Below are positions 1 through 64,000 of a stretch of 64,000 nucleotides of DNA, piece after piece. The translations under genes were made by a program, and so were the position numbers. Every line of letters starts with the position of its first letter. Position 1 is the stretch's first letter. The notes below the pieces were generated by a model, which saw nothing but the letters and a program-made list of their open reading frames with translations, ran no database searches and was not told the DNA's origin. Source of the DNA: Flavobacterium faecale (lineage in GTDB: Bacteria > Bacteroidota > Bacteroidia > Flavobacteriales > Flavobacteriaceae); assembly GCF_003076455.1 (NCBI RefSeq), contig NZ_CP020918.1, forward strand, positions 2,640,001 to 2,704,000. Reading direction: 5' to 3'.

Positions 1-1001
1 CATATATCAATAAGGGTTGGGATTTGTATAAATCAAAATCTACTTATAATGAAAGTCTAGAGGATAATAATCCTTATGAAGGTAAATTATACAATAGCAA
101 AGCTCCTGTTTTTCCTTATGACTTGAAAGATATGTATGAGAAGAATGATGCAGGTGTTTTGCGTTCTACTCCTTATGGGAATGATTTGTTGGCAGAATTT
201 GCTACAAAAGCTATAGAAAAAGAATCGCTAGGTAAAGATGATATTACTGATTTTTTGACGGTTAGTTTTTCTTCTACTGATTATGTTGGTCATTTATTAG
301 GGCCAAGATCTATGGAGTTGCAAGATACTTATTTGCGACTTGATCAAACTATTGCTGACTTTTTGAAATACTTGGATAAAAACGTAGGTAAGGATAATTA
401 CTTATTATTTTTAACGGCAGACCATGCTGGTGCTGAAAATGTTAGTTATTTGAAAGATAATAAATATAACGTAGATGCAATTAGTCCTTCAACTATTAGA
501 AAGAATCTAAAGGATTTTTCTCTTAAAACATTTGGAGCTGATTTGATTCTGAACTACTCTAGTTTTAATTTGTATTTTAACAAAGAAGTGGTTAAAGCTA
601 AAAATTTGGATTTAGATGCTGTAAAAAGTGCCTTTAAATCTTATTTGATGACTCAGGATTATGTTAAAAGGGTGTACACTGAAGAGGAAATCTTACATGC
701 TACTGGTAATGACTACTATCTTAATTTTATAGCAAAGGGATACGATGTGACACAAAATGGGGATTTGGTAATCTTGGATAAACCTGGTTATATCGAATAC
801 CAAGGAACGGGAACTTCTCATGGTACAACTTATACATATGATACTCATGTTCCAGCCATTTTTTACGGTTGGCATATAAAAAAGGGCGAATCTTACAGTA
901 AAAAGGCAATAACACAGATTGCTCCAACTATTGCGCAAAAACTTAAAGTTTCTTTTCCGAACGGTACAGAAGCTCAAGTTCTAGAAGAAGTGTTTGAATA
1001 A
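1..1001 (+). CDS. Alkaline phosphatase family protein, PafA-like (5' end outside window)
   Basis: C-terminal part of a metal-dependent phosphomonoesterase or phosphodiesterase of the alkaline phosphatase superfamily, probably periplasmic. The reading frame is open from base 3 with no stop, so the gene begins upstream; the TTG at 24 is not the start. Visible metal-site motifs are SSTDYVGHLLGP (Asp and His), TADHAGAE (Asp-His) and, near the C terminus, GTSHGTTYTYDTHVP, whose last His is the usual final zinc ligand. The order and spacing match Bacteroidetes PafA, the phosphate-insensitive phosphatase. The nucleophile region lies outside the window, so substrate preference cannot be judged. The gene ends in a terminator shared with the convergent lysA. 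Confidence 0.85.
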   Translation, partial: YINKGWDLYKSKSTYNESLEDNNPYEGKLYNSKAPVFPYDLKDMYEKNDAGVLRSTPYGNDLLAEFATKAIEKESLGKDDITDFLTVSFSSTDYVGHLLGPRSMELQDTYLRLDQTIADFLKYLDKNVGKDNYLLFLTADHAGAENVSYLKDNKYNVDAISPSTIRKNLKDFSLKTFGADLILNYSSFNLYFNKEVVKAKNLDLDAVKSAFKSYLMTQDYVKRVYTEEEILHATGNDYYLNFIAKGYDVTQNGDLVILDKPGYIEYQGTGTSHGTTYTYDTHVPAIFYGWHIKKGESYSKKAITQIAPTIAQKLKVSFPNGTEAQVLEEVFE

Positions 1002-1020
1002 TACTTTGTCTTTATATAAA

Positions 1021-1057
1021 AAAAATAGGCTGTCTTAGAAAGACAGCCTATTTTTTT
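1021..1057. terminator. Bidirectional terminator between pafA-like gene and lysA
   Basis: A perfect 16-bp stem (1021-1036 with 1040-1055) closes a 3-nt loop. It is A-rich on the left and T-rich on the right, so it can end transcription from both convergent genes. Confidence 0.9.
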
Positions 1058-1062
1058 TTATA

Positions 1063-2298
1063 CTAAACTTTAGCTTTAACAGGTAAAGGAATCTGATTTT
1101 TTAACAAATCTTCAAATGTTTCATGAGCACGTATTAAATGTCCTTGACCATTCATCCATAGTACTTCTGCTGGTTTGTATCTTGAGTTATAGTTTGAAGC
1201 CATAGAGTAGCAATAAGCTCCTGCATTTTTAAAACTTAGAATGTCTCCCTCTTTCAATTCGGCTATGCGTCTGTTATTTGCAAAAGTATCTGTTTCACAA
1301 ATGTATCCTACTACAGAATAAAAACGTTCTTTTCCTTTTGGATTAGAAATGTTTTCTATTACATGTTGTGATCCGTAAAACATAGGGCGAATTAAATGAT
1401 TAAACCCACTATCAATACCAGCAAAAACGGTTGATGTAGTTTGTTTAATTACATTCACTTTAGCTAAAAACTGTCCTGCTTCACTTACCAAGAATTTACC
1501 TGGTTCAAAAATTAAGGTTAAGTTTTTACCATATTCTGTACAAAACTCATTGAATCTTTTTGATAATTTTTTACCAAGTTCTTCAATATCTGTTTCGATA
1601 TCATCTTTTTTGTAAGGAACTTTGAAACCACTTCCAAAATCTAAAAACTCTAGATTTTTGAAATTTCGAGCTGCATCAAATAATATTTCGGCAGCATATA
1701 AGAATACTTCAATATCTAATATATCAGATCCTGTATGCATGTGGATACCGATAATGTTCATCTTTGTATTTTCTACAATTCGAACTAAATGTGGTAATTG
1801 GTGAACAGATATTCCAAACTTACTATCAATATGTCCTACTGAAATATTTTCATTTCCTCCCGCCATTACATGTGGGTTGATACGAATGCATACTGGTACA
1901 TTTGGATGCTTAGCACCAAATTGCTCCAAAATAGATAGATTATCAATGTTGATTTGAACACCAAGTGCATTTACCTCTTCTATTTCTTCTAATGAAACTC
2001 CATTTGGGGTGTAGAAAATACGTTCTGGAGCATATCCAGCATGAAGTCCTAGTTGTACTTCTTGGATAGAAACAGTGTCTAGTCCTGACCCCATTTCTTC
2101 TAATAACTGAAGAATTGCGATATTTGACAAAGCTTTCATCGCATAATTAATACGTAATTTTTCTACCTTAGAAAAAGCTTTGGTTAAACGATTGTATTGT
2201 GATTTTATTTTATCTGCGTCATAAACATAAATTGGAGATCCAAATTGTTCTGATAGTTGTAGTAAGTCTTTCGGTTGCATCTTAATATTTTTAAGCAA
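1063..2298 (-). CDS. lysA: Diaminopimelate decarboxylase
   Basis: PLP enzyme that decarboxylates meso-diaminopimelate to L-lysine, the last step of lysine synthesis. The 411-residue length is normal. The PLP lysine is about residue 55 in NYAMKALSN. HTGSDI, the glycine-rich phosphate-binding FGSGFKVPY, EPGKFLVSEAG and the active-site CETDTF follow in the family's order of an alanine-racemase-like barrel then a beta domain. It is probably transcribed alone: a terminator follows and 187 bp separate it from the next gene on the same strand. An alternative start at Met7 would shorten it slightly. Confidence 0.95.
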   Translation of the reverse strand: MLKNIKMQPKDLLQLSEQFGSPIYVYDADKIKSQYNRLTKAFSKVEKLRINYAMKALSNIAILQLLEEMGSGLDTVSIQEVQLGLHAGYAPERIFYTPNGVSLEEIEEVNALGVQINIDNLSILEQFGAKHPNVPVCIRINPHVMAGGNENISVGHIDSKFGISVHQLPHLVRIVENTKMNIIGIHMHTGSDILDIEVFLYAAEILFDAARNFKNLEFLDFGSGFKVPYKKDDIETDIEELGKKLSKRFNEFCTEYGKNLTLIFEPGKFLVSEAGQFLAKVNVIKQTTSTVFAGIDSGFNHLIRPMFYGSQHVIENISNPKGKERFYSVVGYICETDTFANNRRIAELKEGDILSFKNAGAYCYSMASNYNSRYKPAEVLWMNGQGHLIRAHETFEDLLKNQIPLPVKAKV

Positions 2299-2485
2299 AT
2301 TTATTATTCTTTATTGGTTTTACAATGAAAATAAGTTATTCTAACAAAATATAACAAAATGTTTGTTTTGTAAATCTTAGAAATTTTATTTATATTTATT
2401 GTGTTGGTAATATATTGTTTATGAGGTGTTTGTTTGATATGATGTTTCAGTGGTATTGCTGCAGAGAATGATCGTTGAAGTTGAT

Positions 2486-3058
2486 TTAAACGATTTTTAT
2501 ATCATATTTGTCCAATAAACCTGTAATTCCTTGGGTAGCAAATCGTGCTTTTTTCATTGGATTAAACTCGGGATCGATATTATAATGGAATGCGGTTTTG
2601 AAATTTACTCCTTTTAATTGTGTTTCATTAAAGATTGCACCTGATAAGTCTGAGTTATCAAACGTTGCTTGGGTAAGATCACAACTCATAAAAGCAACTT
2701 CTTTTAGAGAACAATTTTTAAAAACTATTTTAGGCATTTTTTTATTCGTAAATGAACTGTAATCTAAAACGCAATCTGAAAACGAAACCTGAAATAAAAA
2801 ATCATTACAGGTATGGAAAGTAATTCCCATCATTTTACAGTTGCTATAGTGTACGGTTTTTAAACTTGTTCCGATTAATTGCATCATTGATAAGTTACAA
2901 TCAATAAATTCACAATCCATAAAACTGTTGTTGGAGAAATCACTATTTGAAAAATCGCAGTTCTTGAAAATGCAATCTTCAAATTGGCGGTTATTAACTT
3001 TTTTACCAGTAAAAATTACTTTTTCGAATGTTTTTTGTACGTGTAGTAATCCTTCCAT
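2486..3058 (-). CDS. Pentapeptide repeat protein
   Basis: 190-residue protein made of pentapeptide repeats with F or L at the central position (for example CIFKNCDFSNSDFSNNSF and later SDLSGAIF). These fold into a right-handed quadrilateral beta helix. Length and Cys/Phe-rich repeats resemble the Qnr/McbG group that mimics DNA and protects gyrase, but most family members have no known role, so resistance should not be assumed. It overlaps the upstream DUF6095 gene by one base (TAATG), which indicates translational coupling in an operon with murQ. Confidence 0.85.
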   Translation of the reverse strand: MEGLLHVQKTFEKVIFTGKKVNNRQFEDCIFKNCDFSNSDFSNNSFMDCEFIDCNLSMMQLIGTSLKTVHYSNCKMMGITFHTCNDFLFQVSFSDCVLDYSSFTNKKMPKIVFKNCSLKEVAFMSCDLTQATFDNSDLSGAIFNETQLKGVNFKTAFHYNIDPEFNPMKKARFATQGITGLLDKYDIKIV

Positions 3059-3279
3059 TAGTCGTTAAATATACTTTTCATTACAAATTGAAGTCCTTTG
3101 AACATTAAAAACACGGACGAGATGCACGCAATGATACCAACAGCCAAAACTAAATAATGCCAATCATTTTTTTGATTCATAAAAGCATTGTAAATTACAG
3201 TTGGGCCTAAAAATAAAAGGGGTAAAGCACCTGAAAGGTATTTCAATCCACGAGAAAGTGTATTTTTATCTGTTGCCAT
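3058..3279 (-). CDS. Small two-helix membrane protein, DUF6095-like
   Basis: 73-residue protein with two hydrophobic segments (about residues 13-32 and 40-62) separated by a short polar loop, so probably an inner membrane hairpin. It lies 5 bp after murQ and overlaps the pentapeptide protein start by one base, giving a tight three-gene operon. The sequence and the murQ neighbourhood match the DUF6095 family of Flavobacteriia; no biochemical function is known. Confidence 0.75.
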   Translation of the reverse strand: MATDKNTLSRGLKYLSGALPLLFLGPTVIYNAFMNQKNDWHYLVLAVGIIACISSVFLMFKGLQFVMKSIFND

Positions 3280-3284
3280 AATTG

Positions 3285-4106
3285 TTATAATTTACTGTTT
3301 TTCCAGTTGTCTACTGCTTTTCGAACACTTCCATTTTCGGTAAGTAATTCAGCTCCTTTTTCGTATGTTACAGGTATTTCGCTCATGATCATTTTGATTC
3401 CTCGATCGACCAATTTACTATTACTAAGCTGCATATCTACCATTTTGTTTCCCTTTACTTTTCCGAGCTGAATCATCGTTGCTGTAGAAATCATGTTGAG
3501 AACGAGTTTTTGTGCTGTTCCAGCTTTCATTCGAGAGCTCCCTGTTACAAATTCAGGTCCTACAACTACGTCGATAGGAAATTTTGCAGTTAAAGAGATG
3601 GGACTTCCAGCGTTACAAGAAATACTTCCGGTGCTAATATTATTTTCGTTACACGTTTTTAGACCTCCAATAACATATGGAGTTGTACCTGAGGCAGCGA
3701 TTCCAACAACTACATCATTTTGAGTGATGTTGAATTCTTGTAAATCTTTCCAAGCTTGTGTATCGTTATCTTCTGCATTTTCGACTGCTTTCCTGATAGC
3801 AGCATCACCACCAGCAATAATTCCTACTACCATATCAAAGGGTACACCAAATGTTGGAGGACATTCTGAGGCATCAACTACTCCTAAACGGCCAGATGTT
3901 CCAGCTCCGATATAAAATATGCGCCCTCCAAGTTTCATCTTGGATACAATCTCGGTTACTAGATCCTTAATTTGTGGCAAAGCTTTTTCAACTGCTACGG
4001 GTACTGTATGATCTTCTTGATTTATATTTGCCAATAATTCATTTACTGACATTTTTTCAAGATGCTCGTATTTTGACGTTTGTTCCGTTGTTTTTGTAAA
4101 GGTCAT
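3285..4106 (-). CDS. murQ: N-acetylmuramic acid 6-phosphate etherase
   Basis: Cleaves the lactyl ether of MurNAc-6-phosphate to GlcNAc-6-phosphate and D-lactate during cell wall recycling, in the cytosol. The SIS sugar-phosphate fold is shown by GAGTSGRLGVVDASE (about residues 69-83), GIAASGTTPYV and GSSRMKAGTAQKL. At 273 residues it lacks the extra C-terminal helices of the roughly 298-residue E. coli enzyme, which is common in Bacteroidetes. First gene of a three-gene operon with a DUF6095 protein and a pentapeptide protein. Confidence 0.95.
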   Translation of the reverse strand: MTFTKTTEQTSKYEHLEKMSVNELLANINQEDHTVPVAVEKALPQIKDLVTEIVSKMKLGGRIFYIGAGTSGRLGVVDASECPPTFGVPFDMVVGIIAGGDAAIRKAVENAEDNDTQAWKDLQEFNITQNDVVVGIAASGTTPYVIGGLKTCNENNISTGSISCNAGSPISLTAKFPIDVVVGPEFVTGSSRMKAGTAQKLVLNMISTATMIQLGKVKGNKMVDMQLSNSKLVDRGIKMIMSEIPVTYEKGAELLTENGSVRKAVDNWKNSKL

Positions 4107-4342
4107 TTTCTATTTATTTTCAGGTAAGTGGTCAAACTTTGCCTATTTCAATGTACTACAAATTTAAGTATTTATAAAAAGAGAAACGATTACTTTATAG
4201 AAAATGTATTTTAGAATTTAAAAAAATATTCTATCCATAATAAAGAGCTGTATTGAAAGGATTTCTATTCGATAAATTGCCACCTTCTTTTTAGAATAAG
4301 AGAAAAATATAGAATAGCTCTTAATATATTTACTTTTGAAAA

Positions 4343-4930
4343 TTAATCCACTTTAATTTTAGGTACAGCAGCGGAGTTTACTAAGTTGGTTATTTTGGAA
4401 TTGTTGGCTTTTACGTATTCTAAAAACTTTACAATATCTTCTTTTTTAGTAAAATAATTGCGGTAGGAGTATGCATATAAAACTAGAAAAGTTCCTCTGT
4501 CATTTTTTTGTTGTTGGTAGCGGTATATATTCCACTCAAGGACATTGTGACCACCGCTCAACATGAACGAAATAACTTTTTCGTCTTGATTATTAGCTTT
4601 TTCAATGTTAGTTTGTACCAGCGGATTATCTTTTTTTAGTTTTTCAAGCTCATTCAGTTTCATGTTACTTGCCTGTTCTACTAATATATCAGACTGAACG
4701 GCCTCTACAATTAACATTTTTTGATAGGTTTCAAATTTATTATCAGATGTTCTAAGGTACTCTTGTTTGTAATAGGTAGTGTTTGGATGTGAACTCCAAG
4801 CGAGATGAAAATTGTGATCTTCAAATTTCAAAATTGTTCCCGTATGTAAGAAATCGACAATAGTGTCTTGCTGAAAAGAAAGCAGTGCAAAGCTGGACGT
4901 GAATAGTAAAAAAAGGGCTATTTTTTTCAT
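4343..4930 (-). CDS. Secreted hypothetical protein
   Basis: 195 residues with an N-terminal signal peptide (MKKIALFLLFTSSFALLSF) and a predominantly hydrophilic mature part. I do not recognise a family. There is no lipobox cysteine and no T9SS C-terminal domain, so a periplasmic location is most likely. It appears monocistronic, with a well-formed Bacteroidetes promoter just upstream. Confidence 0.7.
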   Translation of the reverse strand: MKKIALFLLFTSSFALLSFQQDTIVDFLHTGTILKFEDHNFHLAWSSHPNTTYYKQEYLRTSDNKFETYQKMLIVEAVQSDILVEQASNMKLNELEKLKKDNPLVQTNIEKANNQDEKVISFMLSGGHNVLEWNIYRYQQQKNDRGTFLVLYAYSYRNYFTKKEDIVKFLEYVKANNSKITNLVNSAAVPKIKVD

Positions 4931-4966
4931 TTTCGAAAGGGGGTGAATTACTAACTATATTTGAGC

Positions 4967-4995
4967 CAAATATACATATATCAACTAAATAACAA
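4967..4995 (-). promoter_or_regulatory. Promoter of the secreted hypothetical gene
   Basis: On the minus strand TTG (4995-4993) is followed after 18 bases by TATATTTG (4974-4967), an exact -7 consensus, placing the transcription start about 30 bases before the ATG. The -7 box is one half of a perfect inverted repeat with 4956-4963. Confidence 0.6.
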
Positions 4996-5093
4996 TCTTT
5001 TTTCAGTAATTAAACCAAAACTAGTACTGACTGATATGAGAATTTGAACTGGCAATTTTTTTTTCGAAAATAATCACAGTCAAACGTACTTTA

Positions 5094-5765
5094 TTAAAGT
5101 AAATAGGCTAAAATGATTCCGAGGACTATCATAGATACTTTAGCAATATTAAACTTGTGTCCTTCGCTACTTTCGAAAATTATTGTAGAAGAGATATGAA
5201 AGAGAATTCCAATAACTACCGCAGTAATTTCGGTATTGTAATCGCTTAGCATCGGCACATAAGCAGAAACAAAAGTTCCTAAAGGTGTCATTACAGCAAA
5301 AGTCATCATGAAAACAAAAATTGCTTTTTTATTTAAATGAGAATTTATAAAAAAAGTAGTTAGAATAATTGCGATTGGTAGGTGATGAATTGCAATTCCT
5401 ATAGCAAGATTATCTTTGTGATGTCCTACAGGGAAACCTTCTAAAAACGCATGAATACAAAGACTGATAAAAAGTAACCACGGAATATGAGTCATATTCG
5501 GGTGACCGTGTACATGTCCATGTTCTGCGCCTTTGGAAAAAAATTCTAAAATAATTTGAAACAAAATCCCCATCATAATGAAGATTCCGATGCTTTGATT
5601 TTTAGTTTCATAAACATCTGGAAGCAAATGCATTACTGTCAATGCAAGTAAAAATGAGCCACTAAAAGCTAGTAAAAGTTTTAGGTTACTTTTGTTTTTT
5701 GGCTTAATAACCAAGGCAATACTATAGCCAAGCAGTACCGAAAGTAAAGGTAAGATGTAATTCAT
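5094..5765 (-). CDS. ZIP family divalent metal transporter
   Basis: Inner membrane zinc/iron uptake permease of about eight helices, 223 residues. Typical ZIP metal-binding positions are visible: HLLPDVYE in an early helix, HAFLEGFPVGHH in the fourth transmembrane segment and HHLPIA in the fifth. A short histidine-rich stretch (GAEHGHVHGHPN) between helices is the usual cytosolic metal-sensing loop. Similar in size to short bacterial ZIPs and related to ZupT. No metal-responsive operator is recognisable upstream. Confidence 0.88.
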   Translation of the reverse strand: MNYILPLLSVLLGYSIALVIKPKNKSNLKLLLAFSGSFLLALTVMHLLPDVYETKNQSIGIFIMMGILFQIILEFFSKGAEHGHVHGHPNMTHIPWLLFISLCIHAFLEGFPVGHHKDNLAIGIAIHHLPIAIILTTFFINSHLNKKAIFVFMMTFAVMTPLGTFVSAYVPMLSDYNTEITAVVIGILFHISSTIIFESSEGHKFNIAKVSMIVLGIILAYLL

Positions 5766-5898
5766 GGCGATTTGTAAATCGGAGAAAAATATTAAAATAG
5801 GCTAGCTCGTAAACAGAGTTACATTTTTACTATAACGAAGGTTTATTTTGTGGTTTAAACCATTCGAATCGAATAAAAATAATAAAACGGTTTCGTTA

Positions 5899-6663
5899 CT
5901 ATTTGAAAATCATGATTAAGCGCTCGCTTTCAGTTTTATGAAATTTTTTGAGTTTGTAGTCACCAAAAATGTCCAATAAATAAATTCCGGCTTCGTCCAT
6001 CATGCTTTGAAAATCTTGTAGCGTTAAAGCTTTAACTTTTTCGGTATAATGATATTTTTGACCATTATCTTCAAAATCAATGTCTTTGTATATGTGCCCA
6101 TCTGAAACGTAGCGCTTAAGGTGAAATTCAATTCCGTCAACGATTTTAACTTCTTCGGGAACTAGCGTGTTAACAACCTGGTTTACATTCATGAAATCAA
6201 TTACTGCAAATCCATATTCAGATAAACTTTCTTTAATAGCTTTTAATGTGGTTAGATTGTCTTCGTCTTTTTCGAAATACCCAAAACTTGTAAATAAGTT
6301 AAAGATAGCATCGTATTTTTCTTCGAAAGATTCTCTCATGTCGTGCACTTTAAAGTGCAGGCTGTCGTTGCTATTTTTGGAAGCTTCGAGAATACTATTT
6401 TCGGAAAGATCGGCTCCAAGAACGTCAAATCCTAATTGATTTAAATAGATGGAATGACGACCTTTCCCGCACGCTAAGTCCAATACTTTGGCTTTTTCTG
6501 GCAGATTGAGGTAGTGCGTTATATTGTCCATGAAAAGTTGTGCTTCACGGTAATTGCGCTCTTTGTATAATATGTGATAGTATGGAGTATCGAACCAAGA
6601 GCTAAACCAAGTTGGTCTTGGTTGGTCTGGATTTGAGTTGGATGGTTGCTGTTCTTCGGACAT
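5899..6663 (-). CDS. Class I SAM-dependent methyltransferase
   Basis: 254-residue Rossmann methyltransferase. Motif I is VLDLACGKGRHSIYLNQLG (about residues 60-78), followed by the acidic ribose-binding GADLS; the post-motif region FNLFTSFGYF is typical of small-molecule or protein methyltransferases of this broad group. The substrate cannot be deduced. It is divergent from the RNA methyltransferase at 6.8 kb. Confidence 0.85.
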   Translation of the reverse strand: MSEEQQPSNSNPDQPRPTWFSSWFDTPYYHILYKERNYREAQLFMDNITHYLNLPEKAKVLDLACGKGRHSIYLNQLGFDVLGADLSENSILEASKNSNDSLHFKVHDMRESFEEKYDAIFNLFTSFGYFEKDEDNLTTLKAIKESLSEYGFAVIDFMNVNQVVNTLVPEEVKIVDGIEFHLKRYVSDGHIYKDIDFEDNGQKYHYTEKVKALTLQDFQSMMDEAGIYLLDIFGDYKLKKFHKTESERLIMIFK

Positions 6664-6690
6664 TTATTCTTTTCTGTTTATTCTATCCCG

Positions 6691-6709
6691 CAAATTTAGT
6701 GTATTTTTG
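6691..6709. promoter_or_regulatory. Divergent -7 boxes between two methyltransferase genes
   Basis: TAAATTTG on the minus strand (6698-6691) and TATTTTTG on the plus strand (6702-6709) both match TAnnTTTG and lie 3 bases apart, facing away from each other toward the two genes. No good -33 element is seen for either. Confidence 0.45.
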
Positions 6710-6812
6710 CTGAAAAATAACGCCTTTTGATCTTGAAATGGATTTGGGTTAATTGATAATTTGACGGCAGTTGGTGATTTCTTTTTGCTAAAGCTGTTTG
6801 ATACAAAGAATG

Positions 6813-7982
6813 ATGATAGAAAATAATTTTAAGATGATTGCCAAAACCTTTTTTGGTTTTGAAGAAATATTGGCCAAAGAGCTAACACAATTGGGTGCTC
6901 AAGAAGTAGAGCAAGGTGTACGAATGGTGAGTTTTGTGGGTGATAAAGGTTTTATGTACAAAGCGAATTTAGCATTGCGAACTGCCTTGAAAATTTTGAA
7001 ACCTATTTATTCTTTTAGAGCAAATAATGATCAAGCATTATATAAAGGAGTGGCAAGTATTAATTGGTCACGTTATATCAATGCCAATCAAACTTTTGTG
7101 ATTGATGCGACTGTGCACTCTCAAAACTTCAACCATACCGAGTTTGTTTCTCAAAAATGTAAAGATGCCATTGTGGATCAATTTAGAGAAAGAACAGGGC
7201 AACGACCAAGTATTGATAAAGCATTTCCTGATTTAAGGATTAATATTCACATTGATAGAGATCAAGTATCAGTTGCATTGGATACTTCAGGGAATTCGCT
7301 TCACCAACGTGGGTACAGAACGGCTACCAACTTAGCACCAATAAACGAAGTTTTAGCGGCAGGAGTGCTATTGCTTTCTGGATGGGATGGTCAAACAGAT
7401 TTTCTAGATCCAATGTGTGGTTCGGGTACTTTTTTGGCAGAGGCAGCTATGATTGCATGTAATATTCCGGCAAACATCAACCGTAAAGAATTTGCTTTCG
7501 AAAAATGGAAAGATTGGGATAATGATTTATTTGATAAAATTACTGATAGTTTGTTGGGTAAAATTCGTGAATTTCACCATACTATAAAAGGTTATGACAA
7601 AGCTCCATCTGCAGTGAGTAAAGCCAAAGACAATATCAAAAATGCAAATCTAGAGGAATATATTACGATCAAAGAGGATAACTTTTTTGAAACAGAAAAA
7701 AACTCAGAAGGCAAGTTACACATTGTATTCAACCCGCCATATGATGAGCGTTTGGATATTCATATGGAAGAGTTTTATAAAAATATTGGCGATACGCTAA
7801 AAAAGAATTATCCTGGAACCAATGCCTGGTTTATCACGGGTAACCTTGAAGCATTGAAATATGTAGGTTTGAAACCTTCTCGTAAAATAAAATTATTTAA
7901 CGCAAGCATTGAATCGCGTTTGGTAAAATACGAAATGTACGAAGGAAGTAAACGTACTAAGTTTCAAGAAGTACAGGAATAA
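6813..7982 (+). CDS. THUMP-domain class I RNA methyltransferase (RlmL N-terminal type)
   Basis: SAM-dependent RNA guanine-N2 methyltransferase of the YcbY/RlmL family. An N-terminal ferredoxin-like plus THUMP module (about residues 1-160) recognises RNA. The Rossmann domain has DPMCGSGTFLAEAAM (motif I) and NPPYDERL (motif IV, the N/DPPY signature of amino-group methylation). It lacks the second, RlmK-like methyltransferase half found in E. coli RlmL. I chose the ATG at 6813; an ATG at 6810 and a TTG at 6798 are in frame. 23S rRNA is the likely target by family. Confidence 0.88.
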   Translation: MIENNFKMIAKTFFGFEEILAKELTQLGAQEVEQGVRMVSFVGDKGFMYKANLALRTALKILKPIYSFRANNDQALYKGVASINWSRYINANQTFVIDATVHSQNFNHTEFVSQKCKDAIVDQFRERTGQRPSIDKAFPDLRINIHIDRDQVSVALDTSGNSLHQRGYRTATNLAPINEVLAAGVLLLSGWDGQTDFLDPMCGSGTFLAEAAMIACNIPANINRKEFAFEKWKDWDNDLFDKITDSLLGKIREFHHTIKGYDKAPSAVSKAKDNIKNANLEEYITIKEDNFFETEKNSEGKLHIVFNPPYDERLDIHMEEFYKNIGDTLKKNYPGTNAWFITGNLEALKYVGLKPSRKIKLFNASIESRLVKYEMYEGSKRTKFQEVQE

Positions 7983-8116
7983 AGATTTTTTTTAGAGATT
8001 TACTAAGTTTTAAATACAGTTTCATAGGAACCTAGAAGTCTAAATAACTAAAAAAAAAGATAATGTAAATTGGCTTGATTATCCAAGATACACAGTTTTT
8101 TTAAATAAATATTAAG

Positions 8117-8154
8117 CTTAGCAACTTAGTATATAAATCCCGAAGCTTTGGGAT
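8117..8154 (+). repeat. Two 8-bp CTTAGnnn units and a small hairpin
   Basis: CTTAGCAA (8117-8124) and CTTAGTAT (8125-8132) are the same units as in the tandem array at 35389-35428. They are followed by a hairpin, ATCCCGAAGCTTTGGGAT (8137-8154), that resembles the CCCGAnnCTTCGGG stem of the dispersed repeats. Confidence 0.5.
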
Positions 8155-8173
8155 AATAACTTAAAATAAAACA

Positions 8174-8410
8174 ATGACAAAATTACAAATAAGAGCTTTT
8201 TTATACCAATTAGGATGTTTTGCAATTCTTTTTATATCTGTGCGTTATTTGGTTGCCATGTACACGAATCTCACTGGCTTTTGGATTCCGATGGTAGCTT
8301 TCGTAGTTGGTACTTTGCTTTCACCAAAATTTAAAGCATTAAATACAAAAGATGGCGAAAAGCTATTTATGAAATGGATTTTCATGAAAGAAGTACGAGA
8401 AATAGAGTAG
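8174..8410 (+). CDS. Small membrane protein
   Basis: 78 residues with two hydrophobic segments (about 12-30 and 36-53) and a basic, charged C-terminal tail containing KFKALNTKDGEKLFMKW. It looks like an inner membrane hairpin with both ends in the cytosol. The family is widespread in flavobacteria but I know of no function. It stands alone between intergenic repeats. Confidence 0.65.
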   Translation: MTKLQIRAFLYQLGCFAILFISVRYLVAMYTNLTGFWIPMVAFVVGTLLSPKFKALNTKDGEKLFMKWIFMKEVREIE

Positions 8411-8417
8411 TTTCTTC

Positions 8418-8493
8418 TAGTCTCAGTTTTCAGTCTACAGTCTTCAGTCTACAGTCTTCAGTCTCAGTTTGCAGTCTTAGTCTAGAGTCTCAG
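8418..8493 (+). repeat. Tandem 7-bp CAGTCTW microsatellite
   Basis: Units CAGTCTA and CAGTCTT alternate; the 14-bp pair at 8431-8444 is repeated exactly at 8445-8458, with degenerate units on both sides. It lies in the 3' intergenic region after the small membrane protein. Confidence 0.8.
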
Positions 8494-8540
8494 TTTTAAA
8501 TAATTGAGTGAAAAGAAATAGAGGGTCCTTTTATAAAATA

Positions 8541-8583
8541 AAAAAAAACGTTAGTAGAAAATTTTCTACTAACGTTTTTTTTA
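8541..8583. terminator. Bidirectional palindromic terminator
   Basis: Perfect palindrome centred between 8561 and 8562, with stem core ACGTTAGTAG and flanking A and T runs. It serves the small membrane protein gene and, from the other side, the phnA gene. Confidence 0.9.
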
Positions 8584-8653
8584 TTGCTTGAAATTTTATG
8601 ACTGAAGTTTATTGATCGTTTACAGTAATAAACTGATTACCGTAAACTGAAAA

Positions 8654-9232
8654 CTACGTCTTCTTCACATATTGAGTGATAATCACAATGGTTTGACCAT
8701 CTACTTTTCCTTCAATATACTCGGCATTTTCATGGTCTAGGCGTATGTTTCGAACTGCGGTTCCTTGTTTGGCTACCATGCTAGAACCTTTTACTTTTAA
8801 ATCTTTGATAAGTACTACCGAGTCTCCGTGTTCTAGGATAACTCCATTGCTGTCTCTATGGATAATTTTATTTTCATCATCAGCACCTTCGCCTGTAGCT
8901 TGTGCCCATAGTAAAGTGTCTTCGTCAAGGTACATTTGCTCCAATAATTCTTGCGGCCATCCTGCAGCGCGCAAACGGCTCAACATTCTCCATGCCACAA
9001 CTTGTACGGCAGTATGCTCACTCCACATACTATCGTTAAGGCATCTCCAATGATTTAAATCTTCGTTTCCTGGGTTTTCTATTTGATCAATACAAGTAGC
9101 ACAAGCAAATATATTTTCATCCAAGCCCCCTCTTTGAGTTGGTAGAACGGTATATACTTTCAGGTTTTCGGTTGCGGTACAAAGTTCGCATTGTGACCCA
9201 CTTCGTTTGTTTAATTCTCTTTCGATGCTCAT
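8654..9232 (-). CDS. PhnA domain protein
   Basis: 192 residues. The N-terminal zinc ribbon has Cys15-x2-Cys18 and a second pair in FACATC, followed by a helical region and the C-terminal PhnA domain (DSNGVILEHGDSVVLIKDLK...). Despite the historical name, PhnA is not part of the carbon-phosphorus lyase pathway; its function remains unclear, although some homologues hydrolyse phosphonoacetate. No phn genes lie nearby, so a phosphonate role is not supported by context. Confidence 0.85.
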   Translation of the reverse strand: MSIERELNKRSGSQCELCTATENLKVYTVLPTQRGGLDENIFACATCIDQIENPGNEDLNHWRCLNDSMWSEHTAVQVVAWRMLSRLRAAGWPQELLEQMYLDEDTLLWAQATGEGADDENKIIHRDSNGVILEHGDSVVLIKDLKVKGSSMVAKQGTAVRNIRLDHENAEYIEGKVDGQTIVIITQYVKKT

Positions 9233-9292
9233 TTTTTTGTTTTAAGAGGCTAAATTATTTTTAATTCGCCTTGTTTATTTTTGAATAGGATA

Positions 9293-9754
9293 TTATTTTT
9301 TGGCTACAACAACCGCTTTTGGTACCAATTTTTGATATTCTCCTTTATTTCGAATAACATCACGTACGATACTTGAGCTTATGTAGGATGTACTTGCAGC
9401 AGTAAGTAGAAAAACAGTCTCGATTTTTGACAAATGTCTGTTGGTGTGTGCAATGGCTTTTTCGAATTCAAAATCTGCCGGATTACGCAAACCACGTAAT
9501 ATAAAATCAGCATTGAATTTTTGACAAAGTTCGATCGTTAAGCCTTCATAGGTAATAACAGAGATTTTTGGTTCATTTTTAAATGTTTCTTCTATAAAGC
9601 GTTTGCGCTCGTCTAGACTAAACATGTATTTTTTTTCTGCATTGACACCAATTGCGATGATTATTTCATCAAAAAGCGGAATAGCTCTTTTGATGATGTC
9701 TTCGTGACCAAGTGTAATTGGGTCAAAGGAACCGGGGAATATAGCTTTTCTCAT
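9293..9754 (-). CDS. coaD: Phosphopantetheine adenylyltransferase
   Basis: Transfers AMP from ATP to 4'-phosphopantetheine, the penultimate step of coenzyme A synthesis. 153 residues, the normal size. Starts MRKAIFPGSFDPITLGH, which holds the nucleotidyltransferase (T/H)xGH motif; FILRGLRNPADFEFE and the C-terminal ISSSIVRD are also conserved. The open frame extends 39 codons upstream into the DUF421 gene, but homologues begin at this Met and the extension has no similarity. It follows the DUF421 gene by 43 bp, so they are probably cotranscribed. Confidence 0.95.
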   Translation of the reverse strand: MRKAIFPGSFDPITLGHEDIIKRAIPLFDEIIIAIGVNAEKKYMFSLDERKRFIEETFKNEPKISVITYEGLTIELCQKFNADFILRGLRNPADFEFEKAIAHTNRHLSKIETVFLLTAASTSYISSSIVRDVIRNKGEYQKLVPKAVVVAKK

Positions 9755-9797
9755 TGTTTTCTTTTTAGTACTATTTATGATGGAAAAAATGCTCTTT

Positions 9798-10481
9798 TTA
9801 GGATCTTCTAATAGTTTTAATTGCGGGAACCCATTCTTTCTTGAGACAATTATCACAAGTTCCACCAGCAACGGTTAATTCTTGAATGTTACCGCAAAAG
9901 CTACAAGCATAAGTACCATTTTTTGGAATCACTTCTGATTTTTGACTGAAAATTTGTGGCAAAATAGGCAATCCATATTTTACATCCTCATCGGCATAAT
10001 AAAAAGTGCTTATTTCGCCATTGGTCTCAATGTAAGCATTCTTAATCTGTCCTAAATGTTCAATAGATTTCAGGCGAAGTTCTAAAAAAAATTCGTCTTG
10101 TGCTAAGTTTTCCTTTTTAAAACGGTGAATTGAAAATTCTCCTTCATCAATAATGCATTGGGTTTTGCCTTCTACAAATTGTTCAAACTTTGGACTTTTG
10201 GCCGTAAGCCAAATAATTATCTTGTAATAGATTGTTATGACAATGATTACGGCAATTGCAGGTAATAGTCCAACATCATCATATAGCATAGGATCGCCTG
10301 CGGCAGAACCTAAGCTGATGATGATTACCATCTCAAATACAGACAGTTGTTTTACACCTCTTTTTCCTGTTAGCTTCAAGGCCAATAGTAAAATGGTAAA
10401 CATTACTATGGTTCGAAATGAAACCTCAATTAAAAAATTGGGAGATAGATCATTTAATAATATTCTTTTCCATTCTATCAT
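9798..10481 (-). CDS. DUF421 (YetF-like) membrane protein with C-terminal zinc ribbon
   Basis: 227 residues. Three N-terminal membrane helices (about 17-38, 47-65, 70-92) are followed by the DUF421 cytosolic domain (QFVEGKTQCIIDEGEFSI). The C terminus carries two Cys-x2-Cys pairs (CSFCGNIQ and CDNCLKKEW), a probable zinc ribbon not found in the Bacillus YetF/YdfS type. Function unknown. It sits 17 bp downstream of ddl and upstream of coaD on the same strand. Confidence 0.82.
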   Translation of the reverse strand: MIEWKRILLNDLSPNFLIEVSFRTIVMFTILLLALKLTGKRGVKQLSVFEMVIIISLGSAAGDPMLYDDVGLLPAIAVIIVITIYYKIIIWLTAKSPKFEQFVEGKTQCIIDEGEFSIHRFKKENLAQDEFFLELRLKSIEHLGQIKNAYIETNGEISTFYYADEDVKYGLPILPQIFSQKSEVIPKNGTYACSFCGNIQELTVAGGTCDNCLKKEWVPAIKTIRRS

Positions 10482-10498
10482 TTCTCTGAAGTCATTAA

Positions 10499-11470
10499 TT
10501 ACTGTAAAGCAATTTCAATCGCATTTCCGAACAAATCTTGTAATGAGATACCTGCTGCTGCAGCTTGCTGTGGCAGTAAACTTTCGTTGGTCATTCCCGG
10601 AATTGTGTTCATTTCGAGCATGAAGGGTTCGTCGTTTACGATGATAAATTCAGAACGAGAGAAACCTTTCATTTTTAAGACTTCGTAGGCGCGCTTGGCT
10701 ATGGCTCCAACTTTTTCGGTCAATTCATCTGAAATTCTCGCAGGTGTAATTTCTTGTGATTTCCCTAAATATTTGGCTTCGTAATCAAAGAAATCATTTT
10801 CAGAAACGATTTCGGTCATTGGTAAAACAGTTACTTTTCCTTTATAGTTGATAACGCCCACAGAAACTTCGGTTCCGTCAAGGAAACTTTCGATAATGAT
10901 TTCGTTATCTTCTTTGTATGCGGTTTCAATTGCAGTAGGCAAATCTTCAAGGGCATGTACTTTTGAAATTCCGAAGCTAGAACCTGCTTTGTTTGGTTTT
11001 ACAAAACAAGGTAAACCCACTTTTGAGATAATTTCGTCAATATTGATTTCGTCACCCAAGTTCAGGTAGTAAGAAATCGCTGTTTGTATTCCGTAAGGTT
11101 TTAAAACAGATAATAAATCCCTTTTATTGAATGTCAGTGCTGCTTGGTAATAATCGCAAGCCGTTTGTGGCATGCCGATTAACTCAAAGTAGGCTTGCAT
11201 CAATCCGTCTTCACCCGGCGTACCATGGATGGCATTGAATACGCAGTCAAAAGTGATTTTTTTTCCGTCTACAGTGCTCGAAAAATCGTTTTTGTCTATT
11301 GGGTATTCTCTATCATCTGCATCGACATAGACCCATTTGTCTTTAAATATATGAACGCAGAAAGGGTTGTATTTTTTATAATCTAAGTTTTGGTAGACTA
11401 CGTTTCCGCTTATAAGTGAGATTTTGTATTCGCTAGAATAACCGCCCATGATGATGGCAATGTTTTTCAT
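10499..11470 (-). CDS. ddl: D-alanine--D-alanine ligase
   Basis: ATP-grasp enzyme that joins two D-Ala for peptidoglycan precursors in the cytosol. 323 residues. IAIIMGGYSSEYKISLISG is the N-terminal substrate loop with the Ser-Glu pair; CFVKPNKAGSSFGISKV binds ATP; FMLEMNTIPGMTNESLLPQQ holds the metal- and D-Ala-binding residues. Likely first gene of an operon with DUF421 and coaD. It is divergent from a PASTA protein gene, also connected with the cell wall. Confidence 0.95.
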   Translation of the reverse strand: MKNIAIIMGGYSSEYKISLISGNVVYQNLDYKKYNPFCVHIFKDKWVYVDADDREYPIDKNDFSSTVDGKKITFDCVFNAIHGTPGEDGLMQAYFELIGMPQTACDYYQAALTFNKRDLLSVLKPYGIQTAISYYLNLGDEINIDEIISKVGLPCFVKPNKAGSSFGISKVHALEDLPTAIETAYKEDNEIIIESFLDGTEVSVGVINYKGKVTVLPMTEIVSENDFFDYEAKYLGKSQEITPARISDELTEKVGAIAKRAYEVLKMKGFSRSEFIIVNDEPFMLEMNTIPGMTNESLLPQQAAAAGISLQDLFGNAIEIALQ

Positions 11471-11549
11471 ATATTGAAGTTTTTACTTTTGTAGAATGAA
11501 ATTTGATTGTTCTCTATTAATAAAATGTTGATGAATGATATGTGTTTCT

Positions 11550-11640
11550 AACCCCGATAGCAGCAAAAATCCTTGTGAGGGAAGGCTTTATGCCCCATAA
11601 AATTGTAGCGTCCCGACGCTTCGGGAGGTGAATTAGCTCC
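11550..11640. repeat. Dispersed palindromic repeat, divergent copy A
   Basis: Intergenic stretch with the modules AACCCCGATAGCAGC, AATCCTTGTGAGG and the hairpin TCCCGACGCTTCGGGA (about 11611-11626). The same hairpin, slightly changed, is in the copy at 35.3 kb, and the left end resembles the copy at 56.9 kb. This is the most diverged member. Confidence 0.6.
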
Positions 11641-11702
11641 TAAATAAAGCAATTACCTTTTTGATAAACAAAATTATCATTTTTTTTGGAACGAAATAGC
11701 TA

Positions 11703-11710
11703 TATCTTTG
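11703..11710 (+). promoter_or_regulatory. -7 promoter element of the PASTA gene
   Basis: TATCTTTG, an exact TAnnTTTG match, lies 21 bases before the ATG. A T-rich stretch with TTTG is upstream, but at a shorter spacing than usual. Confidence 0.6.
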
Positions 11711-11731
11711 CAGTATTATAAAAAATAATTT

Positions 11732-12349
11732 ATGAGTTTACGTAAATACCTTGTTAGTCGTGTGTTTTTTGTTCAAGCTTTTTTGGCTGTTTTGACAATT
11801 GCAGTTTTGGGTTATCTGTTAATGCATTGGTTGACCTTTACTACGGATCACGGAAATGAAATTACAGTTCCGAATTTGAGCAAATTGACAGAGGAGCAAG
11901 TAGAAGAGAAGTTGGATGAGTTGGACTTGGCCTATGTGGTTTTGGACAGTGTAGATTTTAGAAGTGATTTTCCGAAATACAGTGTTGTACAACAAGATCC
12001 TTTGCCTGGAGCGAAAGTAAAGGTGGGGAGAAAGGTGTATATCAAGATTAATTCTTCAGGATTTTCATCGGTTAAAATTCCTGATTTAATTGAGAAAACA
12101 TATCGTGAAGCTGTGCCTACACTAAGAGCTTTGGGTCTTGAGGAAGGAACCGTGACTTACATACCAAATTTAGGAAAAGATATGGTGCTGGAAATGCGTT
12201 GCAAAGGACGTAATATAAGCCCAGGAGATAAAGTTTTGAAGGGATCTAAAATTGATTTGGTTTTGGGCGACGGAAAAGCAAGTTACGAAGAAAGTATACC
12301 AACGGACACCATTGCGAGTCCAACAGATGAAATGCCAAATGAACAATAA
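11732..12349 (+). CDS. PASTA domain membrane protein
   Basis: 205 residues: a short cytosolic N terminus, one membrane helix (about 14-36) and three PASTA domains outside the membrane (starting near ITVPNLSKLT, VKIPDLIEKT and the GKDMVLEMRCKGRNI segment). PASTA domains bind peptidoglycan stems or beta-lactams in Ser/Thr kinases and PBPs. Here there is no kinase or transpeptidase domain, so it is a stand-alone wall sensor or scaffold. Divergent from ddl; its 3' end overlaps the pseudouridine synthase start by 11 bases. Confidence 0.85.
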   Translation: MSLRKYLVSRVFFVQAFLAVLTIAVLGYLLMHWLTFTTDHGNEITVPNLSKLTEEQVEEKLDELDLAYVVLDSVDFRSDFPKYSVVQQDPLPGAKVKVGRKVYIKINSSGFSSVKIPDLIEKTYREAVPTLRALGLEEGTVTYIPNLGKDMVLEMRCKGRNISPGDKVLKGSKIDLVLGDGKASYEESIPTDTIASPTDEMPNEQ

Positions 12350-13379
12350 TACAGAGTCGGTTGACTTAGAAGAAGAATTATTCGAACACTTTAGATTTGA
12401 AGTGCCGAAGGGACAAACAATTTTGCGTGTCGATAAATATTTGATGGGATTGATCCAAAATGCAACTCGAAATAAAATTCAGAATGCAGCTACGGAAGGA
12501 AACATTTTTGCGAATGATATTCCGGTGAAATCAAATTATAAAGTAAAACCATTTGATGTGATAACTGTAATGTTAACGCATCCACCGTTTGAAAATCATG
12601 TTTTGCCAGAGAATATTCCGTTGAATATTGTCTATGAAGATGCAGCTTTGTTACTAGTAAACAAAGAACCAGGTTTGGTAGTGCATCCGGGTCATGGTAA
12701 TTACACAGGTACGTTGGTGAACGCATTGGCGTATCATTTTGAGAATTTGCCAATGAATAGTAGCGAACGTCCAGGATTGGTACACCGTATTGATAAGGAT
12801 ACCTCAGGTTTGCTTGTAATTGCAAAAACAGAGGCGGCAATGACGCATTTGGCTAAGCAATTTGAGGCTAAAACAACCGAGAGAGAATATGTTGCCCTTG
12901 TTTGGGGGAATATTGACGAAGAAGGAGGTACTATCGAAGGGAATCTAGCTAGACATTTGAAAGACCGTATGCAAATGGCTGTTTTTGCAGATCCTGAAGT
13001 AGGAAAACCTGCGATTACGCACTACAAAGTGTTGGAGCGTTTTGGTTATGTTACTTTAGTGTCTTGTGTGTTAGAGACCGGACGTACGCACCAAATACGT
13101 GCTCATATGAAGCATATTGGTCATCCAATTTTTAATGATGAGCGTTATGGTGGTCACTTAATTTTAAAGGGAACTACATTTACTAAGTACAAACAGTTTA
13201 TCGATAATTGTTTTAAAGTGTTACCAAGACAAGCATTACACGCTAAAACACTTGGCTTTGTGCATCCTACAACAAAGGAGAATATGCGATTTGATACTGA
13301 ATTGCCACAAGATTTTCAAGATTGTATTGATAAATGGAGAGGATATTCTAAATCACATACTATAGAAGACGAGGAATAA
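12339..13379 (+). CDS. RluA family pseudouridine synthase (RluD-like)
   Basis: Isomerises uridines in 23S rRNA. The N-terminal S4 RNA-binding domain (LRVDKYLMGLIQNATRNKI) precedes the catalytic domain with HRIDKDTSGLLV, whose second Asp is the nucleophile. The architecture and length (346 residues) match RluD, which modifies helix 69. The start is the ATG at 12339 (MNNNTESVDLE), inside the end of the PASTA gene. The longer open frame from 12252 reads an alternative frame of the PASTA gene and is not coding. Confidence 0.92.
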   Translation: MNNNTESVDLEEELFEHFRFEVPKGQTILRVDKYLMGLIQNATRNKIQNAATEGNIFANDIPVKSNYKVKPFDVITVMLTHPPFENHVLPENIPLNIVYEDAALLLVNKEPGLVVHPGHGNYTGTLVNALAYHFENLPMNSSERPGLVHRIDKDTSGLLVIAKTEAAMTHLAKQFEAKTTEREYVALVWGNIDEEGGTIEGNLARHLKDRMQMAVFADPEVGKPAITHYKVLERFGYVTLVSCVLETGRTHQIRAHMKHIGHPIFNDERYGGHLILKGTTFTKYKQFIDNCFKVLPRQALHAKTLGFVHPTTKENMRFDTELPQDFQDCIDKWRGYSKSHTIEDEE

Positions 13380-13397
13380 TTTTCGTTCTCTACCAAT

Positions 13398-13445
13398 AAA
13401 AAAGGTTAATTGCTTATTTCAGTAAGCAGTTAACCTTTTTTTTTA
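13398..13445. terminator. Bidirectional terminator after rluD-like gene
   Basis: 19-bp stem with one G-T pair (13398-13416 with 13423-13441) and flanking A and T runs. It ends the pseudouridine synthase gene and overlaps the last codons of the convergent T9SS lectin gene. Confidence 0.9.
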
Positions 13446-15323
13446 TCGTTTGAGACTGAAGTGACCTTTGGATATTCTGCCATCAGGGAGTTGCACAGTA
13501 TACCAATAATCGGTAGCAGGTAGTGGTCGTTTAAGGTACAAGCCATCCCAACCTTGATCTAGTGGATTAAGTCTTTTTAAGTATTTACCATAGCGGTCGT
13601 ATATTGTAATTTGTATGTTGGCATTGATGCTTGGATCGACGCCTTGAATGTTCCAGTAATCATTAAAACCGTCACCGTTGGGTGTGAAAAATTGTGGAGC
13701 GCCAAGAACATAAATGATTTGGCTATCAAAGCCACAATCATTACTGTCTTTTACAAAAACCTCATATTGCCCTGCTGGTACTGAACTAAAGGAACCAGAA
13801 TCTTGAAACGGACCTTGACTACCATTGATACTAAATAGATTTTGTGGCGACTCATTTTGCAGCTTTATTGAGATCGAATTTGGCTCAGATAAATCTTTAA
13901 TGATTATCGATTCGATTTTTATTTTAGGCGTTACAATTAGCGGAATCATACTTGTAACAAAGCAAGTTGGTGTAGCCGTGTTGGCTACTTTTACTGTTAG
14001 TGTTTGTGTGCTACTAGTAAAAGGATTTGGTAGCGAACTCGACAATGCATTTCCAGCAGCGTCTTGATAAGACACAGTGACATCAGTTTGACTGCCAATA
14101 AGTGTGCTCTCAAATGTACTAGTATCAAAAACAGCAGTTTCTTTTAATGTTGTAGCATCTGTTCCTGTAGCACACAAAGTCGTTAATTGAGCAGAAATAG
14201 GGTAGACCTTTGGTTCGATTTTTAAAATTTCATAGGGTAACGATAAGACTGTGCCGTTTAATAGTAGATCCAATCTGAATTTTTCTACACCCGACTTGGT
14301 CACTACGCTCAACTCTGCTTTGGTTTGCCCTGGCATACTCTCATAACTATTTGTTGCAGTATTTAATTGGTACCATTGCAGTCCACTTGTGGCAGCAAAT
14401 TCAAAAATAGGGTACGAGTCTCTGTCGGTAGAACTGTTTGGAGCATCATTCCATTTTATACCTCGGTTTTGAAATTCAAACTGTCCGTAATCTTCATCGT
14501 TAATATAGCCGCCATCATCATATAATACATAGTTTGTACCTGCAAGCTGGTGGTAATCGTTAGGCTCATTGGTGCTCCAGTTGCTGTACGTAAGCGGTCG
14601 ACCATCTATCCAGTACCAACCTTTTTGGTTTACTGAATCGTCAAAGTCACTAGCATCTTTATATTGTTTTAATCCCAACCAAAAAGCTATTCCATCATTT
14701 ACAGTGCCGCTCGCTAGTCTGGTAGCAACTAGTCCATCATAGACTGTAGTTTCTTCTGTAGTACTATTGATCATGTACATCGAAGCTCCAGGAATGGCAT
14801 TGATAAGGTTGTTTGCATCTTCCCAAGGCATTGTTTGCTGTTTTACATAATAGGTAGATTGATCATATTGAGCTACTTTGGTTAAGCCAAGACCTGCTCC
14901 ATTGGTGTTTTCAACTTCAAATTGTTCGTTAGAGAGGATTCCAGTTGCGGTGATCTTTACTGTTTCGCCATTGCAAATATTGGTAGTTTTATCTGCGGTT
15001 AAAGTTGGATTGATTTCGTAGACAATCGTTTCAAGACGCTTACCGATGGCTGCTTTTGGTGATGTTTCAAGATAATAAATGGTACCACTCACTAATGGAG
15101 TGGTAGTTAGCAAAGCAGTACCTCCTGTGAGTGCATCAAACCAGGTATATGTAGCTCCCGTAGGAAGATCAATTACTCGTAAATCAGCAATGGTATAGGT
15201 TTTTAAAGTAGAATTTAAAAATGTAAACGTAGGTTCAACTTTTACATTCTGCGAATGAACACTTAGAAAAGTGAAAATTAATAGTGTAGTAAAAAGATTT
15301 ATTTTCGAATAAAATAGAAACAT
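13443..15323 (-). CDS. Secreted C-type lectin protein with T9SS type B sorting domain
   Basis: 626 residues from the ATG at 15323; an earlier TTG would add 15 residues before the signal peptide. Signal peptide with HSQ cleavage region (about 1-27), an Ig-like segment, then a C-type lectin fold (about 150-315) with WYWIDGRPLTYSNWSTNEPND and WND, where EPN and WND are the calcium/sugar-binding motifs, EPN typical of mannose/glucose-type binding. The C terminus starting FFTPNGDGFNDYWNI and ending FSLKR is the gliding-motility-associated type B CTD for export by T9SS. Likely a cell-surface or secreted adhesin binding glycans. Confidence 0.88.
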   Translation of the reverse strand: MFLFYSKINLFTTLLIFTFLSVHSQNVKVEPTFTFLNSTLKTYTIADLRVIDLPTGATYTWFDALTGGTALLTTTPLVSGTIYYLETSPKAAIGKRLETIVYEINPTLTADKTTNICNGETVKITATGILSNEQFEVENTNGAGLGLTKVAQYDQSTYYVKQQTMPWEDANNLINAIPGASMYMINSTTEETTVYDGLVATRLASGTVNDGIAFWLGLKQYKDASDFDDSVNQKGWYWIDGRPLTYSNWSTNEPNDYHQLAGTNYVLYDDGGYINDEDYGQFEFQNRGIKWNDAPNSSTDRDSYPIFEFAATSGLQWYQLNTATNSYESMPGQTKAELSVVTKSGVEKFRLDLLLNGTVLSLPYEILKIEPKVYPISAQLTTLCATGTDATTLKETAVFDTSTFESTLIGSQTDVTVSYQDAAGNALSSSLPNPFTSSTQTLTVKVANTATPTCFVTSMIPLIVTPKIKIESIIIKDLSEPNSISIKLQNESPQNLFSINGSQGPFQDSGSFSSVPAGQYEVFVKDSNDCGFDSQIIYVLGAPQFFTPNGDGFNDYWNIQGVDPSINANIQITIYDRYGKYLKRLNPLDQGWDGLYLKRPLPATDYWYTVQLPDGRISKGHFSLKR

Positions 15324-15672
15324 TTGAATGATGTTATTGTCTGGAATAATTAGTTTAAAAGTAAGCAATAAAATGCCGTAATTATCTTAAAGTAAAAAAC
15401 AAAGTTTTATTATGTTTGATCCACTTATTTTTTGATGATTAGATTGAATTTAACTTAAAACACCTTCGTAATGTGATGATTATGATTGTATTTGGTAAAA
15501 TTAATCAATAAAAACTAAGTTGTAGAGTGAAATGGGAACTATTTTTTTGGGGTAAAATAGGCTTTAAAGTGACGATTGAAGTTTTTTTATTCCTTTTAAC
15601 GACTTTAATTTTCTGAAAGTTCATTAAGTAGTAGTTTTGGCTGAAATTAATAGAAACTAATACTGCCACGGT
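15324..15672. other. Intergenic region without a recognisable gene
   Basis: 349 AT-rich bases between two divergent genes. The minus-strand open frame at 15505-15768 has low-complexity content and overlaps the better-supported plus-strand gene, so I do not accept it. I see no clear promoter or RNA structure. Confidence 0.6.
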
Positions 15673-16053
15673 ATGGGAAATATATTTGACCCGGTTTACA
15701 GACAAGGTTATATGGAAGGTTATACAAAGGGATTCGACCCCTTGTCTCAAGAATACGTTCACGAGCAAAACTGTACTGCTTTTTATACGGGATTTGAATG
15801 CGGGAGATCTGATTACGAGCGTTTAAACGGAAAAATAAAGGATGGTATTCCGTGTCGCATTGTGACTAAGAAAATATTAGACGAATTTCAATTGGCAGGA
15901 ATGCTAGGTATGAGTATTGACTCAGATGATTTTACCACGTATCAATTGAATGTTATCGAAGAATGGTATAAAAGCGGAATAGAAAACTACAATGTGCAAG
16001 AAAGTTTATCACTTCTGGCATTGTTGGAAGAAGAAGGAATTCAGATGATGTAA
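15673..16053 (+). CDS. Hypothetical protein
   Basis: 126 residues, soluble and acidic, with no signal peptide. Near the N terminus are repeated Tyr/Gly motifs (RQGYMEGYTKGF and TGFECGRSDYERLNG), the latter resembling short gly-tyr motifs of phage or regulatory small proteins. I cannot assign a family. It is followed by a strong terminator and appears monocistronic. Confidence 0.65.
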   Translation: MGNIFDPVYRQGYMEGYTKGFDPLSQEYVHEQNCTAFYTGFECGRSDYERLNGKIKDGIPCRIVTKKILDEFQLAGMLGMSIDSDDFTTYQLNVIEEWYKSGIENYNVQESLSLLALLEEEGIQMM

Positions 16054-16071
16054 CATTATATTGTTCCTATA

Positions 16072-16118
16072 AAAAATCCCCTTAATGATCTAGAAGATTG
16101 TTAAGGGGATTTTTAGTT
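16072..16118. terminator. Bidirectional terminator
   Basis: 14-bp stem AAAAATCCCCTTAA (16072-16085) pairing with 16101-16114 around a 15-nt loop, between convergent genes. Confidence 0.88.
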
Positions 16119-17468
16119 TTATTTTTTAGCTGCCGCGGCAACTGGAGGTACTTTTAATTCTATTTTCTGATTAAAAAGAGCGATCTCGGGTTTAGATAAT
16201 CGCTTTTGAAGCCAGCTAGTCAGTTGTGTAGCACTTTGAGTATCCAAAGGTTTTTTACTGTTGTAAACGAGTACTGGTACGGTTTTTAAGCTATCTGTTT
16301 GTTCATTAAAACTGTGATTGGCTACCGCAATGTTCTCAACGGTTGGAAAAAGTATTTTAATTTCAGACAAAAGTTCCTTGTTGTTGTAACGATCAGCTGC
16401 CAACTGCTTTTGTAAATTTAGAATCGTAACATCTTTTTGGCTTAAAACCATATTGTTAGAATTAATTTCATTCAAAATATCACTCTTTAGATCGGTGGTA
16501 TCTTGCACTACAATTAGCTTTGTGTTATTAATGTCATAACTCTTAAGTTTAGCATTTAAATCTTTTATTTCGCTAACAGAAAATTTCTTGGTCAAAAAAC
16601 CTAATTCTAGTTTTTTTGGACTGGTATTAAAAGCGGTTCTTTTGTATAGAATCGCAATTCCTTTGTTACTGAATTCATTTTCCATGAAGACATCAATAGC
16701 ATGTTGGTATTTTTTTTGTTCAAAAAGCTGGTAAGCAAAATAGATACTCGGCAGAATCAAAATCGTAATCAAGGTGGTAATAATGTATTTTACCTTTGTT
16801 TGATTACGATCTGTCAATTGCTTTTTGGTGGGGTATTTTAAATACTTTACAATGAAGAAAGTAGAAATACAAATGAATACACAGTTGATAGCGTATAAGT
16901 AAATAGCTCCAAAGAAGAACATTAAATTACCTACAGCCAAACCATATCCAGCTGTACACAATGGTGGCATTAATGCTGTTGCAATAGCCACACCTGGAAT
17001 AGGATTTCCTTTTTCGGCTCGTGTGATGGCAATAGCGCCTACAAGTCCACCTGAAAAGGCAATAATAATATCATAAAAGTTAGGAGCAGTTCGTGATAAT
17101 AACTCTGGCTGCGTCTCTTTGAATGGACTGATATAAAAATAGAAAGTAGACACTAATAAACCTACGATGGTTGCCACCAATAAGTTCTTAAGTGACGTTT
17201 GTAGTAAATCAAAATCATAAATTCCAAGACCAAATCCGGCACCTACAATAGGTCCCATCAAGGGCGAGATAAGCATGGCGCCAATAATTACTGCTGTCGA
17301 GTTGACATTTAACCCTACAGAGGCCACCACAATAGCACATGCTAAAATCCATAAATTGGAGCCAGAAAAAGAGATGTTTGATTGTACGTTCTCTAATACT
17401 TTCGAACGTTCTTCTTCGCCTTGATTAAGGTTGATGAAATTTACAAAACGACTAACTAGCTTTTCCAT
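16119..17468 (-). CDS. DUF389 domain membrane protein
   Basis: 449 residues. A short N-terminal soluble part is followed by about six membrane helices bearing the DUF389 signature MLISPLMGPIVGAGFGLGIYD and ATALMPPLCTAGYGLAVG, then a long C-terminal soluble region (about 235-449) ending in an Ala/Lys-rich tail. The family (TIGR00341-type) has no proven function; transport or stress roles are guesses. It overlaps the end of nhaA by 17 bases, so it is translated from the same mRNA. Confidence 0.85.
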   Translation of the reverse strand: MEKLVSRFVNFINLNQGEEERSKVLENVQSNISFSGSNLWILACAIVVASVGLNVNSTAVIIGAMLISPLMGPIVGAGFGLGIYDFDLLQTSLKNLLVATIVGLLVSTFYFYISPFKETQPELLSRTAPNFYDIIIAFSGGLVGAIAITRAEKGNPIPGVAIATALMPPLCTAGYGLAVGNLMFFFGAIYLYAINCVFICISTFFIVKYLKYPTKKQLTDRNQTKVKYIITTLITILILPSIYFAYQLFEQKKYQHAIDVFMENEFSNKGIAILYKRTAFNTSPKKLELGFLTKKFSVSEIKDLNAKLKSYDINNTKLIVVQDTTDLKSDILNEINSNNMVLSQKDVTILNLQKQLAADRYNNKELLSEIKILFPTVENIAVANHSFNEQTDSLKTVPVLVYNSKKPLDTQSATQLTSWLQKRLSKPEIALFNQKIELKVPPVAAAAKK

Positions 17469-18627
17469 TTGGGCTGCTTTTTAAAGTTTGTTTAAGCAAA
17501 AAGAAACCTATTACACCTGCAGTAAGCGAGGATAGTAAAATTACAAATTTGGCATTATTGATAATTTCATGATCATCAAAAGCAAGTAACGTGATAAAGA
17601 TAGACATTGTAAACCCAATTCCGCCCAAGAATCCTACAGCAATAATCGTTTTCCAATTTAGATCATCTGGTAGTTTACAAAGACCAGCTGAAACAGCAAG
17701 AAAACTAAACAATGCAATACCAACCGGTTTACCAATTACAAGACCCATTGCGATCCCAAGGCTATAATGTTGCTCTAAGGTTTCACCAATGTTAGACCCT
17801 AAAACGATAGCAGTGTTTGCCAATGCGAATAATGGAAGGATAAAGAACCCTACTGGTTTATGCAAAAAGTGCTGTAACTTATATGAAATTGATTTTTTCT
17901 CTCCGTTTTCGAAAGGGATAACAAAGGCTAGTAAAACTCCCGTAATGGTAGCGTGAATACCTGAGTGAAGCATTAAGTACCACATGATTACACCACCAAT
18001 TAGGTAAGGGAATAATTTGATTACTTTCATTCTGTTCATTACAAACATAGCCAATAGCACACCTAGTGCAGAAAATAAATACGTAAAAGATATTGTTTTG
18101 GTGTAGAATGCTGCAATTATTAAAATCGCACCCAAGTCATCAATAACAGCAAGCGCGGTTAAAAACACTTTGAGTGATAATGGAACACGGTTTCCTAACA
18201 AAGATAAAACTCCCAATGCAAACGCAATGTCTGTAGCCATAGGTATACCTGCTCCAGATTGGGTGGCTTCGCCAAAGTTATCCATTAAATATAGTCCTGC
18301 AGGAATTATCATTCCACCCAAAGCGGCGAAAATGGGTAATAAGGCATCTTTTATGTTTGAAAGTTCACCTAGATAAATTTCTCTCTCTAATTCTAAACCA
18401 ATCAGTAAAAAGAAAATGGTCATCAAACCATCGTTAATCCAGTATTCTAAGGGTTGACCTCCTATGTTTGTAAGCCAAGTGTGATGGTATTGTGCTCCGA
18501 AAATAGAGTTTGCCAAAATTAAAGAGACAAGGGTACAGCCAATTAAAACTAGACCACTTGATTTTTCATTGTCAAAAAATTCTGTGAATAAGTCGGATTT
18601 ATAAAGTTTCTTCAGTTGTTTTTTCAT
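17452..18627 (-). CDS. nhaA: Na+/H+ antiporter NhaA
   Basis: Electrogenic antiporter (2 H+ in, 1 Na+ or Li+ out) of the inner membrane with 11-12 helices; 391 residues, the normal size. Key residues are present: Asp132 in ATDIAFALG and the ion-binding pair Asp163-Asp164 in VIDDLGAILI, corresponding to Asp133, Asp163 and Asp164 of E. coli. Its 3' end overlaps DUF389 by 17 bases. A perfect 8-bp hairpin lies 28 bases before the start. Confidence 0.95.
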   Translation of the reverse strand: MKKQLKKLYKSDLFTEFFDNEKSSGLVLIGCTLVSLILANSIFGAQYHHTWLTNIGGQPLEYWINDGLMTIFFLLIGLELEREIYLGELSNIKDALLPIFAALGGMIIPAGLYLMDNFGEATQSGAGIPMATDIAFALGVLSLLGNRVPLSLKVFLTALAVIDDLGAILIIAAFYTKTISFTYLFSALGVLLAMFVMNRMKVIKLFPYLIGGVIMWYLMLHSGIHATITGVLLAFVIPFENGEKKSISYKLQHFLHKPVGFFILPLFALANTAIVLGSNIGETLEQHYSLGIAMGLVIGKPVGIALFSFLAVSAGLCKLPDDLNWKTIIAVGFLGGIGFTMSIFITLLAFDDHEIINNAKFVILLSSLTAGVIGFFLLKQTLKSSPNGKAS

Positions 18628-19063
18628 AAGAGTCTGCTTTCTTTTTGCTTTTTATAGCAGTTTGAACTGCTAATTAGTAATTTTTTTCAAAAATACCGAT
18701 TTACTTATTAATTCCATAACAAAACTTGAGGTTATTACCATGCATAGCAATTGATTTTAAGTTTTGTTTACTGCATTATCGTATTTTATACAATTATTTT
18801 TTTCTAAACTCCCAAAATAGAAAAGCGACACTTTTTATTTTTATCGAAAGGGACACTGTTTTATTTCATTCTTAAGTGGTTTAGCTGATGGTATTTTTAT
18901 AATTTATGGTGCTATTGTAGATTTCAATAGTCATGATGGAGTATTCTTATTTTCAAGTTGTATTTTTGACAGCATTAATTGATATCTTTTACTCTTAGCT
19001 GCTGGTTTTGAATGTGACTTTAAGTTGCAATGCAAGTAGCTAGAACCTTTATACTTTTATCCT
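18628..19063. other. Long divergent intergenic region nhaA-yaaA
   Basis: 436 bases between divergent genes. Apart from the nhaA leader elements I see only AT-rich sequence. TACTTTTA with an upstream TTG just before yaaA is a weak candidate promoter. No open frame of note. Confidence 0.55.
18655..18695 (-). promoter_or_regulatory. nhaA leader: -7 box and hairpin
   Basis: TATTTTTG on the minus strand (18695-18688) matches the -7 consensus about 60 bases before nhaA. Downstream in the leader is a perfect 8-bp inverted repeat TAGCAGTT/AACTGCTA (18655-18672) with a 2-nt centre, either a protein-binding palindrome or an RNA hairpin. Confidence 0.45.
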
Positions 19064-19822
19064 ATGAAAATTGTTATTTCTCCTGCGAAGTCTTTGAATT
19101 TTGATAAAGAATTACCAACAGAATTGTTTACCGAATCAAAATTTTTGAAAGAATCACGCGCTGTTCATAAAGTTTTAAAAACTAAAAACCCAGACGATTT
19201 GTCTAGTTTGATGAGTATTTCTCAAAAACTGTCTGATTTGAATTGGCAAAGAAACCAAGAATGGCATACGCCATTTACTACTGAAAATGCAAGACCAGCT
19301 GTTTATACTTTTGACGGTGATGTGTACACGGGATTGGATGCATTTACCATTCCGACCTCTAAACTGGATCAGTTGCAAGATAAATTGAGAATTCTATCTG
19401 GTTTGTATGGATTGCTAAAGCCGCTTGATTTAATGCAAGCCTATCGATTGGAAATGGGAACGAAAATGCCAATTGGTGAGCATAAAAATCTATATGAATT
19501 TTGGAAGCCAACTTTAACGAAAGCTTTAAACAACGAAATGGAAGCAGGGGGGTTGTTTGTTAATTTGGCGAGCAATGAATACTTTTCGGCAATAGATACA
19601 AAAAGTTTGAAAGTTCCGGTGATTACTCCCGATTTTAAAGAATATAAGGATGGGAAATTAAAAATCATTAGTTTTTTTGCCAAGAAGGCGAGGGGAATGA
19701 TGGTGCGCTACATTATTGATACCAATGCAGAAACGATTGATGACTTAAAAGGATTTAATTATGATGGTTATCAATTTGATGCTAATCTGTCCAAGGGGAA
19801 TCATTTGGTTTTTACTAGATAA
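19064..19822 (+). CDS. yaaA: Peroxide stress protein YaaA (DUF328)
   Basis: 252 residues. Begins MKIVISPAKSLNFDKELP, the family hallmark, and contains LYGLLKPLDLMQAYRLEMGT, VNLASNEYFSA and FFAKKARGMMVRYI, all conserved in YaaA. In E. coli, YaaA is induced by OxyR and lowers free iron, limiting DNA damage under peroxide stress; its fold is a DNA-binding one. It appears monocistronic, ending in a strong terminator. Confidence 0.93.
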   Translation: MKIVISPAKSLNFDKELPTELFTESKFLKESRAVHKVLKTKNPDDLSSLMSISQKLSDLNWQRNQEWHTPFTTENARPAVYTFDGDVYTGLDAFTIPTSKLDQLQDKLRILSGLYGLLKPLDLMQAYRLEMGTKMPIGEHKNLYEFWKPTLTKALNNEMEAGGLFVNLASNEYFSAIDTKSLKVPVITPDFKEYKDGKLKIISFFAKKARGMMVRYIIDTNAETIDDLKGFNYDGYQFDANLSKGNHLVFTR

Positions 19823-19825
19823 AAA

Positions 19826-19859
19826 AAAAGCTGCATTTTTGAAAATGCAGCTTTTTTTT
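19826..19859 (+). terminator. yaaA terminator
   Basis: Stem AGCTGCATTTT (19829-19839) pairs with 19842-19852; a T run follows and an A run precedes it. Confidence 0.88.
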
Positions 19860-19875
19860 GTGGGTTTTGTTATTT

Positions 19876-19973
19876 GCGTGAAGGATCGTAGCGACATCCT
19901 TTTTTGGGGCTTTTTTTGCCCCAAAAAAGATATAGCGGAGAGCCTGGCCCGTAGTTTACGGAGGGACACGCCC
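19876..19973 (+). repeat. Dispersed palindromic repeat, copy B
   Basis: Runs from GCGTGAAGGAT to GGGACACGCCC. The core is a long hairpin with stem CCTTTTTTGGGGC and its complement around a T-rich loop, followed by GATATAGCGGAGAGCC and a second small hairpin CCGTAGTTTACGG. It lies between the converging ends of yaaA and emrB-like genes. The copy at 35.3 kb is almost identical, in the opposite orientation. Confidence 0.85.
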
Positions 19974-19984
19974 AAAATATTCTA

Positions 19985-21568
19985 TTAATGCATGGCATCA
20001 GCTGGGTTGATTTTTGATTTACCAGGTTTTACAAATAATATAATCGGGATGCATAATAAAAATAATATTCCCAGATACATAAATATATCCATGTACGCTA
20101 GGACGGTACTTTGCTTCATTACTGTATACTCCATCGCTTGGTAGGATTTCTTCAAAGCTTCGTTAACTGTGTAGCCTTTAGACATAAAACCTGCTTGCAT
20201 TTGTTGAATGCGTTGTTGAATTTCGAATTTGCTTCCGTCAAGGTTGGCTACCAAATCAACGCGATGTTTTTGACTAAATCGAGTGATAAAAGTGGTGATA
20301 ATTGCGATTCCGAATGACCCACCTAATTGTCTCATCATTCCGGTAAAAGCAGCTCCTTCACCAATACCTTTTCCAGATAGTGTAGAAAGCGACATGGTCG
20401 TGATAGGAACGAATAATAATCCTAGTCCAACTCCCCTTAAAATCAATGGCCAATATAGATGTTCGACACCTGTATCTGGCGTCATAACACCATGCATCAT
20501 GTAGGTAAAGATGAAGAAAGTTAGAAATCCTACTGCAACCATATAGGTTTGCGGAATCCCATTTTGAATCATTCTCCCTACAATTGGCATCATAAACGCT
20601 GTTGTGATTGAACCTGGAATTAATAATAGTCCAGCGTCTAAGGCTGTCCATCCTAGAATAGATTGTGTGTAAATAGGTATAATTAAAGTAGAGCCATACA
20701 AACCAAAACCTAATATGAAACTCATCATTGTTCCGATACGTAAATTACCATCTTTTAAAACACTTAGGTTTACGATAGGGTACTTATAGGTCATTTCTCT
20801 CCAAATAAATAATACCAAACCAAATAGCGATACGACGCTTAAGGTAACAATCAATCTATTGTTGAACCAATCATCTTGTTGTCCATGCTCTAAAACAAAT
20901 TGTAATGATCCGATGAAGGCAGCTAGAAGTATAATTCCGATCCAATCGACTTGATTAGATTTAAGTTTTTCGCCATATTTAGGACTACGTACAAAGCTTA
21001 GTGTTAATAGAGTAGCAATAATACCCAATGGAATATTAATGTAAAAAATGTAAGGCCATGAAAAATTATCAACCAGATAACCACCCAAAGGTGGCCCTAG
21101 TGTAGGCCCAACAATAACTCCCATACCGTAAATGGCTTGCGCCATACCACGTTTTGCTACAGGATAACTCTCTGTAATAATGGTTTGTGCGGTAACTAAT
21201 AAAGCGCCTCCACCTAGTCCTTGTACAAACCTAAAGGCTACGAGCTCCCAAATATTGGTTGCGTTTCCGCATAAAAAAGAGGCCACAGTAAATACTACAA
21301 TGGAAACCGCAAAATAGTTGCGGCGCCCAAATTGTTGTGACAACCAGCTCGTCATGGGAATAACGATTACGTTGGCAATGGCATAGGCAGTAATCACCCA
21401 AGCTACATCTGTTAAAGTAGCACCCAAACTCCCTCGCATGTTGGTTAATGCTACGTTTACAATGGTGGTATCTACAATCTCCAATAAGGCACAGAGTACT
21501 GCGGTTATCGTAATGATAACACGTCTGAATCCGTATTCTACTAAGTCATCTTGTCCTTGTTGTGTCAT
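19985..21568 (-). CDS. DHA2-family MFS multidrug exporter (EmrB/QacA type)
   Basis: 527-residue inner membrane drug/proton antiporter with about 14 helices. Motifs include DTTIVNVALTNMRGSLG (motif D1 in helix 1), WLSQQFGRRNYF (motif A) and GPTLGPPLGGYLVDNFSWPYIFYIN (motif C plus the conserved loop). With the adjacent HlyD-like adaptor and TolC-like channel it forms a complete tripartite pump, EmrAB-TolC type, driven by the proton gradient. Last gene of the operon, 19 bp after the adaptor gene. Confidence 0.93.
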   Translation of the reverse strand: MTQQGQDDLVEYGFRRVIITITAVLCALLEIVDTTIVNVALTNMRGSLGATLTDVAWVITAYAIANVIVIPMTSWLSQQFGRRNYFAVSIVVFTVASFLCGNATNIWELVAFRFVQGLGGGALLVTAQTIITESYPVAKRGMAQAIYGMGVIVGPTLGPPLGGYLVDNFSWPYIFYINIPLGIIATLLTLSFVRSPKYGEKLKSNQVDWIGIILLAAFIGSLQFVLEHGQQDDWFNNRLIVTLSVVSLFGLVLFIWREMTYKYPIVNLSVLKDGNLRIGTMMSFILGFGLYGSTLIIPIYTQSILGWTALDAGLLLIPGSITTAFMMPIVGRMIQNGIPQTYMVAVGFLTFFIFTYMMHGVMTPDTGVEHLYWPLILRGVGLGLLFVPITTMSLSTLSGKGIGEGAAFTGMMRQLGGSFGIAIITTFITRFSQKHRVDLVANLDGSKFEIQQRIQQMQAGFMSKGYTVNEALKKSYQAMEYTVMKQSTVLAYMDIFMYLGILFLLCIPIILFVKPGKSKINPADAMH

Positions 21569-21587
21569 TTGTATTGATGATAAAATT

Positions 21588-22667
21588 TTATTTTATGTGT
21601 ACATCTACATCCACATTCATTCCTGGACGTAGTTGTTTAATTTTTTCGGCATCATTATCTTTGTCGATGCTAATTTTTACGGGTAATCTCTGAATTGTTT
21701 TTACGAAATTTCCGGTAGCGTTGTCAGGAGGCAAGATTGAGAATCGAGATCCTGTTGCAGGAGAAAAAGAAGTAACAGTTGCTTTGAACTCATAATCTGG
21801 GTAAGCATCTACTTTTAAAGTCACCTTTTGTCCAGCAACCATTTTGTTTAATTGCGTTTCTTTGAAATTGGCAATTACCCAAGCTTCAGTGTTGTTGATG
21901 ATATAGAAAAGAGATTGTCCTGGCTGAACCAATTGTCCTGGTTGAATATCAATTTTCGAAACCTGACCATCAATGGCAGCAGTAATTACAGTGTATGTTA
22001 AATTTAACTGAGCAGTCTCCAACATTGATTTAGCTCTTTTAATATTAGCAGCCGCTACCTCGGTTTGTTTACCAGAAACTTTAGATTTAGCTTGAGAAAC
22101 CGATTTTTGAAAAGAAGAGGCTTTTTGCTGTTGTTCTAATATTTTGATTTGGTTCTCAGCTTCTTGTTTAGCTGCTAACGCTTGCTCATATTGTTGTTTT
22201 GTAATGGTGTGGCTTTTGTATAAGTTGCTATAACGATTAAAATCGTTGGTAGCTAGACCCAATTTAATTTTTGCAGATTGAATGTTTCCACCCGCAGATT
22301 GTACATTAGCATCTGATACAGATACACTTGCCATAACACTTCCGATATCTGCTTTTGAAACTTCAAAACTTCCTTCGGCACTTGCTAAATTTGCAGTAGC
22401 TTCATCAATTTTTAAACGGTACTCTTTGGAATCAATCGTGAATAATGTGTCTCCTTTTTTTACAAAATCATTGTCTTTGATGTACACTTTGTCAACATAA
22501 CCAGAAACTCTTGGAATAATTGGGTTCATATTTTTCTCAATTTGAGCATCATCTGTTTCCTCATGAGCTAGAGAGTGCATATATTTGAATATTCCGTAAG
22601 CACCACCCAAAATCACAAGTGCAGAAACGATGATAATAAATTTAGTATTAGTTTTTTTCTTTTCCAT
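21588..22667 (-). CDS. HlyD/EmrA-type periplasmic adaptor protein
   Basis: 359 residues. One N-terminal membrane helix (about 10-28), a biotinyl-lipoyl-like half motif (NPIIPRVSGYVDKVYIKDND), a Gln/Ala-rich coiled-coil hairpin (about 85-215), the second lipoyl half (TVITAAIDGQVSKIDIQPGQ) and a beta barrel. It bridges the MFS pump and the outer membrane channel. The gene starts 5 bp after the TolC-like gene. Confidence 0.92.
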   Translation of the reverse strand: MEKKKTNTKFIIIVSALVILGGAYGIFKYMHSLAHEETDDAQIEKNMNPIIPRVSGYVDKVYIKDNDFVKKGDTLFTIDSKEYRLKIDEATANLASAEGSFEVSKADIGSVMASVSVSDANVQSAGGNIQSAKIKLGLATNDFNRYSNLYKSHTITKQQYEQALAAKQEAENQIKILEQQQKASSFQKSVSQAKSKVSGKQTEVAAANIKRAKSMLETAQLNLTYTVITAAIDGQVSKIDIQPGQLVQPGQSLFYIINNTEAWVIANFKETQLNKMVAGQKVTLKVDAYPDYEFKATVTSFSPATGSRFSILPPDNATGNFVKTIQRLPVKISIDKDNDAEKIKQLRPGMNVDVDVHIK

Positions 22668-22672
22668 TTTGA

Positions 22673-24001
22673 TTATATTTTTGAAAGATTGAATGTTTGA
22701 TTTAATTGTCCTGATGCCGATAATAAGGCATAGTATTTTTCAATACTATCTGCTTTAGACAGTGTTTTGTTTATTTTTGATGCCAATTGTTCTACATCTG
22801 CTTCGAGTAAATCGTTGGTGTCTGCTAATCCATTATCGTATTTATCTTTGATGATTCGATAATTTTCTGTTGCTTGCCCTACCGCTTCAGTATATACTTG
22901 CTCTTGTTTTAAGGACAACTCAAATGCTTCCGTGGCACGTTTTACTTCAATTTTTATGTAATCAGTCAGTACTGCTTCTTGATTTTTTACTTCTTCTGCT
23001 TTGCTTTTAGCCAATTTTACAGTAGTTCCATTTTTTAAAATACCACTTAAATCATAAGATAAACCTACCCCAAAGTTCATTGCATTTTGCACGTTGATCA
23101 CATTTTTAAGGTCTAGGGTTGTGTAACCGCCCACAAGTGCAATCGAAGGATAGTAACCACTTTTTGCTATTGCAATATTATCAAGACTTGCTTTTTGTGC
23201 TAATTGAATAGCTTCTAAATCTTTTCTGTTTCCAAGAGCAGTTTCGTCACTAGTAGGGATTCCGCTCATATCAAAATTTGCAAAATCACTTTCAAGAACT
23301 TCTACAACTGTGCTTGGATCTAATTTTAAAAAGTTGGTTAATTCAAAGTTGAGTGTATTTAGGTCACTAGTCGATTTATCCAAAGACAACTGTAATTTTG
23401 ACACTTGTAATTGTGCTTTAAGTAAATCATTGCGAGGTATTATTCCGTTTTTTTCTAACTGAATAAAATCATCTACACGTTGTTGAGCACTTTTTTTGTT
23501 TTCGGATAATAGGTCAATTGTTTTTTGCGCCTTGTATAATTGGGCATAATAATCAATTACTCGCATAGCAACTTCTTCTTTGGTTTGCAAAGCATTTGCA
23601 GTTTCGGCTTCGTACATATGGTCTGAAGCTTTAACGCTATTGCGAAGTTTAAAACCGCTAAATATAGGTAAGGAAGCGGTTACTTGACCCAATACTAATT
23701 GATTTACCACGGGGGTGCCACCTGTGCTAGACGAACTGCTGCCAGTTTGCAAATCTACTTTTGCATTAGTCAAACGTTGGTATTGACCTGAAATTTTCAA
23801 ATCGGGATACATGCGATTTTTCACCGACTGTACTTCCAACGATTTGGATAAAACTTTGGAATCTGCTAGTGATACTTCACTGCTTTTTTGCCAAGCCAAA
23901 TGAATAGCTTCTTCGAGTTTTAAACTCTCTTTGACCTGCGCCTGCAGGCTAGGCATTAGGAATAACGATACTCCTAATACTAGGTATGGATTAATTTTCA
24001 T
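22673..24001 (-). CDS. TolC family outer membrane efflux channel
   Basis: 442 residues with signal peptide (cleavage after LQAQ, about residue 22) and two OEP repeats of long helices, LEEAIHLAWQKSSEVSLA opening the first. It forms the trimeric outer membrane tunnel of the efflux system. There is no lipobox Cys after the signal sequence. Overlaps the end of the TetR gene by 11 bases, so the four genes are one transcript. Confidence 0.92.
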   Translation of the reverse strand: MKINPYLVLGVSLFLMPSLQAQVKESLKLEEAIHLAWQKSSEVSLADSKVLSKSLEVQSVKNRMYPDLKISGQYQRLTNAKVDLQTGSSSSSTGGTPVVNQLVLGQVTASLPIFSGFKLRNSVKASDHMYEAETANALQTKEEVAMRVIDYYAQLYKAQKTIDLLSENKKSAQQRVDDFIQLEKNGIIPRNDLLKAQLQVSKLQLSLDKSTSDLNTLNFELTNFLKLDPSTVVEVLESDFANFDMSGIPTSDETALGNRKDLEAIQLAQKASLDNIAIAKSGYYPSIALVGGYTTLDLKNVINVQNAMNFGVGLSYDLSGILKNGTTVKLAKSKAEEVKNQEAVLTDYIKIEVKRATEAFELSLKQEQVYTEAVGQATENYRIIKDKYDNGLADTNDLLEADVEQLASKINKTLSKADSIEKYYALLSASGQLNQTFNLSKI

Positions 24002-24623
24002 AGTTAAGAAGTCCTTTTATAGTTTGATGTATGTGTGCTGTAAGTGTGTTTTCTATATAATGCTCAAAATCGGATTCCTTTTCAAGCTGTAATAAATTTT
24101 GGAAATAAATTTTGTTCATATACACGTGAAAGAAGGTACCTAAGATTGTTGGAGTGATTAACTCAATAGTTACGTCTTTTTTAAATATTGATTTCGCCTG
24201 ACCCTCTTCAATAATTCGTTTTAAAGCATTGAAGTTTTTTAGTCTAATATCATCAAGAATTTCAAGTTTGATATTTGACTTTCCACCAGCTAATTCAAAA
24301 TGTAATATTCTGTAAATTCCTTTATTACAATTGAAGCGATTGATGTAAAGAGAAATCAAACGTTTCATTTTTTCTCTAGGATCTAAATCTTCAGTTGCTA
24401 AATTTTCAATTTCAAATCTTAAATCCTTTAAACGATAACTTGCTAAGGCTTGTAGTAGCTTCTCTTTCGATCCAAAATAGTATGACACCATAGCGATGTT
24501 TATTTTGGCCTCTTTTGCAATAGTCCTGATAGAAGTACCTTCAAACCCATTGTCTGCAAATAAAGATTCGGCTACTAATAGAATCTCAATTTGTTTTTCG
24601 TTAAAATCGGTATTCAAATTCAT
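23991..24623 (-). CDS. TetR/AcrR family repressor of the efflux operon
   Basis: 210 residues from the ATG at 24623. The N-terminal helix-turn-helix is classic (FADNGFEGTSIRTIAKEAKI then MVSYYFGSKEKLLQAL); the C-terminal ligand domain is helical. A TTG eight codons upstream (24647) falls inside the predicted promoter and is unlikely. As first gene of the tetR-tolC-emrA-emrB operon it probably represses its own transcript and is released by a pump substrate. Confidence 0.92.
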   Translation of the reverse strand: MNLNTDFNEKQIEILLVAESLFADNGFEGTSIRTIAKEAKINIAMVSYYFGSKEKLLQALASYRLKDLRFEIENLATEDLDPREKMKRLISLYINRFNCNKGIYRILHFELAGGKSNIKLEILDDIRLKNFNALKRIIEEGQAKSIFKKDVTIELITPTILGTFFHVYMNKIYFQNLLQLEKESDFEHYIENTLTAHIHQTIKGLLNYEN

Positions 24624-24644
24624 GATAGTTTCATTATTTGAGTA

Positions 24645-24680
24645 CAAAGTTAAACAACCGTTTAGTTTAAACAGGTGTTT
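24645..24680 (-). promoter_or_regulatory. Efflux operon promoter with probable TetR operator
   Basis: TAACTTTG on the minus strand (24652-24645) is an exact -7 box. Adjoining it is an imperfect inverted repeat: half-sites 24652-24664 and 24668-24680 match at 11 of 13 positions, with a 3-bp centre. The repeat covers the region from -33 to -7, so a bound repressor would block the polymerase. Confidence 0.65.
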
Positions 24681-24712
24681 AGTTTTTATTTAACGAAATA
24701 TTAACGGTAGCC

Positions 24713-24740
24713 AAAAAAAATGGACCTCTAAGTTAGAGGT
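24713..24740 (-). terminator. Terminator of the GT2 gene
   Basis: On the minus strand ACCTCTAA and TTAGAGGT form an 8-bp stem (24724-24740), followed by CC, A and a run of eight T residues. Confidence 0.8.
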
Positions 24741-24765
24741 AATAAAAAGTACCATATACAATTGG

Positions 24766-25677
24766 CTAGTCAGTGTAGTGATATGCGATTTTTCTCCAGG
24801 ATAATTTGGCTCTTAGAAAAACATATTTAAAAGTTAGCTGATAATAACCATTTTTAAAACTATGAATGATACTGTGATGAACTCGTTTTTGTAGGGCTAA
24901 ATCTTCTTCTATTTTGCTATTAAGTTGTAGTGTATTGGTTAGAATGGAATAGGTGGAGGCATACATTTGCCTTGCTAATCTATTATTCTTTTTCGAAAAA
25001 TTTGAACTTAAAGAGGCTTGTACATTTCTTTTTTGCATGATAACGTCATCTAGAAAATCAAAACTATAGTTTCTTGAACATCGTATCCAAAAGTCCAAAT
25101 CTTCATAAGCAAGTGATTCGTCGTAACCTTGCAATTGGTCAAACGCTGCTTTTTTTATCATAGCAGACACCGAGCATATGCTATCTCCACCAGTTAATAC
25201 GGTAGTGTATATATCTCCTGTAACCCTTTTTTTTAATACTTTGTTGGAGGTGTTAACATCAAAATAATATGACTTAAAATCCCCATAATGGTCAACAAGT
25301 GCAGCATTACCATATACAATTCCGAGGTTGTTGTGTCTACTTTGATTGAATTTTTTGACTAATGACGAGGTAAAATGGGGTAGAAGTAGATCGTCTGCTG
25401 CTAAGTCAACTAAATACGTCCCAGTAGCATATCTTGCAGCATTATTAAATGATTTTGTAATACCTAAATTAGTCTCATTGGAGAGAAAACGAACAGTTAA
25501 ATTTGATTTAATCCAATTTTCAATTACAAGTTTTGAGTCATCAGTGCTACAATCATCAACAATTATAATTTCAATATTAGAATAATCTTGCGATATAACA
25601 GAATCTAAACAAGCCGTAACGTATTCGTGTTGATTGTAGCAAGTACATATAATAGTTACAAGTGAATTGTGATGCAT
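24766..25677 (-). CDS. Glycosyltransferase family 2
   Basis: 303 residues with a GT-A fold: TIICTCYNQHEYVTACLDSV at the start, the nucleotide-binding IIIVDDCSTDDS, and the metal-binding LAADDLLLP (a DxD variant). YEDLDFWIRCSR is the acceptor/catalytic ED region. Transfers a sugar from a nucleotide donor to a growing surface glycan; donor and acceptor are unknown. Divergent from the GT4 gene, with its start only 43 bp away. Confidence 0.88.
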   Translation of the reverse strand: MHHNSLVTIICTCYNQHEYVTACLDSVISQDYSNIEIIIVDDCSTDDSKLVIENWIKSNLTVRFLSNETNLGITKSFNNAARYATGTYLVDLAADDLLLPHFTSSLVKKFNQSRHNNLGIVYGNAALVDHYGDFKSYYFDVNTSNKVLKKRVTGDIYTTVLTGGDSICSVSAMIKKAAFDQLQGYDESLAYEDLDFWIRCSRNYSFDFLDDVIMQKRNVQASLSSNFSKKNNRLARQMYASTYSILTNTLQLNSKIEEDLALQKRVHHSIIHSFKNGYYQLTFKYVFLRAKLSWRKIAYHYTD

Positions 25678-25690
25678 TATTTTTAAATGT

Positions 25691-25698
25691 TATATTTG
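25691..25698 (+). promoter_or_regulatory. -7 promoter element of the glycan gene group
   Basis: TATATTTG, exact consensus, 23 bases before the ATG at 25721. A TTG at 25667-25669 stands 21 bases upstream of it, a suitable -33. Confidence 0.65.
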
Positions 25699-25720
25699 GA
25701 ACGAAAATAATAAATTGTTA

Positions 25721-26821
25721 ATGACTGTTCCAAACAAAAAGTATAAAATTGCACTTATTGGCCATCGTTTGAGCGATGGAGGAGGAGAAAAAGTGATGGC
25801 AAATTTGTCTATTTTTTTTGATAAAGTAGGGATAGAAGTGCATAATATTATTGTTCTAGATGGTGTAACGTACAGCTATGGCGGTCAACTTGTTAATCTA
25901 GGATTGCTCAAAAACAAGAGAAATGATTGGTATAATAAGTTGTCTAGATTTATATTTTTAAAAAAATATTTGAAAAACCAAAAATTCGATTTTATAATAG
26001 ATTTTCGTCCTAGAATGAAGCCTTTGCAGGAATTGATTTTAACTAAATTCATTTTCAAGACTAAAACCATTTTTACTGTTCATAGTTATTTGTTGCAGTA
26101 TTACATGCCAAATAACAAGTGGTTTACAAGATTAATTTATATAGATGCTTTTGCCATGGTAACTTGTGTTGATGACATCAAAAATCTTGTGGCTGAAAAA
26201 TATGCTCTAAAAAATCTTAAAACAATTTACAATCCAGTCAATTTTGATGAGATTAAAGATAAAATTGAGGAAAATGTTCTGGTTGATTTTACCTATATTG
26301 TTGCCGTGGGTCAATATAATGATGGTATCAAACAATTTGATAAATTAATTGCTTGTTATGCACAATCTATACTACCACAGAAGAATATTCATTTAATGAT
26401 TTTGGGAAAAGGAAATTTCGATTTTTTAAATAGTGTTATAATTGCAAATGATGTACAAAACTTAGTACATTTGATGGGTTTTCAAGACAATCCATTCAAA
26501 TACATTATTAAATCAAAATTTTTAGTGTTGTCAAGTCTAAATGAAGGTTTTGCAAATGTTATAGTCGAATCTCTTGCATGTGAGATTCCTGTAGTAGCTT
26601 TTGATTGTCTTTGTGGTCCTAGTACGATTTTAGAAGATAAATTTAATGGTCTTCTTATTGAAAATCAAAATTGCGAAAAGTTAACTGAAGCAATGAACTT
26701 ATTTATTGAAGATGAAATACTTTACAATTACTGCAAAAAAAACACATTAAATAGTATTCAGCATTTTGCATTAGATAACATTGGTAAACAATGGTTGGAT
26801 TTAATGAAAATTGATTTATAA
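25721..26821 (+). CDS. Glycosyltransferase family 4
   Basis: 366 residues from the ATG at 25721 (a TTG two codons earlier is in frame). GT-B fold: N-terminal domain with IALIGHRLSDGGGEKVMANLS, C-terminal donor-binding domain with VLSSLNEGFANVIVESLACEIPV, the E-x7-E retaining signature. Probably inner-membrane associated and working on O-antigen, capsule or exopolysaccharide units. The sequence is notably AT-rich. The FdtA-like gene follows directly. Confidence 0.88.
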   Translation: MTVPNKKYKIALIGHRLSDGGGEKVMANLSIFFDKVGIEVHNIIVLDGVTYSYGGQLVNLGLLKNKRNDWYNKLSRFIFLKKYLKNQKFDFIIDFRPRMKPLQELILTKFIFKTKTIFTVHSYLLQYYMPNNKWFTRLIYIDAFAMVTCVDDIKNLVAEKYALKNLKTIYNPVNFDEIKDKIEENVLVDFTYIVAVGQYNDGIKQFDKLIACYAQSILPQKNIHLMILGKGNFDFLNSVIIANDVQNLVHLMGFQDNPFKYIIKSKFLVLSSLNEGFANVIVESLACEIPVVAFDCLCGPSTILEDKFNGLLIENQNCEKLTEAMNLFIEDEILYNYCKKNTLNSIQHFALDNIGKQWLDLMKIDL

Positions 26822-26834
26822 ACCTCGAATAAGT

Positions 26835-27227
26835 ATGAAAGTTAAAATTATAGATATTCCTAAAGTAGAAAATGTATTAGGAAACATTGCCGTAATAGAA
26901 AATGATGTTATTCCGTTTGCTGTAAATAGAGTGTATTATTTATATGATATTCCAAGTACTTCAATTCGTGGTGGCCATTCGCACAAAAAATTGCAGCAAG
27001 TTTTAATCGCAATTTCAGGTAGTTTTGATGTTGTATTAAAAAACGGGAAATCAACAAAACGTATTACATTGAACAAACCCGACAAAGGATTGTTGATTAA
27101 GAATAATGTTTGGAGGGAGTTAGAAAACTTTTCTTCAGGAGCTGTTTGCTTGGTTTTAGCATCAGAAGTATATAGTGAAGAGGATTATATTCGTGATTTT
27201 GAAGAATTTTTATTAACTAGACAATAA
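26835..27227 (+). CDS. FdtA/QdtA-type sugar 3,4-ketoisomerase (cupin)
   Basis: 130 residues from the ATG at 26835, an RmlC-like WxcM cupin. STSIRGGHSHKKLQQVLIAI carries the His pair and Arg of the active site. Characterised relatives convert dTDP-4-keto-6-deoxyglucose to the 3-keto form on the way to dTDP-Fucp3NAc (FdtA) or Quip3NAc (QdtA). The expected partners, an aminotransferase and an acetyltransferase, are not in this window, nor are rmlA/rmlB. Begins 13 bp after the GT4 gene, so cotranscribed. Confidence 0.82.
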   Translation: MKVKIIDIPKVENVLGNIAVIENDVIPFAVNRVYYLYDIPSTSIRGGHSHKKLQQVLIAISGSFDVVLKNGKSTKRITLNKPDKGLLIKNNVWRELENFSSGAVCLVLASEVYSEEDYIRDFEEFLLTRQ

Positions 27228-27294
27228 TTTGATTAGTATTAAATATTTTAAATTAAAAATAAAGCAGTTATAAACCACTTCTAAAACTTTTTGC

Positions 27295-28398
27295 ATGAGA
27301 ATACTCTACATCACTCCCGATAGTACAAATTCAGGTGGTATTGCTAGGGTTTTGTCGTTGAAATTGAATTATTTGACAGTTACACTCGGCTATCAAATTG
27401 AAGTAATTACTGTTTGCAAAACGGCTAAAAAACCTTTTTATCCCTTTAATAAGGCAATAAAATTTCATCACTTGGGTTCGGGAAAATCCATAATTACTTT
27501 CCCCTCGCATTTTCTAAATTATTGTAATAAAACCATAGCAGCATTTCAGCCTGATCTTGTGGTTGTGTGTGATGCAGCATTGTCTTCCATCATTCCCTAT
27601 TTTATAAAAACAAGGGCTCCAATACTTTTCGAAACACATGTGTCTACTTCTTTAAAACAAGTTACGAAACAAAATCTCTTTGATAAGATTCGGTTTCGCG
27701 CAGTTTTTTTTACAAAAAAAATTGCCTTTGCAAAATATTCTAAAATTATTTTTGAGACCACAGCAGGTAGGGATGAGTGGCAGTTATCCAATGCGGTTGT
27801 AATACCAAATCCTTTAGCATTTATAAGTTCCAATTTAGCTCCCTTAAATCAAAAAAAAGTAATAGCAGTGAGTCGGCATAGTTACGAGAAAGGTATCGAC
27901 CGTTTACTCTATATTTGGCAGAAGATCATTCAAACACATCCAGATTGGACATTAGAAATTTATGGAGAATGGGATAGTGATTTAAAGTATCAAAAGCTAG
28001 CAGCAGAATTGAAAATTGAGACTAATTGCAATTTTTTTGCTCCCAATTCGGCTATTCAAAAATGCTATGAAGAGGCCTCAATAATGCTTTTAACTTCACG
28101 GTCAGAAGCTTTTGGAATGGTACTTATTGAAGCAATGCAGTGCGGTTTGCCATGTGTTGCCTATGATTGTCCTTGTGGACCAAGAGATATAATCACTAAT
28201 GGAACCAATGGGTTTTTAATCGAAAATGATAAGGAAAAAGAATTTGTTTCGAAAGTAAATCAACTTATTGATAACCAATCTCTGCGAAAAAAATTAGGAA
28301 AACAAGCAAAGGACGATTCGAAAAAATATGAAATAAGTACTATTATGAAACAATGGGTGCAATTGTTTGAAAATCAAATCAAAGGGTTGGAAGATTAA
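27295..28398 (+). CDS. Glycosyltransferase family 4
   Basis: 367 residues, GT-B fold. MRILYITPDSTNSGGIARVLS opens the acceptor domain; the donor domain has VIAVSRHSYEKGIDRLL and LTSRSEAFGMVLIEAMQCGLPC with the E-x7-E pair. It shares the CPCGPRDII stretch with the GT4 at 25.7 kb (CLCGPSTIL), so the two belong to the same subgroup. The last 4 bases overlap the convergent GT2 gene. Confidence 0.88.
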   Translation: MRILYITPDSTNSGGIARVLSLKLNYLTVTLGYQIEVITVCKTAKKPFYPFNKAIKFHHLGSGKSIITFPSHFLNYCNKTIAAFQPDLVVVCDAALSSIIPYFIKTRAPILFETHVSTSLKQVTKQNLFDKIRFRAVFFTKKIAFAKYSKIIFETTAGRDEWQLSNAVVIPNPLAFISSNLAPLNQKKVIAVSRHSYEKGIDRLLYIWQKIIQTHPDWTLEIYGEWDSDLKYQKLAAELKIETNCNFFAPNSAIQKCYEEASIMLLTSRSEAFGMVLIEAMQCGLPCVAYDCPCGPRDIITNGTNGFLIENDKEKEFVSKVNQLIDNQSLRKKLGKQAKDDSKKYEISTIMKQWVQLFENQIKGLED

Positions 28399-29279
28399 TT
28401 CCTAAGGGTACATAAATAACTTATTCGATACATATCAAAAAATAACATAGAAGGATTTTGACTCGCCAAGTTCTTCATTAAAAAAGGTTTTGCGAACCTA
28501 TGAAAAAGTTGTACAAGGGGAGTAAGTTGATATTTTTTTAGGGTGCTATACATTTGTCCCATTCGAATATAATCTGCAGCAATTAGATTTTTCTCAATCA
28601 AATATTTCAGGGCATACAAAGACTCATTTTCTTTTTTAATTGCCTTGTCAAAAGTATCCAAGCCAAAGTGAAATACAGGATTGTGGATATGTAGCACTGG
28701 GATTTTTTTTTCTTTTAGATTAAATGAAAATAATGTGTCTTCATGGCGTAGGTTAGGGATCGACTCGTTAAATTTAACCTGATTCAAGATGGATTTATGA
28801 ACCAGAAAATTCAAAGACAAACAGGAGAGATAAGGATTTTGTTGCCTACTTTTAACGGATAGTGCTTCTCGGCTTCTTCCATAAATCCAGCGTAATATTT
28901 TTTCTTTTTCGGGTTTTTCGTCAGGATACAATATACCGCCATTTACAAGCTTAACTTCGTTGTCTATCTGACCAATATAACTGGATATAAAGTTTGTCTG
29001 TGTAGGCATCACATCTGAATCCAGAAAAAGTAACCAATTGTACTGTGCTTTCTTTGCAAGTAGATTTCGCACAGCGCTTCTTCCGCAATTATTTTCTAAA
29101 ACAATAAACGAGCAATTGGGTACTGCGTTTATTTTGGTGTTTTCAGGAACAATATCAGTGGAATGATCATCAATAACGAGAACTTCAAACGGGATGTTAG
29201 CAGTTTGACATTGCGCACTCAATTCACACACAAGCGGATATACATTATAGTTGTATGTAGGAATGAGTATCGAAAGCAT
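28395..29279 (-). CDS. Glycosyltransferase family 2
   Basis: 294 residues, GT-A fold. [17 protein letters not shown] at the N terminus, VLVIDDHSTDIVPEN for the nucleotide, LFLDSDVMPT as the metal-binding DSD and RHEDTLFSFNLK as the catalytic region. It belongs to the group that adds sugars with WLLFLDSD-type sites. Overlaps the end of the upstream FtsE-like gene by one base, an arrangement suggesting cotranslation although the two functions look unrelated. Confidence 0.88.
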   Translation of the reverse strand: MLSILIPTYNYNVYPLVCELSAQCQTANIPFEVLVIDDHSTDIVPENTKINAVPNCSFIVLENNCGRSAVRNLLAKKAQYNWLLFLDSDVMPTQTNFISSYIGQIDNEVKLVNGGILYPDEKPEKEKILRWIYGRSREALSVKSRQQNPYLSCLSLNFLVHKSILNQVKFNESIPNLRHEDTLFSFNLKEKKIPVLHIHNPVFHFGLDTFDKAIKKENESLYALKYLIEKNLIAADYIRMGQMYSTLKKYQLTPLVQLFHRFAKPFLMKNLASQNPSMLFFDMYRISYLCTLRN

Positions 29280-29962
29280 TAAACAGTCCTTTGCACCACT
29301 TCAAAAATGGTAGCATCTTCACATTTCAAAGTTTTTGCTGGGTATTTCATTAACAAGGCATAATCATGAGTTGCCATGATGATGGTTTTTCCGTTTTCGT
29401 TAATTTTTCTCAATACTTCTAGGACCTCTGTACTAGTTTGAGGGTCTAGGTTTCCTGTTGGTTCATCGGCAAGGATTAAGTCTGGATCGTTTAACAATGC
29501 TCTTGCAATCGCAACACGTTGTTGTTCACCACCTGAGATCTGATGTGGCATTTTATCTGCATAACTTTTCATTCCAACTTTATCCAACACCTCGTCAATT
29601 TTATGATCCATATCACCTTTTACGGTCCATCCTGTAGCTTTTAACACAAAAAGCATGTTTTCGCGAATGCTTCTATCGGGTAACAATTTAAAATCTTGGA
29701 AAACGATACCGATTTTTCTTCTCAAAAACGGAATATCATTATCCTTTAATCCGACCAAATTAAATTCTACAATTTGACCTTCACCTTGTTTTAAGGGTAG
29801 ATCGGCGTAAAGCGTTTTCATCAAACTACTTTTCCCAGAACCCGTTTTTCCGATGACGTAGATAAACTCACCACGGTTTACCTCTAAGTTGATGTTGGAT
29901 AAAATGATTTTATCTTCTTGCGAGATCGTAACGTTTTTAAGGGAAAGAATAGGTAGTGACAT
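29279..29962 (-). CDS. ftsE: FtsE-like ABC transporter ATPase
   Basis: 227-residue cytosolic ATPase of the FtsE/LolD/MacB branch. Walker [13 protein letters not shown], signature [14 protein letters not shown], Walker [13 protein letters not shown] and the switch His in [10 protein letters not shown]. By sequence type it would pair with the membrane protein FtsX and activate peptidoglycan hydrolases at the septum. ftsX is not adjacent, which is common in Bacteroidetes. LolD remains possible. It has a good promoter and shares a transcript with the GT2 gene. Confidence 0.85.
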
Positions 29963-29983
29963 AATTAAATATTATTTATTGGG

Positions 29984-30014
29984 TAAAAGTAAGAAGTTAA
30001 CGCTTGGATTCAAA
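29984..30014 (-). promoter_or_regulatory. Promoter of ftsE-GT2
   Basis: On the minus strand TTTG (30014-30011), a 19-base spacer and TACTTTTA (29991-29984); one mismatch to the -7 consensus. The start codon is 22 bases downstream. Confidence 0.6.
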
Positions 30015-30214
30015 ATATATTTTGTCATTATATTAAGGACTATAAGGTGAAAAGCCAAAATCAACTTTTCTTTTCTTAATTTTAAGATAAAAAAGGCATC
30101 ATTGTTGCTATAGCCAATCGCGGTAAATGACATAAATTATAGTACAATATGCAGAGACTTATCAAGTTTTTGTAATAAAAGTATAAATCAATTCGTTATA
30201 ACCACAGAATATAA

Positions 30215-30222
30215 TACTTTTG
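30215..30222 (+). promoter_or_regulatory. -7 element of the TPR-barrel operon
   Basis: TACTTTTG, exact consensus, 24 bases before the ATG at 30247. TTCG, 19 bases upstream, is a weak -33. Confidence 0.6.
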
Positions 30223-30246
30223 AATAGATAAAAAAAAACACACACA

Positions 30247-33200
30247 ATGCGTAAATTTTCTAGGCTCTACATTTTGTTGGCTCTTGCAAATGCAATGGCA
30301 CTTTCTGCACAAAAATCAGCTGTATATACTCACGAATTAAAGGATTTTGACAGAGCGGTTTTATTATACCGTGATGGTCAATTTGCTTCTGCTCAAACCC
30401 TTTTCGAAAAAGTTTACTTAGAAAACAAAAACCAAGAAGTACTTTCAGACTGTTCATATTACAACGCTAGTTGCGCTATACGTTTGAATAGAGGCAATGC
30501 AGAGGATTTGATAAACCGCTTTCTAACAGACTATCCAACTAGTGCAAAAAGCAATCTTGCAAACATCGAAATTGCTCACTATTATTTTGAACAAAAAAAT
30601 TATGCTGACGCCTTGAAAGCTTTTGCTGAGGTGGATGAAAAACAGTTAAGTATCGAAGGAAGGGACAAATACAATTTCCAAAAAGGGTACTCTCTGTTTG
30701 AATCGAAGGATAAAAAAGAGGCAACTACTTATTTTAACAAAGTAGTACAATCGCCTGTGTATGGTTCACAAGCCAAGTATTACTTAGGTTTTATGGCGTA
30801 TGAGGGGAACGATTATACGCAAGCCAATAAATATTTTGACGAAGTATCTGGTGACGAAAAATACAAAGAGAAACTGTCATATTATCAGGCTGACATGAAT
30901 TTCAAACAAGGAAATTTTGAAAAAGCAATCGAACTAGGAGAGAAAGCGATGTCAAAATCTACGGCAATTGAAAAATCAGAATTGAATAAAATAATTGGTG
31001 AGAGTTATTTCAATCTAAAAAAATACGATAAAGCGATTCCGTACCTAACCTTATACAACGGAAAACGTGGAAAATGGAACAATACCGACTACTACCAATT
31101 GGGGTATGCGTATTACAAACAGAATGATTTTGAAAAAGCGATCACACAATTCAACAAGATTATAGATGGTAAAGATGCCGTATCTCAAAACGCATATTAC
31201 CATTTGGGAGAAAGTTACTTGAATTTAAATAAGAAACAAGAAGCGCTTAATGCTTTCAAAAATGCTTCAGAGATGGCATTTGATTTGGCTATTCAAGAAG
31301 ATGCTAGTCTTAATTATGCCAAATTGAGTTATGAAATCGGAAATTCATACCAAAGTACTCCTGAAGTGTTGTTGGGGTTTATCAACAAATATCCGAATAA
31401 TAGTAATAGAGCAGTAGTTGAGAAATTATTGATTGATTCTTATATATCTTCAAAAAATTATACGGAAGCGCTAGTTTTATTAGAGAAAAATAAAAGAGCA
31501 GAGAATAAAGGTGCTTACCAGAAAGTAACCTTCTACAGAGGATTAGAGCTATATACCAATAGAGGTTATTTGGGTGCAGCTGGAATGTTCAAGAAATCAT
31601 TAGAAAATCAAGTTGATCCTGAATTTACAGCTCGTGCTACTTTTTGGAAAGGAGAAACAGAAAATATTTTAGATGATTACAATAATGCCTTGCTTAGTTT
31701 CAAGCAATTTGCAGGTATGACCACAGCGGCAAAAACTCCGGAGTTCAAAAATATAAATTACAATATTGCTTACGGATATTTTAAGCTAAAAGAATATGAC
31801 CAAGCGGCGGTTTATTTTCAAAATCAAATTGATAAAAACAAAACGGATACTGACCGTTTAAATGATTCGTACTTACGTTTAGGAGATTGTCGTTTTGTGA
31901 ATTCCAAGTATTATCCAGCCATGGAAGCTTACAATAAAGTGATCGAGAAAAATGATGCAGATGCAGACTATGCCAATTATCAAAAAGCATTATGCTATGG
32001 TTTTGTAGGTAAGAATGACAAAAAAATAGAGGAGCTAAATTCGTTTATTAAGCTGTATACAAAATCAAATTATAGAGACGATGCAATGTATGAATTGGCC
32101 AACACTTATGTAGCCAACAACAAACAAGATTTGGCTCTTAAGAGTTATGAAACATTGATTCAAGAATACAAAAATAGTTCGTACATACCCAAAGCGATTT
32201 TGAAACAAGGATTGGTTTATTACAACTCAGACAGGGACGATTTGGCATTAACTAAATTGAAAAAAGTTGCCGCAGCTTTTCCAAAAACGCCAGAAGCACT
32301 TGAAGCAGTTTCTACCGCTAGATTAATTTATGTAGACAATGGTCGCGTAGATGAGTACGCTACATGGGTACGCACATTAGACTTTGTAGCAGTAACAGAT
32401 GCCGAGTTGGATAACGATAGTTTTGAATCGGCTAACAAACAATACAGTCAAAAGAATTATAGTCAGGCAATCTCTGGATTCAATGCCTATATTGCTAGTT
32501 TTCCAAGAGGGTTACACAGTTTACAAGCGAATTTTTACCTAGCGCAAACCTATTTTTCTGAAGGGCAAGAAGCTAAATCTGTTGCTAATTACGAATATGT
32601 TGTAAGCCAAGCTCGTAGCGAATTCACAGAACAATCGTTAACACGATTAGGTCAGATTTATTTAAAAAGCACCGATAAGACTAAAGCTATCGCCATTTTG
32701 CAACGCTTGGAAAATGAGGCTGAGTTAGGCCAAAATAAGATATTTGCTCAGTCAAATTTAATGAAATGTTACTATGACAAAAAAGATTACGTCAACTCAG
32801 TAACGTATGCAGATAAGGTGTTGAATGCATCAAAAATAGATGATAACGTTAAAAGTGATGCGCAAATAATCATTGCTCGTTCTGCTATGCAAACCGGAGA
32901 TGAGGCAAAAGCTAGAGCGGGATATGCGAAGCTTGCCACAATTGCAAAAGGAGAGTTGGCTGCTGAATCTTTATATTATGACGCTTATTTCAAAAACAAA
33001 GACGGAAAATTTGAAGCTTCGAATGTTACCGTTCAAAAAATCGCAAAAAGTTATTCAAGTTACCGTTACTATGGTGCAAAAGGCTTGGTTGTTATGGCCA
33101 AAAACTTTTACGGACTGAAAGACAGTTTTCAGGCCACTTATATTTTAGACAACGTGATTCAGAATTTTACAGATTATCCAGAGGTGGTTGCAGAGGCCAA

Positions 33201-33261
33201 AAAAGAATTGGCGATGATCAAATCGCAAGAGGCTAAAACTAATTCATCGATTCAAAACTAA
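30247..33261 (+). CDS. Large periplasmic tetratricopeptide repeat protein
   Basis: 1004 residues. Signal peptide (about 1-21, ALSAQ) then more than twenty TPR-type helix pairs along the chain, recognisable by repeated YYQLGYAYYKQNDFEKAI-like units with Tyr, Gly, Ala and Pro in register. No enzymatic domain is seen. It forms a pair with the outer membrane barrel protein 71 bp downstream. I infer a periplasmic scaffold contacting that barrel or cell wall components, which context alone cannot prove. Confidence 0.85.
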   Translation: MRKFSRLYILLALANAMALSAQKSAVYTHELKDFDRAVLLYRDGQFASAQTLFEKVYLENKNQEVLSDCSYYNASCAIRLNRGNAEDLINRFLTDYPTSAKSNLANIEIAHYYFEQKNYADALKAFAEVDEKQLSIEGRDKYNFQKGYSLFESKDKKEATTYFNKVVQSPVYGSQAKYYLGFMAYEGNDYTQANKYFDEVSGDEKYKEKLSYYQADMNFKQGNFEKAIELGEKAMSKSTAIEKSELNKIIGESYFNLKKYDKAIPYLTLYNGKRGKWNNTDYYQLGYAYYKQNDFEKAITQFNKIIDGKDAVSQNAYYHLGESYLNLNKKQEALNAFKNASEMAFDLAIQEDASLNYAKLSYEIGNSYQSTPEVLLGFINKYPNNSNRAVVEKLLIDSYISSKNYTEALVLLEKNKRAENKGAYQKVTFYRGLELYTNRGYLGAAGMFKKSLENQVDPEFTARATFWKGETENILDDYNNALLSFKQFAGMTTAAKTPEFKNINYNIAYGYFKLKEYDQAAVYFQNQIDKNKTDTDRLNDSYLRLGDCRFVNSKYYPAMEAYNKVIEKNDADADYANYQKALCYGFVGKNDKKIEELNSFIKLYTKSNYRDDAMYELANTYVANNKQDLALKSYETLIQEYKNSSYIPKAILKQGLVYYNSDRDDLALTKLKKVAAAFPKTPEALEAVSTARLIYVDNGRVDEYATWVRTLDFVAVTDAELDNDSFESANKQYSQKNYSQAISGFNAYIASFPRGLHSLQANFYLAQTYFSEGQEAKSVANYEYVVSQARSEFTEQSLTRLGQIYLKSTDKTKAIAILQRLENEAELGQNKIFAQSNLMKCYYDKKDYVNSVTYADKVLNASKIDDNVKSDAQIIIARSAMQTGDEAKARAGYAKLATIAKGELAAESLYYDAYFKNKDGKFEASNVTVQKIAKSYSSYRYYGAKGLVVMAKNFYGLKDSFQATYILDNVIQNFTDYPEVVAEAKKELAMIKSQEAKTNSSIQN

Positions 33262-33332
33262 TTTTTAAAATTTCAAGAAAACATAAATTTAGGTTCGAAA
33301 GAAACTAGACTGATTTCAAAAAAATATAAAAT

Positions 33333-35108
33333 ATGAAATTCAATTTCCAAAATAATATAGCCTTAGCAATTGTAGTAATGACTGCGCAGGTAACATTGGC
33401 TCAAAAAAGAGATGCAAACATAGGGTCAGAAGAGGTTACGGTAACCAAATCGTACAGTCCAACCATATCAGATGCAAATAAAATTAAAGAGGTTCCGTCA
33501 CTAGATGATGATGGAAATGCAAAGAAAGAAACCATTAAATATGCCATTTTTTCTTTTCCAGTAGCCTCTACTTTTGCACCTTTAAAAGGAAAAGCTGAAG
33601 GAGTCGATAAAACAGAACAAGCAAAACTATATGATAATTATGCAACATTAGGCTTGGGTAATTTTGGTACGCTTAATGCAGAACTGTTTGTCAATAAAGA
33701 ATTGAATAGCAACGATTATATTGGAGGAATGTTCCGTCACTTGTCTTCTCAAGGCGGAATCAAAAATGCCGATTTAAATACTAGTTTTTACGATACTGCT
33801 ATTGATTTAAATTACGGAGCTAATTATGACGAAATGACGATGAACTTTGATCTTGGATACAAAAACCAAAGTTACAATTGGTATGGTCTCCCAACGGATC
33901 TCGGAAACACCCTAACATCCAATGATCGTGCAAACTTGATCAATAGTATCGAGCCTCAACATTCGTTTAACACGATATCTTTGGGTGGTAGATTTGCATT
34001 TGATGACAGTTTATTGAACAAAGCTGATTTGAAATTCATTCACTTTTCGGATAGTTTCAGTTCAAACGAAAATAGATTTGTTGCAGAGCCTACTTTCCAG
34101 TTTGATGTAAAAGACGAGTTGGTCAAAACCAAAGTTGTGGTTGATTATGTTGGAGGATCTTTCGAAAATAATTATTTAAAAACAAATACAGAAACCATAA
34201 AATACGGATATACAAATATCGGAATCCAACCAAGTTTTGTGATGCTAAAAGATGATTGGACTTTAAATTTAGGAGCCGGACTTTTTTACAGCATGGATTC
34301 TCAAAACAATAAAGGAACAGTTTATGTATACCCACAAGTAACTGCATCTTTGAAAGTAGTTGGTGACTTGATGATCTTTTATGCGGGAGCAGAAGGGAGT
34401 TTAGATCAAAATTCGTATCAGCAATTCGTTGGCGGAAATCCATTTTTGTCTCCAACAATGGGTGATAAAACTAGTGCAGGCTACATCAAACCTACCGACA
34501 AGCAGTATGATATATCGGCAGGGTTAAAAGGTAAATTGGCAAACAATGTGAGCTACAATCTTAGAGCGTCTTATTTAAACGAAAAAAACAAGGCATTATA
34601 CAAAAGCCAAGATTATAACGAAACCATTGCTAGTGAAGCTTACGCTCACGGAAACTCTTTTCAGGTAGTATATGATGATGTAAAAACACTTAGTTTCTCA
34701 GGAAACGTAAAGGCAAATTTTTCAGAAAACGTCACTTTCGGACTTACAGGAACTTTTAATAGTTTCGCTACTGACACACAGCAAGAAGCTTGGAATTTGC
34801 CAACCGTAAAAATCGAATCAAATTTAGATGTAGCAATTACACAAAAGTGGTTTGCAGGTACACAATTGTTTTACGTAGGCAAACGTATGGATATCCAGCA
34901 AAACACAGCCTTGTTCTTACCAAATCCAACGGTAGAATTAGGAAGTTATTTTGATTTAAATGCTCACGTAGGGTACAAACATAGCGATCGATTGACAGGA
35001 TTCTTAAAAGGAAATAACATTACCAATAATGGGTACCAAAAATGGTTGAATTATCCTGTACAAGGATTTCAAATTGTATTAGGAGCCAATTATAAATTCG
35101 AATTCTAG
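33333..35108 (+). CDS. Outer membrane beta-barrel protein (TonB-receptor-like)
   Basis: 591 residues with signal peptide ending in TLAQ (about 24). Many alternating aromatic beta strands follow, closing with GFQIVLGANYKFEF; a C-terminal Phe is typical of BAM substrates, and FLKGNNITNNGYQKW resembles the last strands of TonB-dependent receptors. It is shorter than true receptors and I see no complete plug domain, so it may be a passive or partner-bound barrel. Probably cotranscribed with the TPR gene. Confidence 0.82.
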   Translation: MKFNFQNNIALAIVVMTAQVTLAQKRDANIGSEEVTVTKSYSPTISDANKIKEVPSLDDDGNAKKETIKYAIFSFPVASTFAPLKGKAEGVDKTEQAKLYDNYATLGLGNFGTLNAELFVNKELNSNDYIGGMFRHLSSQGGIKNADLNTSFYDTAIDLNYGANYDEMTMNFDLGYKNQSYNWYGLPTDLGNTLTSNDRANLINSIEPQHSFNTISLGGRFAFDDSLLNKADLKFIHFSDSFSSNENRFVAEPTFQFDVKDELVKTKVVVDYVGGSFENNYLKTNTETIKYGYTNIGIQPSFVMLKDDWTLNLGAGLFYSMDSQNNKGTVYVYPQVTASLKVVGDLMIFYAGAEGSLDQNSYQQFVGGNPFLSPTMGDKTSAGYIKPTDKQYDISAGLKGKLANNVSYNLRASYLNEKNKALYKSQDYNETIASEAYAHGNSFQVVYDDVKTLSFSGNVKANFSENVTFGLTGTFNSFATDTQQEAWNLPTVKIESNLDVAITQKWFAGTQLFYVGKRMDIQQNTALFLPNPTVELGSYFDLNAHVGYKHSDRLTGFLKGNNITNNGYQKWLNYPVQGFQIVLGANYKFEF

Positions 35109-35132
35109 TATTTTAAATTCAAAGTTTACAAG

Positions 35133-35183
35133 AAAGCACAAGGTTCACAAAGTTTTATTACGCTTTGTTCTTGTGCTTTTTTT
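35133..35183 (+). terminator. Terminator of the TPR-barrel operon
   Basis: Outer stem AAAGCACAAG (35133-35142) with CTTGTGCTTT (35170-35179), inner stem ACAAAG with CTTTGT, then a T run. Confidence 0.8.
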
Positions 35184-35205
35184 ACTTTATGGTTATGATT
35201 TCTTA

Positions 35206-35317
35206 GGGCGTGTCCCTTCGTAAAAACTACGGGTCAGGCTGTGCGCTATATCTTTTTTGGGGCAGAAAAAGCCCCAAAAAAGGATACCTCCCGACACTTC
35301 GGGACCATCCTTCACGC
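35206..35317 (-). repeat. Dispersed palindromic repeat, copy C
   Basis: Same element as copy B, inverted: GGGCGTGTCCC at the left and ATCCTTCACGC at the right. The core stem GGGGC/GCCCC with T/A flanks is kept, and there is an additional hairpin CCCGACACTTCGGG (about 35290-35304) not present in copy B. Confidence 0.85.
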
Positions 35318-35388
35318 GAAAATAACGACAAATTTTAAAGTAGAATTAAATATAAAAGTAGTCGAGGAATTTTAAGTTTCAAAAAAAA

Positions 35389-35428
35389 CTTAGAAACTTA
35401 GTATCTTAGCAACTTAGACACTTACATA
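35389..35428 (+). repeat. Five tandem 8-bp CTTAGnnn units
   Basis: CTTAGAAA, CTTAGTAT, CTTAGCAA, CTTAGACA and CTTACATA lie in strict 8-bp register and end 5 bases before the start codon of the next gene. Two of these units recur at 8117-8132. Confidence 0.8.
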
Positions 35429-35433
35429 AAAAA

Positions 35434-35883
35434 ATGACTTTCAAACAAAAAATACATTCGCATTATTCCCTTCAAGTACAAGACCGAATCGATGTTTTTA
35501 GAGACATGATTTCTGGTTTGACAGAAGATGCCAAGAACGACGCCAAAGGTTCAGCAGGAGACAAGCATGAGACCGCTTTGTCTATGATGCATCTGGAGCA
35601 AGAAAAACTCAATACCAAATTGAGCGAAGTAATCACTCAAAAATCAGTGTTAGAAAAAATTAATCCCGAGATTGTTGCCGAAACGATTTCGTTAGGAAGC
35701 CTCGTCAAAGCAAATGGAATCTACCTTTATCTTTCTTTGGCTTTACCAAAAATCAATATCGACGGAATAAATGTAATAGCCCTTTCGCCACAAGCGCCAC
35801 TAGGAAATAAGTTGATGGGAAATAGAGTAGGCTTCACTTTCGAAATAAATGGCACTAAATATATGATTGAGAGTGTGGAGTAG
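35434..35883 (+). CDS. GreA/GreB-like protein
   Basis: 149 residues: an N-terminal helical region probably forming a coiled coil (about 5-85, including DAKGSAGDKHETALSMMHLEQEKL) and a C-terminal beta-rich domain (about 92-148, SLVKANGIYLYLSLA then LGNKLMGNRVGFTFEING) resembling the FKBP-like C domain of Gre factors. The acidic tip residues that enter RNA polymerase are not clear, so transcript-cleavage activity should not be assumed. Database entries for similar proteins are often mislabelled as 3-oxoacyl-ACP synthase. Confidence 0.7.
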   Translation: MTFKQKIHSHYSLQVQDRIDVFRDMISGLTEDAKNDAKGSAGDKHETALSMMHLEQEKLNTKLSEVITQKSVLEKINPEIVAETISLGSLVKANGIYLYLSLALPKINIDGINVIALSPQAPLGNKLMGNRVGFTFEINGTKYMIESVE

Positions 35884-35965
35884 TTGCTTTCATTTGGAAA
35901 ATAAAGTAAAATCGGTATTTTGTACGTCTAAAAATCAATAAGTTTGTACGTTTAAGTAATTAGCC

Positions 35966-36214
35966 ATGAACACCAAACTCACTTTAAAGCTTGATCAGGA
36001 GATAATTGAAAAGGCCAAGCAATACGCTTCGGATAAGAAAGTAAGTTTATCTCGTCTGATAGAAAATTATCTTAATGCTTTAACTTCAGATAAACCCAAT
36101 GATGATTTACAGATCTCTCCTTTTGTAAAAAGTCTGTCTTCCGGAATTTCTATTCCATTGGATTACGATTATAAAAAAAGTAAAGCAGATTATTTAAACC
36201 AAAAAAACAAATGA
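35966..36214 (+). CDS. DUF6364-type antitoxin
   Basis: 82 residues. TKLTLKLDQEIIEKAKQYASDKKVS is a ribbon-helix-helix-like DNA-binding segment; the C-terminal tail (SPFVKSLSSGISIPLDYDYK) would wrap the toxin. It overlaps the start codon of the PIN-domain toxin remnant by ATGA, the usual arrangement in this kind of VapBC-like module. The antitoxin is intact although its toxin is broken. Confidence 0.8.
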   Translation: MNTKLTLKLDQEIIEKAKQYASDKKVSLSRLIENYLNALTSDKPNDDLQISPFVKSLSSGISIPLDYDYKKSKADYLNQKNK

Positions 36215-36623
36215 TTAGGCTGCTTGTAGGCACCAATGTAATTTTGGATTTGTTGGCCGAAAGAATACCTTTTTATTATTCAATTGTCAAGCTGCCACTT
36301 TGCCTGATTAAAAGATAATTACTTTGGTTGCTTCGCCACTTTCTTTCACAACAGTAGATTATATTTTAAATAAATTTGAATCATCTGAGTCTGTTTTGAG
36401 TAAACTTCGAAAGTTTAAAATAATCTGCGAAGTTTGTGAAGTGGATGAACAAACGATTGAAAAAGGACTTAATTCGGGTTTTAAAGATTTTGAAGATGCT
36501 GTTCAATATTTTACAGCGTTGCATTCCAGTTGTTCGATTATCATCACTAGAAACGGAAAAGACTTTAATACTGCTACAATTCCAATTATGACTGCCGAGG
36601 AATATTTGAGTAGTGTTTTGTAA
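36211..36623 (+). pseudogene. Decayed PIN-domain toxin
   Basis: The first frame reads MIRLLVGTNVILDLLAER, a PIN start, but the catalytic Asp of the usual VDTNV is Gly (GGC). The frame is then lost after IPFYY; homology continues in another frame (NCQAATLPD), meets a TAA where Lys is expected and resumes KIITLVASPLSF, finishing with the conserved DFEDAVQYF and ITRNGKDF. PIN toxins are RNases; with a lost active-site Asp, a frameshift and a stop, this copy cannot work. The 99-residue open frame from 36324 is only its C-terminal part. Confidence 0.8.
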
Positions 36624-36877
36624 AACTTATTCCTCAAATTAGTTATTACTTTCGAAATAAAGGAAACTAGATACTAGATTGAAAATTTAGAATAGTGTTT
36701 TTTTCTGTAGTCTTTTATTTTTTTTGTGAAATAGTATATAAAAATTATTAAAGTCCTCTCTTTTTGATACTCTATTTGGCGTTTAAGTTGCCGAAATCAT
36801 TAAAAAAAGGTGTATCCCAAACAAATCTTTCGTAATTTCGCGACCGTAAAAGTTTGACTTTAAAACTAAATTAAATT

Positions 36878-37147
36878 ATGAGCAAAATAATGACAGTCGA
36901 CGTCTTGTCGAGTATTAAAGGAGCACAGCCTTCAGAGAGTGTGAATAAATTGTTTGATGTAATCAAGAATGCAAATGCATCAAATAATAATGCTACCAAT
37001 AATGTCAATTATAATTGCGTGTCTGTAAGTGATTTAAGAGATGATGTGGTAATTGAAAGCTCGGCGATTGAGAAAGAACTCATCATGGAAAATTTCCCAA
37101 ACAAGAAAAATGGATTTTTAGTAGTTGCTAAAGTTATAGAAGGATAA
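36878..37147 (+). CDS. Divergent GatC-like subunit of tRNA amidotransferase
   Basis: 89 residues. The C-terminal half, LRDDVV...MENFPNKKNGFLVVAKVIE, matches the end of GatC (LReDxx...xxNAPxxxdGfxxVPkvle), the belt that wraps GatA and GatB. The N-terminal half is Asn/Ser-rich (NANASNNNATNNVNYN) and lacks the clear first helices of standard GatC, so it is shorter and diverged. It stands immediately before gatA, with TAATG overlap, in the normal C-A-B order. GatC stabilises the amidase; alternative: an unrelated small protein, which I consider unlikely. Confidence 0.7.
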   Translation: MSKIMTVDVLSSIKGAQPSESVNKLFDVIKNANASNNNATNNVNYNCVSVSDLRDDVVIESSAIEKELIMENFPNKKNGFLVVAKVIEG

Positions 37148-38547
37148 TGATGGAATCTCAAATAAGAAATATACACCAACAATTGGTGTCAAAAGAAATA
37201 ACTTGTACTGCTTTGGTGCAAGAAAGACTCGATTTGCTAAAGCAAAACACCTATAATTCGGTAAATGCTTTGCTTGATACTATGGCGCTTGATTTGGCGG
37301 CAAAGGTAGATGCAAAAATTGCAAATGGAGAAACAATCGGTTTGTTGGAAGGTATTCCGTTTGGAATAAAAGATGTGTACATGGTGCAAGGAACCTACAC
37401 AACAGCAAGTTCTGATTTGTTGAAAAACTATAAATCACCTTATACAGCAACTGCCATTCAAAAATTATTGGATGCTGGTGCAATTCCGTTGGTGAAAGAA
37501 AACTGTGATAGTTTTGGTCACGGTTCTTCTAGTGAAAACACCATTTTTGGAGCGGTAAAAAATGCCATTAAGCCAGAATTGGTTGCAGGTGGTTCAAGCG
37601 GAGGTTCTGCTGTGAATGTGGCCAAGGACTACACTGTTTTTTCTATCGGTGGAGACACAGGAGGTTCGATTCGTCAACCTGCAGGATACAATAATATCTA
37701 CGGGTTGAAACCAACTTACGGACGTGTTTCTAGATTTGGTTTAATGGCGTATGCGTCTTCTACAGATTGCGTGGGCCCATTGGCAAAATCAATCGAAGAC
37801 ATTCGTATTGTGATGAATGTCATGAGCGGAAAAGATCCAAAAGACCAGACTTCGATTGCATCAAACGAAATTTCAGAAGAAGATATTGCTCATTCGACAG
37901 TGAAAACAATCGGTTATTTTAAAAATTTTATCGAAAGTGATGCTATTGATGCGCAAATAAAAGCAGATTTTTTAGCAGCTATCGAAAAAATAAAAGCCAA
38001 AGGAATTGCAGTTAAAGAACTAGATTTCTTTAAATCAGATATCTTAGTTTCGACTTATTATACTTTGGCAATGGCAGAGACGGCTTCCAATTTATCACGT
38101 TTAGACGGGACAAACTACGGAAACCGAATTGAGTCTGAAAACTTAATTGAAACTTACGCAGTAACGCGTTCTGAGAATTTTTCGGAAGAAACAAAACGCA
38201 GAATCGTAGGAGGGAACCAAGTATTGTCTCAAGGTTTCTCGGATGCGATTTATTTGAAAGGTTTGGCTTTAAGAGACCAAATTTCGGAAAACTTCCGTAA
38301 GGATTTTGAAGAAGTCGATATCATTTTATCTCCAGTAACCCCAAGTACACCTCCAAAAATCGGAGACAGTTTGAAAGACCCTTTGGCGATGTATTTGTCA
38401 GATGCTTATACAGTAGGTTTTAGTTTGGGACAATTACCAACAATGACAGCGCCACAAGGAACAAGTACAGGACTGCAAATTACGGCAGCAAAAAATAATG
38501 ACGAATTAGTGATGCAATTTGCTAACTTCTTAAAAGATACACTATAA
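37147..38547 (+). CDS. gatA: Asp-tRNA(Asn)/Glu-tRNA(Gln) amidotransferase subunit A
   Basis: 466-residue amidase that hydrolyses glutamine and delivers ammonia to GatB. The amidase triad is complete: Lys75 in GIPFGIKDVY, Ser150 in GGSSGGSA and nucleophile Ser174 in GGDTGGSIRQPA. Their spacings (75 and 24) equal those of the Staphylococcus enzyme. A second ATG at 37150 could be the start. It overlaps the GatC-like gene at the start and gatB::aspS at the end (TAATG both times), so translation of the operon is tightly coupled. Confidence 0.95.
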   Translation: MMESQIRNIHQQLVSKEITCTALVQERLDLLKQNTYNSVNALLDTMALDLAAKVDAKIANGETIGLLEGIPFGIKDVYMVQGTYTTASSDLLKNYKSPYTATAIQKLLDAGAIPLVKENCDSFGHGSSSENTIFGAVKNAIKPELVAGGSSGGSAVNVAKDYTVFSIGGDTGGSIRQPAGYNNIYGLKPTYGRVSRFGLMAYASSTDCVGPLAKSIEDIRIVMNVMSGKDPKDQTSIASNEISEEDIAHSTVKTIGYFKNFIESDAIDAQIKADFLAAIEKIKAKGIAVKELDFFKSDILVSTYYTLAMAETASNLSRLDGTNYGNRIESENLIETYAVTRSENFSEETKRRIVGGNQVLSQGFSDAIYLKGLALRDQISENFRKDFEEVDIILSPVTPSTPPKIGDSLKDPLAMYLSDAYTVGFSLGQLPTMTAPQGTSTGLQITAAKNNDELVMQFANFLKDTL

Positions 38548-41500
38548 TGGAATTGGAACAATTAAATGCGGCGATCATTGCCCACGATTTAGAATTGGTA
38601 ATCGGAATTGAAACTCACGTTCGATTAAATACCAAAACCAAGTTGTTTTGTTCTTGTCCAAATCAAGAAATTGAAACACCTAATCAAAATATATGTTCGG
38701 TTTGTACGGGGCAAATGGGCGTTTTGCCTGCTCTAAATAAAGAAGCGATTACTAAAGCGATTTATTTTGGAAAAGCGGTAGAATCAACCTTTAGTAACGA
38801 AGTGATTTCTTGGGATAGAAAGCACTACGAATATCCAGACAACCCAAAGAACATTCAAATTACACAATATCATAATCCTGTAATTCCTGATGGTCACGTT
38901 TCTTGTTATAGAAATGATGGTTCTCAGTTTACAGTAAACTTGACTCAGGTTCATATCGAAGAGGACGCTGCAAAATTGATGCACGAAAAGAAAATTTCGT
39001 TAGTCGATTTCAACAAAGCAGGTGTGCCATTAATCGAAATTGTTACAGAGCCATGTCTTCGAAATATCGAAGATGCTTCAACTTATGCGCAGTACATTCA
39101 GCGTATCGTTCAAAATTTAGGAATCTCTGAAGCGAACCTTGAAAAAGGAGAATTCAAATCGGATGTTTCGGTTTCGTTACGTAAAAAAGACAGTGCCGAA
39201 TTAAACCCAAGAACTGAAATCAAAAACTTGAACTCGTTTAAGTTTATGGTCGAAGCTTTGAAAGAAGAAGTAGAGAAGCAATTCAATTATTTTATCGAAA
39301 ATAAAGCGTTTAGACCCGATCAAACCACGGTTTTATGGGATGCCGATTTGAAGCAAACCAAAGTGATGCGTAAAAAGGAATTCGAAGCAGATTACCGTTT
39401 TATTTCGGAGCCAGATTTACCTTTTGTAAACATCAAAAAAGAAATTGAAGCGATTTCTGTAGATACTGCATCTTTGCCTTTCGCAGTAGAATCAATTTTG
39501 ATAAAAGGTAGCGTATTGCCGCAAGATGCTAAGTTTTTTACAGCAGATGCTTTGCGTTCTAGAACCTTTGTAACCTTAAATAATTCGATAAATGACCCTT
39601 CGTTTGTGGCTAAAACTTTAGCAAACAATGTGAAAGCAGAGGATTATGTCAAAATTAATAACATAGCGCATCTAATCACCATTTTTGTATTATTCAAAGC
39701 CGAAAAAATTACGGCAGTTTTAGTTCAAAATGCGATTGCAGGCTATTTGAAAGATCATAATTTTGATTATAACAAGTATTTCGAAGAAAACACCATTTCT
39801 GAAGAGAAAATCCAAGAAGTGATTACAACAGTACTTGCTGAAAACGAAGCAGTAGCCAATGACATCAAAGCCGGAAACCAAGGAAAAGCCGGTATTTTGG
39901 TTGGTAAAGTTTTAGGCGTAGTTGGAAAAGGTGCTGATGGAAAAGTAATTCGTCAAATTATCCTAGACCAATTGGGAGCTGCAGCCATTTTAGAAAAGAA
40001 AGAAGCCGCTCAAAATGATTCGAAAGAAATAGAAGTAGAGAGCAAAGGGCATCAAGAAGAAACACTTCCTGAAGTGCCAATCATAATTAAAGACAATTAC
40101 AGAACACACAAAATCTCACAACTGTCTGAGGAAAATATCAATCAAGAAGTAGAATTATCTGGTTGGGTAGCGTCTGTGCGTGACCACGGTGAATTGATGT
40201 TTATCGATTTACGTGATTCTAGTTACGAGATTTTCCAGGTTCGAATTAGTAGAGAATCGTTCCCAAATATTGATGATTTGGTGAAATTAAAACCAGAATC
40301 GGTAATTTCTGTAAAAGGAATTGTTGTTGGGCGTAATGAAGATGATTTCAATGCAGGTTTGCGTACGGGTAAAATCGAAATGGAAACGTCTGTTTTAGAA
40401 ATTTTGAATTTATCGAAGACCTTGCCTTTTGAAATAAAAAGAGCTGCCAAAACAAATGAAGCAACTCGTTTTCAATACAAATTCTTAGACCATAGAAATG
40501 ATGAGGTTCGTAGAGCCATTGTCAACCGTCATAAAGTGATTAAATTATTGCGTGACATATTAGATGAAGAAGAGTTTTTAGAAATTGAAACTCCAATTCT
40601 AAGTGCCGGAACAGATGAAGGAGCACGCGAATTTATCGTTCCAACACGTAAAGGAGCAGGTATGTTTTATACGCTTCCACAAGCGCCACAGCAGTTCAAA
40701 CAAATGTTGATGGTAAGTGGTTATGAGAAGTATTTCCAAATTGCACGTTGTTTTAGAGATGAGGATTCTCGTGGAGATCGTCAACCGGAATTCACACAGT
40801 TGGATATCGAAATGGCATACGCAAGCATGCAGCAAATTATCGATTTGAACACCAAAATGTTCAATAACATCGTTACTAAAATCTACGGTAAAAAATGGAT
40901 TTTGCATCCGTTTGAAGTCATCACCTATAAAGATGCTATGGATTTCTACGGTTGTGATAGACCAGATTTGCGTTACGGATTAAAAATGCAAGACATTACC
41001 GAAATCGTAAAAGAAACTACTTTCCAAGTATTCAGCAAGCCAATTGATGAAGGCGGAATTGTAAAATGTATCAAAGTTTCGGCTCAAGAGCAAGGAAACA
41101 AACGTATGTCCAAAGGGCAAATTGAAACATTGACTGCCGTTGCACAACAACACGGTTTAGGTGGCTTGGCTTATATTATCGTAAATGAAACCGAATTGCA
41201 ATCGCCAATTATTAAATTCTTAGGCGAAGAAATTGCAGCTGGAATTATCAAAGCAACTGATGCACAAGTGGGAGATATTGTATTCTTTTCGGCAGCAGAT
41301 TATGCTACGGCAAACAAAGCTTTGGATGCTGTTCGTCAAGAAATGGGTCGAATGTTGAATTTGATTAACCCAAAGGAATTGCGTCCGGCTTGGGTAATTG
41401 ATTTCCCAATGTTCGAAAAAACAGACGAAGGAAGATGGACGTTTACACACAACCCGTTCTCGATGCCAGCAATCTACGATCTGAAAAAGCACATGGATGG

Positions 41501-41879
41501 TAATGAAGACGAAATTGGAACGATCATCGCACAACAATACGACATTATCTTAAACGGTTACGAAATAGGAGGTGGTTCTGTACGTGCACACAAATCGGAA
41601 ATTCTAGAAGCGACGTATAGAAATATGGGGTACAACAAAGAAGAGATGATGAAGAGCGTAGGAACAATGTACAAAGCCTTCCAATACGGTGCACCACCAC
41701 ACGGAGGAATCGCTTGGGGAATTGACCGACTAATGATGATTTTGGAGAAAAAAGCTTCGATTAGAGAAGTAATGGCTTTCCCAAAAACAGGATCTAGTGA
41801 AGATTTATTATTCGGAGCACCATCGCTTTTATCTGATAGAAAAGTAGAGGAGATGAATGTTAGGATTTTGAGGAAGTAG
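38547..41879 (+). CDS. gatB-aspS: GatB-aspartyl-tRNA synthetase fusion (bifunctional)
   Basis: 1110 residues. Residues 1-482 are GatB, the kinase/transamidase: ELVIGIETHVRLNTKTKLFC with zinc cysteines (FCSC...CSVC), QVHIEEDAAKL, DFNKAGVPLIEIVTEP and the YqeY-like tail. A charged linker (about 483-517) joins a full bacterial AspRS (518-1110): anticodon OB fold (SGWVASVRDHGELMFIDLRD), motif 2 (FRDEDSRGDRQPEF, from 736), GAD insertion and motif 3 (GIAWGIDRLMMIL, 1054-1066). The usual AspRS start Met-Tyr-Arg-Thr-His is Asn-Tyr-Arg-Thr-His here, so there is no separate start. Asp-tRNA(Asn) made by one half could pass straight to the other. Confidence 0.93.
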   Translation: MELEQLNAAIIAHDLELVIGIETHVRLNTKTKLFCSCPNQEIETPNQNICSVCTGQMGVLPALNKEAITKAIYFGKAVESTFSNEVISWDRKHYEYPDNPKNIQITQYHNPVIPDGHVSCYRNDGSQFTVNLTQVHIEEDAAKLMHEKKISLVDFNKAGVPLIEIVTEPCLRNIEDASTYAQYIQRIVQNLGISEANLEKGEFKSDVSVSLRKKDSAELNPRTEIKNLNSFKFMVEALKEEVEKQFNYFIENKAFRPDQTTVLWDADLKQTKVMRKKEFEADYRFISEPDLPFVNIKKEIEAISVDTASLPFAVESILIKGSVLPQDAKFFTADALRSRTFVTLNNSINDPSFVAKTLANNVKAEDYVKINNIAHLITIFVLFKAEKITAVLVQNAIAGYLKDHNFDYNKYFEENTISEEKIQEVITTVLAENEAVANDIKAGNQGKAGILVGKVLGVVGKGADGKVIRQIILDQLGAAAILEKKEAAQNDSKEIEVESKGHQEETLPEVPIIIKDNYRTHKISQLSEENINQEVELSGWVASVRDHGELMFIDLRDSSYEIFQVRISRESFPNIDDLVKLKPESVISVKGIVVGRNEDDFNAGLRTGKIEMETSVLEILNLSKTLPFEIKRAAKTNEATRFQYKFLDHRNDEVRRAIVNRHKVIKLLRDILDEEEFLEIETPILSAGTDEGAREFIVPTRKGAGMFYTLPQAPQQFKQMLMVSGYEKYFQIARCFRDEDSRGDRQPEFTQLDIEMAYASMQQIIDLNTKMFNNIVTKIYGKKWILHPFEVITYKDAMDFYGCDRPDLRYGLKMQDITEIVKETTFQVFSKPIDEGGIVKCIKVSAQEQGNKRMSKGQIETLTAVAQQHGLGGLAYIIVNETELQSPIIKFLGEEIAAGIIKATDAQVGDIVFFSAADYATANKALDAVRQEMGRMLNLINPKELRPAWVIDFPMFEKTDEGRWTFTHNPFSMPAIYDLKKHMDGNEDEIGTIIAQQYDIILNGYEIGGGSVRAHKSEILEATYRNMGYNKEEMMKSVGTMYKAFQYGAPPHGGIAWGIDRLMMILEKKASIREVMAFPKTGSSEDLLFGAPSLLSDRKVEEMNVRILRK

Positions 41880-41959
41880 AGGTTTTAAAATTAATAGCAT
41901 TTTAATGGTGTTGTTAATTTCATTGAGAAATTGAAAAAAATAAAATAATTAAAACTAGC

Positions 41960-42008
41960 AAATTCCCAAAACAGCATTTTAAAAATGTAAGTTTTGGGAA
42001 TTTTGTTT
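41960..42008 (+). terminator. Terminator of the gat operon
   Basis: 13-bp stem AAATTCCCAAAAC (41960-41972) with 41991-42003, an internal loop and an inner ATTTT/AAAAT pairing, then T-rich sequence. Confidence 0.82.
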
Positions 42009-42068
42009 TGAATTTTTGAAATTTTATAATTATTGTACTACTTTTATTAAGAAATAAAATGGTTGTAA

Positions 42069-42674
42069 ATGAAGAAAATATTTAATAATCTAAAAATTGT
42101 ATTCCTATTTTTTCTGAGTGTTAATTTATATGCAAATGTGCAAAACCGCAACACTACAGAATCTCCATTTTCCATTGAGAATAAAGATACAATAGTGATT
42201 AAAGGAAAGATTAATTATTTCTTTAATGGTGGGAAGGCTTCTGGAGCTCAAGTAGCTTTTATAACTTTAGATAAAGTATATTTTTCAAATAGGACCACTA
42301 AAAATGGTAGATATCAGATAAAAGTTCCTTCAGAAAAAGTATTTAAAAAGAATGTAATATTTATTAACTATTCCTCTAACTTTTATTTGTTTAAATTTGA
42401 TTATCATATTATTGGATCACGCTTTTCCAAGACTAAAAGATTAGAAGTTGGTGTTGATAACGTATCCAAATTTTCACGAGTAAATCCTAACGAAGATGAT
42501 CTTGTATATGTAGAAGGAAAACAAAAAAACATTAGTTCGCTATATCAATTTGATCTCGAAAATAAACATATGCAATACGTAATTGAGGATCGTGAAATTA
42601 TAAAAAATCTTTGTGGAGAAACTTCAAAAAAAAGACTCATATTGTATTTTTTATGGGACAAATATGACTTATAA
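42069..42674 (+). CDS. Secreted hypothetical protein with carboxypeptidase-regulatory-like domain
   Basis: 201 residues, signal peptide ending near NLYAN (about 24). IVIKGKINYFFNGGKASGAQVAFITL and TTKNGRYQIKVP resemble a carboxypeptidase-regulatory or CNA-B-like beta sandwich, often seen at the N terminus of surface proteins. The C-terminal part (about 120-200) is unassigned. No T9SS CTD. It might be a periplasmic or outer surface protein; I cannot state a function. Confidence 0.65.
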   Translation: MKKIFNNLKIVFLFFLSVNLYANVQNRNTTESPFSIENKDTIVIKGKINYFFNGGKASGAQVAFITLDKVYFSNRTTKNGRYQIKVPSEKVFKKNVIFINYSSNFYLFKFDYHIIGSRFSKTKRLEVGVDNVSKFSRVNPNEDDLVYVEGKQKNISSLYQFDLENKHMQYVIEDREIIKNLCGETSKKRLILYFLWDKYDL

Positions 42675-42756
42675 CTGGTTTTCAGAACGATCTAGATTTA
42701 TCTGTAGCAAAAGAGCAGAATTGTATGCTGTGCTAGCTCCAGTTGTCCTTATCTAG

Positions 42757-42888
42757 TTTATTTTTAATATAAAAGGGAATTCCTATCGACCGATTGATTG
42801 TGAAATTCAATTATGAACTGCAATAGGCATTCATTCGATTTGTTGTAACCCACGTTGATATGTTAAAATAAATGCAGACACAATTTAA
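42757..42888 (+). pseudogene. HigB-type toxin remnant (C-terminal part)
   Basis: Reading across frames gives FIFNIKGNSYR, then after a 4-base duplication RLIVKFNYELQ, a TAG stop, AFIRFVVTH, and after a 1-base loss EYVKINADTI-like residues to a stop. This matches the HigB toxin C terminus (VVFNIKGNKYRLIVKINYxxQ...FIRFVGTHAEYDKI). The N-terminal half is missing. HigB is a ribosome-dependent mRNA endonuclease; this copy is dead. Confidence 0.75.
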
Positions 42889-42899
42889 GATCTAGAATT

Positions 42900-43119
42900 A
42901 TGGAAATAGCTCATATAAAAACTGAAAACTATTACGATAAAGCACTAGAAAGATTGGAAGTGATTTTTGATGTAACTCCAAATTCTATATGGGGTAATGA
43001 AGCTTAAATTTTGTAAATTAATCGAAAATTACGAAAACCATTTTTTTCCTATTTAAACTCCTGATCCAATTTAAGCAATCAAGATAAGAATGGAAGAAAT
43101 GATAATCCGGAAACATTAG
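42900..43119 (+). pseudogene. HigA-type antitoxin remnant
   Basis: ATG at 42900 gives MEIAHIKTENYYDKALERLE and VIFDVTPNSIWGNE; a one-base insertion then shifts the frame. Homology continues as LKFCKLIENYENHFFPI, a TAA where Glu is expected, TPDPI, a second TAA for Glu, and AIKIRMEEM before a TAG. The HTH DNA-binding domain that should follow is absent. It lies 11 bp after the higB remnant, as in intact higBA modules. Confidence 0.82.
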
Positions 43120-43171
43120 TCATAACTAGATTCATTAACCTGTAGCTGCAATAAAAAATAAATCTTATTAA

Positions 43172-43774
43172 ATGTATAAGTCAGTATTTATGAAGTTATT
43201 TTACATACTTGTTCTGTTCTTATTTGTCCGTGCCAATGCGCAAACTCAGGAACAGGTTTACGATATTTCAGTTAATGGTATTACAGTCGGAGAATTATCG
43301 GTTTCAAAAGTTATTGAAGGTTCCAAAACTGTTTATAAACTCAATAGTAAATCTGTAATTTCTCTTTTTACAAAAACTACTATAACGACCTCATTGATTT
43401 GTGAATTTAAAGATAATGTTTTAGAATGGAGCACTTATGTTTCAAAAAAGAATGGAAAACCCTATGACAATAGTACAATCACCAAAAGTGATGGTTTGTA
43501 TACAGTAACTAGGAAGGAAAAAACAACAACGATTAGCAAGCCTATCAAATATCTTACTTGTATGTTGTATTTTGAAAAACCAATTACAAATGAATCTTAT
43601 TTTGATGTTTTAGAAGGAGTTTTTAGTCCAGTGAAAATCGTAGATCAAAATAATTATCTATATGTTGATTCGAGTAATAATGAAAAAACAACATATAATT
43701 ATTTGAATAGAACTTTGCAACAAGGTAGTACTAAACATGCGCTATATGATTTTACATTTACTTTGAGGAGATAG
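43172..43774 (+). CDS. Secreted DUF6134-like protein
   Basis: 200 residues; signal peptide ending at RANAQ, with Met7 (43190) as an alternative start. The mature part is a beta-rich domain: YDISVNGITVGELSVSK, ICEFKDNVLEWSTYV and a C-terminal YNYLNRTLQQGS. It resembles DUF6134, a family of periplasmic lipocalin-like proteins in Bacteroidetes of unknown role. Monocistronic, ending in a terminator. Confidence 0.72.
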   Translation: MYKSVFMKLFYILVLFLFVRANAQTQEQVYDISVNGITVGELSVSKVIEGSKTVYKLNSKSVISLFTKTTITTSLICEFKDNVLEWSTYVSKKNGKPYDNSTITKSDGLYTVTRKEKTTTISKPIKYLTCMLYFEKPITNESYFDVLEGVFSPVKIVDQNNYLYVDSSNNEKTTYNYLNRTLQQGSTKHALYDFTFTLRR

Positions 43775-43796
43775 AAATGATTATCATCATCAGCTG

Positions 43797-43852
43797 CCGC
43801 GAACAGAAATTAGCTCAAAAGCTAGCGCGAGCATCTTGCTCGTGCCCACAAA
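43797..43852 (+). repeat. Short hairpin repeat GCGAGCA/TGCTCG
   Basis: Intergenic GCTAGCGCGAGCATCTTGCTCG followed by TGCCCAC contains the stem GAGCA-TCT-TGCTC. Its base composition is GC-richer than its surroundings. It resembles short repeats I recall from other flavobacterial genomes; I see no second copy here. Confidence 0.45.
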
Positions 43853-43862
43853 GCAAATTAAC

Positions 43863-43900
43863 AAAACTACAACCCTAAAAAAGTTGTAGTTTTTTTTTTT
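43863..43900 (+). terminator. Terminator after DUF6134 gene
   Basis: Stem AAAACTACAAC (43863-43873) pairs with GTTGTAGTTTT (43883-43893), followed by a long T run. Confidence 0.88.
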
Positions 43901-44009
43901 AGAAATAAATGATACTATCCAACTTTTTTAGTGATTGGCTTGATATTGTTATTAAACGCAATAAAGTTTTTTTGTATCTTTGATAAAAGCTACTTAAATC
44001 ATAATCAGT

Positions 44010-44261
44010 ATGGATGTTCAATATATATCAGACAAATTAGGCAATAAAACAGCTGTTGTAATTCCAATAGAGCAGTGGAAGAAAATACTCCAAAAATATA
44101 AAGGTGTTGAAGAAGAAGTAGAAGAGTCATTTGCAGAAATGTCGCAAGAAGAATTTGTACAGTGGATTGCCGATGCAGAAAATTCCTCAGTAATGTCTCT
44201 AGAAACTTTTAATGAAAAATGGGAGCAAGAAATACAGAACATAAAAAGTCTTATACGTTAG
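44010..44261 (+). CDS. Putative antitoxin of a RelBE/ParDE-type module
   Basis: 83 residues, strongly acidic. MDVQYISDKLGNKTAVVIPIEQWKKILQKY resembles the N terminus of Phd/RelB-like antitoxins (a short beta strand with 'IPIEQW'); the C-terminal half, FAEMSQEEFVQWIADAEN and on to KSLIR, would bind the toxin. The downstream toxin gene overlaps it by 43 bases, which couples their translation. Function assigned from the pair and size. Confidence 0.75.
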   Translation: MDVQYISDKLGNKTAVVIPIEQWKKILQKYKGVEEEVEESFAEMSQEEFVQWIADAENSSVMSLETFNEKWEQEIQNIKSLIR

Positions 44262-44563
44262 AGATAACAGATAATTATCATTTTACGTTAAGGCAAATTG
44301 TCTATTACATTGCATTTGAGCAAAAGCAACCATTAAATGCTTTAAAAGTTGGAGAAGGAATCAATAAAGCAATGATTAAAATTGTTAAGAATCCTTTGCT
44401 TTATGCGGAGTGCGAAAATATCCCTACCAAAACAAAAATGTATCGTGAAGCTGGGTATAAATCTTGGCTAAATATTTTTAAAGTTAAAAGTAATGAAGTA
44501 ACCATTTTAGGAGTTATAAGCGGTAAACAAAAGCCAAATCGCTTTAAGAAGATGACAAAATAA
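44219..44563 (+). CDS. RelE/ParE-type toxin
   Basis: 114 residues. YTLEITDNYHFTLRQIVYYIAFEQKQPLNALKVGEGI gives the two N-terminal helices of ParE/RelE folds, then TKTKMYREAGYKSWLNIFKVKSNEVTILGVISGKQKP the antiparallel sheet with basic residues. RelE relatives cut mRNA on the ribosome and ParE relatives poison gyrase; the sequence does not settle which. The ATG at 44219, inside the antitoxin gene, is the only reasonable start. The frame is intact. Confidence 0.78.
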   Translation: MGARNTEHKKSYTLEITDNYHFTLRQIVYYIAFEQKQPLNALKVGEGINKAMIKIVKNPLLYAECENIPTKTKMYREAGYKSWLNIFKVKSNEVTILGVISGKQKPNRFKKMTK

Positions 44564-44754
44564 AAATGTAAGTAGGTAGAAAATATTGCTTCAATAAGTT
44601 TAAAAAATATAATTTTAATAACAATCTAAGTTGATTGAATTACAAATTTTCAAAGTGGGCATTTCGGTGTTTGTTTTGAAAATTTGTGTTTTGTGATGGT
44701 TTAGTTTTACACTGATTTTTAAAATTTGCTATTGAAATTGACATTGATTTTTGA

Positions 44755-45213
44755 TTAAGACCTCGGTTTACCAATTCCTCTATCATAAAGCACAATACTC
44801 CCAGCAACTGATACATTCAAACTTTTTTCGGATTTAAATTTTACTAAAAAATGACATTTCTCAATAGCTTGCTTGGTAAGACCATTGTCTTCTGCGCCTA
44901 ACAAGTATACACAACGCCTTGGGTGTTCGAAAGTTTCTAAATCTTCGGCTCTTTCATCTAGTTCGACGCCGACTATGCGAGCGCCTTTGGGTAGATTTTT
45001 GAAGAAATCATCAAAATTATCGTAATGAAAATATGGCATTGATTTTACAGCATTGTGCGTGTCACTTGCTTGCTTTGCATATCGATTTCCGATAGTAAAA
45101 ATATAGCTTGCTCCTAGGTTTTGCGCGGATCGCCACAGTACCCCAAGATTTTCGGGAGTTTTACCATTTAGTATTCCGATACCGAAGTATTCTGTTGTGA
45201 AATTATCGTTCAT
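44755..45213 (-). CDS. TrmH family (SpoU) RNA methyltransferase
   Basis: 152 residues from the ATG at 45213 (a TTG at 45228 is in frame but overlaps the -7 box). SPOUT fold with motif 1 NLGVLWRSAQNLGA, motif 2 CVYLLGAEDNGLTK and motif 3 KSLNVSVAGSIVLYDR, the trefoil-knot SAM site. No substrate-binding extension, like TrmL, which 2'-O-methylates the tRNA wobble base. The exact target is unproven. A consensus promoter is placed so close that the mRNA may be leaderless. Confidence 0.88.
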   Translation of the reverse strand: MNDNFTTEYFGIGILNGKTPENLGVLWRSAQNLGASYIFTIGNRYAKQASDTHNAVKSMPYFHYDNFDDFFKNLPKGARIVGVELDERAEDLETFEHPRRCVYLLGAEDNGLTKQAIEKCHFLVKFKSEKSLNVSVAGSIVLYDRGIGKPRS

Positions 45214-45217
45214 GCTG

Positions 45218-45249
45218 CAAAAGTACAAACTAGATGTAGGATTATCAAT
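45218..45249 (-). promoter_or_regulatory. Promoter of the TrmH-like gene
   Basis: On the minus strand TTG (45249-45247), a 21-base gap and TACTTTTG (45225-45218), an exact -7. The ATG begins 5 bases further on, so the transcription start should lie at or next to the start codon. Confidence 0.7.
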
Positions 45250-45252
45250 TTT

Positions 45253-45585
45253 TTATTGCACCTGAAAGTAAAATTCAATGTAATCGTCTTTGATTAAGAA
45301 ATAGAACATTTTATCGATAGCAAAGTAGTAATTATCTAAGACAAGAAAAGGACCGTCAAAATAAAATTTTTGCTTTTTTACTAAGGTTGAATTGTCTAAA
45401 ATTTGTCGATCGTTGAACATGGTTAATGACCTGTAATTTATAGTTGCTACGGTGATGTTTTTACTTTTTGCAATAGAGTCAATTTTACTGATAGTCAAGT
45501 TATTAGTGTTGGTAGTTTGCGCATAGCTAGTTAAGGTGATGATCATTAGTATAGAGAGCGATATAATTGTTGTTTTTAATGTCAT
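45253..45585 (-). CDS. Secreted small hypothetical protein
   Basis: 110 residues with signal peptide (about 1-22, SYAQ). The mature part is rich in Tyr, Phe and Asp near the C terminus (FDGPFLVLDNYYFAIDKMFYFL). I recognise no family. The TrmH-like gene downstream has its own promoter, so this one may be expressed alone. Confidence 0.6.
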   Translation of the reverse strand: MTLKTTIISLSILMIITLTSYAQTTNTNNLTISKIDSIAKSKNITVATINYRSLTMFNDRQILDNSTLVKKQKFYFDGPFLVLDNYYFAIDKMFYFLIKDDYIEFYFQVQ

Positions 45586-45676
45586 TCTGAATTTTATTTA
45601 GTTAGGAAAATCTCATAATTTATTCAAAAATTAAGCCGAAAATTAACTTCTTAAACTTTCTTGCTGTGCTGGGTTT

Positions 45677-45791
45677 GCGTGAGGGATAGGAATAGGCTAC
45701 CGAAGTAGCATGGATAGCCCGACAGTAGCAAGCAAAGGGGCTATTTACTCGCATGCTTGGGTAAGCCCCTTTGCTTGGTGGTGGCACGCCC
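45677..45791 (+). repeat. Dispersed palindromic repeat, copy D
   Basis: Starts GCGTGAGGGAT and ends GGCACGCCC like copy B, but the interior differs: a hairpin GGCTACCGAAGTAGC, GGATAGCCCGAC, and a long stem AGCAAAGGGGCT with AGCCCCTTTGCT (about 45731-45776). GC-rich compared with its surroundings. Confidence 0.78.
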
Positions 45792-45944
45792 AAAAGTGAA
45801 TTGAAACGCATATGTTTTGACTGAATTTAGTATTGTGGAATGTTTATCGTTTTTGATGCTGAAGTAATCTTCAAAAGGATACTTATTGTTAATAACTTAC
45901 CATGTAAAATGCGGATTTTGGCTGTGTTCTAATTTGAGTTTTTA

Positions 45945-45952
45945 TATATTTG
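45945..45952 (+). promoter_or_regulatory. -7 element of gyrB
   Basis: TATATTTG, exact consensus, 41 bases before the ATG. The nearest TTTG upstream is 24 bases away, slightly too far for a standard -33. Confidence 0.55.
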
Positions 45953-45987
45953 TTCGTTAGACAAAAAATAATACATTTTTAGAATAA

Positions 45988-47940
<1,953 letters not shown>

Positions 47941-47957
47941 TTTAGTAAATTGTACCA

Positions 47958-47979
47958 GTCGATTGAAGGTTTAATCGAC
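47958..47979. terminator. Hairpin after gyrB
   Basis: Perfect 7-bp inverted repeat GTCGATT/AATCGAC with an 8-nt loop and no T run; a weak terminator or processing site between gyrB and mdh. Confidence 0.45.
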
Positions 47980-48020
47980 GTCATAAAAAATAACTAATTA
48001 ACCCGTTAACACAATTAAGT

Positions 48021-48956
48021 ATGAAAGTTTCAATTATAGGTGCTGGTAATGTTGGTGCCACTTGTGCAGATGTTATTTCGTATAGAGGAATTGCAAGTGA
48101 GGTAGTTTTACTTGATATTAAAGAAGGTTTTGCTGAAGGTAAAGCACTTGATATTATGCAATGCGCAACAAATACTGGTTTTAATACCAATGTTTCTGGT
48201 GTTACAAATGATTATTCAAAAACTGCTAACAGTAATGTAGTAGTGGTAACATCTGGAATTCCTAGAAAACCAGGTATGACTCGTGAAGAGTTGATAGGTA
48301 TTAATGCAGGAATTGTAAAATCGGTTGTTCAAAATGTTTTGGAATTTTCACCAAATGCAATATTTGTGATTGTTTCAAATCCTATGGATACAATGACGTA
48401 TCTAACATTAAAAGCTACGGGGTTACCAAAAAATCGAGTGATAGGTATGGGTGGAGCACTTGATAGTTCTCGATTTAGAACTTATTTGAGTTTAGCGCTT
48501 GCAAAACCAGTAAATGATGTTTCTGCGATGGTTATTGGAGGTCATGGTGATACAACTATGATTCCGTTGACACGCTTAGCATCTTACAATGGTATTCCTG
48601 TAACGCAATTTTTATCTGATGATGTATTGACGAAAGTTGCTGCAGACACTATGGTAGGAGGAGCAACTTTGACAGGTTTACTTGGAACTTCAGCTTGGTA
48701 TGCACCAGGTGCTTCGGTAGCCTTTTTGGTGGACAGTATCTTGAATAACCAACGTAAAATGATTGCTTGTTCTGTTTATGTGGAAGGAGAATACGGTCAG
48801 TCTGATATTTGTATTGGCGTACCTTGTATTATAGGTGAGAACGGGGTAGAAGAAATCTTGGATATTAAATTAAACGACACTGAAAAAGCTTTGTTTGCGA
48901 AGAGTGCAGATGCTGTAAGGCAGATGAATGACGCTTTAAAAGACATTTTGAGTTAG
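48021..48956 (+). CDS. mdh: Malate dehydrogenase
   Basis: Oxidises malate to oxaloacetate with NAD+ in the citric acid cycle. 311 residues of the LDH-like MDH type. VSIIGAGNVGATCAD is the dinucleotide fold; GIPRKPGMTREELIGINAG carries the substrate Arg of the mobile loop; VIGMGGALDSSRFR and MVIGGHGDTTMIP hold the catalytic Asp-His relay. Lies 80 bp after gyrB; a terminator follows. Confidence 0.95.
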   Translation: MKVSIIGAGNVGATCADVISYRGIASEVVLLDIKEGFAEGKALDIMQCATNTGFNTNVSGVTNDYSKTANSNVVVVTSGIPRKPGMTREELIGINAGIVKSVVQNVLEFSPNAIFVIVSNPMDTMTYLTLKATGLPKNRVIGMGGALDSSRFRTYLSLALAKPVNDVSAMVIGGHGDTTMIPLTRLASYNGIPVTQFLSDDVLTKVAADTMVGGATLTGLLGTSAWYAPGASVAFLVDSILNNQRKMIACSVYVEGEYGQSDICIGVPCIIGENGVEEILDIKLNDTEKALFAKSADAVRQMNDALKDILS

Positions 48957-48975
48957 TAAATACATTATATTTTAG

Positions 48976-49006
48976 AAAAGACTGCAGTTTTGCGGTCTTT
49001 TTTTTG
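48976..49006 (+). terminator. mdh terminator
   Basis: AAAAGACTGCA (48976-48986) pairs with TGCGGTCTTTT (48991-49001), with one mismatch, ahead of a T run. Confidence 0.85.
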
Positions 49007-49025
49007 ATATTAATTAATAAATAAA

Positions 49026-49056
49026 TTGGTTAGTCTTAACCATAATTATATATTTG
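49026..49056 (+). promoter_or_regulatory. secDF promoter with inverted repeat
   Basis: TTG (49026-49028), 20 bases and TATATTTG (49049-49056): the full consensus. GGTTA-GTCT-TAACC (49028-49041) between them is a perfect 5-bp inverted repeat, a possible operator. The leader to the secDF ATG is about 120 bases long and contains an 11-codon reading frame at 49065-49100. Confidence 0.7.
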
Positions 49057-49181
49057 CTCGGTTTATGAAAATAAGTGGCATCTATATTTTTGTTTTTTAA
49101 CATAAAAGGCAAGGTAGGGGAACGCTTATCGGAGCTAAATACAAGAATAAATAAACATAAAATAATTAATTTTTAGTAATA

Positions 49182-52151
49182 ATGCAGAATAAAGGACTTA
49201 TTAAATTTTTCGCAATTCTATTTGCATTGGTAAGTATTTACCAACTCTCGTTCACTTTCATTTCGAGTAAGATTAAAAATGATGCTAAAGCTTTTGCAGG
49301 TAACAATCCTGAGAAAGAATTAAAGTATCTAGATTCAATTGGTAAAGAAAAAGTGTTTAACTTAGGATTTGCTGATTTTACTTTTGACGAAGTAAAAGAC
49401 AAACAAATTAATAAAGGTCTTGACTTAGAAGGTGGTATCAATGTGATATTGCAAATCTCTGTAAAAGATATCTTGAAAGGATTGTCAAACAATTCAAAAA
49501 ACCCAATTTTCAATAAATCTTTGGCTGATGCTACTGCTAACTTAAAAGGTAATCAAACTTATATTGATGCATTTTTTGAAGCTTTTGCAGCAAATTCAAA
49601 AGGATCTGTAAAATTGGCTAGTCCTGATATTTTTGCAAACAGAACTTTATCTGGTGAAGGTGGAATTAATTTCCAAATGTCAGATTCAGAAGTGCAAAAA
49701 ATCATCAAAAGAAAAGTTGACGAATCTGTAGAAAGTGCTTTTGGAGTACTTAGAAAACGTATTGACAAATTTGGTGTAACACAACCAAACATTCAAAAAT
49801 TAGGAGAGTCTGGTAGAATTCTTGTTGAGCTTCCAGGAGCTAAGGATGTAGATAGAATCAAGAAATTATTGCAAAGTACTGCTCAATTGGAGTTCTGGGA
49901 AACGTATAAGATTGACGAAATGGGTCCTTTCTTAATGGCTGCAAATGATGCCTTGAAGAAAACGGAAGCTACAACAGTTGAACCTAAAAAAGTTGTTAAA
50001 GATTCTTTAAGCGCTTTATTGACAGATTCAAAAGATTCTTCAGCTACTGCTAAGGGAAATAATCCATTATTTGACAAAATGTTGTCACAAGGTGGTGGTC
50101 CAGTTTTAGGACTTTATGCTCCAAAAGATACAGCAACTATTAATGCTTACTTTAAAAGACCAGACATCAAAATCTTATTGGCAGCTGACCAACGTTACGC
50201 TAAATTTGTTTGGGGTATTGCAGAAACGTTGAAAGACAAAGACGGAAAACAAATTGAAGCAGTTTCTTTATATGCTTTAAAAGGAAATAGAGATAATGCA
50301 GCTGCAATGAGCGGTGGAGTGGTTACTGGTGCAAATGCATCGTTTGACCAATTAGGAAAACCATCTGTTTCTATTGAGATGAGTGGTCAAGGTGCAAAAA
50401 CTTGGGAAGAATTAACAGGTAGAGCTTACTCTCAAAAAAGTAACATTGCTATCGTATTAGATGATATTGTTTATTCTGCTCCAGGAGTAACAACTGGTCC
50501 AATTTCAGGTGGAAGATCTGAAATTTCTGGAAGTTTTACACTTGACGAATCTACAGATTTAGCAAACGTTTTAAGAGCTGGTAAATTACCTGCAGCAGCA
50601 GATATTGTTCAGTCAGAAGTAGTAGGACCATCCTTAGGGCAAGAAGCTATTGACAATGGTACTACATCAGCATTAGTTGGTTTATTATTAGTGTCTTTAT
50701 GGATGATGGTATATTATGGTAAAGCAGGTTGGTATGCAAATATCGCTTTAGCAGTAAATTTACTTTTCCTTTTCGGAATCTTGGCTAGCTTAGGTGCTGT
50801 ACTAACATTGCCTGGTATTGCTGGTATCGTTTTAACAATGGGTACTGCGGTAGATGCGAACATCATTATATACGAACGTGCGAAAGAAGAATTGAGAGAA
50901 GGGAAGTCACTTTCTGAGGCTGTTCAAATTTCATACAGTTGGACTGGAGCAATGCGTTCTATTGTTGATGCAAACGTTACCCACATTTTAATTGGTGCAG
51001 TATTGTTCATTTTTGGATCAGGACCAATTAAAGGTTTTGCTACAACATTGTTGATCGGTATTATTACATCGTTATTTACTTCTATCTTTATCGCTAGAAT
51101 CTTTATTGATAAAAATATCCAAGGGAAAAATGATTTGTCATTTGTAACTAATTTTTCTAAAAACTTCTTTACAAATTTCCACTTTGATTTCTTGAAAGTT
51201 AAAAAGTACACTTATATTTTCTCTGCAATAGTAATTGTAGTTAGTGTATTCTCACTTGCAACTAATGGATTGGATCAAGGAGTTGATTTTGTTGGAGGAA
51301 GAACTTTTCAAGTTCGTTTTGAGAAGCCTATTGACTCTGAAGCTGTAAAAGCTGATTTGACAAAAGTATTTGGTAGTGCAGAAGCAAAAGTTTTTGGTAA
51401 CGACAACCAATTAAAAATTACAACTAAATATAAAGTTAAGGAGCACGGTACTGAAGCTGACGAAGAAGTAAATAAATTGATGTTTGAAACATTGAGTAAA
51501 TATTATTCTGCTGGATTGACTTACGATAAATTTGTAAATGCTTATGATGGAAAACAATTTGGTATCCTTCAAGCTTCAAAAGTAGGTCCTACAGTTGCAG
51601 AAGATATTAAAACGAATGCTTACTGGGCAGTTTTAGGATCATTGCTAATTGTTTTCTTGTACTTATTAGTTAGTTTTAGAAAATGGCAATATGGATTAGG
51701 GGCTATTGCAGCTGTAGCGCATGACGTTATCTTTGTATTAGGAATCTATTCTTTATGTTATAAATTCATGCCTTTTGGAATGGAGATTGACCAGCACTTT
51801 ATTGCAGCGATCTTAACTGTAATTGGTTACTCTATGAATGATACTGTAATTGTATTTGATAGAGTTCGTGAATTCTTAGATGGTAAAGTAAAAGGTAACT
51901 TTGGCGAAATCGTAAACAAATCGATTAACTCTACAATGAGTAGAACAATCAATACTTCACTTACTATGATCGGTGTATTATTGATTATGTTCTTATTCGG
52001 TGGAGAATCAATTAGAGGATTTATATTTGCGATGCTTGTTGGTATCGTAGTAGGAACTTACTCTTCTTTGTTTATCGCAACACCAGTATTGGTTGATACT
52101 ATATCAGCTGCCGATAAAAATGAAATAGAAAAACACCACGAAGAAGCTTAA
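49182..52151 (+). CDS. secDF: Protein translocase SecDF (single chain)
   Basis: 989 residues with SecD and SecF fused, as usual in Bacteroidetes. SecD part: one N-terminal helix, LDLEGGINVILQISV (P1 head region), RKRIDKFGVTQPNIQKLG and five helices with GTAVDANIIIYERAKEEL. SecF part begins near residue 665: VDFVGGRTFQVRF, then helices with GYSMNDTVIVFDRVREFL. The conserved transmembrane Asp of both halves form the proton path driving late steps of Sec export. Monocistronic between two terminators. Confidence 0.95.
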   Translation: MQNKGLIKFFAILFALVSIYQLSFTFISSKIKNDAKAFAGNNPEKELKYLDSIGKEKVFNLGFADFTFDEVKDKQINKGLDLEGGINVILQISVKDILKGLSNNSKNPIFNKSLADATANLKGNQTYIDAFFEAFAANSKGSVKLASPDIFANRTLSGEGGINFQMSDSEVQKIIKRKVDESVESAFGVLRKRIDKFGVTQPNIQKLGESGRILVELPGAKDVDRIKKLLQSTAQLEFWETYKIDEMGPFLMAANDALKKTEATTVEPKKVVKDSLSALLTDSKDSSATAKGNNPLFDKMLSQGGGPVLGLYAPKDTATINAYFKRPDIKILLAADQRYAKFVWGIAETLKDKDGKQIEAVSLYALKGNRDNAAAMSGGVVTGANASFDQLGKPSVSIEMSGQGAKTWEELTGRAYSQKSNIAIVLDDIVYSAPGVTTGPISGGRSEISGSFTLDESTDLANVLRAGKLPAAADIVQSEVVGPSLGQEAIDNGTTSALVGLLLVSLWMMVYYGKAGWYANIALAVNLLFLFGILASLGAVLTLPGIAGIVLTMGTAVDANIIIYERAKEELREGKSLSEAVQISYSWTGAMRSIVDANVTHILIGAVLFIFGSGPIKGFATTLLIGIITSLFTSIFIARIFIDKNIQGKNDLSFVTNFSKNFFTNFHFDFLKVKKYTYIFSAIVIVVSVFSLATNGLDQGVDFVGGRTFQVRFEKPIDSEAVKADLTKVFGSAEAKVFGNDNQLKITTKYKVKEHGTEADEEVNKLMFETLSKYYSAGLTYDKFVNAYDGKQFGILQASKVGPTVAEDIKTNAYWAVLGSLLIVFLYLLVSFRKWQYGLGAIAAVAHDVIFVLGIYSLCYKFMPFGMEIDQHFIAAILTVIGYSMNDTVIVFDRVREFLDGKVKGNFGEIVNKSINSTMSRTINTSLTMIGVLLIMFLFGGESIRGFIFAMLVGIVVGTYSSLFIATPVLVDTISAADKNEIEKHHEEA

Positions 52152-52176
52152 TCTTTCTTCCTTAAGTAACATATTT

Positions 52177-52208
52177 AAGACCCAGCTTTTAGCTGGGTCT
52201 TTTTTTTG
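52177..52208 (+). terminator. secDF terminator
   Basis: 11-bp stem AAGACCCAGCT (52177-52187) with AGCTGGGTCTT (52191-52201), 3-nt loop and T run. Confidence 0.92.
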
Positions 52209-52388
52209 GATTATATTTTAAACCTCTTTTAAAAGCGTTTATTTTGTTTTTTACTCCATTTTGGTATGAAGATTGTTGACTTTTTTATACTATAAATGGT
52301 GTTAAAGTTTTTTAACATTTGTCATTGTTATATCTTTACATTAAAGTAGTTTCACACCTTACCCAAGCCTCGAATTAAATTAGAAGTC

Positions 52389-53963
52389 ATGAATAAGAAT
52401 TTTTATCAAGTAGTCATCTTTTCGGTTGTATTGTTTTGCGTGAGTTTTTCCGTGGTTGGCTTACCTATAAAGGGAGTAAGTGCAAAGAGTATTGGGAACA
52501 CGGTAAAAGAATCCGTTGATGATTTGTTACCGCCTTTGGCACCTGTTGCTAATACACCTGTTTATTACTGTCAGAATGCTACAGCAGTAGCACTTACTGC
52601 TACCCCTGATACGGGTAATACGTTAATTTGGTACGGAACCTCTGCTACAGGAGGAACACCTTCTGCAACCGCTCCAACACCATCGACAACAACTGTAGGC
52701 TCTTTTTTTTATTATGTAAGTCAGACCGATGGCGCTACTGAAAGCCCTAGAACACAAATAACAGTAAATGTAGTTGCTGATAACGGTGCAATTATCTTAG
52801 GTCTTACATGTGATGCAAGCCAAATTGCTGCCGCTGATAAAGCTTCCTCGGTCTTTTTTGATTGGGAAAATAATTCATTAATTTCAAATACCTATAACTA
52901 TACTTATTCTATTCAAGGCGGAAGTCCCGTGTCAGGCTCTATTATTGTATCACATTTACAAGTATTTGGAATGTTACCCGGGCAAAGTGCTACGATGACA
53001 TTGACTTCGGCAACGCATCCATGTGTACCAGCGCAAACTTTGACATGTAGTGTACCATGCGGTGCAATATTGATTGCTCCAGATTTTGCGTCAATAGCGG
53101 CACTTTGTAGTGGTGATGTAGCTCCTGCTTTGGGTACAACTTCCCCAAACGGAATTGTGGGTACATGGTCGCCGGCTGTTGTGAGTAATACACAGTCTGG
53201 TACTTATGTTTTTACACCAAATGCCAACCAATGTGCTAGTTCTCAAAGTTTGAATGTAGCCGTAAATCCAGCTAGCCCAGGGTTTAGTTCTTTTGCAATT
53301 TGTCAAGGGGATGTAGCGCCTACATTAGCTACAACATCTCCAAATGGTGTAATAGGAAGTTGGTTACCAATGACTGTAGATAATCAAAATACTGCAGATT
53401 ATACTTTTACTCCAGATGCTGGTCAGTGTGCTTCACCAGAAACCATTACCGTTACAGTGAAGTCGGCTGGTTCACTAATTGATTTTGATTGGGCGGTAAC
53501 GGAAGCTTTTTCAGATAATCAAGTAATTACGGTCACTCCTTTAACAGTGGCTACTACTCGTTATTTATATCAGTTAGATTTTGGCCCATTTCAGGATAGC
53601 CCTGTCTTTGAGGAAGTATCTTATGGTTTGCATTCGATCACTGTAAAAGATGAAGATGGATGCAGCGCGCCAGTAAGAAGAACGGGACTTTTAGTTGTTA
53701 ATTATCCTAGAGTTTTCACTCCCAATGGTGATGGTTTTTATGATACGTGGAATGTAAGTACCTTGCGAACAGATCTTACTTCTACTATTAAGATATTTGA
53801 TCGCTACGGAAAGTTTTTGATCGAAATAGCTCCAAAAGGTAATGGTTGGGATGGGAACTATAACGGTAGGCTAATGCCGTCAACAGATTATTGGTTTGTA
53901 ATCAATTATGAAGAAAATGGTGTTCAAAAAATATACAGATCTCATTTTGCTTTAAAGCGTTAG
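52389..53963 (+). CDS. Secreted Ig-like repeat protein with T9SS type B sorting domain
   Basis: 524 residues. Long signal peptide (about 1-32), an Ig-like_T9SS domain (about 55-132, LIWYGTSATGGTP), a middle segment with a Cys-rich patch, and two repeats of about 55 residues beginning LCSGDVAPALGTTSPNG and ICQGDVAPTLATTSPNG. The C-terminal 85 residues (RVFTPNGDGFYDTWNV to HFALKR) are the type B sorting domain shared with the lectin protein at 13.4 kb. Likely a cell-surface adhesin. A -7-like TATCTTTA lies at 52331-52338. Confidence 0.88.
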   Translation: MNKNFYQVVIFSVVLFCVSFSVVGLPIKGVSAKSIGNTVKESVDDLLPPLAPVANTPVYYCQNATAVALTATPDTGNTLIWYGTSATGGTPSATAPTPSTTTVGSFFYYVSQTDGATESPRTQITVNVVADNGAIILGLTCDASQIAAADKASSVFFDWENNSLISNTYNYTYSIQGGSPVSGSIIVSHLQVFGMLPGQSATMTLTSATHPCVPAQTLTCSVPCGAILIAPDFASIAALCSGDVAPALGTTSPNGIVGTWSPAVVSNTQSGTYVFTPNANQCASSQSLNVAVNPASPGFSSFAICQGDVAPTLATTSPNGVIGSWLPMTVDNQNTADYTFTPDAGQCASPETITVTVKSAGSLIDFDWAVTEAFSDNQVITVTPLTVATTRYLYQLDFGPFQDSPVFEEVSYGLHSITVKDEDGCSAPVRRTGLLVVNYPRVFTPNGDGFYDTWNVSTLRTDLTSTIKIFDRYGKFLIEIAPKGNGWDGNYNGRLMPSTDYWFVINYEENGVQKIYRSHFALKR

Positions 53964-53975
53964 TATATTACACAT

Positions 53976-54019
53976 AAAAAAAGCGGTTCGTTCCTGAGTA
54001 GGAGCGAACCGCTTTTTTT
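53976..54019. terminator. Bidirectional terminator
   Basis: 20-bp stem with one G-T pair (53976-53995 with 54000-54019) between the T9SS gene and convergent lgt. Confidence 0.92.
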
Positions 54020-54036
54020 AGTTCAAGAAGTTATTC

Positions 54037-54963
54037 TTATATCTCTCTTGTCTTTTTAGCTGTGAAAACAAAGTACAAACCGATTAAAATGAAAGGAATA
54101 CTCAACCATTGTCCGGTGGATAAAATATTGCCTAAATCGCTTTCAAAACCACCTTGACTTTCCTTCACCGATTCTACGACCATACGTACTGTGAATAAAA
54201 GGACTAAAAACAAACCAAACAAGTAACCTGATTTTAATCTAGCTTCAGTCTTCCAGTACAAGAAAAATAAAGTTGCAAATACAAATACATAACAAAAAGC
54301 TTCGTAAAGCTGTGTTGGATGTTTTACCGGAACCTCGTGTAGCAAAACTTTGAATTGAGGATTGGTAGCAATGGCGTTATAGGCTTCTGTTGGATTTGGA
54401 ATATTGGTTCGCGCTACAGCATCGTTTGGAGAGAAATAATCACGAACAAATTTAATTCCGAAAGCTGAATCTGTTGCTTTTCCAACAATCTCAGAATTAA
54501 AAAAGTTACCTAGTCTAACAAATATAGCACCACTAGCAACAGCTATTACGATACGATCTAGCATCCATAACAATGGACGTTTGATGATTTTTTTGCAAAA
54601 GTAATACATCGCAACAATTATCGAAATTGCAGCTCCGTGACTTGCTAGACCTTGAAATCCTGTAAATTGAAAAGGATTGAAACGGAAAGGTAAAAATATT
54701 TCAGCCAAATGATTTCGGAAATACTCCCAGTCATAGAATAAGACGTGCCCTAATCGAGCTCCGATTAAAGTAGCTAGAACGGTCCAAACGAATAGAGAAT
54801 CTAATTTCTCGATGGATTCGCCTTCGCGTTCAAAAATATTTTTCATGATGTACCACCCCAATCCAAAAGCAATTACAAACATTAAGCTGTAAAAACGAAT
54901 TACAAAAAAGCCTAAATCTATTCCTTCTGAGGGATTCCATACGATATTCAAAGCGTGTGTCAT
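54037..54963 (-). CDS. lgt: Prolipoprotein diacylglyceryl transferase
   Basis: Inner membrane enzyme with about seven helices that moves diacylglycerol from phosphatidylglycerol to the lipobox cysteine of prolipoproteins. 308 residues. VRLGNFFNSEIVGK is the Lgt signature (Arg and Asn/Glu essential); GARLGHVLFYDW and HPTQLYEAFCYV carry other conserved residues including the Arg of helix 3 and the catalytic-face His. Lies 104 bp after yidD on the same strand. Confidence 0.95.
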   Translation of the reverse strand: MTHALNIVWNPSEGIDLGFFVIRFYSLMFVIAFGLGWYIMKNIFEREGESIEKLDSLFVWTVLATLIGARLGHVLFYDWEYFRNHLAEIFLPFRFNPFQFTGFQGLASHGAAISIIVAMYYFCKKIIKRPLLWMLDRIVIAVASGAIFVRLGNFFNSEIVGKATDSAFGIKFVRDYFSPNDAVARTNIPNPTEAYNAIATNPQFKVLLHEVPVKHPTQLYEAFCYVFVFATLFFLYWKTEARLKSGYLFGLFLVLLFTVRMVVESVKESQGGFESDLGNILSTGQWLSIPFILIGLYFVFTAKKTREI

Positions 54964-55067
54964 TATCTATAATTTTGGGGTAAAAATACTGTTTTTGTTG
55001 CTAGAATCCATATTAATTTGTCATTATACCGACCAATTAAGAACAGTTTAACAAAGTGATTTAACAA

Positions 55068-55301
55068 TTAATGGTCACATTTTTTCTTAGGTACGGGGTC
55101 ATAACCTGTGCGTCCCCACGGATGACAGCTCAAGATTCTTTTGATTCCGAGGTAGCCACCGCGCAATAAACCATGTACTTGCAGTGCTTCAATCATGTAA
55201 GAGGAACAGGTGGGTTCAAACCTACAGGTAGCAGGCGTGAAGGGAGAAATGGCGGTTTGATAGATGCGAACTAAAAATATAAATGGACTGGTTATTTTCA
55301 T
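55068..55301 (-). CDS. yidD: Membrane protein insertion efficiency factor YidD
   Basis: 77 residues. [27 protein letters not shown] and [20 protein letters not shown] form the family signature with three conserved cysteines. An amphipathic peripheral membrane protein that helps YidC insert proteins. In most bacteria the gene sits by rnpA-yidC; here it is between cysS and lgt, a common separate location in Bacteroidetes. Confidence 0.93.
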
Positions 55302-55326
55302 TTTATTTAGATTGTGCCAGAAATTG

Positions 55327-55365
55327 AAAAAGGTTCAACTACATCTGCAATTGAACCTTTTTGTA
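55327..55365 (-). terminator. cysS terminator
   Basis: 12-bp stem AAAAAGGTTCAA (55327-55338) with TTGAACCTTTTT (55351-55362), symmetrical A and T runs. Confidence 0.85.
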
Positions 55366-55367
55366 TA

Positions 55368-56846
55368 TTATAAAGAGAAACTAGTTCCTTCTTTGCCGTC
55401 TTTTAACTGAATTCCAATTGCGAGTAACTGATCTCGAATTTGATCCGATAGAGCAAAGTTCTTGTCGGCACGCGCTTGTTTTCGCATCTCGATCAAGAGG
55501 TTTACTGTTCCTTCCAATTTATCATTTTGGCTGTTGGTAGCTTTTTCATTTTCTAATCCTAAAACATCAAATACAAAAGCATTCATTGCAATAGTGAAAT
55601 CGTTTAGATCATCAGCAGTCAACGTTTCTTTTCCTTCTTTCAAAAGATTGCAAAAACGTACTCCTTCAAACAATTGCGCTATTAAGATTGGAGTATTAAA
55701 ATCGTCATTCATGGCATCATAACACAATTGTTTCCATGATGCGATGTCAAGCGTACTAGTATTGCTGGCTGTTATTTGCGTTAGGTTTTCTAAAGCTTCC
55801 ATCAATCGCTTGTATCCTTTTTCAGCAGCAACAATAGCATCATCAGAGAAATCCAATATACTTCTGTAATGCGCTTGCAACATGAAAAAACGTGCTACAG
55901 AAGCCGAAAATGCTTTACTTAAAATCGTATTGTCACCAGAAAGTATTTCGCCAGGCAAAATATTATTTCCAGTAGATTTTGCCATTTTTTTACCGTTCAA
56001 GGTCAGCATATTTGCATGCAACCAGTAATTTACGGGTGTTTGACCTGTACAGGCTTCGTTTTGAGCAATTTCGCATTCATGATGCGGAAATTTTAAATCC
56101 ATTCCACCACCGTGAATATCAAAATGATTACCCAAATATTTGGTACTCATTGCAGTACATTCCAAATGCCAACCAGGGAAACCTTCTCCCCAAGGAGAGG
56201 GCCAACGCATGATGTGTTGTGGTTCGGCTTTTTTCCACAAAGCAAAGTCCTGTGGGTTTTTCTTGTCCGATTGTCCATCAAGATCTCTAGTATTTGCTAG
56301 CATATCTTCAATGTTACGACCACTCAAAATCCCGTAATTGTGATTTTTATTGTATTTTACTACATCAAAATAGATCGATCCATTGGCTTCATAACCAATA
56401 CCCGAGGCTACAATTTTTTTGATAATCTCAATTTGTTCTATAATGTGTCCAGTCGCTGTTGGTTCAATGCTTGGAGGTAAAAAGTTAAATGCTTTCAAGA
56501 TTTGATGAAAATCAATCGTGTAGCGTTGTACCACTTCCATTGGTTCCAGCTGTTCCAAGCGTGCTTTTTTGGCAATTTTATCTTCGCCTTCATCCACATC
56601 GTCCACCATATGGCCCACATCAGTAATGTTACGCACATAGCGCACCTTGTAACCCAAGTGGGTGAAATAACGAAAAATAATATCAAATGACATAAAAGTT
56701 CGCACATTTCCCAAATGCACATTGCTGTACACTGTTGGTCCACAAACATACATTCCTACATTTCCTTCGTGAATCGGCGTAAAAATTTCTTTTTCTCCAG
56801 AAAGAGAATTGTATAATTTGATCTTTTGAGTACTATATAATGGCAT
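55368..56846 (-). CDS. cysS: Cysteinyl-tRNA synthetase
   Basis: 492 residues. Class I synthetase with the HIGH equivalent VHLGNVRTF and the KMSKS loop as KMAKSTGN (Ala for Ser, common for CysRS). Zinc ligands: Cys in YVCGPTVY, then WHLECTAMS and [10 protein letters not shown] (Cys, His, Glu). [10 protein letters not shown] and the C-terminal DALR-like helices ([19 protein letters not shown]) follow. Charges tRNA(Cys). Transcribed away from folE with a repeat element in the gap between them. Confidence 0.95.
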
Positions 56847-56868
56847 TTTTTTATTTATTTGAAGCTTA

Positions 56869-56945
56869 ATCCTGCTGTCCGCTGTATCTTTTTATGGCAG
56901 AAAAAGCCATAAAAAGGATGCCGCTTCCATCAGGGCTAGGGTATT
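56869..56945 (-). repeat. Dispersed palindromic repeat, copy E
   Basis: Read on the minus strand: CCCTGATGGAAGCGGCATCC, then TTTTTATGGC, a T-rich loop and GCCATAAAAAGATACAGCGGACAGC. The stem is ATGGC/GCCAT where copies B and C have GGGGC/GCCCC, so pairing is kept by changes on both sides. It lacks the GCGTGA and CACGCCC ends. Confidence 0.75.
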
Positions 56946-57008
56946 AGGGTAATCAGGAGACAGTAAGTAAATTAATTCGTTCTGTTTTTTAATTTTAAAC
57001 TAGCCGAA

Positions 57009-57680
57009 TTAAAATTTAGTTTCCATTTTAATGTAATCTAAAAATTCGCGTCTTGTAGACTCTTCTTTAAATTTCCCACCAAATTCAGACGTTACCGTAC
57101 TGCTTTCAATATCTTGAATTCCGCGTGAGTTTACACAAAGGTGTTTTGCATCAATAACACAAGCCACATCTTCAGTACCCAAGGCAATTTGAAGCTCTTG
57201 AACGATTTGCATCGTTAAACGCTCTTGTACTTGTGGTCTTTTTGCATAGTGTTCCACAATTCGGTTCATTTTTGATAAACCAATTACGCTACCTTTCGAG
57301 ATGTAAGCAACATGTGCTCTTCCTATGATTGGTAACAAGTGGTGCTCACAAGTAGAGTAAAGTGTGATGTTTTTTTCGACCAACATTTCACCATATTTGT
57401 AATTGTTGTCAAAAGTAGAAGCCTTTGGTTTTTTATTCGGATTCAATCCTCCAAAAATTTCTTTAACAAACATCTTAGCAACACGATTTGGTGTGCCTTT
57501 AATGCTATCATCAGTCAAATCCATTCCTAAAGTTCTTAGAATGTTCTCAACGTCTTTTTTTATCAATTCAATTTTGTCATCGTCGCTTACATCAAAAGCA
57601 TCGTCGCGTACTGGGTTTTGTGCAGAGGTAGCAATATGATTTTCTCCTATTTCATCCTGCAATTCGTTATTTTGTATCAT
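57009..57680 (-). CDS. folE: GTP cyclohydrolase I
   Basis: Converts GTP to dihydroneopterin triphosphate, the first step of folate synthesis; decameric, cytosolic, zinc-dependent. 223 residues. CEHHLLPIIGRAHVAYIS provides Cys and His zinc ligands, CVIDAKHLCVNSRGI the third Cys, and LSKMNRIVEHYAKRPQVQERL the conserved allosteric/active-site part. The N-terminal 40 residues are variable, as usual. -7 box TAACTTTG on the minus strand at 57727-57720. Confidence 0.95.
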   Translation of the reverse strand: MIQNNELQDEIGENHIATSAQNPVRDDAFDVSDDDKIELIKKDVENILRTLGMDLTDDSIKGTPNRVAKMFVKEIFGGLNPNKKPKASTFDNNYKYGEMLVEKNITLYSTCEHHLLPIIGRAHVAYISKGSVIGLSKMNRIVEHYAKRPQVQERLTMQIVQELQIALGTEDVACVIDAKHLCVNSRGIQDIESSTVTSEFGGKFKEESTRREFLDYIKMETKF

Positions 57681-57719
57681 TAAAATCTTCTATTATAAAC
57701 GGGGTTATTTTTAAGGAAG

Positions 57720-57727
57720 CAAAGTTA
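57720..57727 (-). promoter_or_regulatory. -7 element of folE
   Basis: TAACTTTG, exact consensus, about 40 bases before the ATG. No -33 seen. Confidence 0.55.
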
Positions 57728-57786
57728 ATTAATAAATTTTAAACTATGTAATTCGACAAAAGTTAAATAAAACTTTTTCTCTAAAC

Positions 57787-57832
57787 AAAAATAACGGTAA
57801 TGGCCTATAAATTGGCACTTACCGTTATTTTT
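57787..57832 (-). terminator. Terminator of the aminotransferase gene
   Basis: 14-bp stem AAAAATAACGGTAA (57787-57800) with 57819-57832, and an inner GCC/GGC pairing. A and T runs on both sides. Confidence 0.85.
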
Positions 57833-57949
57833 ATGTTGTAAAGCGACTTGAGTTGAACAAGATTGCTCTTCTATTACAATGCTTTTGTATTAAAAAGAGG
57901 TCTTATGAACTTACTTTTATAAAAAGTTAGTCCGTTAATTCAGTCTTTT

Positions 57950-59173
57950 TTAGTCGATTAACATTGGTTTTTTGTACTTGATTGCTTTGTATACTTTTAG
58001 TGCCTCTTTCAAGATATGAACAGAGCGTACTAGTTCTTCTTTCTTGAGTACATAAGCCATACGTACTTGATTTTTCCCCATTCCTGGAGTAGAGTAGAAG
58101 CCTGCTGCTGGAGCAATCATTACTGTTTCACCTTCTAATTCATAATTTTTAAGTAGCCATTTTGCAAAATGGTCTGTATCTTTTACCGGAAGTTGTACAA
58201 TGCAATAAAATGCTGCCTTTGGCAAGGTAACTTCAATACCTTCAATTTTTAGCAATTCAGATATTAAGGTATCTCTTCTTATTTTGTACTCCTTAATTGT
58301 TTTTGTAAAATAACTTTTAGGAGTGTCTATTGCTGCTTCACATGCAATTTGTTCAATGGTAGGAGGGCATAATCTTGCTTGAGCAAATTTCATTGCCGTT
58401 GCAATTACCTCTTTGTTTTTAGTTACCATACAACCAATACGTGCACCACACATACTATATCTTTTGGATACAGAGTCAATCATGATTACGTTTTGTTCTA
58501 GACCAACAAGGTTCATAACAGAGTAATGAATGTCTTCTGGATTATAAATAAATTCACGATACACTTCATCAGCGATCAAAAACAAGTCATGTCTTTTAGC
58601 CAATTCTCCCAATTGTGAAATCTCTTGTTCAGAGTATAAATTCCCCGTTGGGTTACTTGGATTACAAATTAAGATGGCTTTGGTTCTTGGCGTGATTAAG
58701 TTTTCAAACATTTCGATTGAAGGCAAAGCAAACCCATCTTCAAAGCTAGAAGTAACAGGTACTACTTTGGCACCCGACTCTTCAGAGAAGGCACTATAAT
58801 TTGCATAAAACGGTTCTGGAATAATAACTTCATCTCCTGGATCCATGATACTTCCCATCGCAAATAACAAAGCTTCAGATCCACCAGTGGTAATCATAAT
58901 ATCTTTGGTATCTACATTAACATGCTGTCTTCTAAAAAAGGAAGCTAATTTTTTTCTATAACTTTTATTTCCTTCAGAAGGACCGTAGGCTATTACATCA
59001 AGGTTGATATTTTTAATGGCTTCGATGGCTTTTTCGGGACTTTTAATATCCGGTTGACCAATGTTTAGATGGTAAACTTTAAGTCCTTTTCTAATTGCAA
59101 TTTCAGCAAATGGAGCAAGTTTACGTATTGGAGATTGAGGCATCTTTTTTCCTCTAATAGAAATATTAGGCAT
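57950..59173 (-). CDS. Class I/II pyridoxal phosphate aminotransferase
   Basis: 407 residues from the ATG at 59173; an upstream ATG (59221) would add 16. Fold type I: VYHLNIGQPDIKSPE, GGSEALLFA, ICNPSNPTGNLY, the Asp-Tyr pair in LIADEVYREF and the PLP lysine in DSVSKRYSMCGARIG. Most likely an aspartate or broad-specificity aromatic/branched aminotransferase; sequence alone does not fix the substrate. Monocistronic with its own terminator. Confidence 0.88.
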   Translation of the reverse strand: MPNISIRGKKMPQSPIRKLAPFAEIAIRKGLKVYHLNIGQPDIKSPEKAIEAIKNINLDVIAYGPSEGNKSYRKKLASFFRRQHVNVDTKDIMITTGGSEALLFAMGSIMDPGDEVIIPEPFYANYSAFSEESGAKVVPVTSSFEDGFALPSIEMFENLITPRTKAILICNPSNPTGNLYSEQEISQLGELAKRHDLFLIADEVYREFIYNPEDIHYSVMNLVGLEQNVIMIDSVSKRYSMCGARIGCMVTKNKEVIATAMKFAQARLCPPTIEQIACEAAIDTPKSYFTKTIKEYKIRRDTLISELLKIEGIEVTLPKAAFYCIVQLPVKDTDHFAKWLLKNYELEGETVMIAPAAGFYSTPGMGKNQVRMAYVLKKEELVRSVHILKEALKVYKAIKYKKPMLID

Positions 59174-59335
59174 GTTACTAATGGTTTGGTACAAAATTGC
59201 GAATTTTTTTTTAACTCGCACATTATTTTACCGTTTAAAAAATTGTTTTCATATCGAATTAAATATTCTTTTAAAAAAGGAATATTTCAAAACGAATTTC
59301 AGCCTACAATGGCTGTTTTAAGGGGCTAAGTTTGC

Positions 59336-59728
59336 TTAATCAGCAAGAACTACGTCTCCTTTTATCTTAAGTGGAATTCGACCTCCATCAAAATTAATGG
59401 CGTTGGTTTCGACTGTAATTGTTTTTCGAATCGGACCAGGCGTCATTGTGTATTTAATTTCAATTGTTCCCGAGTTTCCTGGTGCTATTGTGCTTGGTGT
59501 CTTTGAAATAATGGTACAACTAGGAGTGGACTGAACCGAATAGACAATTAAAGGACTCGTACCTGTATTGGTAAATTCAAATACGCGAATTCCGTTATCG
59601 TTATTTTTGTTTATTGTTCCGTAATCAATAGTATTATTATTGGCTTTGAAATCAATTTTAGCTCCATTTTGTGCATATCCAATACTACTTATGAGCATGA
59701 ATGTGATAAAAGCGACTATTTTTTTCAT
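59336..59728 (-). CDS. Secreted DUF1573 protein
   Basis: 130 residues; signal peptide ending at GYAQ. DUF1573 beta sandwich, an ASH/MSP-like domain: KANNNTIDYGTINKNNDNGIRVFEFTNTGTSPL, then CTIISKTPSTIAPGNSGTIEIKY. Abundant in Bacteroidetes as periplasmic or surface modules; the precise role is unknown. Promoter upstream with good spacing. Confidence 0.85.
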   Translation of the reverse strand: MKKIVAFITFMLISSIGYAQNGAKIDFKANNNTIDYGTINKNNDNGIRVFEFTNTGTSPLIVYSVQSTPSCTIISKTPSTIAPGNSGTIEIKYTMTPGPIRKTITVETNAINFDGGRIPLKIKGDVVLAD

Positions 59729-59748
59729 GGTTTTTTGTTTTGGATTAG

Positions 59749-59779
59749 TAAAGATACTTGCTTTTAATTAGGACACAAA
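59749..59779 (-). promoter_or_regulatory. Promoter of the DUF1573 gene
   Basis: On the minus strand TTTG (59779-59776), 19 bases, TATCTTTA (59756-59749); the last base differs from consensus. Confidence 0.6.
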
Positions 59780-59814
59780 TTTTTATTTCCCTTTTTATAG
59801 TGTACTTTATTATT

Positions 59815-59822
59815 TACTTTTG
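59815..59822 (+). promoter_or_regulatory. -7 element of valS
   Basis: TACTTTTG, exact consensus, 119 bases before the ATG at 59942. No convincing -33. The leader is long; a T-box-like structure was not found. Confidence 0.45.
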
Positions 59823-59941
59823 TTCCCAAAGTGAAATACAACAATTAGACCAATGTCTGAAAATTAACTTGTAGACGTTTTTATTTTATAATAGAAATCA
59901 GCAAATTAGCAACCTTAATGATTAATCATAGCAACGATAAA

Positions 59942-62575
59942 ATGACAATTCCAGCACAATTTGACGCCGAAACGATAGAGAATAAGTGGTATGACTACTG
60001 GATGAAAAACAACTATTTTCATTCTGAACCAGATCATAGAACACCATATACCATTGTGATTCCTCCACCCAATGTAACAGGAGTCTTGCATATGGGGCAT
60101 ATGTTGAACAACACAATTCAGGATGTTTTGATTCGTCGTGCTCGTTTAAAAGGGTTTAATGCCTGCTGGGTACCTGGTACAGATCACGCCTCTATTGCTA
60201 CAGAAGCAAAGGTGGTGGCTAAATTAAAGTCGGAAGGAATAAACAAAAACGATCTTACACGTCAAGAATTTTTGAAGCATGCGTGGGATTGGACAGAGAA
60301 ATACGGTGGAACAATTCTTGAACAATTGAAACAATTGGGTTGTTCATGTGACTGGGAGCGTACCAAATTTACTATGGATCCAGATATGTCGGCCTCTGTT
60401 ATCAAATCGTTTGTTGATTTGTACAACAAAGGATTAATATATCGTGGGTACCGAATGGTGAACTGGGACCCAGAAGCAAAAACTACTTTATCTGATGAGG
60501 AAGTTATTTTTGAAGAAAGACAAGGGAAACTATATTTTCTACAATATAAAATTGAAGGTTCAAATGACTTTTTGACGGTTGCTACTACACGTCCGGAAAC
60601 TATTTTTGGAGATTCGGCAATTTGTATCAATCCAAATGATGAACGATTTACACATTTGCGTGGTAAAAAAGCAATCGTTCCTATATGTGGGCGCGTGATT
60701 CCAATTATTGAAGATGACTATGTAGATATCGAGTTTGGAACAGGATGCTTGAAGGTAACGCCTGCACATGATATGAATGATAAAACATTGGGCGAGAAGC
60801 ACAATCTTGAAATCATTGATATTTTTAACGAAGATGCTACCTTAAATAGTTTTGGTATGCAATACCAAGGACAAGACCGTTTTGTAGTTCGTGAAGCAAT
60901 CGCTAAAGAATTAGAAGAAAAAGGTGATTTGTCTAAAACAGAAATCCACTTGAACAAAGTTGGAACCTCTGAAAGAACCAAAGCGGTAATCGAACCAAGA
61001 TTATCAGATCAATGGTTTCTTAAAATGGAAGATTTGGTAAAACCTGCAATTCAATCCGTATTGGTTGACGGCGATATCAAATTGCACCCAAAACGTTTTG
61101 AAAACACCTACGCACATTGGTTAAACAATATTCGTGATTGGAATATCTCTCGCCAATTATGGTGGGGACAACAAATTCCGGCCTTTTACTACGGTGACGG
61201 AAAAGAAGATTTTGTAGTTGCAGAAAATATAGAAGATGCGCTAAAATTGGCACAAGAAAAAACGGCTAACTTGCAACTTCAAGCCACAGACCTGAGACAA
61301 GATGTTGATGCCTTAGATACTTGGTTTTCGTCTTGGTTATGGCCAATGTCTGTTTTTGGCGGTATTATGGATCCAGAAAGTGCCGATTTTAAATATTATT
61401 ACCCAACAAATGACTTGGTTACCGGTCCAGATATTTTATTCTTCTGGGTGGCGCGTATGATCATTGCAGGTTACGAATATGCTGGTGAAAAACCATTTAC
61501 AAATGTATATCTAACAGGATTAGTTCGTGACAAACAAAGAAGAAAAATGTCTAAGTCTCTTGGTAATTCACCAGAGCCATTGGAATTGATCAAAAAATTT
61601 GGTGCTGATGGAGTGCGTGTAGGTTTGCTATTGAGTGCATCTGCAGGAAACGACATCATGTTTGATGAAGAATTATGTAACCAAGGAAAAGGATTTTCGA
61701 ATAAAATTTGGAATGCCTTTAAGTTGATTAAAGGATGGGAAGTTTCTACTTCAATCGAACAACCAGAATCATCAAAAGTAGCTATCGAATGGTACGAAGG
61801 TAAGTTCCAACACGTATTGGCAGAGATCGAAGATAATTTTGATAAATACAGAATCTCTGAGGCATTGATGGCTATTTACAAATTGGTTTGGGATGATTTC
61901 TGTTCTTGGTTTTTAGAAATGATCAAACCAGGATACCAACAGCCTATTGACAGCGTTACTTTAGCCAAAGCGATAGAAATGCTTGAAAATAATTTGAAAT
62001 TGTTGCACCCGTTCATGCCATTCTTGACCGAAGAAATTTGGCAATTAATTGCTGAAAGAAGCACAGAAGAGGCATTAATTGTTTCTACTTGGCCAGAGGG
62101 TAAACCGTTTAACGCTAGTTTAATCACCGATTTTGATATCACCATGGAAGTGATCTCCGGAATTAGAACTATCCGTAAAGACAAAAACATTCCGTTCAAG
62201 GATACTATCGAGTTGAAAGCGATCAATAATGATGCGATTTCGACTTATTTTGATACTATTGTAACCAAATTGGGGAACATTTCTTCATTTGAATACGTAG
62301 CCGAAAAAGTAGATGGAGCATTGTCTTATCGTGTGAACTCTAACGAATATTTTATTCCTGTTGCTGGAACTATTGATGTGGAAGCTGAAATTGAAAAATT
62401 GACAGCAGAATTGGTTTACACAAAAGGTTTCTTGAAATCAGTACAAGGAAAGTTATCCAATGAGAAATTTGTAGCTGGTGCACCTGAAAAAGTAATAGCA
62501 AACGAAAGACAAAAAGAAGCTGATGCTTTGGCAAAAATCGAAACGATTGAGCAAAGTATTGCCGGTTTGAAATAA
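59942..62575 (+). CDS. valS: Valyl-tRNA synthetase
   Basis: 877 residues from the ATG at 59942 (MTIPAQFDAETIENKW); the ATG at 59918 adds 8 residues not usual in homologues. Class Ia: VLHMGHMLNNT is the HIGH motif, RRKMSKSLGNSPEPLEL the KMSKS motif, and the CP1 editing domain (about 190-330, TRPETIFGDSA) hydrolyses Thr-tRNA(Val). ALDTWFSSWLWPMSVFG and the anticodon domain follow; the C terminus is the coiled-coil arm (about 815-877). Monocistronic. Confidence 0.95.
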   Translation: MTIPAQFDAETIENKWYDYWMKNNYFHSEPDHRTPYTIVIPPPNVTGVLHMGHMLNNTIQDVLIRRARLKGFNACWVPGTDHASIATEAKVVAKLKSEGINKNDLTRQEFLKHAWDWTEKYGGTILEQLKQLGCSCDWERTKFTMDPDMSASVIKSFVDLYNKGLIYRGYRMVNWDPEAKTTLSDEEVIFEERQGKLYFLQYKIEGSNDFLTVATTRPETIFGDSAICINPNDERFTHLRGKKAIVPICGRVIPIIEDDYVDIEFGTGCLKVTPAHDMNDKTLGEKHNLEIIDIFNEDATLNSFGMQYQGQDRFVVREAIAKELEEKGDLSKTEIHLNKVGTSERTKAVIEPRLSDQWFLKMEDLVKPAIQSVLVDGDIKLHPKRFENTYAHWLNNIRDWNISRQLWWGQQIPAFYYGDGKEDFVVAENIEDALKLAQEKTANLQLQATDLRQDVDALDTWFSSWLWPMSVFGGIMDPESADFKYYYPTNDLVTGPDILFFWVARMIIAGYEYAGEKPFTNVYLTGLVRDKQRRKMSKSLGNSPEPLELIKKFGADGVRVGLLLSASAGNDIMFDEELCNQGKGFSNKIWNAFKLIKGWEVSTSIEQPESSKVAIEWYEGKFQHVLAEIEDNFDKYRISEALMAIYKLVWDDFCSWFLEMIKPGYQQPIDSVTLAKAIEMLENNLKLLHPFMPFLTEEIWQLIAERSTEEALIVSTWPEGKPFNASLITDFDITMEVISGIRTIRKDKNIPFKDTIELKAINNDAISTYFDTIVTKLGNISSFEYVAEKVDGALSYRVNSNEYFIPVAGTIDVEAEIEKLTAELVYTKGFLKSVQGKLSNEKFVAGAPEKVIANERQKEADALAKIETIEQSIAGLK

Positions 62576-62596
62576 TACTATAATTGATTTATATCT

Positions 62597-62626
62597 AAAA
62601 GGCTGTCCACAAGACAGCCTTTTTTT
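62597..62626 (+). terminator. valS terminator
   Basis: 11-bp stem AAAAGGCTGTC (62597-62607) with GACAGCCTTTT (62613-62623), T run. Confidence 0.9.
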
Positions 62627-62896
62627 GCAAAGTACAGTCCAAAGTAGAATTTTCGGGTGCAGAAAGAATCTTTTTCATATTTTAGCTTTGCCTTTCTAGC
62701 TGAAATTCAGATTGATGAGGGCTGTTAAAACAACTGTGTTTTTATTTTCGAAAATATAATTCGCATTTATAAAACCAAATACTGTAGTTTGCCGTATATA
62801 AATTAGAATTACAAAGCTACCAAGGGTTTAAAATCCTTCGTGGGTGCGTTGATCTACAAAAATTTTTAAAATATAAATGAATTAATGTCAGGGATG

Positions 62897-62904
62897 TACT
62901 TTTG
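62897..62904 (+). promoter_or_regulatory. -7 element of the DUF2064 gene
   Basis: TACTTTTG, exact consensus, 16 bases before the ATG; no good -33. Confidence 0.5.
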
Positions 62905-62920
62905 ATGCGTCTATAAAAAT

Positions 62921-63619
62921 ATGAATGCCGAAACCAATTTAAATTCGACCACTGCAATTTTGCTTTTTGCTCAAACCGAGCAAGCAGAAGCGGCAACAAA
63001 AAAAATAAGTTCTTACACTAAGAACAATATTTTGCTGTGGAAAAAACTGAATAGTAAAGCCATTCAAACCGTTAAAAAAACAAACCTACCTTATTTTATC
63101 TCAGATGAGACCACGCAGGTAGGATCAAATTTTGGAGATAAGATTACAGCTGCGGTTAAAAATGTTTTTGATCAAGGATTTGAAAATGTTATTGTAATTG
63201 GTAATGACTCCTTAGCATTAACAACTTCTTTATTATTGAATGCAGCTCAAAATTTGCAAAATAAAGATATTGTTTTGGGAGCCGATTGGCATGGCGGCGT
63301 TTACTTGATGGGATTGTCTAAGCGAAATTTCAATGCTAGCGTTTTTGAGAAGATTGAGTGGCAAACAAATTCGGTTTTCAAAAATTTAACCCACATTTTT
63401 CAGCAGCAAACCATCTTTTATCTACCAAGGTTACAAGATTGTAATGATAAAGATACCTTTCAAGATTCTATTTCTAGTTTAGGGTATGCTTCAAAACTGA
63501 GAGCCTATTTAATGGCCTTGGTACAAGAGCGCTTATTTTATTTTTTATTCGAAAAAGTATCTTATTTTTCGTCTTATACCACCACTTTCTATAACAAAGG
63601 ATCACCGGTTGCTATTTAA
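62921..63619 (+). CDS. DUF2064 glycosyltransferase-like protein
   Basis: 232 residues. TAILLFAQTEQAEAATKKI at the N terminus, QVGSNFGDKITAAVKNVFDQGFENVIVIGNDSLALT and DIVLGADWHGGVYLMGLSKRNF correspond to the nucleotide-diphospho-sugar transferase fold of DUF2064 (TIGR04282-type). The usual DSP is replaced by NDS, so the metal/nucleotide site is altered. Function unknown; family members sit near glycan genes or receptors. Confidence 0.78.
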   Translation: MNAETNLNSTTAILLFAQTEQAEAATKKISSYTKNNILLWKKLNSKAIQTVKKTNLPYFISDETTQVGSNFGDKITAAVKNVFDQGFENVIVIGNDSLALTTSLLLNAAQNLQNKDIVLGADWHGGVYLMGLSKRNFNASVFEKIEWQTNSVFKNLTHIFQQQTIFYLPRLQDCNDKDTFQDSISSLGYASKLRAYLMALVQERLFYFLFEKVSYFSSYTTTFYNKGSPVAI

Positions 63620-63666
63620 TTTTTAGAATACAAATTAAAATTAAATAGTCACTTTTAATACCATCC

Positions 63667-64000
63667 ATGAAACAATTTTTCATCTGGGCTATGCTTTGCG
63701 TTTCGACCTTAGCCATGGCGCAACAAGATTTAACGGTCGAAATTATCGATAACGACGACCAGAAACCAGTAGCAAATATCACCATTAAATTGGCCAATAG
63801 CGCCAGAAATACAACCAATTTACAAACTACAAATGCGCAGGGAAAAGTCATTTTTAAAGGAATTGCAGCACTAGATGACTACCAAGTTGTTTTTGCGGGT
63901 AACCTTATGTATGCACCTACAAGCTCGCAAATGATTAGCGTGCGCTCGAACGAGAGCCCAACTATAAATTTTATTTTGCAAAAAACTAGTGGTCAACAAT
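63667..64000 (+). CDS. Outer membrane receptor-like protein, N-terminal part (3' end outside window)
   Basis: Open from the ATG at 63667 to the edge (111 codons). A signal peptide (MKQFFIWAMLCVSTLAMAQ) is followed by a carboxypeptidase-regulatory-like beta domain: VEIIDNDDQKPVANITIKLA, LQTTNAQGKVIFKGI and PTINFILQK. This N-terminal domain usually precedes the plug and barrel of Bacteroidetes TonB-dependent receptors, so the complete gene is probably such a receptor; the diagnostic parts lie beyond the window. It begins 47 bp after the DUF2064 gene and may be cotranscribed. Confidence 0.75.
   Translation, partial: MKQFFIWAMLCVSTLAMAQQDLTVEIIDNDDQKPVANITIKLANSARNTTNLQTTNAQGKVIFKGIAALDDYQVVFAGNLMYAPTSSQMISVRSNESPTINFILQKTSGQQ

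What the first reader, a model, noticed from the sequence alone, without database searches (positions are those of the whole stretch)
38547..41879. GatB fused to aspartyl-tRNA synthetase in a single 1110-residue chain
One uninterrupted frame carries a whole GatB (1-482), a charged linker and a whole bacterial AspRS (518-1110) with motifs 2 and 3 and GAD insertion. The AspRS start Met is replaced by Asn (MYRTH to NYRTH), so an independent AspRS start is absent. Known transamidosomes hold AspRS, tRNA(Asn) and GatCAB together non-covalently; here two components are covalent, which would channel Asp-tRNA(Asn) to amidation. I believe similar fusions are annotated in some relatives, but I do not know of biochemical study.
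Basis: partly seen in the sequence, partly recalled or inferred. Interest (0 to 1): 0.72.

Follow-up and report, generated by a model that had tools for sequence, protein, structure and literature searches.

The report
Fused two-step asparagine-on-tRNA enzyme
A Flavobacterium-like bacterium carries one long protein joining the enzyme that loads aspartate onto tRNA to the enzyme that turns it into asparagine; in a sample of its family the fused protein was seen only where the usual asparagine synthetases are missing, so it is probably how these bacteria make asparagine.

Summary
In detail: 38547-41879 is one open frame of 1110 aa with complete GatB and complete bacterial-type AspRS, third gene of a gatC-gatA-gatB::aspS run. 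It is a family trait: the fused frame is whole in 79 of 81 sources checked; the other two end at contig ends. NCBI records already name it a GatB/AspS bifunctional protein. What the fusion is for came from a survey of 119 genomes of the family: it was listed in 21, and 0 of those 21 have AsnB (over the curated cut-off) or AsnA, while 95 of the 98 others have at least one. The pattern needs about 12 changes on a one-gene tree, and 7 of 7 independent supported pairs agree (p 0.016). tRNA(Asn) has the U1-A72 pair GatCAB needs; the AspRS half has the His of non-discriminating AspRS. Best reading: a covalent asparagine transamidosome that replaces AsnB. Its AspRS belongs to a clade shared with some Patescibacteria, and the fusion seems to have moved between lineages. 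Weak points: AsnB-like paralogs in 9 of 21, an odd GatC, three genomes with an unseen extra match. No activity has been shown.

The parts
36878..37147 (+). gatC-like frame, 89 aa; C-terminal part GatC-like, N-terminal part replaced by a conserved MTVD(V/I)LSSIKGA stretch
   Evidence: PF02686 23.4 bits, cut-off 23; TIGR00135 24.8 bits, BELOW cut-off 47.1, profile positions 26-93; stretch kept in 77 of 77 aligned, window included
37147..38547 (+). gatA, 466 aa, glutaminase subunit; only amidase-family match found in the genome
   Evidence: PF01425 380.1 bits; TIGR00132 434.1 bits, below its cut-off 481.1, but the best hit
38547..41879 (+). gatB::aspS fusion, 1110 aa; start codon overlaps the gatA stop by 1 base
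   Evidence: same overlap in 78 of 78 sources where gatA was found, window included
38547..39977 (+). GatB part, residues 1-477 (catalytic domain and YqeY-like tail)
39978..40094 (+). linker, residues 478-516; residues 481-510 variable (mean top-residue frequency 0.42), then a better kept LPEIPIIIKD-like stretch
   Evidence: low pLDDT 479-503
40098..41876 (+). AspRS part, residues 518-1110 (OB anticodon-binding domain, class II core, GAD insertion)
40185..40187 (+). codon of His547, aligned with the His of the non-discriminating AspRS of Pseudomonas aeruginosa (Leu in E. coli and Thermus AspRS1, Lys in this genome's free AspRS); His in 79 of 79 fusions

Best explanation
The operon gatC-gatA-gatB::aspS makes a covalent asparagine transamidosome. 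The AspRS half loads aspartate onto tRNA(Asn); the tRNA's acceptor end then swings to the GatB half of the same chain, which activates the aspartate with ATP and amidates it with ammonia from GatA, giving Asn-tRNA(Asn). In these bacteria this is the route by which asparagine is made, replacing the free-standing asparagine synthetase AsnB. A separate AspRS serves tRNA(Asp), and AsnRS is kept to charge asparagine taken up or recycled. Shown: gene content, fusion, gene order, exclusion of AsnA and AsnB in the sample, U1-A72 in tRNA(Asn). Inferred: tRNA specificity, amidation, channelling, subunit arrangement.
For: Same 119 genomes: fusion frame (1115-1123 aa) listed in 21; AsnB over the 499-bit cut-off in 90, none of them one of the 21 (tallied); AsnA in 8, none of the 21. 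So 0 of 21 against 95 of 98 have a synthetase (Fisher p 1.7e-20, uncorrected for kinship). On an AspRS1 tree of 117 of the 119 (G030 had no AspRS1 row; G051 dropped as a very long branch) the fusion label needs 12 changes (11-13 over bootstraps), 7 forced by supported branches, and 7 of 7 independent pairs go the opposite way (p 0.0156). In 12 of the 21 the best AsnB match is about 1e-12 or weaker, so no close AsnB relative at all. The fusion of G109 nests beside that of G087 (97/96) although G109 is the outermost of the 21 by AspRS1, which suggests horizontal gain, and G109 too lacks AsnA and AsnB over the cut-off. Two identical tRNA(Asn) genes with U1-A72, the pair that GatCAB needs (PMC4206432, sections 16 and 17 read). 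His547 in 79 of 79. GlnRS is present, so GatCAB is not needed for Gln-tRNA.
Against: This genome still has an AsnB relative (L008, 615 aa) over TIGR01536's cut-off (429.9 against 267.1), though only 274 bits against the AsnB model (cut-off 499) and beside a glycosyltransferase-like gene; it could make free asparagine. Eight more of the 21 have AsnB-like matches under the cut-off. The list of places broke off: three AsnB-bearing genomes (G048, G108, G116) have a fourth class II match that I did not see; it would score under about 320 bits while the listed fusions score 347-361, but if all three were fusions the exclusion would not be complete (3 of 24 against 92 of 95, Fisher p 3.2e-17). One of the 90 AsnB matches (G106) has two stops inside. 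Three genomes (G070, G075, G092) have none of the three routes, so lack of a synthetase does not require the fusion. With AsnB alone and a quicker tree only 5 supported pairs were found (p 0.0625). The tree rests on one gene, 25 of 114 inner branches are supported and its bootstrap had not settled; gains cannot be told from losses. At the second position that I recall as a specificity determinant the fusion has Asp599, neither the Gly of P. aeruginosa nor the Lys of E. coli. GatC and GatA are under their NCBIfam cut-offs.
Confidence: 0.8

Rival explanations
1. The fused AspRS is discriminating or merely a spare AspRS, and GatCAB serves Gln-tRNA(Gln) or is a leftover; the fusion has no role in asparagine synthesis.
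For: GatCAB beside AsnRS, GlnRS and an asparagine synthetase is called possibly vestigial in some bacteria (PMC4206432). Asp599 is not the P. aeruginosa residue.
Against: GlnRS is present. None of the 21 listed fusion genomes has AsnA or AsnB over the cut-off. The sequence is kept at 81-99% identity across genera with catalytic regions near invariant, unlike a leftover.
Confidence: 0.11
2. The operon makes Asn-tRNA for something other than protein synthesis (for example a peptide or cell-wall amino acid), or acts on another tRNA.
For: The canonical synthetases looked for are present, so translation could run without it if asparagine is available; GatC and GatB are far from other families.
Against: Exclusion with AsnA and AsnB points to asparagine supply. 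I saw no biosynthetic neighbours beside the operon in the window; relatives were not surveyed for this. Two ordinary tRNA(Asn) genes with U1-A72 exist.
Confidence: 0.05
3. Two proteins are made in the cell: the chain is cut in the variable linker, so the link is only a translational coupling.
For: The linker (481-510) is variable and predicted disordered. A few metagenomic records seem to carry the halves as separate frames (DNA not seen).
Against: One unbroken frame in 79 of 81 sources and no Met at the AspRS boundary in 79 of 79; linker length, counted from residue 477 to 516, stays within 37-52. A second GatB-AspRS fusion with another kind of GatB exists (P0206).
Confidence: 0.08

Closest known systems
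Bacterial asparagine transamidosome of Pseudomonas aeruginosa (PDB 4WJ3) and Mycobacterium tuberculosis
   Same: Bacterial-type AspRS with the His of the non-discriminating form, GatCAB, tRNA(Asn) with U1-A72; the two halves match 4WJ3 chains.
   Different: There AspRS and GatCAB are separate; in M. tuberculosis they join only with tRNA (PMC8406222, passages seen). Here AspRS is covalent and additional to a free AspRS.
Thermus thermophilus / Deinococcus radiodurans AspRS2 + GatCAB (PDB 3KFU)
   Same: Second AspRS beside a discriminating AspRS1, AsnRS and GlnRS, in bacteria without AsnA and AsnB (PMC4206432).
   Different: Their AspRS2 is archaeal-type and free. Here it is bacterial-type (TIGR00458 182.4 bits, cut-off 368.4) and fused.
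AspRS::GatC bifunctional protein (NCBIfam PRK12820; a like protein seen here in Acetoanaerobium, L092)
   Same: Covalent link between AspRS and a GatCAB subunit. In L092 a 700-aa AspRS::GatC (GatC part 82.5 bits over 47.1) is followed by a gatA-like frame (my reading) and a GatB match.
   Different: Other subunit (GatC, at the AspRS C-terminus). The L092 AspRS has Leu, not His, at the specificity position (RRDLGG), and L092 itself is under the PRK12820 cut-off (640.7 against 1379).
NCBI product 'bifunctional amidotransferase subunit GatB/aspartate--tRNA ligase AspS'
   Same: The same protein, named so in many Flavobacterium records.
   Different: A name only; my searches of the open-licence PMC library listed no study of it.

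Membership tests
Asparagine transamidosome (works like) | GatB kinase/transamidase subunit | tested here: met
   TIGR00133 345.0 over 314.8; aligned with solved GatBs over the catalytic domain
Asparagine transamidosome (works like) | GatA glutaminase subunit | tested here: inconclusive
   PF01425 380.1 bits over 27 but TIGR00132 434.1 under its cut-off 481.1; the Ser-Ser-Lys motif is seen in the sequence, the motif itself is recalled
Asparagine transamidosome (works like) | GatC subunit | tested here: inconclusive
   PF02686 23.4 over 23; TIGR00135 24.8 under 47.1
Asparagine transamidosome (works like) | AspRS that accepts tRNA(Asn) | tested here: inconclusive
   His547 matches the non-discriminating form; Asp599 matches neither form; activity not testable
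Asparagine transamidosome (works like) | tRNA(Asn) with U1-A72 | tested here: met
   two identical genes, L097 1470-1543 and 1624-1697
Asparagine transamidosome (works like) | AspRS, GatCAB and tRNA form one particle | not testable with these tools
   only the AspRS-GatB link is given by the gene
tRNA-dependent asparagine synthesis as the asparagine route | no asparagine synthetase where the system is present | tested here: met
   0 of 21 listed fusion genomes with AsnB over cut-off or AsnA; 95 of 98 others with one. Caveats: AsnB-like paralogs under the cut-off in 9 of 21; an unseen fourth match in three AsnB genomes
Bacterial AspRS (TIGR00459) | score over curated cut-off | tested here: met
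   626.6 over 373.85
Archaeal-type AspRS2 (TIGR00458) | score over curated cut-off | tested here: not met
   182.4 under 368.4
AspRS::GatC (PRK12820) | GatC joined to AspRS; score over cut-off | tested here: not met
   460.3 under 1379; gatC is a separate frame

The most novel reading that the evidence does not exclude
The fusion is a mobile, self-contained asparagine-making module that swaps with AsnB, and because a free AspRS1 covers tRNA(Asp), its AspRS has become an AspRS for tRNA(Asn) alone: the aspartate counterpart of the GluRS2 of Helicobacter pylori that charges only tRNA(Gln) (GluRS2 as described in PMC9976931, passage seen). GatB-AspRS fusion arose at least twice on AspRSs of one clade shared with some Patescibacteria.
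Probability: 0.25. Interest if true: 0.8.

Novelty: new variant of a known kind. Interest (0 to 1): 0.62.

Why it matters
Transamidosomes are thought to protect the code by handing Asp-tRNA(Asn) straight from synthetase to amidase, but in the known cases the particle is held together by tRNA, so channelling is hard to test. A natural chain with both active sites makes it testable: cut the linker and measure leakage. It also means that whether a member of this family can make asparagine cannot be read from asnA and asnB alone. A published survey of 547 genera reported a second AspRS in Deinococcus-Thermus and 15 further genera, and its text names no Bacteroidetes among those that also have AsnRS (PMC4206432, section 16 read; its supplementary tables were not seen), so the fused AspRS may have been overlooked there.

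Tried and rejected
A first structure prediction from 15 close relatives was poor (mean pLDDT 41.5) and was not used; the second, from 61 rows, was good. A tRNA gene near the operon: none in the window nor in the 31 of 80 related loci that I scanned. The idea that the fused AspRS is this cell's only AspRS was rejected. The idea that the AspRS half is a recent copy of the cell's own AspRS1 was rejected: the two fall on opposite sides of a long, fully supported branch. An archaeal-type AspRS like that of Thermus was rejected. A single gain of the fusion without loss is not supported: 12 changes on the best tree, none of 200 bootstrap trees with one. Whether GatB in other Bacteroidota families is fused was only partly seen: one search found GatB in 316 of 392 phylum genomes, but its list of places broke off; the frames it listed were 375-621 aa, so unfused. 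The literature searches listed no study of the fusion, but most subscription journals are not held. PMC3927822 (passages and section 3) counts 12 of 14 Bacteroidetes with GlnRS and without gatCAB; it does not treat AspRS.
Full report
WHAT IS THERE. The frame 38547-41879 (+) codes 1110 aa without a stop. Residues 17-300 and 355-476 are the two GatB domains, and 535-609, 637-1081 and 829-926 are the OB fold, class II core and GAD domain of a bacterial AspRS. Both halves pass the curated cut-offs of their NCBIfam models (gatB 345.0 over 314.8; aspS_bact 626.6 over 373.85). Upstream, each overlapping the next by one base, lie an 89-aa gatC-like frame (36878-37147) and gatA (37147-38547). The GatC is odd: its C-terminal part is GatC-like, its N-terminal part is a kept MTVD(V/I)LSSIKGA stretch (77 of 77 aligned), and it scores under the NCBIfam cut-off (24.8 against 47.1). 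GatA too is under its equivalog cut-off (434.1 against 481.1). These are the only GatB, GatA and GatC matches found in the genome. That the three genes are one transcript is inferred from their spacing.

IT IS A FAMILY TRAIT. With the window, 79 of 81 hold the complete fused frame; two are cut by contig ends. In 78 of 78 where gatA was seen the overlap is the same. The place of the AspRS start is never Met in 79 aligned fusions. The linker (residues 477-516) is 37-52 residues long and variable, while both enzymes are highly conserved. NCBI names the protein as a GatB/AspS bifunctional enzyme. Some metagenomic records seem to hold the halves as separate frames on one contig (P0166 and P0259, P0197 and P0278, P0181 and P0287, judged by equal contig lengths); whether these are sequencing frameshifts is not known. 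An AlphaFold model (mean pLDDT 82.0) shows two folded halves and a disordered linker, with further low stretches in the AspRS half (682-712, 737-750, 1081-1095); Foldseek matches it to solved AspRS and GatB structures, including chains of both kinds from the P. aeruginosa transamidosome.

THE GENOME HAS A SECOND, FREE AspRS. The window's genome is one contig of 4.62 Mb. It holds a free AspRS of 582 aa, AsnRS, GlnRS and GluRS, no AsnA, and one AsnB relative of 615 aa that is over the general TIGR01536 cut-off (429.9 against 267.1) but scores only 274 bits against the AsnB model (cut-off 499) and lies beside a glycosyltransferase-like and a murB-like gene (names are my reading). The second PF00733 match of the genome is an mnmA-like gene (L009; my reading).

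WHAT IT IS FOR. I asked, in the same 119 genomes of the genome's family (Flavobacteriaceae, judging by the named relatives; 118 genera), which have the fusion and which an asparagine synthetase. The fusion (class II hit in an open frame of 1115-1123 aa) is listed in 21. AsnB over its cut-off is in 90 (one, in G106, has two stops inside) and AsnA in 8 (three of these also have AsnB). None of the 21 has either; of the other 98, 95 have at least one; G070, G075 and G092 have none of the three routes. Fisher's test gives p 1.7e-20, which ignores kinship. The list broke off, and three AsnB genomes (G048, G108, G116) have a fourth class II match that I did not see. The listed fusions score 347-361 bits and the unlisted matches under about 320, so these are probably not fusions; were all three, the table would be 3 of 24 against 92 of 95 (p 3.2e-17). 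With kinship: on a tree of the free AspRS from 117 genomes (G030 gave no AspRS1 row; G051, a very long branch rated 7% contaminated, was dropped) the fusion label needs 12 changes (11-13 over bootstraps), 7 of them forced by supported branches, and in 7 of 7 independent supported pairs fusion and synthetase go opposite ways (p 0.0156). A quicker tree with AsnB alone gave 5 such pairs, p 0.0625. The bootstrap of the better tree had not settled. The window's genome (fusion) and G102 of the same genus (AsnB, no fusion) are sisters in the first tree. In 12 of the 21 the best AsnB match is about 1e-12 or weaker; in the other nine there are AsnB-like matches under the cut-off, which is the main weakness.

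SUPPORTING DETAIL. GatCAB needs U1-A72 in tRNA(Asn) (PMC4206432, sections 16 and 17 read). Two identical tRNA(Asn) genes here have it. At the position where P. aeruginosa's non-discriminating AspRS has His, and E. coli and Thermus AspRS1 have Leu, the fusion has His in 79 of 79; this genome's free AspRS has Lys. That these positions set specificity is recalled; one search for it found no held paper. At the second recalled position the fusion has Asp, which fits neither form.

ORIGIN. Among the 120 listed relatives of the AspRS half, leaving aside fragments and apparent splits of the fusion, the nearest free AspRS is from a Candidatus Peregrinibacteria record (P0198, 597 aa, 61%). A further set at 48-51% (twelve proteins among P0221-P0238) is rich in Trp where Gly is expected, as if UGA codes Gly, which points to Gracilibacteria-like Patescibacteria (inference). 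In the AspRS tree these and the fusions form one clade, split by a long, fully supported branch from the cell's own AspRS1, the five reference AspRSs I added and another Peregrinibacteria AspRS (P0239). The GatB half is 34-37% identical to the complete unfused GatBs listed (two partial alignments reach 46-48%). One metagenomic protein, P0206 (13 member sequences, one contig, N-terminus cut off), is also GatB-AspRS, but its GatB groups with a set that includes a Patescibacteria GatB while its AspRS groups with the fusion clade, so fusion seems to have happened, or one half been swapped, more than once. P0206 is a long branch in both trees, so this is tentative. Within the family the fusion of G109 nests beside that of G087 although by AspRS1 G109 is the outermost of the 21, which points to horizontal transfer; overall the two distance matrices of the 21 agree in part (Mantel r 0.36, reached by 19 of 2000 permutations). 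Inside the window's genus GatB is patchy: three listed genomes with it, 20 listed without (capped list).

HOW IT MOST LIKELY WORKS. AspRS charges tRNA(Asn) with Asp; the acceptor end moves to GatB on the same chain; GatA frees ammonia from glutamine; Asn-tRNA(Asn) is released to EF-Tu. Steps from charging onwards are inferred from known transamidosomes. Since ND-AspRS is a dimer in M. tuberculosis (PMC8406222, passages seen), the particle may be a dimer of GatC-GatA-fusion. AsnRS is probably kept for asparagine from food and recycling, as proposed for Thermus, Deinococcus and S. aureus (PMC4206432).

NOVELTY. The chemistry is known and the fusion is named in databases. My searches of the open-licence PMC library listed no study of it. 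New here, as far as those searches go: that it is a second AspRS, its exclusion with AsnB and AsnA, its patchy and partly horizontal spread, the Patescibacteria-related AspRS, and a likely second fusion. I file it as a new variant of a known kind.

Noticed in passing
L097 1767-1854 (own genome, C1 near 1.119 Mb): A third tRNA(Asn)-like copy after two identical tRNA(Asn) genes carries an extra palindromic stretch near the variable loop; ARAGORN calls it, Rfam's tRNA model does not reach its threshold. Probably a degenerate copy.
   Followed up: partly
window 35966-36623: Just upstream of gatC: a small antitoxin-like frame (82 aa) followed by what looks like a broken PIN-domain gene (99-aa remnant). 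Names are my reading of the sequence.
   Followed up: no
P0221, P0222, P0224-P0227, P0230, P0232, P0235-P0238: AspRS proteins with 1.5-6.5% Trp and as little as 0.2% Gly, with Trp at conserved Gly positions: they look like UGA=Gly organisms translated with UGA=Trp.
   Followed up: partly
L092 1474-6568: In Acetoanaerobium noterae (a chromosome-sized record filed as a plasmid) an AspRS::GatC frame, a gatA-like frame and a gatB match lie in a row: another covalent link of AspRS with GatCAB.
   Followed up: partly
L023: A contig filed under a Lentimicrobium MAG carries a fusion 91% identical to the window's, with the same gene order: probably a mis-binned Flavobacterium contig.
   Followed up: no
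G070, G075, G092: Three genomes of the family with neither AsnA, AsnB over the cut-off nor a listed fusion; G075 is rated 99% complete, so it may be an asparagine auxotroph or have another route.
   Followed up: no
P0167: A fragment of the fusion's AspRS half is filed under the isopod Idotea baltica, marked as contamination: probably a bacterial companion.
   Followed up: no
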